Below are positions 1 to 64,000 of a DNA stretch of 64,000 nucleotides, in pieces. Source of the DNA: Diadema setosum (taxonomy: Eukaryota; Echinodermata; Echinoidea; Diadematoida; Diadematidae); NCBI RefSeq assembly GCF_964275005.1, contig NC_092685.1:28884682-28948681 (forward strand), in the 5' to 3' direction. Numbering within the stretch: the stretch's first letter is position 1; each line of letters starts with the position of its first letter. Both the position numbers and the translations under genes were made by a program. The notes beneath the pieces are model-generated. The model ran no database searches. It was not told where the DNA came from and worked only from the letters and a program-made list of their open reading frames with translations.

Positions 1-2690
1 GTCCGAGCCATCGTGGACTTCCCAGTGCCGTCATCGAAACGGGAGCTTCAGCGCTTTTTGGGAATGTGCGGATTCTACCGGAGATTCGTCCCCAACTTCA
101 GTCACCTGGTGGTGCCCTTGACGGACCTGTTGGAAAAGGGTACAACGTTCCAGTGGTCGGCGAGCTGCCAGGATGCGTTCCAGAAGCTGAAGGCCGTCCT
201 CATGAACGATCCCCTGCTCATCGCACCGAACTTCGAGAGGAGCTTCCAGCTAGCTACCGATGCTAGTGACCGAGGAGTAGGAGCCGTGCTACTTCAGGAT
301 GACGACAACGGACACAGCAAACCCGTGTGTTTCTTCTCCAAAACACTGAATCGCCATCCCCAAAAGTATTCAACTGTGGAGAAGGAATGCCTCAGTGTCG
401 TTCTAGCCGTGCAACATTTCGAAGCGTATTTGGACGGTGGAAGAGACATCGTGGTGTACACTGACCATAACCCATTGACATTTTTAGAACGCTTCAAGCA
501 CAAGAATCAGCGTCTCTTCCGTTGGAGTTTGATTCTCCAACCGTACCCACTGAGAATTGTGCACATAGCAGGAAAGGACAACAAATTAGCAGACGCTTTG
601 TCGCGAGTTTGAAACTGTGCGCGCGCTGATAATGTTGCCGAACGATAATTATATCAAATCTACAGTGAAACCTACATCAAGCTGAACATTTCAAACAAGA
701 CTCAAAACAGACAAGAAACTGATGTTGATATTTTTTTGTATATGACAAAGTATACAGGTGTTTATGTATTTTCGTTCAGTTTTCTTCCTTTCCCAAGGAT
801 CTGTGAAGGAAGAAATTGTATTTATGTTAATCATGTTTGTTTTAAGCGAAAACAGTATACAGTATGTGAGTGATGCTAGGAAGTATGAGAAAGTACTAGT
901 ACACACATCGATATTCTGTCTTTATAAGGAGACATCGCTTGAAAAATTTAATGATGTGTTACACGCCAAGCATTGTATGATACAGTTGTATTTTGAAAAC
1001 CCAACATTACAGGAAGCGCCAGGATACAATATCTGTGGTGTGTAAGATTACGGTGAAAGTTGTGCTTCAGTTGCACACTTCTACATGTATTGTGATTTTA
1101 TTCAATGTACCAAAGAGTCAAAGGATTCAGATTTGTATGTATACCGATACGTTACCGAGTTAATGCTAGCAAATGCAAAAACAGTATAGCAAAACACAAC
1201 CGGCCAGTCACAGGAAAACTGTTGATCAAATTTTGAGTGTTATATCAACCGATTTGTGTTAAAACACAAGAATTTGTGTTGTTTTGTATAAATGAAAAAG
1301 TGTTGAGTGACAGTGAGGCATAAAGAAGCCAAGATGTTATAATGTCACTTTTGTAAATTAATAACCTGTATATGTACAATGTATTTCGTTACAGAGTGAC
1401 AGCGTCACATTTGTGTGTCGAGTATGATCTCGATATTTTCCAGAGTTTGCACATATATTACAACATCTTATCGCGTGACAGTACATATGTGTGAAGGGAC
1501 AAAAAGAAATGTCCGATGTTCAAAATTTTGTTGTTGTTTTGGCTAACGTATGACGCAGAGTTGACATTTATAAGTATAAGATGTATTAGCAAGTACATTG
1601 AGTAGATGTACACGTGTGTTGACGTGTTTAAATACGATGTTGTTATAATCAAGAGATGCGTGCTGTTACCACATTCAGTGAAACTCCAATGAAAGTTTGT
1701 GTTGGAGAAACAGACATATCTTTGCAATAGTCACAACAATTTCGTGGAGAAAGTGTATTTTTGGTTTTCACATTTAAAGATGAAGTGTATGTGTTACCAA
1801 AAACAAAATACTATTCATGCCTGAAGTTATGTAAGTTTATTGGTCAAGCATGCGAGCATATAATTACAGTCGAGACTACCAGAAAGCACAGTCTCAGTCA
1901 AAATATTGATACTACTGGAGAAATGATTGATTACATTTGGTGTAATCTTTCCATATTATGTGCACCCGTATGTGCACCCGTTGAAAACAGTTTCACATGT
2001 GTATTACTGTAGACTGTTGATTTGTGTATTTACATGTTTTGTAGGGGGCTTGTCAAGTTTTCATATATTGTTCTAAAGGTGGACAATATGATGCCGGAGT
2101 GAACTGATTCTGATAAGGCTCAAAATCAGTAATTATAAGTGAAGTATGCCAGGTGAGGTTGTAAGAAAACACCAAAAAACAAAAAAAACTATTTGAGTTT
2201 GTAATCGTGTAAGCTGAATAGTACGCAAGAATAGTGAAGTAAGCCGTACAACGAAGGTGTTTATAGTCGAAAAGTTACATTCATAACTTTCCTCTTGTTG
2301 GGGGGAGGTGTGACGGAGAACCGTGATGTGCCTTGGTGAAACCAGGGTGGGGTGGAATAAAAGTGTCCATTCGGGACATGAGAGTCGGAGTTGGCAAACA
2401 TGGCGTCAACAGTTGCAGTCATTCGGTGCTAATCCAAGAATGTTTTGTCGGTGTATGACAAATGTTATGTCGGTGCTGACGGGTGTTCTGTTGGTGCATG
2501 ACACAGTCTTTGAGTGGGTACCTCCACTTTTTTTCGCAGAATGTATGAATGTTTGTATGGAATATGCCTCACTTTGTAATGACTACTGACAAAACATTCC
2601 TTCAAATGCATGTCGAATTTATACTTTTTGTACATTCTGTTGAAGGAAGTGAAAATAAAACCTTTGAATTGAATTAAATTGAATATAAAA
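1..2690 (+). mobile_element. 3' part of a Ty3/gypsy-type LTR retrotransposon
   Basis: Positions 1-612 encode the end of a reverse transcriptase (thumb/connection region with RFLGMCGFYRRF) followed by RNase H (TDASDRGVGAVL, the YSTVEKECL stretch, VYTDHNPLTF) and the conserved tail LADALSR. The element enters from outside the window, and the visible coding part reads open. The polyprotein stops right after LADALSRV, and no integrase is seen downstream, where most gypsy elements carry it. That is the layout of Gmr1-type elements, which have integrase before RT, but the upstream part is not visible. About 1.7 kb of A+T-rich non-coding sequence follows. A polypurine tract at about 2297-2307 then abuts a possible 3' LTR. 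Treated as an old copy whose competence cannot be judged here. The family assignment is firm; the 3' limit is uncertain. Confidence 0.8.
2309..2690 (+). repeat. Possible 3' LTR, or a LINE-type 3' tail
   Basis: Sequence beginning TGTGACGG lies directly after the G-rich purine tract TTGGGGGGAGG, as expected of the polypurine tract/3' LTR junction in gypsy elements. A TATA-like GGAATAAAAG is at about 2353 and an AATAAA at about 2655. The end is unclear, because from about 2665 the sequence becomes a GAATT-type simple tail like those that terminate CR1/L2-like LINEs. The two could be one unit or two adjacent ones. No second LTR is in the window for comparison. Confidence 0.35.
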
Positions 2691-2929
2691 CCTTATAGAA
2701 CATTTAAACAATAATAAGTATAATTTATGCAAGTCTGTATGGTTCTATACCTGCGTATAGACTAATTTGCTTTGGGTACTGTATTTTTATGGTAATTTCT
2801 AAATGGGGGGGGGGGGGGCTTGAATAATGCCTAACAAAAGATAATTCATGCACTGACATAGCAACGCACCTGGCTCATTGCATGACCCATCACTGAAAGT
2901 GCTTTTGTAGTAGAAAATGCAATGCTCGC

Positions 2930-3090
2930 ATTTGGAAATTGAACGCCCATACGTGAATTTGATTTGACGGAAACGAAACAATAAAGGAAAATTTATCGCA
3001 CGCGGATTCTGAATTTGAATGGCCGAATATTTTCGCGTTTGTGGGCTGTGTGAATTTGAACGCACATTCATGAATTTGAATGATATAAGT
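2930..3090. repeat. Cluster of GAATTTGAAYG motifs, locus A
   Basis: The motif GAATTTGAAC/TG occurs in near-matching form about five times (near 2935, 2953, 3009, 3050 and 3070), with spacers such as CGCAC and CGTT. A similar cluster is at 49240-49445. It is not a simple microsatellite because the spacers differ. No coding potential is seen. It may be a fragment of an unknown interspersed repeat family. Confidence 0.4.
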
Positions 3091-3118
3091 ATGAAAATAA
3101 TTGACCAGGAAACCCTAT

Positions 3119-3226
3119 AATAATGATGATGATGATAATGATAGTAGTAGTAGTAGTAGTAATAACAATAATAATGATAGTAATAATAATAACAACAATA
3201 ACGATAGTAATAACAATAATAAATGT
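3119..3226. repeat. Imperfect trinucleotide microsatellite
   Basis: Mixed (TGA)n, (TAG)n and (TAA/CAA)n repeats covering about 108 bp. The long tyrosine-rich antisense reading frame across it is a by-product of the repeat. Confidence 0.9.
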
Positions 3227-3718
3227 TTGTGATAATGATACAAAAGGAAAAGATACGTTTCACTTTGATTAAAAATAAAATGAATAAAAGTAATAACAGC
3301 CTGGATTCATGATAGTCACAGTATAGTGTCATCCTTATTTCATCCTACCGTCTGGGATACAAAGCACTTACAAGGCAGTATGCAAGGCATAACATCTGAT
3401 AAAAAAAAAACAACCAAACAAACAAAACATGCGATGTAAGGTCCTACATTTTAAATCATGGCAAAGCCGAATATCCATTCAAAGCTTTATTCCTTTTTCG
3501 TTTTCAATAGGCTCTCTTTGGATATGACAGATCGCGTACGAGGCCCTATATAGGCCCCTACGTATTTCTTTGAGCGGCGTTTGCACAATTCTGTGTCATT
3601 ATTTGTGTCAAGGAATGATTCAAAGCGCTTTTCATAATTTGTACCAGAAAGTGCCAAGGATCAGTGTAGAAGCCATCAACCCCCCCCCCCCCCCCCCCCG
3701 TGCTATAGGGATATTATA

Positions 3719-4001
3719 CAGGGCCGGCGGAGTGTTTTCAAAAAAGTGGGGGGCACTTCCGGGTTTTCTTCAACTGACAAGCAAAAAAAAAAAAAAAGTC
3801 TTCAGCGGAAAAACATAACCTTACCGCGCTCACACTTCAAGATCTCTATCTATTTCTATTAGTGTCACTTACATGTTTCCGGGTTAAAAAAAAAGAGTGG
3901 GGGGGGGGGGGGCAAAGTGATGACGCCTTATGTATTCCTTTGTATGGTGCACAAAAAGTGGGAGGCCCCCCCCCCCCCACCGGTTCCGCAGGCCATGTTA
4001 T
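3719..4001. mobile_element. Probable hAT-like MITE with G-tract termini
   Basis: The left end CAGGGCCGGCGGAG is followed by a G-rich tract at about 3746-3756. The right end, C-tract then ACCGGTTCCGCAGGCCATG, reads as an imperfect inverted copy of it. Similar CAG-ended, G-rich termini are seen in the element at 14186-14352. The ends are diverged and no clear target duplication is visible, so the limits are approximate. Confidence 0.4.
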
Positions 4002-4082
4002 ACGTGTACTGAGTTCGAATGCAATGTATCAGTGCTTGGGCCAATTTATGCAGGTGTGGAGTCTAATATTGCAGCCAGCTCG

Positions 4083-4195
4083 GTGAAGAAGATGAAGAAG
4101 AGATGGGAGGACCAGAGAAGGAGGAAGAGTAAAAAGAAGAAGAAGAAGAAGAAGAAGAAGAAGAAGAGAATGAAGAAGATAACAAAGAGGGAAAA
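4083..4195 (+). repeat. Polypurine (GAA/AAG)n tract
   Basis: About 110 bp of almost pure purine on the + strand, rising to a perfect AAG run near 4133-4167. Such mirror-symmetric purine tracts can form triplex DNA. The lysine- and serine-rich reading frames over it are not genes. Confidence 0.85.
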
Positions 4196-4470
4196 CGGAG
4201 CACAAATATGTCATCATATTTCTTCTTGGTCTTTTGCAGAATCAATTATTTATCACTAAAATGAAAACCTTAATCCTTGTACTCAAGAGGGTTGTATTCA
4301 TATTACTACGGTGATTTGTTCACTCTCGTGACGAAAGCAGTCATTACTGATTTCGTAATGCACCCTATGATTATATACACTCTAAAGATTAAAATGGTGA
4401 ATCAAAAGTTTAGATGCTGTCACTCCTCCAGCCTTTTGTTGAATGTTAAATTTAACACTCAAAATGTTAA

Positions 4471-4819
4471 AGGTCCAGTTTACCTTTGGGAGCAGTGATT
4501 TCAAAAATGTTCAAGATATCACATTTGATGCACATGTGTAGGTCTGTTGTATCATAAAACATCCTACCATATGAAATATTTGCAATAAAACCTAAAATAT
4601 AAGGAGATGTCAGGGTTTTTCTCAGTAAACCGTAACTGTATACGGTTTAGTCTGGAAACATTTTTATTATAACTATTGTTCACATTTTGTGTATTTAACA
4701 ACACTTAACATCGATTATACGGATTGAAATTTTGACAGTGGTTGTTTCTATCCCTAACTCACATTTTAGAACTATTTTAAAGCACTAATGCTTTCATATG
4801 CAAATGGTATATTATGCCT
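4471..4819. mobile_element. TTAA-flanked MITE (AGGTCCAGTTTACC end)
   Basis: A TTAA at 4467-4470 precedes AGGTCCAGTTTACC, and the other end (...ATTATGCCT) is followed by TTAA at 4820-4823. The terminal inverted repeats are only loosely alike (AGG...TACC on both sides). TTAA target duplication is typical of piggyBac and of some other cut-and-paste families such as Kolobok. Non-coding, about 349 bp. Confidence 0.55.
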
Positions 4820-4862
4820 TTAAATTTAGCACTTAAAATGTTGAACTAAGCCTACCAGTTAA

Positions 4863-5404
4863 GAAATGGTAAATCCAACATTTTGATGATCAAATTTGAC
4901 GTTTGAAGGTGTTAAAGGGGCATTCCGGACGATTTTCATAATTTCACATCATGTAGTACATAAATCAACAGCTTCATGTATAGATTTGTAGAATTTATTG
5001 TGGTACTTGAGCAGAGAAACAATACTTTCAAAAACCTTAAACAAATTACACTGAACAAAGATGATGACATAGGAGCCTCACATATCTCAGAAATGTAGCA
5101 GTGTCATTCCATTACAATACCGCATGCTTGCAAGCTCACCTGTGTGTAATCTATGCATGCCTTCTTCTTTTGTGCTGCTTCCTTGAGCCACATCTCATGC
5201 ATTCTTATGGTGAGGCTGCCATGTCATCATCCTTGTTCATTGCAATTTGTTATAAACTTCGAAAACATTCTTATTTTTCATCCCAGTCATTATAAATCCT
5301 GAAACTCTGTACCCTGTATAACTAATTTATATATGTTCAAATGTAAAAATTTGAAAATCATCCGGAGGTCTCCTTTAAGATTTAAAATGTAAATTTACCA
5401 TTTC
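4863..5404. mobile_element. Small foldback MITE split by a TTAA MITE
   Basis: The arms GAAATGGTAAATCCAACATT (from 4863) and ATGTAAATTTACCATTTC (ending 5404) form an inverted pair separated by the insertion at 4916-5374. A related, uninterrupted copy of about 88 bp is at 60122-60209 and shows the unsplit arrangement. Confidence 0.7.
4916..5374. mobile_element. TTAA-flanked MITE (AGGGGCATTCCGGA end)
   Basis: The element runs from AGGGGCATTCCGGACGATTT to AAATCATCCGGAGGTCTCCT, with TTAA on both sides (4912-4915 and 5375-5378). The terminal inverted repeats are imperfect. It is a 459-bp non-coding element. A relative in opposite orientation lies at 58015-58497, and a partial end of similar type lies near 27376. 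Confidence 0.75.
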
Positions 5405-5660
5405 ATTTTTAAAGCATACTTGAATATATAGATCAATCTTAATAAGTACGTGGATGATATCTAGATCTATTATATTAACAAGCATGTAACAGACAGCTTT
5501 ACAGAGCCATTCCAAACTATGTGACACCTGCAATCAATAAGGCAACATATGGAAAAGTCAGACGAATATAATTAAAATAAACCTTCAAAGGACAGACATA
5601 CTTAGAATGATAAGGAGACAATGATACGTTTTGCATATAATCATCGAATAACGTGATATA

Positions 5661-6685
5661 CCGTGTGTCTAAAAAGATTATACACTTTTGAACTGCCCGC
5701 CGAATAAAAAGATACTAGTATACAATTCTGGCGGAAAGGTTTATATGTATGGATAGCTTATGGACTACACTTTCATAATAATATGACACCAAAAAGTCTG
5801 AAAATATTTCATGCTTAGATGAGCACTGCTCACTTTTGCAAAGGGTATGAAAATTAGGCTGCGCAGGAATTAGCCTTCCAATTTTGCGAGAGGTGAGTCC
5901 GTTGGAGCTTACAAAACTGAAGTTGATAATAAAATTATGATAGGTTGGGATTATGTAACATTGAATATTCAATAATGGAATGTCAAAAAAAAAAAAAAAG
6001 AATGTCAAAGATGTCAGCTATTTATTCTTCAGGTCAATGGGTAACCTAAAAAAATAAAGTAGCTGGCAGTAGCTGTGACATTCCTTTTTCCACATAATGT
6101 ATTTGAATAATGAATTTACATAATCCCCATCTGGTTATTAAGTAAATCAATGAGCTAGACTACTAATCTGAAAATAACTGCAATGTTTTCATTGAAGTCA
6201 CAGATGTAGTGGTGTAACATGGAAATTGCAACATGCACCTTCACCTCATCCTGACTCACATGAACACACCACTGAGTCTACCACGGAAATTTGCAATGCT
6301 ACAATAAAATAAATGCAACTGCGGTTTACTCATTCATAAAAGTTTGGTTTAATAAACCATAAAATTCACTCAGCAAACCCAAACTGATCGCAATTGATCA
6401 TAAATTTATCATATCAACTTCAGTTTTGTCAGCTCCAACGGACTCACCTGTCGCAAATTTAAAAGTCTAATTCCTGCGCAGCCTAATTTTCATACCCTTT
6501 ACAAAAGTGAGCAGTGCTCATTCAAGCATGATTTATTTTTAGACTTTTTGGTGTCATATGAAAGTTGAGTCCATAAGCTATCCATTGTATATATAGATCT
6601 TTCCCTTTAGAATCATATATTTCTTATTCGGCAGCCATTTCAAAAGTGTATAGTTGTTGTTGTTTGTTTTTTTGGAGACACACGG
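5661..6685. mobile_element. 1-kb foldback MITE with TA flanks
   Basis: The left end CCGTGTGTCTAAAAAG and right end GGAGACACACGG are inverted copies, each next to TA. The arms extend roughly 290 bp: left 5661-5950 and right 6395-6685 share, inverted, the CTGCGCAGGAATTAG and GAGTCCGTTGGAGCT blocks among others. The centre (about 5950-6395) is not palindromic. TA duplication suggests a Tc1/mariner-class mobiliser. No transposase is present. Confidence 0.8.
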
Positions 6686-6948
6686 TATAGTGTAAATCAC
6701 AAGCACAAGTAAGCTTGAAGAAATGGTGTTGTCGTCTTGTCACAAGTGAACTCTCCAATTGGTTTGCTCATGAAATTAACAACTGCATCAATCATCTTGT
6801 GGTATAGACATTAAGAATATACTCGGCAATCACATCCCATTATTCTTAATGCCTTTAATGTAAAAAGGCAGTAACAGGCCCTATGCTAACAGTATAATGG
6901 GCAACGCCGGGACAACCCTCTGAGAAAAACATTCCTCATGGGTTTCTG

Positions 6949-7016
6949 TCAGTCAGTCAGTCAGTCAAGCAGGCAAGCAAGCAAGCAAGCAAGCAAACAA
7001 ACAAACAAACAAACAC
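6949..7016. repeat. Tetranucleotide microsatellite
   Basis: Runs of (GTCA)n, then (AGCA)n, then (AACA)n, three successive variants that look like stepwise point changes within one array. Confidence 0.9.
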
Positions 7017-8466
7017 AGACATGTACAGGCTTGTTTAAATATATTTAATGACTACTGTAGTATTCAAATCCTTTACATTGGTACATGATAAAGCTACTTC
7101 CGTTAACCAGAATGGGGCGTTGAATCATTATTATGCAGTTTAACTATAGATTTCGGAAGTAAAAGTGAATTTTGTGTCATATATACACGTATAAGCCAGT
7201 TCGGAGTCGGGTCACGAGCACATGGATACAAATGTCCTTTCGCACAATCATGTCATACGGTATCTGTTGCGGTCTCAGACATGCAAGGTATGTTCCTGAA
7301 TTTTTGACGAACAAAATACCCATATTTCACTAAGCATTTACGGCTCATGCAATGCATCATTAAACACAATAGGTTTTTACATGCAGAGCAAGATTTGCCG
7401 AGCTGTGTGCATTTTGTTTTGTTTTGTTTTTTGTTTCTGTCGCTAGTATTATTTTCAACATTGACTACTACTTGAAAGTGTTGCGGATTACATAGAATCA
7501 AATCTGTTTCTATTTGTCTAACTGTATGAATTCCTCATCTCGGGACAATGCTACTTCCTTATCATTTTCAACTACCTTAAAAAGCTTTTACTCCAAACGC
7601 CATTGAGAGTATTGCAACTTGATACCAAACGAAATGCCCCCATTTTGGTATATTTTGTAAACGCTTTTGGTGATGTACACAACAGAGTTATTATGTGCTT
7701 TACTTGCTTGACTCCATTTATGTATAGGTGCAGACTGATGTGCAGTGTAAGGGTCCATTTCTGAGGTGTTTTGACGCGGTTGGGTGGCATATTTGTCCCA
7801 TTGACAACCTGTACCCTTGATAATTCCTTTCAAATGCAGTTTGAACAAAATGGTAAAAGGTGATTTTTCTCTCACGTTACTATACTCTTACAAAATGTAT
7901 TCAGATGATCTTATTCTGCTTTATGTAATCCCTGAAATATTCCATCAGACCTATATACATCACAAAAAGCTGCTATCTACCCTTCTGATCTTGCTAAACA
8001 TAAGATATATCTATGTGTCACACCCTTTGTTTTTTAAAGAATTCCCTCATATACCTGTTTATAAACACCTTCCCAACACGCATTTTCCAATTCTATTAAA
8101 TTCAGTTGTTGGATAGGTTTCTGCCACAGTTCCTGCACTTTTACACTATCCTAAAATTAAAGAGCATATATCTCAATACTCTGGTCACATAAAGAACAAA
8201 TATTATCTAAACAAACGAACATTTCAACAAAATAACTTTTATGTAAAATGCCCCAGGAAGAAGTTTAAACCTGAATTTCCCAAGCTTTGACCCTGAATGG
8301 GGTATAAGATTTGAAAACCTTGACCAAAGAAAAATATCTCGGTTTACTTTTGCTGAAATTAATAAAATAACTTTATCCATCTCGTCCTTCTGAATCGATG
8401 GTTACTGTAATTAGTTAAGAAATACGCATTAATCTTTCCCGAAAATAATAATGTCTCAAAACATTG

Positions 8467-8468
<2 letters not shown>
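7017..8468. other. Gene-free stretch
   Basis: No reading frame here has coding character; the longest (7817-8116 +) shows no domain and no splice context. Apart from A/T runs I see no organised structure. Confidence 0.6.

Positions 8469-8500
<32 letters not shown>
8469..8500. repeat. (CA)n microsatellite
   Basis: A pure CA run of 32 bp. It sits at the position matching the CA-rich blocks in the duplicated serpin 2 flank (35850-35895 and 36385-36430). Confidence 0.9.
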
Positions 8501-8505
<5 letters not shown>

Positions 8506-8719
8506 AGAGGCACACAATGATTGCGATAAAAAAAAACCACAATACCTTTATAAACACTGAACATGAACATAATCTCACATAACTACTCATAGTGCAGCAG
8601 CTGTTATCGTACTCTATTCTGCGTTGCAATAGGAAACTCCCGTCAGCTGATTTCTCACTTACAACATAATGAATAACTCTTAATCTAAATATCCTTTAAA
8701 AACGGCTATATAGCCGAAA

Positions 8720-9130
8720 ATTTTGCTAGATATGATTATAGACAGGTGCCTTCCAGCCGGTGATTGGTGTCTTGACCAGTTACTTACAATGGAGCCATTC
8801 AACACAGTTGTTATGGTGTGCTTTTACGAAGCTACAAAAAATGTACATACATTTAATTACATTTCGTCTCTGCAATGTACATGTGACTTTACAATCACGT
8901 ACTTCGTCATAATAGGCACGTACATTATATAAAATCTATTGAATAGCAATATCGATATCGGTAACCGACACATCTTTGACAACGAAAATCTTCACACCAA
9001 GAAGGCCAACCACTGCATGCTTGGTTAAGCTGACAAGACAGGCGTAATAACATATGTGATTCCCTAGCTGCATGACTCTGTATACATACATGCTGTTGTA
9101 TCCTCCGACCCTCACCCACACAGACCAGAT
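8720..9130. repeat. Serpin 3'-flank block, copy near serpin 1
   Basis: Begins around CTTCCAGCCGGTGATTGG. It matches, with substitutions and gaps, blocks starting at about 36035 and about 36575 downstream of serpin 2, including the shared GGTGTGCTTTTACGAAGCT and CCGACACATCTTTGA stretches. This shows that the serpin duplication carried its 3' flank. Confidence 0.6.
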
Positions 9131-9433
9131 GTGATCCTACTACGGGATAGTATTCCGTTAAAATAAAAAGAGAATCAATCCCATTAAAACGTTGGAAGGA
9201 AGGTGCATGTATATACACAATGCATTGTATAATACTTATGCTACTTGATTAAGGAGAAAGTACAAAATAGAATATGTGCCTTTATTTACATGTCCTTGAG
9301 TACCAGGTCTTACTTGCAGTAGAAAAAGTGTCAGCATTGATAAGCATAAAATGTCTGATACAATTTAATATCAATTTACTTTATTTTGATGACACTATCA
9401 CGGACGGAGCGCGTCAACAAAATTGCGAGATAT

Positions 9434-10621
9434 TCATTTTCCCGAAGTGTCGATGACCCTACCAATGAACAAAGTGCTCTGTGTAGGGCGATGCCAAATC
9501 ACGAAAAGGAAAGGATGATCAACTCGGAAGTTAACGGGCTTCGGGGGGTCGCGACGAACGGAATCGCAGCAATTAAATACATACCTAACTGCAGTTGCAG
9601 CGGCAGCCTCACTGCCCTCTTCATTAATCTCGACAAAGGCCTTGTGGACCACATCAGAGATGTACAGATCACGATTACCCGAGATGCCCTCAAAGTTGGC
9701 CTTGTTTTCGTCAAACGCGTCTGTCATTCCCATGTCACTCAGGACCCCGTTCAGATTGAATTCATCTTCCACTCGGACTTTCGGCAGCCAGATATTGACC
9801 AATCTCTCTTTGAGATTATCATTCCATCGTTTGAGCGTGTCGACAGACAGGTTGGCTTCAAGGTGCGCGAGACCATCATCTTTGTTGGGCAAAGCAATCA
9901 ACATGCTGAAATTATTGCCTTCATAAGGCAACTCCAACACCATGCAGTCCAGGGCGTTGTCCTCGGCTAGTTTAAAATCATCGGACTGGTGCATGAGTTG
10001 CACTGGTACCGTTTTCCTTTCATCCAGGACCCTGAAGACCGACTGATTAGTTTGGCGTGATATAAATGGTGATGCCCATGGTCCTTTGAAATATATTGCA
10101 TTCACTAGTACCATGCGTGTAAGAGAATCCAGAGCTGAGGGTGAGATCAAGTTCTTTATCTTCCCTTCTGTCTGTTCAGAGACCCAGTAGTTGATAGTAT
10201 GGGCTACCTCTGGTAATGCGAAGTCGGCAACCGCTTCTATGGTGGAATCATAAGATGCTGCGGCAGTGTTAAGGAACTCTTTAGAGAACGGATATCCAGC
10301 CTTTCCGTACAATTTGTGTGCAGATCTGATTTCACAATGCGCGATTGGATCGTGCATAAAGGAATGGAGCTGTTTGAATGCCTCGTGAAGATGGTCACCG
10401 TCCAGATCGCTAAATCGCAGCACGTTTGATATTTGTGTCGCTGTTTTACCGCAAGCTCCAGCGTATGTCATAGCCAAGGCAGTTGATATGCTTAAGGGGG
10501 AAAAGAAGATATTTTGTCCCCTCCGTGTATCTGCTATTTGTTGGTACATGTCTAGCGCGAATGCATTGTTGGCTTCGGCAAGCTGGGATGTAGGTATCGT
10601 CGGGTGGGTCGATGATGCCAT
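9434..10621 (-). CDS. Serpin 1 (intracellular clade B-like serine/cysteine protease inhibitor)
   Basis: A 395-residue full-length serpin in one coding exon. There is no signal peptide, so it probably acts in the cytoplasm or is released by a non-classical route, like ov-serpins. Visible landmarks are NIFFSPLSISTALAMTYAGA (about 38-57), LVNAIYFKG, the breach region, hinge EEGSEAAAATA (about 334-344) and the serpin signature FRVDHPFLFVI near the C-terminus. An Ala-rich hinge with T at P8 is the pattern of inhibitory serpins. Counting 15 residues from hinge G336 puts P1 at about N350, with F at P2 and CC at P1'-P2'. The loop is two residues longer than in serpins 2 and 3. A likely 3' splice site (ctacctgcag) lies about 22 nt before the ATG, so an untranslated 5' exon is expected. 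A minus-strand AATAAA lies at 9380-9385, about 50 nt past the stop. Closest relative in the window is serpin 2. The target protease cannot be told. Confidence 0.95.
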   Translation of the reverse strand: MASSTHPTIPTSQLAEANNAFALDMYQQIADTRRGQNIFFSPLSISTALAMTYAGACGKTATQISNVLRFSDLDGDHLHEAFKQLHSFMHDPIAHCEIRSAHKLYGKAGYPFSKEFLNTAAASYDSTIEAVADFALPEVAHTINYWVSEQTEGKIKNLISPSALDSLTRMVLVNAIYFKGPWASPFISRQTNQSVFRVLDERKTVPVQLMHQSDDFKLAEDNALDCMVLELPYEGNNFSMLIALPNKDDGLAHLEANLSVDTLKRWNDNLKERLVNIWLPKVRVEDEFNLNGVLSDMGMTDAFDENKANFEGISGNRDLYISDVVHKAFVEINEEGSEAAAATAVRYVFNCCDSVRRDPPKPVNFRVDHPFLFVIWHRPTQSTLFIGRVIDTSGK

Positions 10622-10959
10622 AGCGTACAGAAGAGGTAAAATCCTGCAGGTAGAATAAGGGCAGATATGATATGTTAGAGAATTTTAGTCACAGAGATAT
10701 GAATTTTAGCAAACTTGCATAAGGACGATTGGACGATTGGATGAGTAATTATGAATGAATGAATGAAAAATGACATGAGTAATTCTTATGTTACAGTTCA
10801 AGTGCAAGTTCAAGTTCAAATTTATGTCGCTTTTCCACAATAAAATAATATATAAACGTAAAGCCTACTTTCTTCAGTGACAGAAATAATGCATTTTAAT
10901 TTGTACAGAGAAAATAATCATTGAAAACTTGTAGTAACGATATACAATATGTGCTGTAT

Positions 10960-11110
10960 AGTCGTCGCGCCCATTTGACCTTTAACGCCATTCGTGTCGT
11001 ATTTCGTTCGTTAGTTCTGTTCATAGATGGACACGAAAAATCAATGTATTGCATATATACCGTGTAGTGATTTATGTCAACGAACTTACTTTATGTTGGA
11101 AGATGTCTTT
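10960..11110 (-). promoter_or_regulatory. 5' flank conserved between serpins 1 and 2
   Basis: A block of roughly 150 bp is alignable by eye with 38565-38700 upstream of serpin 2, including CATTCGTGTCGTATT and ATGTCTTTGAGCA/ATGTCTTCGAGCA. It lies about 340 bp upstream of the ATG, beyond the inferred 3' splice site, so it could be promoter, untranslated exon or simply duplicated flank. No TATA box or start site can be fixed. Confidence 0.35.
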
Positions 11111-11405
11111 GAGCAAAGTAGCAAAAATTATTCTTTACAAAAGACAAAAAGGAAAGAAGTGTATATACTAAACCTATGAGATTGGAATAGAATGTACAGG
11201 GTACGTACAAAGGAATGTTCATTTCGTCGCACTTGAAAAATCATTGACTTATACCCCATTCCACATAATTTTTTTTACTCTCTCTTCGGTCACTCGTCGG
11301 ATGGAAGAATCGTTCTGTTTTTGCTTTGTTTTGCTTTGTTTTTTCTTCACCCAACCACCGCAGTATATCTGATTACAGTCTGATAAATGCTACTTGCGTT
11401 AGTCG

Positions 11406-11501
11406 ACTATCAGGTCAGTGTTCACGTCAAGCGTGATCCACATCGGGCGATCTTGCCGCATCGGATCGATCGCACGACATGGATGACACTGACCTGATAG
11501 T
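11406..11501. repeat. 96-bp foldback element
   Basis: The outer 16-bp arms ACTATCAGGTCAGTGT (11406-11421) and ACACTGACCTGATAGT (11486-11501) are perfectly inverted. An inner imperfect stem pairs ATCCACATCGGGCGATC with GATCGATCGCACGACATGGAT. Overall a long bulged hairpin, either a tiny MITE or a structured RNA. Confidence 0.7.
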
Positions 11502-13591
11502 TAACTTACTATATTATGATGGTGTTTGGCTGTTTCAAAACATAAATACAAAAATCATATGTAAAGTATATAAACTGACAAAATGAAAGCATCGTTCAAA
11601 ACCCTTATCATTTCAGCTCGATATCACTTTGAGCATGGATTCATATATGCACATGACGCTGTACTTTTTCTGTTGATGTATGAATACCTCATCAAATCAA
11701 CAGTTATGTGATGAGGTTATTAAAGCATTCATTAGTAGTCTTATGATTGTTATTTGAATACGATCATTTTACTTGTTGACATCATCAAAAGTTAAACCTT
11801 TTTTTGTAGTATATCTCATCCATTCCAGACTAACTATTGGCTAGATTTCAGTATGTGGTAGCTTATTCATTTTGCAGCAAGTGGAAGTAAACCAATCAAT
11901 AATCACATGATGTTTATCGCTTTTCAGATTTCAATAGCTTACACTTCCGCCTAGGTTGATGGTATTTCGTTTGTTTAGAGGAAAACTGATTATCGGTTTA
12001 GAAGAGAACCATCTTGTGGACGATTCATGACTGCATGTGTATAAGGATATTTGCCAGTTCCTTCAGCAAACTAGCATTCTTAATTAATGCCGCGTTAATA
12101 CACAATGTTCTTGGCAACCATCGTGCACGACAGCCTCGTTTCAGGTCAACCTAGAAAACGGGACTGACGTAAAACGGCGAGACGGGATAGGCAAACGTGA
12201 CAGGCCGCGATTGCCGTTGATCCCGTGTCAGATTTTAAACTGTCAAAAAAAAAAAAAAATGCCACGGCAGTCACGGTGCTACTGAGGAATCGACGGCACG
12301 TAATGGGCCGTAACAAAATTTGGAGGCGGTCCGTAGCGGGACGCAACGGAAACTATTGATAGTCTAGCCTGACCAGACGCCGTAAGAACAGCGTCTGGAT
12401 GATAGCTATAATAACTCACCGGGGCAAGGACTGGAACGAACAAGACTAGAATGTGGGGGGGGGGGGGGTAGGAAAATGCCTCATCTACCCACGGCGCACT
12501 GCGTTTCTGGCAAAATGTGGCCGCCGGGAACATGGTGAAAACGCAGCTTTAACTTGAGTCTTAGATTGTTACATTACTTCAGTTTCAACTCGTGAACTTT
12601 TTATTAGATCTCATAAGGGTTTAAAAATAAGTCTTCAACTGTTAAGAAAGAAAGAGAAAGCTTCGTTCTTCAGCTTAAACTCCTGCAAGATATGGGAATG
12701 GATGCTCCAGGATCAGGGTCGCTTCCAGAGATTTTATCCATGGTAACAATGAAGAACATATAGAACACATTGAAAACAATAGCTCAGATGGATATACAAT
12801 GTATATAGTGTGTATAGGTGTTACAAAAAACATTTCCCACTTTTTATCCTTAATAGTTCGAAAACTGTATATCACATAATACTGTCATTGATATGAACAA
12901 TGCTGAGTAGTGTACAGTTTAGTTTGAAGTGATTTGAATATGAAAGCCTAAATCAGTTTCATTAAATCCATGATTAATTTCAAAGTTAGGTTCCAGATTT
13001 TGGTCAAATTTTAATCCTCTGTATAAAACTTCAACTTTACGTAGGAACCAATGAATTATTGTGTGTGAGTGTGTGCTTACAATGACCCTGAACAATGGAC
13101 ATGAATACACGTACCACCTTTTCAGAGCTCTGCTCACTAGGCTTCTGGTCTCTTGCAGCAAGGCACATGAATGTTTACTGTATTAATAGGTCATTACGGA
13201 TTCACTGGGCACTGGTAGTCTGAATTCATGGTACAGGTTAAAATGCATGCACAGAAAAGAAAGTGAGCACATTAGCACGTGTTTCCATGTGCTTGCATAC
13301 ACTACATTTTGAGGTGAACAAAGATGTGTGATAGTGGAATTACTCATGAATAAATGATGAAGCATTCAAACCCTGGCCATTTTCTGGGTGTTAACCACAC
13401 ACTCCCATACACATCAACTGACACCTGCGCAAAGTTCAAATTTGTAGGTTTGAATATAGAACAAAATCTGTACCCTAACTTAAAACTTGATCTTGAATTA
13501 AATGAATATGATTTATGCTTTCATTGTTGAATTCCTCCAACAAAATTGTACGCTATTCAGCTATTGCTCATATCATTGTTAGTGTTTTCTG

Positions 13592-13669
<78 letters not shown>
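13592..13669. repeat. (TA)n microsatellite
   Basis: About 78 bp of TA with a single CA interruption. Confidence 0.95.
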
Positions 13670-13672
<3 letters not shown>

Positions 13673-13779
13673 CTATTAGGATCAAAAGTGGCAAATGTTT
13701 TTTTGTAACACCTGGTTCAGTAAAAGAACTTGGCCTTATAAACTGTAACCCAATACATCCCTGTTACTTGCATGGATGG

Positions 13780-14015
13780 GTTCCGCATCACTCTAATGGT
13801 ACTTACCGTACAGCTACGTTGTACAACGTTTACCTTGTAGGTTTGTAGCACAATGGTGCATGCAGCGTGGTGATCAGCAGTAAATGTGTATCGCTGCCAA
13901 AAGTTTTTAGCTGTCAAAATGCACAGGTAACTTCAGAGTGCACATGAAGTGCCTTTTGCTACTCAAAAGCATGAAACACGAACACGCCGAAGTCTCTGAT
14001 ATCAACTGTGGGGTG
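13780..14015. repeat. Interspersed repeat, copy A
   Basis: Shares with 47620-47835 an ordered series of blocks, including GTGATCAGCAGTAAATGTG, ATCGCTGCCAAAAGTTTTTA and GAACACGCCGAAG, with many substitutions. Same orientation, no coding sequence, class unknown. Confidence 0.5.
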
Positions 14016-14185
14016 TGGAGGACTGCAGACGTGAACCGGGATTTTTTACATGCAGCAGCCTTTACGATTCAATACATAATACAGTTGATTGACGGGGTGT
14101 GGTGTGTCACGGATGTGTACCCTCTAACACCGGTGGTGTGTTTATCGATAATCCACAAACCTCGAAACAGACCGAGAGACAAGGC

Positions 14186-14352
14186 CAGGGGCGGATCCAG
14201 GAATTCTGTAAGGGGGGGGGGGGGCGTAACTATTATTTTTGGTGCCACTTCCAGGTTTCATTTCATTTTTTCTTTTTATTTCTTTTGTTTTTAACGATCA
14301 CAATAAAGGGGGAGGCGTGCGCCTCTTGCGCCCCCCTCTGGATCCGCCACTG
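14186..14352. mobile_element. hAT-like MITE (CAGGGGCGGATCCAG ends)
   Basis: Left terminus CAGGGGCGGATCCAGGA and right terminus CTCTGGATCCGCCACTG are 17-bp imperfect inverted repeats. They bound 167 bp that include a 13-nt G tract near the left end and a GCGCCCCCCT block near the right end. CAGKGGCGGATCCAG termini are characteristic of hAT elements. The flanks (GACAAGGC and AATGCGTA) are not a recognisable 8-bp duplication. Confidence 0.7.
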
Positions 14353-16195
14353 AATGCGTAGGCATTGTGGGACCACCCCCAACACACACACACACACACC
14401 AAAAAATGATATCATCATCCGTTAGGGAGAAAAACATACTGTAAATATCGAAAAGTGCACTACAACTGAGGAAAAGAAAGAAACAAGCAAGCAAAGAAAG
14501 AGAGAAAGAAAGGAACGACACAATTGAATTGAAAGCTATGATGAATACAATCTCTTACTTGATATTATTTGCGATACAAGATAATCTTAATGTTCAAGTA
14601 GACTAATAAATTAGGATACAGTTGAATTAATACTTCGATCTCTAAACGTATTGTCTTCTAAAGGTGATTGCATCATGTGGGGCTATGGTGAACTACTACG
14701 GAGGTAATGAAATGAGTGTCCACAACTGCACAATATCACTTTTCTTTCTCGGGTTTTTCTCCTTGATTACTTCACATCGGAACCATTATCCAGTTCATTG
14801 AGATTTTTCAGGAAGTGATTTACGCAAAGTATGAATTATAGGTATGTAGGTACAGTTGATGCAATAATATACACACAACAACACAGTTCAATTTTCCATT
14901 TTGTTTTATGTTTCTCAGTCAACGAATCAAAATACTTTGTGGTATAAATACAACGTTTTCGTAATGCGCCATAGTTAAACCACCCTGTGGTGTATTGTAA
15001 AGCAAGAGGAGAAGTATACAATACAATCATCCTGTGTCCTTCAACATATTATAGATCATCGCTGCGGTATTATTCAACAAATATTAGTTTATAGCGATGT
15101 AAACATTTGCGTATTTGGAAGTGAGGAAATCTGTCTTTTTCTCCTTTTTTGGCTATGTTTTGCTTTCACAATTATTTCTATGAAATTTATATTCTGTACA
15201 AAACTCCACCGACGATCAACAATTCAGCGGAAAGGATATGAATTAGATATAGTTTGTGTGCCCGATTTTACTGGTTATTTCTTGAAGCCAACTTGACCAC
15301 GGAACTGCACATAGAGGCCTAAAGCTATAACTTAAGATAGTTTGCCTTTTGGACAAGTTCTCGAACAATGTCATCGTTTATCCCCATGTCACACAGTCCT
15401 CACAAGTGAGGACATGAAAATTTCGTCATAATAATGTGAGATTTTTCGGAAAGAAGAATACGTTACACATTTATGAAATTCTTGCGTATTACTCTTTCGT
15501 ATAACTCTTTAACAAATGCTCAACGTCGACCTTAACAAGCACTGACTTAATCACTGTTTTAGTAAAGCCATGATAAACACTGACCATTTTAGAGAGCGCT
15601 TATATTTGTCGATATATACGGCAATTTGACAATCAGTTGAAACACTACGATAATTAACAAAGACATAAAACATACATTTTAATCATTTGAACATTAAATG
15701 TCTCAACCTACAGAGAATATCTTACGGATGCATTACATTCATATAGGTGCACTATTTTATTCTTCTCTCACGTGAATATAAGCCCAATCACGAAATAATC
15801 CGTTATGCACCAAATGGATGAAACGAGAAATCGTGTTCACCAGGGCATCTTTTTTGTCATACATTGTATATCCATCCTATATCTATCCCAGTTTGATTTA
15901 AATGATACAAAGTCATTTCACAAATTTGACATAAAATTGAGTCACATATGTTCCACAAATTTGCAGCATAAAAATCATGATCATTATACAGCGATCTATA
16001 TAGATACCTTTCTATACACCAAAATTATTTTTAAAAATCTGTGCTAGGCAACTATAGCTCATTAAGACCTTCTGTCTACATGCATCTACCTTTTCCCCAA
16101 CACAATGATATTTATATTTCTAATACAGTATCAAGATTATCACTAATCATGTAATAGAAATCCTGAAAAGAACTCAAAAGGAGTGCTACAAGGGA

Positions 16196-19100
16196 TCACT
16201 CTTTGCCCTGCCTTGGTGTGATGATGACCTCGTAGGGGGTCAGGAGACGGCCCGCAGCCGTTTTTGGGATCATGTTCAGAAGGCTCTCATTCTCCTTGCC
16301 CGGTACCTTGGCGAAGGTGTAATTCTGACAAAACCAGGTGAAGATGAGAAAGAGGTCGGCCTTGGCTACCGCCTCTCCGAGACAGCTGCGGCGACCTGCC
16401 CCGAACGGCATGAAGCTGGGAGGGTGCTGGCGGACCGTGCCACTGTCATCCAAGAAATGTTCTGTGCAGGAGATCACAGTATATGTTACAAATGATATCC
16501 TTAGGTTAGCATAGTGGAATGTGTTATGGAAGCAAAATCATTTTCGAAGGGCTATTTGTGATAATATGTTAACTATTCAATGTTTGAACTGTTGGAAGGT
16601 AAGTCCCCCACCCCACCCCCACCCCCCCCCACCCCCACCCCCCCCCACCCCCCCCCCCCCAAAAAAAAATGCATTGCTTCTTAAATCTGCGCAGAAAGTA
16701 TTATTCTGCAGAAAAAATTCAACATGTTTACATTTATCTGTTTGTGTGTCTGTGTCCGTGTCTCATCTGTCTGCGATCGTCTCTCAGACCCCTTTGCATC
16801 TCTCAGCGAATATTGTCAAGGAAGATCAGCGTGAACTTGGCACGGTCGGTACGCCGCACTAGGCGACTCCACGCTAGCCCCGGTGTGATAACTGTTTTTG
16901 CTTAAAATACTTTCACGTCGGACTTGCGTGGAGTTGAGTAGTGTTGAGTACCAACTCACGTTGTACCTTTCGCTGTGGCTACGCCGGCCTAACGCAACAC
17001 TACGCAACACTAAGCATGTGAAAGCCTCTAGGACAACAAACCTGGTTTGAAGGAGTCTGGGTCATCCCATTCCTTGGGGTCAAAGTGCATTGAGTAAGTG
17101 TTGATCATGACAATGGCTCCTTTGGGAATGATGTAGCCATCTGAATGTGGGGACAGAACAGGAAGCTTTTTCATATTTTATCACAAGAGTAAAAGCAGTG
17201 AAACATGTCGATTTATCAAGGATATACGGAAATATGACCCCTACAGTCATTCCTCGAGTTTTCAAACAGTCCTAGCAGAATTATACCAGTGGTCTCCTAG
17301 CTACCCACGAATGATCTGTCATGTCTGCCAATCTCTTTGTCATTGCATATCACTTTAGTGATATATTCATAATACAACCATTCATTAATTTTGGACTTGA
17401 GTAGCTGCATATTTTGTCAAGATGAAAGGACGACATGATGGAACCATCGACAGGAAAAACGAGGAAAACACAGCTTTTCCTTAATTAATTCTGCAACACT
17501 CTCAGAATTCTACTTTAATCAATCATTAATCTGCCACTAAAGAAAAAAATCATTAGATGTTAAAGAGGCTCACTGGTAAGGTACATGATAAATAATGTTT
17601 ATGCTAGTGTTAGTTAAAAACACACTTAGCATAGCTGTCTGTATACTTTAATTTTTGACAGACACGACAGTTGTTCTGTTTTAAAGTGGAAAACAATCGG
17701 TAATATGAATAAACACAGAATTCCAATCGCGAACAGCCGAGCTGAGTTTCATGTGACCGCAATGTCACAAGGATGTGGTAATTCTGAACACAGTGATTGC
17801 GTAGTACATCCTGTTCATACAGCCAAAGAACATGAAAAGGATAGTCGCCCTTCAAAGCTGATTATACTCACGTAGTTCGGTGTCCTTGGTAGTGGCATGT
17901 GGGACAGCTATGGGAGCAATGCTGCTGTAGCGCAAGATTTCATAGAGAGTTGCCTCCGTGTAAGGAAGTGTGCCACGATCCTCAATGGTTGGTACACGCG
18001 TCTGGCCGATAACTGCATCAATTTCGTTCTGGATCTTCTTTTGGATATCCGGAAATTCCGCGAGAAGAGCAATGGCCCAGTACAGTGTTTCCACAGAAGT
18101 TTGGGTCCCAGCTGGAAATATATAAGACGATCAAGGGGGTAAGAAGATGAGAATGATACTTGAGAAATTGGTAACGCAACACAGAAACTCATCTGGGAAC
18201 CAAAGACTGAATCGCTCTATGAAAAAAAAAAGAGCAAAAACAAAACAAAACAAAAAACTCGCCTCCAAAGATGTCAGCAACGGTCTGGAAGACATGAGTG
18301 TCGGTCAGTTTCTCCACATTCTCACCCTCCTTTCTCGCATCGTCCTGGGCCTTCAGCATGAGGTGGTAGAAGTTATCAATGTTTTCTACAAGAGAAAGAG
18401 CGAGAGAAAAAAATCCAGGCCCAACAAAAGCTTCAATGGGCAACAGAATGACTTTCAATCTCTAAGCTCCCGTAATGATTCCTGCCATGTATCTCAGTTT
18501 TTATCATTTACACTCAAATATGCTCTAGGGACTCCCTGTCCATAGCGATTGCACGGAAATCCCTCGCATAGAAAAAGGGTAAATAGCCCAAATATAGGGG
18601 ATCATCTGAATGATGCGACCAGCGATCACATATGCTTTTTTTTTTTTTTTTTTTTTTGCTGGACGACCTTACTGTAATGTACAATTACTGCTCAATCCTT
18701 CAAGGAGCTTCAGTCAGCTAGACAGGCTAAACTTTTATTTTTTTTTTCAAGTAAGAATATCTTATGAGAAAAAAAAAAAACACACACCAAAGAATCTTGT
18801 TCAGGGTTATAATCCCAACGACCTTTTTGTCAGCTATTAACTCGAATGCCCCTTTTTAGGGCTCTCATCACACTGAGTAAGAAACGTCCCAGTTGTAGTG
18901 TCACTCATTTCTCAATACTATACTTGAAATAGCTCATTCTCACACAACAATGCACAAAAATAATAAAAATAAAAAATATGAATCAAATGTGAACATGTAA
19001 AACACTTAACTTAATAAAAACAAAAGTGAAATGGCACCAGAAAAGCTAATACAAAACCTGGATCATAAGTCTTCTCCGTCCCACTCAGTTGTTCCCTCAA

Positions 19101-22100
19101 AAACCCAAAGAATGTGTCAACTGTGTCGCGAAGCATCTTGGGTCCACTGGTAGGAAGATGCTTAGCCCAAGAGAAGAAGTCTGCAGCAAGGCCAAGACCG
19201 ATACCCTCATTCAGGTCGTCATTAATCTTCATCCAACCTGCGACTCTGGGGTCATCAAGGTCATACCTGGTATTTGCAGATGTAATGACCATTTGAAAGA
19301 AAAAAAAATGAAAGAATAAGTTTTAAAACCAAGAACTATAGCTGTTTGAAGTCGGCTCCATTCCAAGTTTTGGACGGATGACCTGTCTGCATTGGCACTT
19401 TTCTCTCAAAGTAGATTATCTTGAATTCATTGTTAATTTTCCACCATTTTTTCCCCTCCAAATATCTTATGCGCCAGAGATAATGACAACAAGTCCAGGT
19501 ACTGTAAATGACACATCTTTAAATCGGAGATCGGTTGTCCAGATGAATTATTCATGGTAACGGGAACTCCATCAATAAATACAATAATTTCAAATGAGAA
19601 ATCATACACGCTTTGGATATAATTCCCTTTGAAACACCTTGCATGTCATGTGTGAGCCACTACATACACTAGCACTCTTACACACACCTGGTATAGGCCC
19701 TATTTTGCACAGTGAAGAACACTGGTTAAAGTGTTAATCTGTCCCTCCTTTACCTACAAGACTGTAACATCGGGTGCATTAGTTTGCACCATTTGTAGTA
19801 CACTGACATGAATTGAGGTTTTACTTGAGGTTGTACTTGGAGAACAACAGTAATAGGTAATATGTTGATTTTCTTCTCAGACCAATGGCACACCATCTAC
19901 ATTCTATTCGTACCACTGTGAAACTCAGTTATAACACAACGTGTTCTGACATTATGTGAAGTAGATTGAAGAAACTATAATTCAGCTGTAAATTGAGAAA
20001 ATCGTGAAAATCAAAGCTTGCCTTTTTCCGAAACACATCTGTGAGAGGATGTTGTAGAGGAGAAGATTGAGGAGGATCTTTGGGTTGATTGGTTTGCTGC
20101 CGTTCTCACTCAGTGCCTTCTCCAGCTTGGGATACATGCTGGAGATCAGGTTCTGCAGAGGCTCCCCGGTAGCAAAATGTCTGTGACATGAAGAAGAGAA
20201 AGTAGCATTCAATAATCGTGAGCCAAAGGGCAAGTAATCATTATTTTGATGGTGTCGTGAGTGTCCAGTCACTGTCAGGTCAATGTCCAGTAAGATGACA
20301 GACTGGCTAACTGTGTGATGCATCTCTTTTGTAATGCTTGTGGAGCGAGGAGATACACAGATTTACCCACCCATCTAAGAATGTTCTGTTTGCTCTCGTT
20401 ATGTCCAGGCAAAGATTTGAATTGAAAAATAAAATTTATGGCTCACATTTACAAGCACATTTGTAAGTCATGTGACTCCTTCGTTAACCAAACAAACAAC
20501 CAAACAAACCAAACAAGATATGCACTAATGGGTTAGTAGCACAGGTATGTCATATAAAATGAACATGTTGCGCAAAACTCGGGGCAGGATAATATGTTTG
20601 TTTCAAAGAAAGATAAGAGTTATTTCCAACTTACCGCAGGGCTGTGTGAGCCAGCTTGCGATGAAGTTTCCAGGTTTCAGAGAAGGGTCCAAACACAATG
20701 TCTTTATAGCCTTCAGTGAATATCTCAACTGGCAATGAAGGAAAGTAGTTATGAAATACAGAATCAAACATTTAATATCAAGGCTAAATATACCCCCCCC
20801 CCCATAAAAAGCAAAAAACAACTCCCTCATAGAGAGGTAACAAGAATTCCTGCTTCATTTTTCTACATGTCGAAAAACTTTTAAATCAACTTGTACTATC
20901 AATTCCAGCTTAGTGAGTTTATGAGGTAATCATGGGACGGGAACAGTTCTCAACTGAGTTTCAGCTTTCCTGGCTTCCCGACACATTTATATTCAATACT
21001 TGCTGATTCTCATTTCTACATGTATATCTTTATCAGTTAACAGTTATATAAATAACAAGCACAGTGTATTGCTTTTCAACTTTGGCATAATTCTGTCACT
21101 CAATCGATTGAAAAAGTACATGTACCAACATCAAAATGGCTTGTCAAACAGAACATACTAATATGCCTTCAAATCTAAAGACCACGTATGCTATAAAGCT
21201 CCCTTAACAAATATTTCTTGGCCTTGTACAAAGCTTGTCAAAAATTAGTACCACACGTAAGTCCACTGGCTTTGGGCTCTTAAAAGTATACCAATTAGTG
21301 TTGCATGATGGGGAATGACAATATTGTGCCTGTTAGCGACAGTAATATGCGTTTACATTATGAACCGACAGTGGTGGATGAGAGATGTGTAACTTTGGAC
21401 ATGGATTTGTGTGACATTGGCTTCGGAGCTACTATTTGTGTTGTTGCTACTGTTGGACAAATATATACAGAAAATATAAAGAGAATTTCACACAATATGT
21501 TTTTTTTTTTTATGAAGAGTATAGGCTCCCATACATCTTCCCACTTGTAACTGACACATTTTGCAGGTATTATTAAGCCTGCCTTCCGAAACAGGTAAGC
21601 CAACAGCTCTTTCATTACTAAATATATGCTAGAAAATGAAAATTTATCTTAATTTTCTTTATATTCTTTGTACATAGTCGTTCAAACACGACGTCACAAA
21701 GTCTTGTCTTCTCATCCAGCCACGGTGATACTGAAACTTAAGAATTCATAACTTTTGAAGAGATAGTCCGTTTTTCATCACACTTGATTGATGTATTCCA
21801 CTCATTTTTTTGCTTATACTCACTCCACACATATATTTGGGTTTCACTTCCCTTTGAGTGAAGAGAGAGGTTTAGACTATGACCTATAGACATCAATGTT
21901 TGAACTCGCAATCAAACATCACGAGGGAAAAACAAATAAATTGTATCCATCATAACAGTATAGAGTTTGAACCGTGACTAACATTTTTTTCCTTCTGTTA
22001 AATCAGATGAGCCAAAGTAATAACTGGCCGGCTCCCACAAGACCATCGTACTGTACCTTATATTATGTATACATCCGATGAACCGTATTCTCTGCTTCCT

Positions 22101-23729
22101 ATATACGTTACAATCTACAGATTCAATTTAATCGGCTGCGCCTCATTGAATGGATCATTTCATCTTTCACCTCATAAAATATTATGTCCATATTACAATT
22201 ACAACAGTCATTGTCTGCGTAATGTGTATGAAATTAACATTAGATTATGTAAGGCAATGCAAAATCGCCAAAATATAACCATTCTTTGACTCATGTTTTG
22301 TTCTAGGGAACTTACGGGAGTAAAATTCTGGCCGTCCAGCAAAATCCACTCCTTGTTTGATGACAGCATCTTTGATGGCCTTTTGACCATTTAGAACTAC
22401 CATCCATCGTTCTCCAACCTTGAAACCAAAGATGTTGCCATAAACCTTGGCCCACTGTCCAAATACAATCTCTGGGCTGTTATTCATGGCTAGATACAAC
22501 CATTGTGAATCAAGAGGAGAGCAAACAAGTTAAAGTACAACCTTATCACACACATAGTCAAAGATAAACAATATTCCAAATGATGGTAGATGACAATGAC
22601 TTTCAAATAGAAATAAATCATTCAGCAAAAAACAGTATAAACAACAGAATCCTCAGTCAGATTCGCAAACTCCTAAAATGATTATATTGCCTTACAGCTT
22701 TTGTTTCAACACATTTTCTAATATACGAATAGAATCATTATTGTTGAAGTTACAGCAAAACCGTTCAAAGCTCATAATCTTAATCAACATTGTAGATACC
22801 TATAGGACATAAAAGCTATGAAATTTTCCTCTGGCAGACGTTCCTCCAAAGTGTACGGTAAATTCATTTTGTTTGTGATAGCTTTGTACTTCTTCAATTT
22901 TTCAACTACAGTAGAAAGCTAAACTCTATACCTCTATACCCCTAAAGATGTATGGAAAGATGTGATCAGTGATGTTTACAGAGCAACTTTTCATCTTCAC
23001 TACCTAACTAAAGTGATGGCACCAATAGGCTCTGATTTTAAACACTACAAAAATCATAGTTATTTTTGCTTTAGATATTAACTAAATAAGTTTGCCCAGT
23101 TTTTTTTTTCTTTTTTTTTACGATGCATGTACTGTATTATTTTGGAAAAGCTCGGGACAAAACTCAAAATATAGGTGACAAATGCCAAAACACACAAATG
23201 CTCTCAAATTCATGGGGAAATGAAGCATACAAGCATATCTCTTTGACTTTTTTGAACTGAGATGTCAACTTATATACAATCATAATGGACATTGTGCAAT
23301 TTTATGCATAATATACTAATGCCCAGTTTGGTCATTTGTTTCTGGTGCACGACATCGGGCTCATTTCAGTGGTCTAGCCTGATGTTTAATTGCAAGGCGC
23401 CAAAACTGCAGACACCAATGCACCAAGCAATATATTCAGAGATGTGTAACGCCTTGTTAGTGCCATCCTTGCTGGAAATAACTACAAATAGCAAACGGTC
23501 CATTAATTGTCTGGTCCTACTTACCAAAAATACTCCCCACGATCGGGAGTCCCCTCGGTCCCGGAGGAAAGCGGCGTGGTCTCTTCACTGACCAATAAGC
23601 CAGAGTTAAGGTGACCAGTCCAAGAGCTGCTGTGATGGTCAGACTATTAATCTGACGTACACTGGAAACCGTTCCTAGTATGTCTTTCATACTGGACATC
23701 TTCTGTATATTTATGATTGTTTGGAACAT
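16196..23729 (-). CDS. Cytochrome P450, CYP2 clan (CYP1/CYP17/CYP2-like), nine coding exons
   Basis: Coding exons on the minus strand: 23729-23525, 22489-22316, 20728-20635, 20180-20022, 19266-19058, 18385-18263, 18111-17872, 17140-17042, 16461-16196. The phases agree throughout (1,1,2,2,1,1,1,1), giving 522 residues. If the ATG at 23699 is used, 512. N-terminal membrane anchor about residues 29-48, then PPGPRGLP. Helix C WKLHR (146-150). CFGKRYDLDDP spans an exon junction. I-helix AGTQTS (322-327). ExxR is EILR (379-382). Then FKPEHF, and haem loop FGAGRRSCLG with Cys461. All catalytic landmarks are present, so it should be an ER-bound monooxygenase. The substrate is unknown; I-helix and ExxR contexts resemble CYP1/CYP17 and CYP2U. 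Introns after exons 4 and 6 use GC donors (AAG|GCAAGC and GGAG|GCGAGT). Reading frame and motif continuity require both. Confidence 0.93.
16605..16661. repeat. C-rich tract in the last P450 intron
   Basis: CCCCACCCC-type repeats of nearly 60 bp followed by an A run. G-quadruplex potential exists on the minus, transcribed-sense strand. Confidence 0.85.
16830..17020. repeat. GC-richer palindromic repeat fragment in the last P450 intron
   Basis: Contains GCGACTCCACGCTAG facing TTGCGTGGAGTTGAG, and GTAGTGTTGAGT facing ACGCAACACTACGCAACAC, so it is partly self-complementary. Probably a degraded DNA-transposon fragment within the intron. The ends are not defined. Confidence 0.35.
21690..21830. repeat. 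Arm fragment of the 52-kb TTAA MITE family
   Basis: Contains CTTCTCATCCAGCCACGG and AATTCATAACTTTTGAAGAG. It is alignable, with much divergence, with the right arm of the element at 52198-52748 (CTCCTCATCCGGCGG, GATTCATAACTTTTGCATCG). Lies in the second P450 intron. Confidence 0.45.
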
Positions 23730-25613
23730 TGAATAAAAGAGAAGTCAAGTGTCAATATGACATCACAGATCGAGGATAGTTATGCCCTTCTCACTATAGT
23801 CAGTAATTTTTTACACACCTATAATTCCTTCTGCGAAAAATTTTGACCACACAACAGATGTGCGAGTAAATCTTCAATTATTATTAGACGATCACATGTA
23901 ACACAACACTTACAATTATCATTACCCAGTTCTACAATGAAATCATTCCGTCATTAGTCCATTTTCATTCAGACAGAAAAAAATACAAGCGTTGGTCTCT
24001 AATCAAAAGAAGTGAGAATTCCTATTCGAATATTTGCATGTAGGTCCAATTATTTGAACGTTCTTTCACCATATAGATTTTAAAAAAAATGTACTTGGCA
24101 ATTTTCCCCTCTGATGAAACGTATGATACGATATCGGTGATGAAATAATAACTATCGATGACTGACTCTTCTGTAGTCCTGTCTGAAGAGAGAGAGAGAG
24201 AAAAAAAAAAACAACTTGTGACACCACTGATGGCTTAGCCTGTTAGACTCCACAAACACTATCAAACACTCACAATGACCTCTGCATACTCCTTCATTCT
24301 AAGTACAGTGTATTTTTGATTGAGCTTCTGCATTTGTTGTTAAAAAAACAGTGGGTCAAACCAAGTCTATGTATTATTCTCCCCTAATGTAATAACTCAT
24401 GTAATATCAATCCCAATTATAATAACGCTGCATGTAATATCGACCGCAAATGTAATAGCTTTTAACCCTAAGAGAAGTGCAATTACACTGTTAACCTTAG
24501 ACGCTACATTTAATAACGTTTAACTTAAAATGTTATAAAAGAGACAACTCTTTAATAATGTATTGCTCTTTCTTTTTCTTTGTCTTATATGATTCTACAT
24601 TTAGGGTTGACATTATATTGCGTTGCATTACAATTATGGTGTTAGAGACTATAGATTATAGTAATAGAATACTACAGTGGCCTACGAAACCTTGATTCTA
24701 CCCCCACTTGCTAACAGTCTCGATCTGATCAGGTGTTTTCCCACAATCACCATTAATAGTATACTCAACTCCATTTTCTCCAAGATATTTGCATAATTTA
24801 AAAAAGAATTTGTTACAGAAAACTCCCTAGGGAGTTATCAGTAATGTTCTCAACTACTGTAAGACTAGTCCACCACTTATGAACGAGGACTATGTATAAT
24901 GTATAATCTAATGCTGTACGTGAAGTTAGCCTTTTCCATACAATGCATGCTTGAGCTATCATAGGAGGTGGTCCAAAGGTTGTACTGCATGCCAAGTTGG
25001 TAAACTTCGGTTCGTGATATAGACAGAAGAATAGGCAAGAAAGAATTAAGCGAGATAGGGAGTGGGCTGCATGATCATGGCTATACCAGTGTAATTTAAT
25101 GACAGATGTCTGTCATTAACAAATTACCAATTTAACGCTTATGGCTCATTTAGTCTGCTTTGGAATGCTGATTCTTTGCCGAAGACTTGATAGACTCTCT
25201 ATATAGCTAGTTTTCAAACCGTTTGTAATTAAGTTGATCTGTTCCTGGCGTTTATGGATCGAGTAAATGTTGCTGGCATTGGTGACAAACTTTCAAGTGG
25301 GTGCAATGAAATGACAATGTTATATGAAGTTGTCAATATCTGCATATCTAGGATCGGATCAGGCCGTGTAGTACCAGCTGAGAATAATTATCCGTAGATC
25401 TATTTTCCCATGTCCATTGGCACACAAAAAAAAATGTGGCATTTTAATTGACGATAGACGGTGGAAACAGCAAGCCACATTTGACAGTAAAAGATTCTGC
25501 CATCAGAGTACGTGGTTCGACAAGCATTACCTGTCAATCTATATATCTCAGTACGAGACTTTCGTTAACGTCATTGCATGCACACGTCATATACAGCGGC
25601 CACTGACGAGTTG

Positions 25614-25657
25614 ACATATCCAGGGAGGTGGTCTCTCTTTCACCTCCCTGACATATC
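25614..25657. mobile_element. 30-bp hairpin insertion with 7-bp direct repeats (microhairpin 1)
   Basis: 25621-25650 is CAGGGAGGTG, a 10-nt pyrimidine-rich loop, then CACCTCCCTG: a perfect 10-bp stem. It is directly bordered by ACATATC on the left (25614-25620) and ACATATC on the right (25651-25657), as a target-site duplication would be. The same termini with a different 7-bp repeat occur at 55031-55067. Confidence 0.75.
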
Positions 25658-26254
25658 CTTGCCTAGCCTGGTCATCGGTCAGTGACTTTGTGGACAATAC
25701 ACAAGCAGAACAGCTACACAATATGCCGCTTATTGCAGCAGGCCATTGCTTCTAAAGATTCTGCACATTCTAGGCCTATAGATATACCTCTTTACCGCTA
25801 GTTTTAATTTCAACAAGAGAACAGATTCCCAGAGTGAACGCTAAGAGGCCTTGATTGATGTCATAGTGCTCTCAACAAGAAAATATACTTACGGAGAGAT
25901 ATTAAACAATAATATTCGCGTTGTAATGAGTGGATCCAACGACACTTCCACCAATAAACCGTTCAGTGGTACCTAGGGTCCTCTCAAAGCTATTAAGCGC
26001 ACAGCCTCGGATTGTGTCCGTGATCCAAGTTCTGAGGCGCCTGGGAGGTGGATAAGGGACTGCGAACTCCTTGGGTAAACTGACTGGGTGATGTCGTCCT
26101 AATGGGATTAGTTTGTTGACATGAAGTATGCTCCCCCCCCCCCCTCCTGCTCATGATACGGGTATGCAGAATACTATACTGTACTACTCTTTCGAGGATG
26201 TACTTTTCTCCAGCCAATTACGTAACAACTTAATCGAGCATGATTGAATTAAAG

Positions 26255-26312
26255 GCAAAGGCGCATAGTCCCGGTGGGTAAGGCGCTGTTGGATGATACT
26301 GCCAATCACCGT
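26255..26312 (+). repeat. Possible tRNA-derived SINE head
   Basis: GGTGGGTAAGGCGCTG resembles the A-box region of a tRNA gene (as in GTGGTTAAGGCGCTG). A matching B box is not evident downstream, so this is a fragment at best and not a tRNA gene. Confidence 0.25.
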
Positions 26313-26735
26313 TAGCATGATACGAAGATTTTTTTTTTCTGGAAAGTTGATGTATAATAATTATAAGTGTATTTGTTTTTATATACCTCGGAACTTATAA
26401 GTGCTTATGAGCAATAGGCCTACTGGTGAAATTTAGGAAGAAAATTATATGATTATATAATCACTAATATTATTTTGGTATGTGTTAATTTGCTTTTTGT
26501 GTTGTAATTTAGGGCGAGTTGGTTTGAGTTGTTTCAGTTTATTGCGGGCTGACATGGTGGGGAGGGGTGAGGGGTGAGACTGGGAACGAAGCAACAGGGA
26601 AGGTTTCTGGAGTTTTTAACATCATGCGAATTGAGTCGGTTTTATGCCACGTTTTTTATACGATTGTTCTTTTCAGTTTGACTTTGCATGCATGTTCAGT
26701 TATTTATCTATATATCATTAACTATTTCGTATTCT

Positions 26736-26773
26736 GTCTCTCTGTCTCTCTCTCTCTGTCTCTCTCTCTCTCG

Positions 26774-26834
<61 letters not shown>
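26736..26834. repeat. Compound (CT)n-(TA)n microsatellite
   Basis: About 37 bp of CT repeats followed by about 60 bp of TA repeats. Confidence 0.95.
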
Positions 26835-26836
<2 letters not shown>

Positions 26837-26904
26837 ATTTGTTATGCATCGTCATTTATATGTAATAATCCCGCATTGAATTTCCTGTAATGTTTTTAAT
26901 TATT

Positions 26905-26955
26905 GCACGATTAAAATGAATTGAATTGAACTGAAGTGAATTGAATTGAGTTGAT
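26905..26955 (+). repeat. GAATT-type tail, probable LINE 3' end
   Basis: TTAAAATGAATTGAATTGAA and following variants form a short pentamer array of the kind that ends CR1/L2-like LINE copies. A similar tail is at 2665-2690. No LINE coding sequence lies upstream. Confidence 0.35.
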
Positions 26956-26959
26956 GATG

Positions 26960-27376
26960 TCATCACAACAGAATTTTCCTTTGATCGTGAACCAAAAAAG
27001 AAATGATAAAAATTAAAATTTTCTTCTCTAAAGGTATAAAAAAAGAAACATTGTTCCTGGTTGAATGAACTTCAAAATAATGATCAGTCAGATCCTGTAT
27101 CAGGATGTGAGGCCGGGTCAATATCGCATGTTTTTATAAAAGAAATGAAATTTTATGATTGTATTTACACACTGCATAAAGGTAAATTGTTAGATGATGA
27201 TATTATCAATTTCATCAAGTTGTATACACATACCGACTGTTCAAGAATTAGCAAAATTTAACAATTTAACAACACCCTTACTTTTCATCCGATTTGATCG
27301 AACTGACACTGTTGTGGTTGTGAAATTTTACTCTTTCTCTTCAGGATGACTTTTTGTTTGTCCGGATTTCCCCTTT
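26960..27376. mobile_element. Partial TTAA-type MITE, right end
   Basis: The right end TTTGTCCGGATTTCCCCT at 27376 is followed by TTAA (27377-27380). Inverted, it reads AGGGGAAATCCGGACAAA, close to the AGGGGCATTCCGGACG end at 4916. No matching left end is seen, so it is truncated or too diverged. Confidence 0.4.
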
Positions 27377-28029
27377 AATTGCTATACCAGCAAAACTTCG
27401 CCGCTATAGGGTAATAGCCACGCGTAATCATAGAATATGGCTATTAGTAGGCCAAAAGAAAGGGGACAAAATGAACTTCTATACCTGAGAAAAAAAAAAA
27501 GTTGTAACCGGCTATTTTTTCTAGGATATATTTCTAAATTTAGAAATGATCATCTCTAGAATAACATACAGAAAGGCCTCATAAATTATCCAAAGGGTGT
27601 TTTCTGCAATCTTAGGTGACGCACAAAATCGTCGCCATGTAAATTATCCTGTTCTATTCAAAACTCTTCTTCCAACAGGGAAGGCCGTACAGATTGCGTA
27701 TTACTATAGGCTACTTGTCCTTGCCGAGGAAATGAAACCTGCCAGTAAAAACCTCAAATATATTATGTGCAGCTTAAAAAAGTATGCCCCATTAAAAAAC
27801 AAACAAACAAACAAACAAACAAACGAACTTGACTTCACTCGCAGCAGCTCAATCATTTTTGAATATTTTTTCCCCAGATTTTTGATATAGTATAGCTGAC
27901 ATTTTGGGCCCGATTTCCCAAAGCATTTTTTTTTTTTTTTGATTGGATGTCTGTATCACGTCTAAAAATTTTGCTGAAATTCAGGGCTTGTGTGCAATAC
28001 GTAACGTGTAGCTCGTATAGCTTAAAAAC

Positions 28030-29165
28030 AATATGCCTTGTGTCGCCCCCATATTTTCAATACTTGTAGACCATGTAATGTGCATCATATTAAAGTGAAA
28101 CAGCTTCTTGAACAAACGCCATCTTGGATAATATGTATGTAAGGCTTATAGCAACAACAACAAAAAAGATACTGATCTGTATCTTGGAATGAGTGTGCCC
28201 GATGCCCCCTTTTTTTCGCACACATCTCCATGTAAAATGCATATAGACCATGTTGGTTGTTATAAAATAACTACTTCGTGAACTGATGTCAATCTTGACT
28301 ATGTAAATTGGGGTCAAAGGTGAACGATTTTTATTTCTGTGTGTCTGTTGACACCCGTGCTTTATCTCCTTCATGTTTTTGACACACGCAGACCACATTA
28401 CATGAATCATTTTTACAAAACAGAAACGTTTTGAGCAGACGCTATCTTGGCTGTGCAAATGAAGGTCAAAGGTCAAAAATACATTACAGTAGAAACTCAA
28501 TTATGAAGAAATCTGATATAACAAAATACCTGATAAAACTAATTTCTCCAGTCCCAATAAATCAATATCCTTTGTTTTATATTGTTTACTTACTACTGAT
28601 ATAACAAAATACAGGTATGTATTTGATACAAAGAACAAGTTGTCTTCGTCCCAAGGACCTTGTTATACATGTACTGAGTTTCCACTGTATTCTCTACTAT
28701 GGTTAATCCAAACCCTACCACCGTTTATATTTTGCACACATTATGGACCATGTTACAAGGACTGTTTCATTAATACATCTAATGACTTCTTGATCAGACG
28801 CCATCTTGGCTGTATAAACTTGGGTCAAAGGTCTAAAAGAGCTTATTTTCTATATATTGGTTAATACACTACATTGGACCCCATAATTATATGCACAATT
28901 ACATAGGGTAAACGGATCATTTGATAAATGAACAACTCTTTAACCAGGAGCTAACTTATTGGCTGTGCGACTTAGGTTAGAAGGTCAAACGTATACTGCA
29001 TGTTGTATCTTGGTTGATACAAACCTAATGCCTTATATTTTGGACTCGTACAAGTTATAGACTTTGTTATATTGTATGTATGAATTGTTTCACTGAAAAA
29101 CGACTTTTTGATCTGACGTCATCTTGGCTGTATAAATTAGGGTCAAATTTGAAAAATCTTTCTCT
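28030..29165 (+). repeat. Diverged ~155-bp tandem array, six units
   Basis: The anchor ATCTTGG (or a variant) occurs at 28121, 28292, 28444, 28803, 28953 and 29121. After removing the 203 bp of the inserted MITE plus TA, the spacings are about 171, 152, 156, 150 and 168 bp. Units share, in order, TGGTTAATAC, CATATTTTG, AGACCATGTTAC, TTTCATTA, ACTTCTTGATCAGACGCCATCTTGG, TGTATAAATT and GGGTCAAAGGTCAAAA in degenerate form. No reading frame runs through all units. The array is old, with units well diverged from each other. Confidence 0.75.
28487..28687. mobile_element. Tigger/pogo-like MITE inserted in the tandem array
   Basis: Left end CAGTAGAAACTCAATTATG and right end TGTACTGAGTTTCCACTG are inverted repeats, each next to TA (28485-28486 and 28688-28689). 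CAGTRGAAACTC termini with TA duplication are typical of pogo/Tigger elements. It is 201 bp and non-coding. It interrupts one unit of the array and so is younger than the array. Confidence 0.8.
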
Positions 29166-30480
29166 TAGTGGTTAATGCATTGTCTACCGCCCTGATCATG
29201 CTTATCACCGATCTCGGCCCATGCATGCAGTTACCTAGATCAAATTTCGATTTACAGTACTTGAAACGTCTCATTTCAAATTCGCAGGTCATCATGACCC
29301 TGGGGTCCTATACTCCATCGTCTAATTACTGTCATTTGTGTCATTAAACCAGTTTTTTTTAATTCCTTAAAGATCGACATCTGTCAATCTGCTGGGTAAA
29401 AATATGATACAATCGAAGCAGCAACTGAAGATGTTCACCATTATCGATCATTACGGTACATCCAAACCAAAGCCTCTCAGAGAATTCTCGACGTAAAACG
29501 GCTTGGTTGGACATCGTTCATTACTTTCGGATCTTTATGTCTTTGAGAATGTCGGATCGGGACATTTTGACCCCCTACACATACACACACACACAAACAC
29601 ACACACACACAAAAGACCCTACTGGGGTCACTTAATTCATTTAGACTAAAATGCATCCCGTACAACAATAAATATTTTCTACCAAGTTTGGTTGAAATGA
29701 TAGTAAGATGTTTTAAAAAAAATGAAAGCGTAAAGTCTGTACAGATGATGCATGGAATCTCCAAGGCGACCAGTCTGTTTTCAACGATCTTTATTGCTTA
29801 TCATCTAAACAATACAAATATAAGCATTTTGATATACATAACAAAAGTACTTATACTTTTCCTGTATGTGTAATACTTATTTTCACGCAAATTTAACTAA
29901 AAACTTGATATCTGACACCTGGCATTATTATAGTCATCAAATTGCTTAATCAAGACAGAAAAAACCAACAATTGTAAAGCGAAACAAAATGTAATAATAT
30001 TGTATATTGACCTAAGAAACTCACTCCCCCCACATCTTCACTGCTACCCCTCCTATAAAACCCTGTAGTCTGGAATTATAGCGCCACTAAAGCTGGAATG
30101 TCAGTGAATTAAGACTATCAGTATGACAGTTTGAATTAATATGTAAATGTATTCATATGAAGACAATGGTTAGACAAAGAAACCCATTTTCTCTCAGTGA
30201 GAAGTCATGCTGATAATAATTAGACTCGTGGCTTGTCAGTTTCATCACAGCAAGATCAAAGAGGCATAGCAACAGTTTACCCATTGGCTAACACCTTGGG
30301 CACACAAGCGGAAGGAAAATGTCAACCATCACCTTGCAAGGCATCACCAAGCAGAAGGAAGTTCAACTGCAGAATTTTATCCCACCACTGCCTTGGAATG
30401 TTCAGCAAAATTGAAAAATTCTAGAAGCCAAACAATCATGAACTTAATGTAGCCTCTTCATGAGTTCAGGAGTTGTTTAG
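29166..30480. other. Gene-free stretch left of the BEL fossil
   Basis: Holds a (CA)n microsatellite at about 29579-29611. A left LTR for the following element was looked for and not recognised. Confidence 0.5.
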
Positions 30481-30489
30481 ATCTTGTGA

Positions 30490-33400
30490 TTTGGAAATGC
30501 AATTATGGATAACATTCCGCAAATCGAAGTTACGAATGAAAGTGGTGACAGTGGTAAGTGGTGACTCTGACACAGTCTGGTCGCGCTTATGCTGGCAGAC
30601 TCACAAGGAAGTTTGGGGAACTGGAGAGCTGCATGGTAAGCGTGGATAACTATGATATACAATATTGTTGAAAAGGCTTGGCAGTTGGACAAGATACTCA
30701 AATCATACGAGAAACGATTCTATGAAATTCAAAAGAGACTGACTGGTCAGAAAGCCGACTCTGTCATGGACGACTTTAAAGTAAAACAGAAAGGACGCAA
30801 GGGCGAGCGCACAGGAAATGATGGTGCAACCGGTTTCACGTGGAGATGATGACAACGTGTCGCTAAGGTCTTCAGCATCCCGGAGTAGCAGGTCATCACG
30901 GCATTCAACTTACACGACATCTAGTGCGATGCTGAGAGATGCCCGCATCAAGGCCGTGCATGAAAAAATGTTTGAAGTTGAAGATGTAAGGAAGACACAA
31001 GAACTTAAGATGAAACAAATGCAATTACAGCAAGAACTTGCTACAATAGATCCTGCAAATGAAATGCAGCAAGCTGAAGTAGAGGTACAGGTACATGTCC
31101 TCCAAGAAGAGGTTGAAAATGAGTCACCCGCAAGTGAGTGCATGTCCATTTGTAGGCAAGTGTTAAGAGAAAAAAAAATGAATGAAACTGTGCCTATGCA
31201 CGTAAGGAGCCAAGCAGATATAAGCTCTAACAAGGCTGCGCCTAAAATTAGTACAGAGCCGAAAGTCACTGATTTTTTTTTTCTGTTTGTAGATTTGGCT
31301 ATGGGCACGCCCAAACCAGAAATGACACTTGAGTATTGTGGTTTCATGAACAAATTTGAAGCTACCATCGAATACAAGCCAGTAGACGATAAGGTGAAAT
31401 TGATGTACTTGTTTCAATTTTGTGTTGGCAAAGCACGTGACAGCATTGAAAATTGTACGTTTCTTGGGTCAGAAGGCTATCGAAAGGCTAGACAAAGTCT
31501 ATATGACCACTTCGGGCAATCCTTCCAAGCGACCACTGCCCTCATGAAAAGGGTGTTGAATGGTCAGTAAATCCGTCTAAATGATGGAACAGCACACTTG
31601 GACCTAGCACGTGATATGAGGTGTGAGATGGCCTGTTCCTGTCCTGGGTTAACGTGCCGACATGGATAGTTCAGGCAACTTGCTCCACATACAACTCCTA
31701 CAACTTTACCTGCAGACGGAGTGGGCAAAAAATGCTCACAATATGATGAAGCGAGGGATATAACACAAAACTTCGACATGCTGACCGATCACGTGGAAAA
31801 ATGTGCTGAGCTTGCTAATAACATGCTTGGGCAATATATCGGCCAAAACAGGGTCACCATGCAAAGGACCACAAATCAGGTACGGTCAAACGCACAACAA
31901 TGTCTACGCAAGCCCAGCCTCAAAGTCAACGATCGCAAACAAAATTGCCTTGCTGTTCTCAAACACACCACTTGGAGGCATGTAAAGAGTTTAAGCAAAG
32001 GGCACGTGACGATCGACTCCAAAAGGTGAGGGAAGCCAAACTGTGTTACAACTGCTTCAAGTCGTTTCACTTTGATAGAATTGCAGGCAGAAGAGCAACT
32101 GCAAGGAGGACAACTGTAAATACAAGCACCACACGTTATTACATAGTCACACAGAGAAACCCACCAAAGGACACTACGAGAGTTCAACCACGGCTGGTAC
32201 AATGACTTCAACAGAGGCAAGTAAAACGACTAGGGGGCCGGCACTTAACCACCACAAGAACATGCCACAGTACCACTATATAGTAGGAAGGTATGTCTAC
32301 GCGCAGTACCGGTGAGGGTTACTGGATATAGTCAGGAGGTGTCTCTCTCTGCGATGAAAACCTGGTAAGGCAGCTTGGCATACGGGGAATGAACGAAAAA
32401 AAAAATACTACCAATTGTCTACTGTTGGTAAGACTGGAGCAGTAAAGAAAGTGTTCGAGATGAAATTGACAGCGGAGAAAATCAATAACGGGGAAGGCAT
32501 CCGACTACCAAAGGATTGGACGGTAAGCGACCTGAATATATCTTCCACCAGCATACCAACACCGCAAGACCTAAAAGGCTGGCAACACCCGGAAGGAGTA
32601 GTTCCCCCTAACATCACAGGCAGGAAAGTTCAACCTTCTGATAGGAGGGGGCACCAGAGGCCTTCTGGGGTTGGAGCAAAGGCGCGGCAATAGGAAGGAA
32701 CCAAAAGCCGTGAAAACAATCCTCGGGTGGACCATATTAGGGCCAACAAGGTCCTCTGCTGGTCAAACTCCCAAAGAAGCAAATTTCCTCAAAGCAGATG
32801 ACGCACTTGAAAACCAACAGAGAAAGCTCTGGCAGCCTGACCACGATGTTGCAGAGCTCCAAGATCTCACGAAGTCAATTTAAGATCAGCGAGCCAAGGT
32901 CACAATGGATGCAACTGTAAACTTCTCAGAAGGTCACTAAGACGTAGGTCTGCCATGCAAGCACAATCCCCATCTTGGCAGATAATTGGCAAATGACAGA
33001 CATGAGGTTGAAGTTAATATCTCAAAGTTGTCGAAAAAAGGGTATCTCAAGAAGGTAATTGAAAGACCATCACTTCTGCAAGAAATACATATCTACGGTG
33101 CAAGACTACATCGACAAGGGCTATGTAAAAGTCCCATTGTTTATTATAACACAGACCACGTGTGGTATCTACCCCATCACCCTGATCTACATCCACACAA
33201 GCCAGAGAAGATATCGGTAGCGTTCGACTGTACTGCACGCTACCAAGGGACCGTCCTCAATTATCAACTCCTACATGGGCCAGATTATACAAACAGTCTT
33301 GTTGGATTTCTCACCAGATTTTGCAAGAAACTTGTGGCGATGGTGGGGGACATCGAGGCCATGAATCACCAAGTAAAGGTACCTGCGAACTTCTATGTTG

Positions 33401-35150
33401 ATGATTGCCTCAAGTCGATTGCAACTAAAGAAGAAACATAGAACCTGATTCATAGACTCTGCAAGCTGCTTAAGAAAGGTGGTTTCCGCTTAACGAAATG
33501 GCTAAGTACAGTGACGACATGGAGGTCCTCGCTTCAATACAAGCAGATAGAGCACAGTCAGTTGTCATCTCGACCTGGACCACGACCGATCGAACGCACA
33601 CTAAGCGTGCTATGGAATGTCGAGACTGCGGATTTAAGGTGCATTTGAAAAGAAAGCCGCGGCAAAATGAAGAGGCATCTTATCCATGATCAGCTCACTC
33701 TATGATCCTTTGGGATTTCTTGCATCCTTCATCCAACGAGCCAAGTTCCTGCTATAGTCCCTTTGCCGCAGAGGTGTGAACTGGGATGAAACAGTCACGG
33801 ATTATGAGCTCTAAGATGGAAGCAATGGCCAGATGAACTGCCACTACGTATTGATATCAAGATTCCATAGTGTCTCAAGCAAACAGGATTTGGGACAGTA
33901 ACGTCATGCCAGCTGCACTTCTGTGACGCATCTCAGCATGGGTATGCAGCGATGTCGTACTTGAGCCTAGTAGACGTAATAGGGGATATACACTGTTCCT
34001 TCGTCATAGGCAATTCTCGTCTCTGTTTTCCAAAGAATATCTTAATCCCACGTCTTCAGCTAACAGCAGGTGTACTTACAGCGGATCTGAACACTCTGTA
34101 CAGCAGGAATAGTTAGACTGACTCCACCTCGCTGCTACAATACATCAGAAACGAAAGCCGGAGGTTTCAAACATTCGTCGCCAAACACAATAGCAAACAT
34201 TCACGCGGTGACGACCCTGTCCCAGTGGCGACATGTGGGCACCACAATGAATCCGGCTGACGATGGGTCAACAGCAATGAAGGCCAAGGATTTCGTTGAA
34301 AATCCTAGATGGCTGACTGGTCCGAAATTTTGTCAAGGAGAAGATGACACCTTGAAAAGCCACCTGGTGTTACTACTAGACTTGCAGGAAGGTGATGTGG
34401 AAGTCAAGAAAGCTGCAGATGTCCACTACGATCTTAAATAGAAATCAAGAGATCTTCTCCAACGCTAATCCACGTGGGACAAACATAAGGAGCGTAGCAT
34501 GGCTTTTGCGGGGTACATAGAATTCTTGCGCATGAAGGTGATCAGAGATAAACGGAGCACTCGTTGAAATTTAACTCCTAAGGAGCTACGTGCTGCCCAG
34601 ATAACAATTATTGATGGAATGGACAGAGACAAGAATTTCCTGACAAGTTGCAAGGCAAGTCTTCTAGAAAGTCGCTGGCAAAGCTGGCTCCACGAGTAGT
34701 AAATGGAGCACTACGTGTCGGCACCCGTATCGGTAGACTACGATCAACTTCAGCTCTAGACATCCAATCATCCTACTACATGACCATCATGTCACACTCT
34801 TGATCATCGTACACCATCACAGCCAAGTAGGGCACTCCGGTGCTGGGATGACATGGTCTTCCCTTCGAGAACATTACTGCATAATTGAGGACGGTGCTGC
34901 AATTCGACATGATTGGAAAATGCCTACGCTATATAAAAGGCGAAAAGCTAAGCCATCAGAATCAATGACGGACTTGCCCGATGAAAGAGTAAACCTGGTT
35001 AAAGCTCTATTTACCTACGAAGTGGTAGATTTCTTTGAACCTCTCCATGTTAAGCAAGGACGCAGTCAAGATAAGCGTTATGGCTGCATCTTTACATGCT
35101 TGAAAATAAGGGTAGTTTACACCGAGATGACAAGGCCCTTTGACACCGAA
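30490..35150 (+). mobile_element. BEL/Pao LTR-retrotransposon fossil, broken and truncated
   Basis: Parts in order: Gag with the family's DUF1759-like region (FMNKFEATIEYKP, DHFGQSFQATTALMKR; about 30500-31590); a zinc-knuckle remnant (CYNCFK, about 32040); protease/RT stretches (GWTILGP about 32728; FYVDDCL about 33390-33412); RNase H-like remnants; and integrase with its zinc-binding part and early core (about 34770-35145, KRYGCIFTCL). The coding sequence is interrupted at well over ten places, the end of integrase is missing, and no LTR was recognised. It is an old, dead copy. A MITE arm fragment abuts its right edge. Confidence 0.85.
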
Positions 35151-35152
35151 TT

Positions 35153-35304
35153 GCCATCTTCTCATCCAAGCAGTGACTAAACAAAAACTTAAAAAATTCA
35201 TAACTTTTGAACGGATTGTCCAATTTCCTCAAATTCTCACTGACGTGTTCTACTTATATTGCTGCATTCACTTAATCCACATGTATATGAAGCTGGACAT
35301 GTCC
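35153..35304. repeat. Arm of the 52-kb TTAA MITE family, at the right edge of the BEL fossil
   Basis: Matches the right arm of 52198-52748 in order: CTTCTCATCCAAGCAG, AAAATTCATAACTTTTG, GGATTGTCCAATTTCCTCAA, GTGTTCTACTTATATTGCTG and CTGGACATGTCC. Only one arm is present. Confidence 0.6.
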
Positions 35305-35719
35305 AATAATGAGACGTTCCTTGGTATAAATTACACCATGCAACAGCATAAAATGATTTTTTTTTCTATGTTTTCTTATGGGGTTTAATAAGAAATCTAT
35401 CACTTCCTTATCTGCACATGCATAGTCATAAATATTGAGATCATCCCTGCCTCACACCCGATATTCCGTTGGGTTCCTACATCCGTGGGCACAGCTGGCA
35501 ACACCTGCTTACAAAGCTTTAACCCAGCATCGAAATGCACTACCACACCATGCAAAGACATGTATATGTAATGTACAGTATTAAACAGTAAATGCACAAT
35601 GGTACCAAAAGTTGTTGTGGTTTTTTTTTTTCCAAAATCTACGGCAACAAGAAACCCATCGAAAATGTCATGTAGGCCTTTTATTCTTACAGCTTCCCAA
35701 ATACATTGTACAGCTGTAT
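35305..35719. other. Gene-free stretch
   Basis: No gene or organised structure was seen here beyond a short T run near 35620. Confidence 0.5.
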
Positions 35720-36780
35720 TTGTTATTCATATAATCAACCTAATCATAATGAGAATTTCAGGTAGCACTTCTTTCATCCGTCTTTCTAAAACTTTGACAA
35801 AATCTTGTAGTCAACATTTAACAAAGTAAAATGTAATTTTGAATTTACACACCATGCACACTCACACACACGCAACACACACACCACACACACAATGTCC
35901 GCACAACGACTACAAACATCTATCATACATAAACAGACAATGATATTGACCTATAAATACCATTAAGCTACAAATCCCAAACACCACTTGGGCAAGCCGA
36001 ACATTTTTGGTGGTTATAAGACACGGTTGTGTCTTCCAGCTGGTGATTGGTATCCTAATCAATTAGGAGCTACAACACAGAGTCATTATTAATGATTATG
36101 GTGTCCTTTTACCACGCTAAAAGAGATGTACATGATACATGTATCTCGCCTCTGTACCTAGCTTTCTAATCATGATCATAGAAAGCACATTACAATATTA
36201 ATATGTAATGCAATATCGATATCCGTAACCGACACATATTTCATATACAGTAACCAACCTAATCATGATGAATGACTTCTGGTCTATAACTTCTTGCATC
36301 TTTTTGCTAAAATTTTGGACAAAATATTGTAACTAACAACAAAGTAACGGGCCTGTTATTTTGAATATACATACCATGCAAACTCAGACTCACAAACACG
36401 CGTGCACACAACATACACACACACACACATACAATGTTCGTGATCAATAATCAATAACTACAAACACCTACCATACATAAACACACAGTGATATTGACAT
36501 AGCTATTATCAATCTACATATATCCTATAAACACTTCGGGAAGCCGAACCTCCTTTTTTTTGTACTTATAAGACACGTGTCTTCTAGCTGGTGATGACCG
36601 AATCACTTATATACCATACAACATAGTCATGATTATTATGGTGTGCTACTACTACGAAGCTAAAAGAAATGCACATACATAATATCTTGTCTCTTTGGGA
36701 GCTTCCTAATTATGATCACAGAAAGCACATTACAAAAGTAATACGTACATGTATAACCGACACATCTTTGAGAACTAAAA
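35720..36780. repeat. Tandem duplication of ~525 bp in the serpin 2 3' flank
   Basis: Unit A (about 35720-36240) and unit B (about 36240-36780) share in order: CAACCTAATCATRATGA, a TTTGACAAAATCTTGTA/TTGGACAAAATATTGTA block, a CA-rich stretch, CATACATAAACA, AAGCCGAAC, TATAAGACACG, GTCTTCYAGCTGGTGAT, AGAAAGCACATTACAA and AACCGACACAT. They differ at many positions. The block at 8720-9130 by serpin 1 is a third relative. Confidence 0.7.
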
Positions 36781-37228
36781 TCAGCCCACCAACAAGATCG
36801 ACCACTACTTAGAATTAGCAGGGAGTTTGAAGAGAGATATGATGACAATACAAGCGTAATAACAGAAGATTCCCTGACCTGCAGGCCTATATGCTGTATA
36901 GATATTCCCTAAACACTATACACTATGGATGTGACCATAATTGTAATCATGTAATCATATATAAAATGCATTGTATGATAAGGAATGTGGTTTTCACTTC
37001 TCTGGTATGATTATAAGCTACATGTACTTAATCAAAGCGAGCGTTAAAAACAAACAAACAACTAAATTACTAGTATGAGCCTTTGCATATCTTTGAGTAT
37101 TACCTACAATAACAAAGCGCTATTTTTGATAAGCATTCGAAAGGCCTAACACGATTTAGTACAAATTTACTCGTCTTTGATAACACGGTCACGGACGGAG
37201 TGCATCGACAAGTTCGCTTACAGGATGT

Positions 37229-38410
37229 TCAGTTTCCTGAGGTGTCCATGACCCTACCAATGAACAAAGTGCTCTGTGTAGGGCGATGACAAATCATAAA
37301 AAGGAAAGGATGATCAGCCCGGAAGTTAACGGGCTTCGGGGCGTCGAGAAAGACACAACCGCCAAATGCCATCATAACTGCCGTTGCAGCGGCAGCCTCA
37401 CTACCCTCTTCATTAATCTCGACAAAGGCCTTGTGGACCACATCAGAGATGTACAGATCACGATTACCCGAGATGCCCTCAAAGTTGGCCTTGTTTTCGT
37501 CAAACGCGTCTGTCATTCCCATGTCACTCAGGACCCCGTTCAGATTGAATTCATCTTCCACTCGGACTTTCGGCAGCCATATATTGACCAATCTCTCTTT
37601 GAGATTATCATTCCATCGTTTGAGCGTGTCAACAGAAAGGTTGGCTTCAAGGAGCGCGAGACCATCATCCTTGTTCGGCAGAGCAATCAACATGCTGAAA
37701 TTATTGCCTTCGTAAGGCAACTCCAACACCATGCAGTCCAGGGCGTTGTCCTCTGCTAGTTTAAAATCATCGGACTGGTGCATGAGTTGCACTGGTACCG
37801 TTTTCCTTTCGTCCAGGACCCTGAAGATCGACTGATTTGTTTGGTATGATTTGAATGGCGATGCCCATGGTCCTTTAAAGTATATTGCATTCACCAGCAC
37901 CATACGTGTGAGAGAATTCAGTACTCCGGGTGAGATGAAGTTCGTTATCTTTCCTTCTGTCTGTTCAGAGACCCAGTAGTTGATAGTATGGGCTACCTCA
38001 GGTAAGCCGAAGTCGGCAACCGCTTCTATGGTGGACTTATAAAATGCTGCGGCAGTGTTTAAGAACTCTTTAGAGAAAGGGTATCCAGCCTTTCCGTACA
38101 ATTTGTTTGCAGATCTGAGCTTGCAACGCGCGATTGGGTCGTGCATATAGGAATGGAGTTGTTTAAATGCCTCGTGAAGTTGGTCACCGTTAACATCCCT
38201 AAATTGCAGCACGTTTGACATTTGTATCGCTGTTTCATCGCCAGCTCCGGCGTAAGTCATTGCCAAGGCGGTTGAGATACTCAAAGGGGAAAAGAAGAGA
38301 TTTTGTCCCTTCCGTCCACCTGATACTTGTTGGTACATGTCTAGCGCGAATCCATTGTTGGCTTTGGCCAGCTGGGCTGTAGGTCTTGTTGGGCGCGTCG
38401 ATGATGCCAT
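37229..38410 (-). CDS. Serpin 2 (intracellular clade B-like)
   Basis: A 393-residue serpin in a single coding exon, starting at the ATG at 38410 (MASSTRPTRPTAQL). The open frame extends four codons further up without another ATG. A 3' splice site (ttctaactgcag) lies shortly upstream, as in serpin 1. Landmarks: NLFFSPLSISTALAMTYAGA, hinge EEGSEAAAATA, signature FRADHPFLFMI. P1 is predicted at G350 (15th from hinge G336), with F at P2 and C at P2'. No signal peptide. Residues from about 205 to 345 are almost identical to serpin 1, whereas the N-terminal part is roughly 80% identical and the reactive loop is unrelated. It is flanked downstream by the 525-bp tandem duplication. The protease target is unknown. 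A glycine P1 is unusual, so the true cleavage bond may be shifted to F349 or nearby. Confidence 0.95.
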   Translation of the reverse strand: MASSTRPTRPTAQLAKANNGFALDMYQQVSGGRKGQNLFFSPLSISTALAMTYAGAGDETAIQMSNVLQFRDVNGDQLHEAFKQLHSYMHDPIARCKLRSANKLYGKAGYPFSKEFLNTAAAFYKSTIEAVADFGLPEVAHTINYWVSEQTEGKITNFISPGVLNSLTRMVLVNAIYFKGPWASPFKSYQTNQSIFRVLDERKTVPVQLMHQSDDFKLAEDNALDCMVLELPYEGNNFSMLIALPNKDDGLALLEANLSVDTLKRWNDNLKERLVNIWLPKVRVEDEFNLNGVLSDMGMTDAFDENKANFEGISGNRDLYISDVVHKAFVEINEEGSEAAAATAVMMAFGGCVFLDAPKPVNFRADHPFLFMICHRPTQSTLFIGRVMDTSGN

Positions 38411-39829
38411 GGCAAATGACAAGGTAAAAATCTGCAGTTAGAAAAGGGAAGGATACAAAATGTAGTTTACATCACTTACAGAGATACAATTTGAGCGAAT
38501 ATGCGTTCACAATAGTCTCAGGAACTTTTGACGAGTAGAAACGTATGTTTATGATTCAGAAATAGTCTTCGATCGCGCTCATTTGGTCCTTACGTCATTC
38601 GTGTCGTATTCTTCCCTCTTTTTTTTGTTGTTCATAATTATGTTAAAACAAAGCATATAGGATAGTGATGAATGTCTTCGAGCACAGGGGTGAAAATGAT
38701 CCCTTGCGACAACACGAAAACAGAACAAAACTAGACCTATAAAAGTGGCATCGTGGTGTATGTAGGCTCTATATAAAGGAAATTATAGATATATGCTCCT
38801 GTATTGATCGCGAAGTATTTTTAAGTGCGACGAAATAAAATGTATGTAAAAGTAAGTTATCGTGTCACCTATTCTGATAAAAAATGTATGTAGTATTTAT
38901 ATTGTATTGCAAAATAGCTCAATTCGGCCTGCTGCGGACTATCATGGGTTGTTCCGTTGTTTCTGTTGTTAAGTAAATGTACATAGATGTATGTGTATAC
39001 CTAAATGCATTGTTGTTCATTGGAAAGGTTATACAATACATCATTCTCATTGCATTTTCAAGTGTATTTCTTAAAGTTCCCTATACTAGTGTGTATGTGT
39101 TGTTGTTGTTTCTTTTTTACATACAGTGTAGTTTTGTCCCGTGACTTCGGATTATCATAAATGGACGCGCGATAATAATGTTATGGGCAGAAGAACGTTT
39201 AGTATGTACTTGGGGTGAAGAAATTTCAGTGTAATTTTCATGTGTTTTGTACAACTTATTTGATGTAACGTGTCATAACTGCAACGAAATAAATCATGTG
39301 ATTGTAATCACATCAGTTCATTGTTCTTCATTGTCCTGTTACAAAAATTCTCGAATATGACTTGATTCCTTGGAAACATCGGAGCTGTAAACTGCAACTC
39401 CACAACATACCAAAATAAAGTTAAACAACAACTGAACTGAATGTGCGTTATTCCTTCAAACCAACTTAAACATGGAAATGTATTTTCCTCAGTGGTACAC
39501 GATATTGTTGGCACTTAGGACAGGTTCTCAAACGTATTGCCAAGTATTTTTTTTATTATGTTTTTTTTATTGATCGTTCTATACGTACATAATCCAATCT
39601 ATCGTTATCGTAAGAACATGAAAAAGTCTTCATGACAATGGAGTGAAATCCTGAAGAGAAAACTGCATTTACATGCTAGTTTATCCAGGCCTGGGGCATA
39701 CCAGTCAACTTTTAATGTCTCGAGAATACGATCCAAACATAATTTAGTACAAGTGTAAAGGGCCTACGTACTAAAGGACGTCTTCAATGAAAAAAACAAA
39801 TAAACATAACTCTATTCTATAGAGCTTTT

Positions 39830-40030
39830 GATTTGATTTGCTTTATTTCTGCTTAATTCCGTTACATCAGATATGATTATGTACATGTCATTTATGACAA
39901 ACAGTATATCGACACACAGTTTTTAGTACAATTATACAAGACAAATACAAACAGCTTATGAAACTTAAACAGAAGGGTCTCCAAAATAAGCCGAGGCTTG
40001 ACGGTATGGAGACTATATGCTTACCTACTC
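39830..40030 (-). mobile_element. Probable LINE 3' end (CR1/L2-like tail)
   Basis: On the minus strand the sequence runs through CATAAATGACATGTACATAATC, then AGAAATAAAGCAAATC and repeats of AAATC. This is the usual end of CR1/L2-like LINE copies: polyadenylation-like hexamer plus short tandem tail. No coding part remains. Confidence 0.4.
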
Positions 40031-41564
40031 TGGATAGAATAGGGAATAGAGAAAGAGAGAAATAGGGAAGGGTAGGGGGAAGAGGGAAAGTTACAGAGTG
40101 TATGTGTACCACTCCAACTACTTTACGATAGATGATAAATACAATATGATAATGATATTAAAGTTTACACGTTCAGTTGCCTTTGCCGGAGTAATGACCG
40201 AATATGCACTATGAAAATAATAATGTGTGAATACAAAGTATCCTATACATATTGTTATCTGATATGGAATGAAATATATCGTGCTTATTTCATGTACGCA
40301 GTAATGGTAAGGCACATCGTACACATACATATACATGCTCATATAATATACATGATGTACCTATCCTATACATACATATATATTCATATTCATAATATGG
40401 ATAGATAAATAAATCGATATATGTATGCACACATACATGCATCATGTACCACGTAAATATTCATATTCACTGCTTTTTGACTTCTGAAAATTATGTGAAA
40501 GGTCAAATATTCTTTGTTCTTATTCTTTTCCACACCAAAATATCTTACTATTTTCGATATTTTGATTTGTATGATGCATTGGTGTAACATGTCAAACATT
40601 GCATGATGAGAAAGACGAACAACAAAACTTCGACAATAATTATTGGACAACCACAAACCCACGGGAGCATCAACGCGCGCTGAAACCATAAGAACAAGTT
40701 TAACAGGTCAAATATTACTGCATGGGGGCAGTGGCTATACAAATGAGTGGATCTTACTAGTCCAGATACTGGACGATTTTTATCATCCGCATTCCCCACA
40801 CACTCGGCACCCACCCAATGCGCCCAACCGCTGATTGCGACACTCCGCCAAATGGTACTCCCGAAAATGAGGGGTAATCATGTGTGATGCAGTGTACATA
40901 CAGACACCATCAACGTACGTCCGTACACACGCACACTACGAATACAGTCCAGGAAGTGGACTAGGATCTTACCGGAGCAATGCATCACATACGCATGTTG
41001 GCTTGTATTGTTCGATTCATAATACCCTGATCATCACTTATATTATGTGGCCAAAAGAAAATCTGATATACCACGTATTTCATAATAACTTTTCTAATTT
41101 TATTCAGTTTGTGTACATGTATAGTACTTGGATATCGTATTCATACGACCATAAAAAGAAAGAAAAAGAAGACAAAAAAAGAAGAAACATTCTGAACCAT
41201 GCAAGATTCTGTCAATGACATCATTTGTCAATCACTGGTAAAGCAATACAATCGTAATTATGATGTACAACAGACAATGGAACGCACCTTCTCCCAGAAT
41301 GAGTATAACTTGTGTATCATGTACATACTTTGAGCATATTAAGTGGCACGTTTCCCTGCAATGACAACACTTACGTAGTAATGATTGACAGGTGTCATCG
41401 ATAGCATCTTAGTTTAGAGTTTGTGTGTTTGTTTTGTCTTGTTGTGTTATGTTTTTGGTATGGGCATATCCAAGAAATCTGAGGAAATATAGGACACAAA
41501 TTGTATCATATAACATACACGTATTTAGTTGTTCATTTTGCCACATACGTAATGTTGAGTGTAT

Positions 41565-42008
41565 CAGGCTGCGTTCACATAGAAGTATACTATTCGGGTA
41601 TTCGGGCTCGTTTTTCGAGGGCACGCGAATAGCTTGAATCGAACGATAGGATTTCCTCACACCGGTTCACATAGGAGGGCACTATTCGAAAGTACCGAAT
41701 AGCTGTGAAAAGTATAGCAAAGTGGGAATCGAACTTGTTCGATTTTCTTGCAGCGTATACCGTCTCTCGTTTATGAAATAATGACAATTTTGGTCTGGAT
41801 TTGCCCTTTAGCAAAAATAAGCATGTATACTGACATTCTGATGCAGTTTAGAAATTGTTAATAAGATTTGCTAGGATGTATGAGGAAGAAATCCTCACTG
41901 CATGGGATGGTGAGTTGACGGTGCGGGTGATGGTGTATTCGGGGCCCGAATAGCGAATACCGAATAGCGAATAGCGAATACCGAATACTTCTATGTGAAC
42001 GCAGCCTG
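41565..42008. mobile_element. 444-bp MITE with perfect 24-bp terminal repeats
   Basis: Both ends begin CAGGCTGCGTTCACATAGAA and continue GTAT, perfectly inverted over 24 bp. Inside each end are CGAATAC/CGAATAG words, several in tandem at the right end (41945-41988), and there is an internal GGTTCACATAGGAGGGCA. No transposase. The flanks GAGTGTAT and ATGAATCA do not form a clean duplication, so the superfamily is left open. The perfect termini suggest recent activity. Confidence 0.8.
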
Positions 42009-43790
42009 ATGAATCAACACAAGTTAACATACAATTGCGTCGCATAGTTCCTTCAAGGAAGCAGGAGATATCTACTAAGCAGTGCAGAACATCGTCAGTA
42101 GGCCTATACATGTACGACACAGGTCAACAAACACAACGAAAGCCCAAAACCCAAGCCACTTAGAAATGATCACGAACCAACTGCGCACATTGTGCGCTAT
42201 TTACGACTTCCGGTATGCTTCTACAATACAGTATAACCAAACTCATTCCACTATACGCTGAAGGTTTATAAAAGATACAATGTATATGCGCAGACGAAGT
42301 AAAATCAGTCACCACGGAATGGCTATATTGTACAAAGTTTGAAGACATGTTCCAAGAATGTCCTATACGGTGCAATTGTTGCACATATCGTAAGAAAAAA
42401 AAAATCATTTTTGACCTTGACCAATGACCTCCCGTGATTTTCACCATGATTGAATGGACTATTCCCTCAGACGTGCATCAACATCCCAATAAGTTTGATG
42501 ACGTGCAGTACTCAAGTATGCCTACTGCGTAAGTCATAGTACTGAAAAGTAGGCAATCTCTTCATATATCATGGCAAATTCAATACTTTAAGGCGTACGG
42601 TGTGTATGTAATTAAATATCTGAATTTCTCCCATCCTCATATACTGCAAATATAAACAAAGTACAAGAAAACCCTCTGAGATAATTTCATGAGCACTAAA
42701 CGAAACTAAACAGCTATAGTATACGCTGTAGCTCTGTTTGAGGAATGGTGTAACAATATGGAGAGACAGAGAAGCACAAGGCAAGACAATAATGCCAAAC
42801 AGCAGGTGCATTTTTCTACAAAACAGTAATTATGACGTTCGCGTAAATAAATTAAGCTGAAGTATCAGTGTGATCAACGGTAACAGCGATGACAATAGCC
42901 TGATAAAGGAAGTAAGAGGGAAGCTCAAAACTTCAAGTTGGTACACGGTAATGTATCTCAATCAATGCCATTGTCGGCTATTCCCTTGCTATATAATGAT
43001 AATTTTCGCGTGTTTTTGGTATACATAATACATTGTACTTGAAAATCAGTCATAAGTAAAGACTATAAAATGACCACAATGAATGTAAAAAAACAAAAAA
43101 CAAACTTTACCATTTCAAATCTTCCCGTTTAATCAGCATTTATGCATGAATGACGTTGTATTTTGATCTGCTGATGTGATATGCATGTATGTACGCTACT
43201 TATCAATAGTTGATGTTTCTAATGAGGTTGAAACTTTTCTATGTACGTTAATGTATGAATACCTTATTAAACACCAGAAGAAAACATTTCAGATGACGGC
43301 TAGTATACGCATATATCACTAATTTCATGACCGGTTACTAACGCCTTCAATTTTCATAATCTATATCTTAGTCTCAATACAATTTAGGACTACATTAGCC
43401 ACAGAAGAAAAAAAGCATTGAAAATAAATGTATGCACGAAACACTAACATTTCAACAACTAAACACACCACACAGTGTAAGTCTGCTTGTTTTCCTTAAA
43501 TGAAGTTGATACAGTGTACAAATATGTATATAATAAGTCTCTTATAACGACTGTTATCACTTAACTGTCATCAGTTTGTAAACTCAGATATGATAAAAGC
43601 TGCAAGATTTTAAGATAACACGAGGGAATAATGGATACTGCAGCACACATTTGCCCAAACATAGCATTCCTACACTTTCATATTAAATTGATATACATTG
43701 TACTTAGTGAACTATTGTATGCTACAAATTCAAAGTGAATATCTATTACATGTCATCACTCTTCTTGAAGATATATGACAATTAAACAAT

Positions 43791-44071
43791 TTTGTAAGTA
43801 TATGTATACCAGTACACTGTAAGCATGACATGTAAGTACATGTATTTCTGAATACATTGTAAGTACAGTATGCATAATATACACACAATATATTTATATG
43901 CTATTTTAATGTGAAAAATGAAATTTTTGTAAGTAAATTTTGTAAGTATATGTATACCAGTACACTGTAAGTATGACATGTAAGTACATGTATTTCTGAA
44001 TACATTGTAAGTACAATATGCATAATATACACACAATATATGCTATTTTAATGTGAAAAATGAAATAGAAA
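43791..44071. repeat. 148-bp direct tandem duplication
   Basis: TTTGTAAGTATATGTATACC starts at 43791 and again at 43939. The two copies are nearly identical through the end of the shared region at about 44071. Differences: a few substitutions and a small deletion near ATATATTTATATGC. Recent origin; non-coding. Confidence 0.85.
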
Positions 44072-45078
44072 CTGTAACCTACCATTAATAAACATTTTTT
44101 CTTTATAAAACGTATTCCATCAACTTACCACAAAATTAAAACGTAAAAAATTAAAAAGTGAAACAATAATTCAGACAATCAACTATAAAAGCTACTGGTA
44201 TTCATCTACATGTATTAACCACTTTCCTTTCTCCAACTTGTCTTTCTAGCAGTGAAACAAAAGCCCTTATACCCTGATACAGGAATGTATCATATCCTGT
44301 GCAGGTACAGGTCTTAAAGAACCTTCTATAGTTGTGTGACTCATTCCCATGAATTAATATATTTCTGTTTTCAAAGGCACCATGACTGATATAACATAAT
44401 ATGAAAATAAGTCAGGTCTTTTTAACCAAAGACTCAATACATGTGTTTGTAATAAAATAGTGAAGAGACATATTTTTGCTACTTAAGTGACTGTGGCAAC
44501 AACACCATCTGCCTCATAATTTTGTATTACATGTATTGCAGAACCCTATGTGGAAAACTTCATTCTTCACATGTACAACAACATGCACATATCCCTGTAG
44601 CACAAGGGACAATAAGCCAATTTGGAGATAGCTCATGAACACATTGGTCTGAATGACTTTTCTTTTATCTCAGATAGGGGGACTTCTTGTTTTCAGAGCG
44701 AAATAATGCATAAGTTCTATGTTACAATAATGGAATTCATTAATCTTGTTCAAACAAGGAATGAACTTGTGTAAACCAGATGACCATAATGATCTGTCTA
44801 CTAACATTTGGGGAAGCATCCATTTTATTATTTTGCACTGAATGTATTAACAATGTCCTTCTATTGATATTGACAAATACCACTTTTGCTGTCAGGTCGA
44901 TGTGCTGCCAAGCAGCATTTATAAGGATTACGTGAATTATCATTACATCACAGATTCTCATCCCAGTGAACTTAAAAACCAACATGCCTGTTGGTATAAA
45001 CAACATTTTTTTTTTCTGCTTGTAGAAGTAGAACTCCAAACAGGTTGATTGTTTTAGAGAAACAAGACCTCAGACTGT

Positions 45079-46257
45079 TTAAGCAGTGTCCATGACTCGC
45101 CCAAGGAATAAGATCGTTTGGCTCTCACGGTGACAAATCATGAACAGGAATGGATGGTCAGCCCGAAAGATAATTGGCTTCTCTGGTTCACGTGGCATGG
45201 CACAACGCAAATTCATAACAACAGCTGTTGCTGCTGCTGCTTCACTTCCCTTTTCATTCACATCCACAAAAGCCTTGTGGACAACTTCAGAGATAAAGAG
45301 GTCTTGTTTTCCTGAAATGCCTGAAAAATTAGCTCTGTTTTCATCAAAGGCATCCTTCATTCCCATCTTGACAAGGACTTGATTTAGACTGAACACATCT
45401 TCCAGTTTAAACTTTGGCATCCAGACTTTGGCAAGCTTCTTTCGTAATTTCTTATTCCAGCCTTGAAGTACTTCAGCAGACAGTTTCTCTTCGAGCTTTG
45501 GAAGGCCATCATCCTTGTTTGGCAAAATGACCAGCATATTCAAATCTTGACCCTGGTATGGCATTTCTAAGACAATGCATTCATTAGCGTCATCTACAGC
45601 AACCGGAAATTTACCAGACTGAAACATGAGATTGACAGGTACTTTCTGACGGTCATCAAGAACTTTGAAAACATCTGCTTTAGTTTTGTTAGCATTAAAC
45701 TGAGATGCCCAGTTCCCCTTGAAGTAGATGGCATTCACTAGGACAAGTCTTGTCAGTGGTCCAAGCACTCCAGGTGCAATGAGGTCTTTAATCTTTCCAT
45801 TGGTCTGTTCAGAGACCCAATCATTAATGCTCTTCCTTGCTGCAGGAGATCCAAAATCTGGCACAGCTTCTACCATGGAATCATAAAACTCTGCCGCAAT
45901 TTGCAGGAACTCTTCAGTGAATGGATACGCTGCTTTTCCATACAGCTTGTTGGCAGTTTTGAGCGTGTAACCAGGATTCTGAGTGAAGAGATGTGTTGTT
46001 AGTTCCTTGAAGGCTTGATGAACTTTGTTGTCGCTAAATTTGCTGAACTGAAGCACACTGGACATTTGTAATGCTGTATCTTCTCGAGCTCCAATGTAGG
46101 TCATGGCCAAAGCAACTGAGATGCTGAAGGGAGAGAAAAACAGGTTCTTGTTCTGTTTTTCCCCCTTCAGGGCTTGGAAAAGTTGCATCCCAAAAGTGTT
46201 GTTTGCAACAGCTAGCTGCTCTGCATGCCTGGTTGGTGGCTGTTTGGAAAGGGCCAT
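45079..46257 (-). CDS. Serpin 3 (intracellular clade B-like, Arg at P1)
   Basis: A 392-residue serpin in a single coding exon. ATG at 46257, with a likely 3' splice site (cttatattgtag) about 10 nt upstream, matching serpins 1 and 2. Landmarks: NLFFSPFSISVALAMTYIGA (about 38-57), LVNAIYFKGNW, hinge EKGSEAAAATA, signature FRADHPFLFMI. No signal peptide. Counting from hinge G337, P1 is R351 and P1' is C352 (sequence VVMNLR|CAMPRE). An Arg P1 predicts inhibition of trypsin-like proteases, an inference from the known P1 rule. It is clearly older than the serpin 1/2 split. Its loop has the same length as serpin 2 and is two residues shorter than serpin 1. Confidence 0.95.
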   Translation of the reverse strand: MALSKQPPTRHAEQLAVANNTFGMQLFQALKGEKQNKNLFFSPFSISVALAMTYIGAREDTALQMSSVLQFSKFSDNKVHQAFKELTTHLFTQNPGYTLKTANKLYGKAAYPFTEEFLQIAAEFYDSMVEAVPDFGSPAARKSINDWVSEQTNGKIKDLIAPGVLGPLTRLVLVNAIYFKGNWASQFNANKTKADVFKVLDDRQKVPVNLMFQSGKFPVAVDDANECIVLEMPYQGQDLNMLVILPNKDDGLPKLEEKLSAEVLQGWNKKLRKKLAKVWMPKFKLEDVFSLNQVLVKMGMKDAFDENRANFSGISGKQDLFISEVVHKAFVDVNEKGSEAAAATAVVMNLRCAMPREPEKPIIFRADHPFLFMICHRESQTILFLGRVMDTA

Positions 46258-57037: not shown

Positions 57038-58014
57038 TGATTAGCATTCTTTGGTTCTTATTTTTGGAATGATATATCATGAACCTTTGATTCATAGATC
57101 CTAGTGTCAAAATACCTCATCAGATACAATATGCGAGACAAAGTTACATTCCAGGCACCTCAATTTTTATCTACTGGAGTTGATCTAAGACAGTTTTGCT
57201 CATGAGATTTCAGTCACACAAACTTTCACGATAAAATCCTCTGTGAAGCGAATGATTCATTGCTGACATAGAAGCTGCCAAAGTAGTCACTTACTGTGCA
57301 AAGCAGATTGTGTAAAACCCTGCCTATTATGATAAAGCTTGGTTCACACACTTTTTGATTTAAATGATCATGATGCCAGGATTTTTTTTTTCTCAATCTG
57401 ATATTTTGATTTGATATCAGTAAAAAAAGGAACAACCAGCTGTTGCTGAATACCAGTGTAATGGTGATGATTTTCACCTGTTATATTTCTTTGCATGTAT
57501 CACTATTTAGTGCTTGCTACAGTGTAATATCAAGTTGGAACACTGATTACCCCTTCCTTAATTTAGGCAGTATGTTGCAACTATTGAACTATTGAATGCA
57601 ACGCCATTTAGATTTTAACTTTGACTCTTTTTTTCTTCGTCATTGTGTACCTTCCATTTTCATAATGTTTAAAAACAATTATTTTGGCTCGATGGGACAT
57701 CAGTTTACATGTTCTTGAAAATCTTTTTACCATCAAAAACACAATTGAAGCTTGAAAATGGCATAAGTTATGTGATGATGAACATGATGTAAGGATTAGA
57801 CTAGGTGTCTTTTCACAACGAATTTCTTGGTTGCTGTCATCACCAAGTAAGCAGAGAAAGCTCTGTAGGATCTGCATAGATGGGTAAATTTAGACAAAGA
57901 GCAGTGACTAGTGTGTAGCAGGAATTTGTGTCTATCCATTCCCCAACCGAAATACTTCACCTTTGTCTGCAGAGTTGATCCTATTTATCTGCTGTACAAG
58001 GGCTCTCATTTTAA
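57038..58014 (+). other. Presumed CCDC32 3' UTR and flank
   Basis: No AATAAA was noticed close to the stop. The first good one I see is near 59087-59094, which would give a 2-kb 3' UTR containing the MITE at 58015-58497. This is uncertain and needs transcript data. Confidence 0.35.
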
Positions 58015-58497
58015 AGAGGCCCTCAGATTTTTTTTAAAAAACTTTTTTACTTTTGCATCTGGACATCTTAAAATTGGTTATACGGGATACAGAGTTTCAG
58101 AACTTATAGTGAGTAGGGTGAGGCGAAAGAATGTTTTCAAAATTAAACAAATAAGAGTGAACAAGGATGATGACTCAGCAGCTTCACATAAGACTGTATG
58201 ACTGGGTGCCAAAGGAAGCAAAACGAAAGAAGAAGCATGCATAGATTCTACACAGGTGAACCTGTTAAGCTAGTGGTTAGTGGTACTGTAATTGAATTAC
58301 ATTACCACATTGCTGCAGTATGTGAACCCCGCATATATCGTCATCCTTGTTTAGCATATTGTGTTTTAGGTTTTTCAGAGTGTTGGTTTATCTGCTGCAG
58401 GACTACAATGAATTCTGCAAATCTGAACATGGCACTATCGATCTATGTAATGCACCATATTAAATTATATACACTTTAAATCATCTGAAGTGCCCCT
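58015..58497. mobile_element. TTAA-flanked MITE, relative of 4916-5374
   Basis: TTAA at 58011-58014 and 58498-58501. The right end, inverted, is AGGGGCACTTCAGATGATTT, compared with AGGGGCATTCCGGACGATTT at 4916. Inside, inverted, CAGATTTGCAGAATTCATTG matches TAGATTTGTAGAATTTATTG near 4981. It is 483 bp, opposite in orientation to the 4916 copy. Confidence 0.7.
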
Positions 58498-58501
58498 TTA
58501 A

Positions 58502-60120
58502 CCAAAGTCTCCTGACTAAATGACAAGAACATGCACAATATCCGGTGTGCATGGTCTCCAGATGGAGTTGCACGGATGAGAGTTAGAGGTTTCATCATGG
58601 TTATGCCACTTGGATGCTTACCCCATACTGGAAACATGGAATGCTATGGGGTAAGACAATGTGTAGTGGTTGCTACAGTTCAGCCAAAGTCAGCAGGCAA
58701 CTCAATGGAGATTTTTTTTTTCGACTGGCTTGCTCAGTAGGAGACTTACTTACCTTTCAGTTACATCAGACTTGTTCGTATTCATGCGCATAAGTGAGAC
58801 AAATCTTGTTACCCCAATGAAACTTGTTTGTGTGGCTTTTAATGTTGTTCATTAAATTTCAATTTTGATCAAGAAATTGCATGTACAGGTACCATATTCA
58901 AAGTGCATTGATTGTACGAGACCATGTTGGCTTCAATGCTACAGACACTGCCAGAAATCATGTATGTACACCTGTATTGAAGTACATACTGGTATATTGT
59001 GTACTAGTACTCTATACAGTGTAGTATGGTCATGGAGGTATACCCCCTTGGTATAGTATGGGCTCTGTATTGAATGTTTGAATGCAAAATAAAGAACTCA
59101 TAATACATTACTTTTTTTTAATGTAAATTATTGGAAAGGGAACATTTAGAACAATTGGAAGTTCCACTGCTATTTGGTCAATTAGTGGTTAAGATTTTTC
59201 CCCACAGTTGCCTATAAATAAGAATGCTATGCACCAATTAATTTGATGGCAGGGATGTACATGTATGTCTATACAGATCCTGTATTTGACCAGTCATGTT
59301 TGACAGGTGTGTACGTGTGTACATGTATAATGGTTCTCTTCCACCCTGAAAGCGTAATTGGCAGCCAAATTTATATAGCTATATGTCAATTGGTGTCGTG
59401 TTTAACTGTAGATATGAATGTTATTTTCATAGATTCAAGAGTTCAGTTGATATCCAAAGTTGACCGTGCCCATCCTAGGAATGACCTATCGATGTATGAT
59501 TAATTGTGCAAGTTAGAACACGGGGTACGATATCCATGGATGAAATAAATAATCGCAATGTGAAAGGAATGGTGAGTCACAACAGGTGTATTCACTGTGT
59601 TTGCTTTGTGCAGAAGTCTAGTTTACCAGCATAAGAAGATGAATATTAGGACATTACTTGTATCTTTCTTTCTTTCTTTTTCTTTTTGTAATGTTCAAAT
59701 CTCATCCATGTTTCTACGGAATTAAGATATCGAAAGGGTCCAATCTTCTTTGACGGGCGGCGGTATGTTGAGTCGTGGCAGGGGAAATGACGGGAGCTCG
59801 TGAAGTCTACTCTAGGACAATAAATTGTCAAGAAATTGGTAGGTCTCCTTCATAGAGATACATTGTAATATGCATGTATACTACAGAATGCGTTGATATC
59901 TCTACATCTCCTTCAACTGCGCCCTCACAGTCGAATCTTCGCCACCAAAGCAAAGCAGTGCTATGGTGTGAATGTCGTTTCATCGAACAGGCTTCTCAAA
60001 CTGACTTCATGGGTCTTATGTACATTGCAAAGCGTATTCAGCCCATGCACACGCACACACACGCATATGGTGTATATGTTTAAATATCTATATTATACTT
60101 GATGTATATAACTGTGAAAA
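58502..60120. other. Gene-free stretch
   Basis: Short frames only. A TTTC-type microsatellite is at about 59667-59688. Around 59740-59830 the sequence is somewhat richer in C+G. No exon was recognised. Confidence 0.5.
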
Positions 60121-60121
60121 T

Positions 60122-60209
60122 GAAAAGGTAAATCAACATTTTAAATGTCACCCTTCAAACATTCTGTAAATGTCAAATTTAACACTCAAAATGTTGGATT
60201 TACCATTTC
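60122..60209. mobile_element. 88-bp foldback MITE, uninterrupted copy
   Basis: GAAAAGGTAAATCAACATTT at the left and AAATGTTGGATTTACCATTTC-like sequence at the right form inverted arms around a short centre (ACCCTTCAAACATTCTG). Inverted, it aligns with 4863-4915 plus 5379-5404, the two halves of the copy split by a TTAA MITE. Confidence 0.7.
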
Positions 60210-60248
60210 ATATGTTTCATATACATGTATATAATCGATATACACCTG

Positions 60249-60377
<129 letters not shown>

Positions 60378-60784
60378 ACATTTATAAACATACTCATTAT
60401 TTTAATGAGAAATCATAAAGAAAGACAAAATAATTATACCATTATTTCCACCTTTATTAGACATTTTTATTTAGACAAGTATTCTCAAAGTGAAAAACAA
60501 TTCTCTCATCATCCTGATATATACATAAATATTCAGCTGTTTGTCATATTGCAAAGTCCAATTCTTTGAATGGACGATATTCTTGCAACTGGACTGTCAT
60601 ACAACGAAGAAGATTATTTATTTACTAGAATGCAATTAACTTGTAATGTATCTACACTTGCTGTTACGTACAAGGGTATTATAATATAACAATGCAGAGA
60701 TACACTTATGCCCGATATCTTTGGACGTTTGAATGATTATATGGAATGAATGACAGAAATTTAGAAACTACACGATCTTGGCAC

Positions 60785-60850
60785 TGCGAATCGAGAGCAA
60801 GGATTCGCAATCTATGATTGTAACTTGGGTTCGATTCAAGTCTAGCAAAC
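60785..60850 (+). repeat. Possible tRNA-derived SINE fragment
   Basis: ACTGCGAATCGAGAG, like a tRNA anticodon arm region, is followed 29 nt later by GGGTTCGATTCAAG, a good B-box match. The acceptor and D arms are not evident, so this is not a functional tRNA gene. Confidence 0.3.
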
Positions 60851-62467
60851 GCATTTCAGAGGTCAAGGCCAATGGACTCCAAGGCACTTATGTGCTTTTG
60901 CTATTAGATATGACACACATTGGTATTTGCATTTTATAGCAATTATGCGCTGATTAGATACTGCTAACAACACAAACGAGCAGGAAGATGAGGTCTGTAA
61001 GAACTGGCATGTAGGAGTCGCGATTAATCTCTACATACACGAATTGCTGCTAATTCTAAACTTCACTCTCCATAAAGGAAACGTTCTTTGTTTCACATCG
61101 CAGTACTGAAAAAAAAAAGTGTTAGACGTAATATTTATTGCATAAATACGATGGAGTATATTACAATCTGTATACGAGAATATTACTGTGGATTTTTCAC
61201 GCAACATATGAATGCATGTCTACACAGAGACATCTTATTGGCCCTCATTCTCTTTGCTCTCCTCTGAGTGTGCTGTGCGAAGGGACCTTCATATCACCCG
61301 TGCATGTCACATTATAATTTTGTTTTCATTCTTCATCTACCAGAAATTCAGTGTCATTGCTTTGCACTAACTTTTTAAAAGTTATAGGGATTCTGAGGAA
61401 ACATAATAGGAACCCAATTTTGTTGCAACGCGCTGGACAAGATGCAGCGCTTAATTAACGTCATTAAGGTGGAAAAGGCTAAAGTGACATCTAGCGTAAG
61501 GACTTTGAAACTGGACAACTACAGTAGGTCGCCACATGACTGATACATCACCAGTCGCCGTGTCAAGCCTAAGTCAAACACGTTGGAGTGACCATATGTG
61601 TTTTTAGATGAAGAAGTAAATACAAGTGTATCAGCAGTCATCCTTAAGTCCAAGCACATTTAGTTCTGGAAGTTGTACATGACTCATGATTGGTTCCTAA
61701 AGAGAAGCCTATAAACGTACAAAGCCAAAGGTTCTGATAGGTTTTGGTGCACTGAAACTATTAACATAAGAATTTACCGTGAGTATCAATAAGAATAATA
61801 TGAAAGAAAGAGACCTCCCCCACCCCCACCCCCCCCAAAAAAAAAGCAGAAAAAAAAAGAAGAAAGTATCTGATCGAAGGGACAATGCAAAATGTATAAA
61901 TCTCAAACTCTGAACTGAAATTAAACACGTTTCAAATAATTATAAAATACGTCTAATTGAAATGTGCCTCCAAACAATAAGCATTCTGTCTGGGGGAAAA
62001 AGTGTGTCAGTATTTAGATGTGGAAAGTCCGGGACTTTTCGTTCCAACTCGCCTTCATTTTCAGCCATTTTCAATCAGTTTGTGCTTGCCTCAACTTCTA
62101 TTCACGATTGTACATACGTACTGATAAAATCTTACGTAATCACACGGCATGTGTTTGTATTCCTGCTTTAAGCACATCGTGATATATCATGTGTGTCACG
62201 TGGATCACCGATATTCCATTAATGCTTTGAAATTGCATGGCTTCGTACAGTGTACAAGGAAGTAATATCAAGCACACACAAAATAAAATGCACTTTCTAT
62301 ACATTGCATGCAGCGCCAGCACCACAAATTTTCGCAGATACGATGCGATTTCTTTAGCTCCAAAACTCAAAACCAAACAACACTAAGACTCATAACGATG
62401 ACATTAATCAGTAACATAAAAAGTAACAAAGTGGAAAGTACGGCCATTCCGCGCAATAATCCGCGAA

Positions 62468-62526
<59 letters not shown>

Positions 62527-63200
62527 TTGGTCACCTGAATGGATTGTGCAGCTTTCAAAACAATTAATATGGCACATATGATAGATTCGTGAGTTACTGA
62601 TGTAGAATTATGATAAACACTGATTTGATATGTCATGACCTGCGAAATATTCGACTTTCATTCAAACTCGCCATCAGGAATTCTAATTCCTGCTGTGAAG
62701 TTAGAACAGGAAACGGAAGTGACGATCTGTTTGAAGGCAGTATGACTTCTTCTGGTAGACCGTAAATTATTTTGTATAAATATATAATAATAAGATATAA
62801 TGTTGAATGATAATAGCATGATGAGGAGAAATAAATAGGCGCTACAATGATTATGATTTCGGCAATGAGTCTGTCGACCGAACGGGACTGGTAATGATCA
62901 TCGAAAAAAAAAAAAATCCGTGTTTCAAATTTAAAATGAAAAGTGAGACATCAAATAATAAGAAGTTTGAGTTAGGCAATTAGCAGTGACCTTGATGACA
63001 CCATGTCACCATGGTGTGGAAAAAAAAATCTAGAGTCTTCATCATTTATTTCATCCGTTGCTATTTACTTCCGAAATATCATGGTACGTAATAGTGCAGA
63101 TGAAGAAAATGTGAAAGTCTCCTTTCGTATTCCTTATACAGGATTGAATTGATGTGTAATTGTCACGTAGTAGTTTCAGCACATTTGGGTTTTGGTCAGT
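60851..63200. other. Gene-free stretch
   Basis: Includes a C/A tract near 61816-61857 and the ATT microsatellite listed below. No exon or element with definable ends was recognised. Confidence 0.5.
62470..62526. repeat. (ATT)n microsatellite
   Basis: About 19 perfect TTA units. Confidence 0.97.
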
Positions 63201-63212
63201 TTCACAGAAACA

Positions 63213-63242
63213 GAAGATGACCAGCTTGCCCTGGTCATCTTC
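63213..63242. repeat. Perfect 12-bp hairpin
   Basis: GAAGATGACCAG, loop CTTGCC, then CTGGTCATCTTC. No direct repeats flank it, unlike the two microhairpins. Function unknown. Confidence 0.7.
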
Positions 63243-63754
63243 CTGAACCATAATATATTTGTCAAGTACTCAAATACAAAACCAAACGCCTTATTGAGTC
63301 ATACAACTGCCGGCAAGTGATTTTCTACACACACACAAAAAAAAAATACATTATGCATAATTTGTACGAATAAGACTGAAATGTCTCGAGACCTTTATAC
63401 GCTCGGCCGGGGTTCTTTTGATTAATTTCAGATTTGAATTCGCCAAAACTTTGTTCCCGTTTTGATCTTTTGACCCAAATCTATACAAATCACAAACTGT
63501 TACTGAAGACGGTCATCCATTTTTTTTTTTTAACTCGCAAAGATACCAATAAGAGCGAGAAGATCGCATAAGTTTCCATCAAAGTATATGATATTATAAA
63601 TCATTAAAGGCGTCAAATCGGTTACTAGTGCTCTTCATTCCTCAGCAGAAAACCGCTGGGATAACTGTCGCCAAGACTACAATACAAAACGAATACTTAA
63701 ACGATTAAAGGCAACACGTGATTGATATGAAAGAAAAACTGTTTTTTTTTCCTC

Positions 63755-63875
63755 TAGTGTGACGTCATGTTCATCACCCGTGCAGCTGCAAGGCCATGGC
63801 GTCTTTCTCCCTCGTATAGCAGCCGTTACGTGAGCATCACGTGACACTGGCAATGTGCCAGGTGATGCTGGCGTT
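63755..63875. promoter_or_regulatory. CRE/E-box cluster with hairpin, possible control region
   Basis: Contains the CRE palindrome TGACGTCA (63760-63767), the E-box CACGTG (63838-63843) and a stem pairing GCATCAC...TGGCA with TGCCAGGTGATGC (about 63834-63869). It is richer in C+G than its surroundings. It could be a promoter of a gene outside the window or a repeat fragment. No transcript evidence. Confidence 0.25.
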
Positions 63876-64000
63876 ATATTGACACCAGTCAAGCACAAAA
63901 TAATAGCGACGTAAGCGAAAGATATTGCAATTCATCAAATCAAGTCACACACAAAGAGTCTTGGCGTTTTATATTCACGTAAAGAGAGACTTTATATCGC

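Follow-up and report, generated by a model that had tools for sequence, protein, structure and literature searches.

Two hairpins in the genome of the sea urchin Diadema setosum raise the question of whether very short palindromes with flanking direct repeats are mobile elements of minimal size or the remains of something larger. Both lie in a window of 64,000 nucleotides (G000:C1:28884682-28948681), by which we mean the whole stretch of DNA that was analyzed. The first hairpin, at positions 25621-25650, reads CAGGGAGGTGGTCTCTCTTTCACCTCCCTG and has ACATATC immediately on each side. It folds as DNA into a 10-bp stem with a 10-nt loop (z = -4.7), and none of 200 shuffled sequences was equally stable. 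The second, at 55038-55060, reads CAGGGAGGTGTAAGACCTCCCTG and has TTCATAT immediately on each side. No such pair of ends occurred in 100 dinucleotide-shuffled versions of the window. The original prediction had described a 10-bp stem bordered exactly by ACATATC and a second unit with the same ends and another 7-bp repeat, and both descriptions were confirmed. It had explained them either as minimal mobile hairpins or as extreme derivatives of a larger family. Our answer, in which we have high confidence, is that the hairpins are excision footprints of a P-superfamily transposon and not mobile micro-hairpins. The corresponding features of the window are as follows.

25614-25620, no strand: target-site duplication ACATATC, left copy, 7 bp (read from the sequence; 37 of 61 independent sites genome-wide are exact at 7 bp)
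25621-25650, no strand: proposed P-type excision footprint 1, a 10-nt end stub CAGGGAGGTG, then GT, then 18 nt from the opposite end, CTCTCTTTCACCTCCCTG
25651-25657, no strand: target-site duplication ACATATC, right copy, 7 bp (read from the sequence)
55031-55037, no strand: target-site duplication TTCATAT, left copy, 7 bp (read from the sequence)
55038-55060, no strand: proposed P-type excision footprint 2, a 10-nt end stub, the 4-nt filler TAAG, and 9 nt from the opposite end
55061-55067, no strand: target-site duplication TTCATAT, right copy, 7 bp (read from the sequence)
59031-59050, no strand: possible decayed footprint CATGGAGGTATACCCCCTTG, a weak candidate with three end mismatches and flanks (GTATGGT and GTATAGT) that agree at 6 of 7 positions

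Footprint 1 would divide into 10 + 2 + 18 nt, a reading that draws in part on the ceiling of about 18 nt in the genome-wide arm counts given below; the donor of its exactly matching subfamily was not among the elements that we met. Footprint 2 would likewise divide into 10 nt, TAAG, and 9 nt. The decayed candidate came from a mismatch-tolerant scan of the window, for which 10 shuffles each gave no match. A separate scan, open to hairpins of any sequence as long as an exact 7-bp repeat flanked them, returned the two known units and one 20-bp unit, present twice; five shuffled controls gave 0, 1, 0, 0, and 0. This 20-bp hairpin, CATGTATTTCTGAATACATT, has GTAAGTA on both sides and lies at 43839-43858 and 43987-44006, with a spacing of 148 bp. 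A cluster of serpin genes surrounds the hairpins (9434-10621, 37229-38422, and 45079-46257, all on the minus strand), with frames of 395, 397, and 392 amino acids that match PF00079 at E values of 2.2e-122 or better. At the window edge, positions 13-612 on the plus strand encode a reverse-transcriptase RNase H domain (PF17917) from a retroelement fragment. Scans of the window against Rfam, at the gathering threshold, and for tRNAs gave no matches.

The two hairpins belong to a large family. A genome-wide search for the pair of ends, as had been suggested, found CAGGGAGGT-N0-30-ACCTCCCTG at 3,615 places in 912.7 Mb (102 contigs), compared with one place for the reversed-pattern control. We viewed about 140 of these places as sequence, including 73 distinct ones with their flanks, and merging sites with similar flanks left 61 that were independent. 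Duplications of the 7 to 8 bp that characterize members of the P superfamily were frequent in this set: 37 of the 61 sites carried an exact duplication of 7 bp and 2 carried one of 8 bp. Pairing flanks from different sites gave an exact 7-bp match in only 1 of 3,660 comparisons. Inverted termini with 7-bp direct repeats do point to transposition, as the original prediction held. No exact duplication of 5 to 9 bp adjoined the unit at 22 sites, and 7 of the 61 overall matched at 6 of 7 positions. Among 49 distinct sites in the first 12.4 Mb of contig C1, identical 7-mers flanked 25 and identical 8-mers flanked 2 more. The duplicated 7-mer preferred G or C at position 1, T at position 2, A at positions 5 and 6, and C at position 7 (consensus G/C-T-N-N-A-A-C), which over the 61 sites approximates the palindrome GTYNRAC. 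The assembly probably holds thousands of natural footprints, a share of them being copies carried by other repeats. Because 11 of the 61 sites had been picked for full arms or a particular interior, counts of interiors are better taken from 50 listed places.

Excision would produce such units in a few steps. Insertion of a P-superfamily transposon would create a duplication of 7 bp, or sometimes 8 bp. When the element left, its transposase would cut one strand at the tip of the element and the other about 18 nt within the terminal repeat, so that each chromosome end would keep a 3' overhang with as much as 18 nt of terminal repeat. End joining would trim the overhangs, sometimes add a few bases, and seal the break. 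The product would consist of two end stubs, the second reversed, between the two copies of the duplication. The Drosophila literature describes comparable steps: P transposase makes a one-strand cut 17 nt inside the terminal repeat, generating 17-nt 3' extensions (PMC7776569), and end joining at donor sites leaves the 8-bp duplication and no more than 17 nt from each end, with microhomology or short insertions at the junction (PMC2895639).

Alternatively, units of 18 to 48 bp might be mobile in their own right, moved in trans by a P-type transposase. Such mobile micro-hairpins would account for inverted ends next to 7-bp repeats and for a copy number in the thousands, as well as for the recurrence of a 29-bp type at two sites with different duplications (L106 and L108; L107 is an A-variant) and of a 36-bp type, composed of 18 + 18 nt, at different sites. 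However, interiors were distinct in 46 of 50 among the listed matches of the 3,615. We did not find a single interior repeated at unrelated sites in the manner of a MITE or micro-hairpin; only simple joins recurred across different sites. The recurrent units were either the simplest joins (18 + 18 and 18 + 11), which end joining could make repeatedly, or units that shared flanks. In particular, flanks aligned within each of the recurring complex types of 48, 41, and 30 bp (16 sites together with L021 and L037), so these units appear to have been carried or copied by other repeats. Types with an arm of about 30 nt shared flanks wherever they were viewed and were therefore counted as few events. 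One 30-bp unit, ending in AGAAACACCTCCCTG (L098 to L102, G000 contigs C3 and C4), is a single scar repeated within another repeat; on C3, three of its copies lie at intervals of about 680 bp.

Size also argues against self-mobility. Units measured 37 bp or less in 47 of 50 among the listed matches of the 3,615, and those of 49 to 78 bp were found at only 159 places, making them about 20 times rarer than units of 18 to 48 bp. Among 50 listed of these 159, a second end lay inside 46: 28 belonged to a single 67-bp type, interpretable as two scars side by side, and a loose motif test found a further end within 18 others. The remaining four were single, and two of these, at G000:C3:20923138-20923201 and G000:C6:28319779-28319832, are CAGGGAGGT units that enclose second palindromes with other ends (CATGGACCTAC... 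and CACAGAACTCT..., respectively), as if other families had left scars within CAGGGAGGT scars. At the lower extreme, 18 bp is too short to accommodate internal binding sites. Mobility of the P element in D. melanogaster requires no less than 138 bp at one end and 216 bp at the other (PMC1562414), so a unit of 23 or 30 bp should be immobile. With distinct interiors, a size ceiling, and shared flanks in the recurring complex types, we rejected mobile micro-hairpins as highly improbable. The class of minimal mobile hairpins that had been predicted is therefore unsupported: interiors are site specific, arms are capped at about 18 nt, and recurring complex interiors sit inside other repeats.

The length of the arms bears on a second alternative, namely, that ordinary MITEs or larger copies were reduced by internal deletion when synthesis was interrupted during gap repair and became immobile afterward. 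Internally deleted P elements are common (PMC7776569), and the 48-bp type, with arms of about 30 and 18 nt, suits partial repair synthesis. The 48-bp type and its variants, in which one arm reaches about 30 nt, may themselves be products of interrupted gap repair. As a general explanation, however, deletion of this kind predicts arms of any length. We examined 88 listed places at which one arm measured 18 nt or more and set aside 45 rows assigned to one of three recurring types (48, 41, or 30 bp) or their variants, including all rows with an arm of about 30 nt. The assignment to these types rested on aligned flanks for 16 fetched sites along with L021 and L037 and on interior sequence for the remaining rows. 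In the 43 rows that were kept, the match to the donor-type end extended for 18 nt in 33, 19 nt in 9, 20 nt in 1, and 21 nt or more in none; base 19 was C in 22, T in 11, and A in 10. Arms beyond 20 nt were absent from these filtered rows, the 45 dropped rows including longer-armed hitchhikers, and the approximately 20-fold deficit of units of 49 to 78 bp likewise disfavors gap-repair deletion, which we consider very unlikely to have made the hairpins in general.

Under the excision reading, the ceiling of about 18 nt, determined after 45 of 88 rows, some longer armed, had been dropped, would correspond to the stagger of the present transposase, just as Drosophila stubs do not exceed a stagger of 17 nt. 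The counts used one donor-type end as the template for both arms, and the left end of the donor-like element described below differs after base 15. Donor-type right ends (on C14, on C5, and at L111/L120) continue past base 18 as AGGAGTGGAATC, so the stop at 18 nt is a real boundary and not the end of the repeat. Partner arms in the 43 rows spanned 9 to 18 nt. Their junctions contained no inserted base in 26 cases and a one-base overlap in 2, and the largest gap was 8 nt. Together with the 46 of 50 distinct interiors, these gaps of at most 8 nt show the varied junctions and short filler of end joining. Exact 18 + 18 joins (36 bp) were found at a minimum of 12 places, and of seven examined, six had an exact 7-bp duplication and one had a match at 6 of 7 positions. 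We also took 20 eighteen-nucleotide ends outside the listed short units, drawn from about 100 listed of 509 matches. By manual reading, eight were shortened forms of the hitchhiking 48-bp types, two had one shared flank, two were scars with a mutated far arm, and eight ran into unrelated sequence past base 18. The last eight could be one-armed scars or the ends of other donors.

A longer element with the same ends, another expectation of the original prediction, exists in at least one copy. The P-type transposase RNase H domain PF21787 matched at 52 places in the genome and in none of 14 control genomes. One of the 52 places, on contig C14, is an element of 3,928 bp with TTTATAC on both sides. 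Its ends (CAGGGAGGTGGAAAA.../...TTTTCCACCTCCCTG) are the same as the scar ends; it starts with CAGGGAGGTGGAAAAGAG and finishes with CTTTTTCCACCTCCCTG. The terminal inverted repeat (TIR) of 15 bp, combined with a duplication in the 7- to 8-bp range, has the form of a P-superfamily transposon. A frame of 481 amino acids within the element matches the P-type RNase H domain (PF21787, E = 1.2e-25) and the structure of Drosophila P transposase (6p5a, E = 3e-9). Because the frame ends just past the first, N-terminal half of the RNase H domain, the C14 copy is probably incomplete. No THAP domain was recognized in the frame, where zinc-finger matches were weak and under the cutoff. The interior of the element contains two short scars (L081:365-389 and 486-507) with perfect 7-bp duplications (GTTAATC and CTAGGAC), one of which has mutated ends, as well as three single ends (L081:622, 714, and 1063), all within 3.9 kb, compared with a genome-wide rate of about one exact scar per 250 kb; this perhaps reflects insertion of such elements into one another. 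CAGGG-type termini are common among hAT elements, whose duplications are 8 bp long and whose footprints lack long end stubs; although the similar terminus here might suggest footprints of that or another superfamily, the mostly 7-bp duplications, the stubs of up to 18 nt, and the P-type transposase domain in the sole both-ended donor leave this explanation with almost no credence.

Donors are scarce. The C14 element is nearly unique, its left end having one partial relative and its right end four weaker ones, and among the P-like loci examined we found no second donor with both ends. Exact CAGGGAGGT or ACCTCCCTG was absent from the P-like loci on C6 (8.5 kb joined), on C12, C10, and C15 (6 kb each), and on C22 and C9 (6.5 to 7 kb); with one mismatch, these longer-flank loci gave one end match on C6 and two on C12. 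Loci L050 to L068, viewed with 1.5-kb flanks, had no full CAGGGAGGT end. The end query CAGGGAGGTGGRAAGAGACGGC had one match, and scar subfamilies with GTGAGAC or GTGAAAGAGAG arms had no donor among the elements met. This scarcity may reflect excision without reinsertion, the old age of the family, or donors that were not recognized, nonautonomous donors lying outside the count. A stronger proposal is that a P-type transposase in this lineage excises far more readily than it reinserts, such that the family has been nearly purged while thousands of its scars were kept. We regard this as rather unlikely, although half-activity of this sort has a precedent in zebrafish, where THAP9 excises its element but integration was not seen (PMC10983969). 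If true, the family would be known chiefly through its disappearance.

Comparison with known systems places the scars close to those of Drosophila P, from which their mechanism and anatomy are already known, and the 7-bp, rarely 8-bp, duplications and palindromic target are known from Galileo. Repair junctions of P{wa} share the flanking duplication, inverted stubs capped by the stagger, and joins that are blunt or made through microhomology or short filler; they differ in the cap (17 nt versus 18 nt here), in the duplication (8 bp versus mostly 7 bp), and in coming from a laboratory assay instead of thousands of sites within one assembly (PMC2895639). Galileo, a Drosophila member of the P superfamily, has 7-bp duplications, with 8 bp in three copies, and the consensus GTATTAC or GTANTAC (PMC4168063). 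The scars resemble it in the 7-bp and occasional 8-bp duplications and in the palindromic target GT...AC, whereas Galileo has long TIRs and the C14 donor has one of 15 bp; the main text of the Galileo papers does not contain the word "footprint" (PMC4168063, PMC2775673). Zebrafish Pdre2, with its transposase THAP9, is similarly a P-type element of a noninsect animal with a short TIR (13 bp). It has 8-bp duplications and CATACC ends, unlike the mostly 7-bp duplications here; donor sites were repaired after its excision, some with flanking deletions, and the zebrafish report counts at least 50 P-homologous sequences, not thousands of scars (PMC10983969). P-MITEs of Anopheles gambiae are also noncoding derivatives with P-element ends and target duplications. 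However, they form families in which a central region unrelated to P lies between two ends derived from P, each shorter than 100 bp, while the hairpins here keep no more than about 18 nt per end and as a rule share no interior (PMC1562414).

Among the predicted explanations, extreme derivatives of a larger family came closest: the units look like remnants left after a larger element was cut out. The history may extend beyond one family. Near a P-like gene on C12 (L086:838-877, G000), a 40-bp unit with CATTGAGGTAG.../...CTACCTCCATG at its ends lies between perfect copies of CCATTAG. It looks like a scar of this kind with different ends and suggests a second end type, CATGGAGGT...ACCTCCATG. Such scars also seem to come from two or three additional types of end, so several P-like families may have gone in the same way.

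Excision footprints are usually studied as small sets from laboratory crosses or cells. In the literature, covered by titles and abstract openings with most subscription papers outside the search, we found no description of genome-wide P-type footprints of this kind, or of a genome with thousands of P-type scars and hardly any recognized donor. The set offers a readable record of old transposon departures. It suggests where an uncharacterized P-type transposase cuts (18 nt), which targets it prefers (approximately GTYNRAC), and how the germ line joins broken ends, and scars that hitchhiked mark the spread of their host repeat. More generally, palindromes of 18 to 40 bp with duplications can be scars and not tiny mobile elements, and past transposon activity can be far greater than counts of intact copies indicate.
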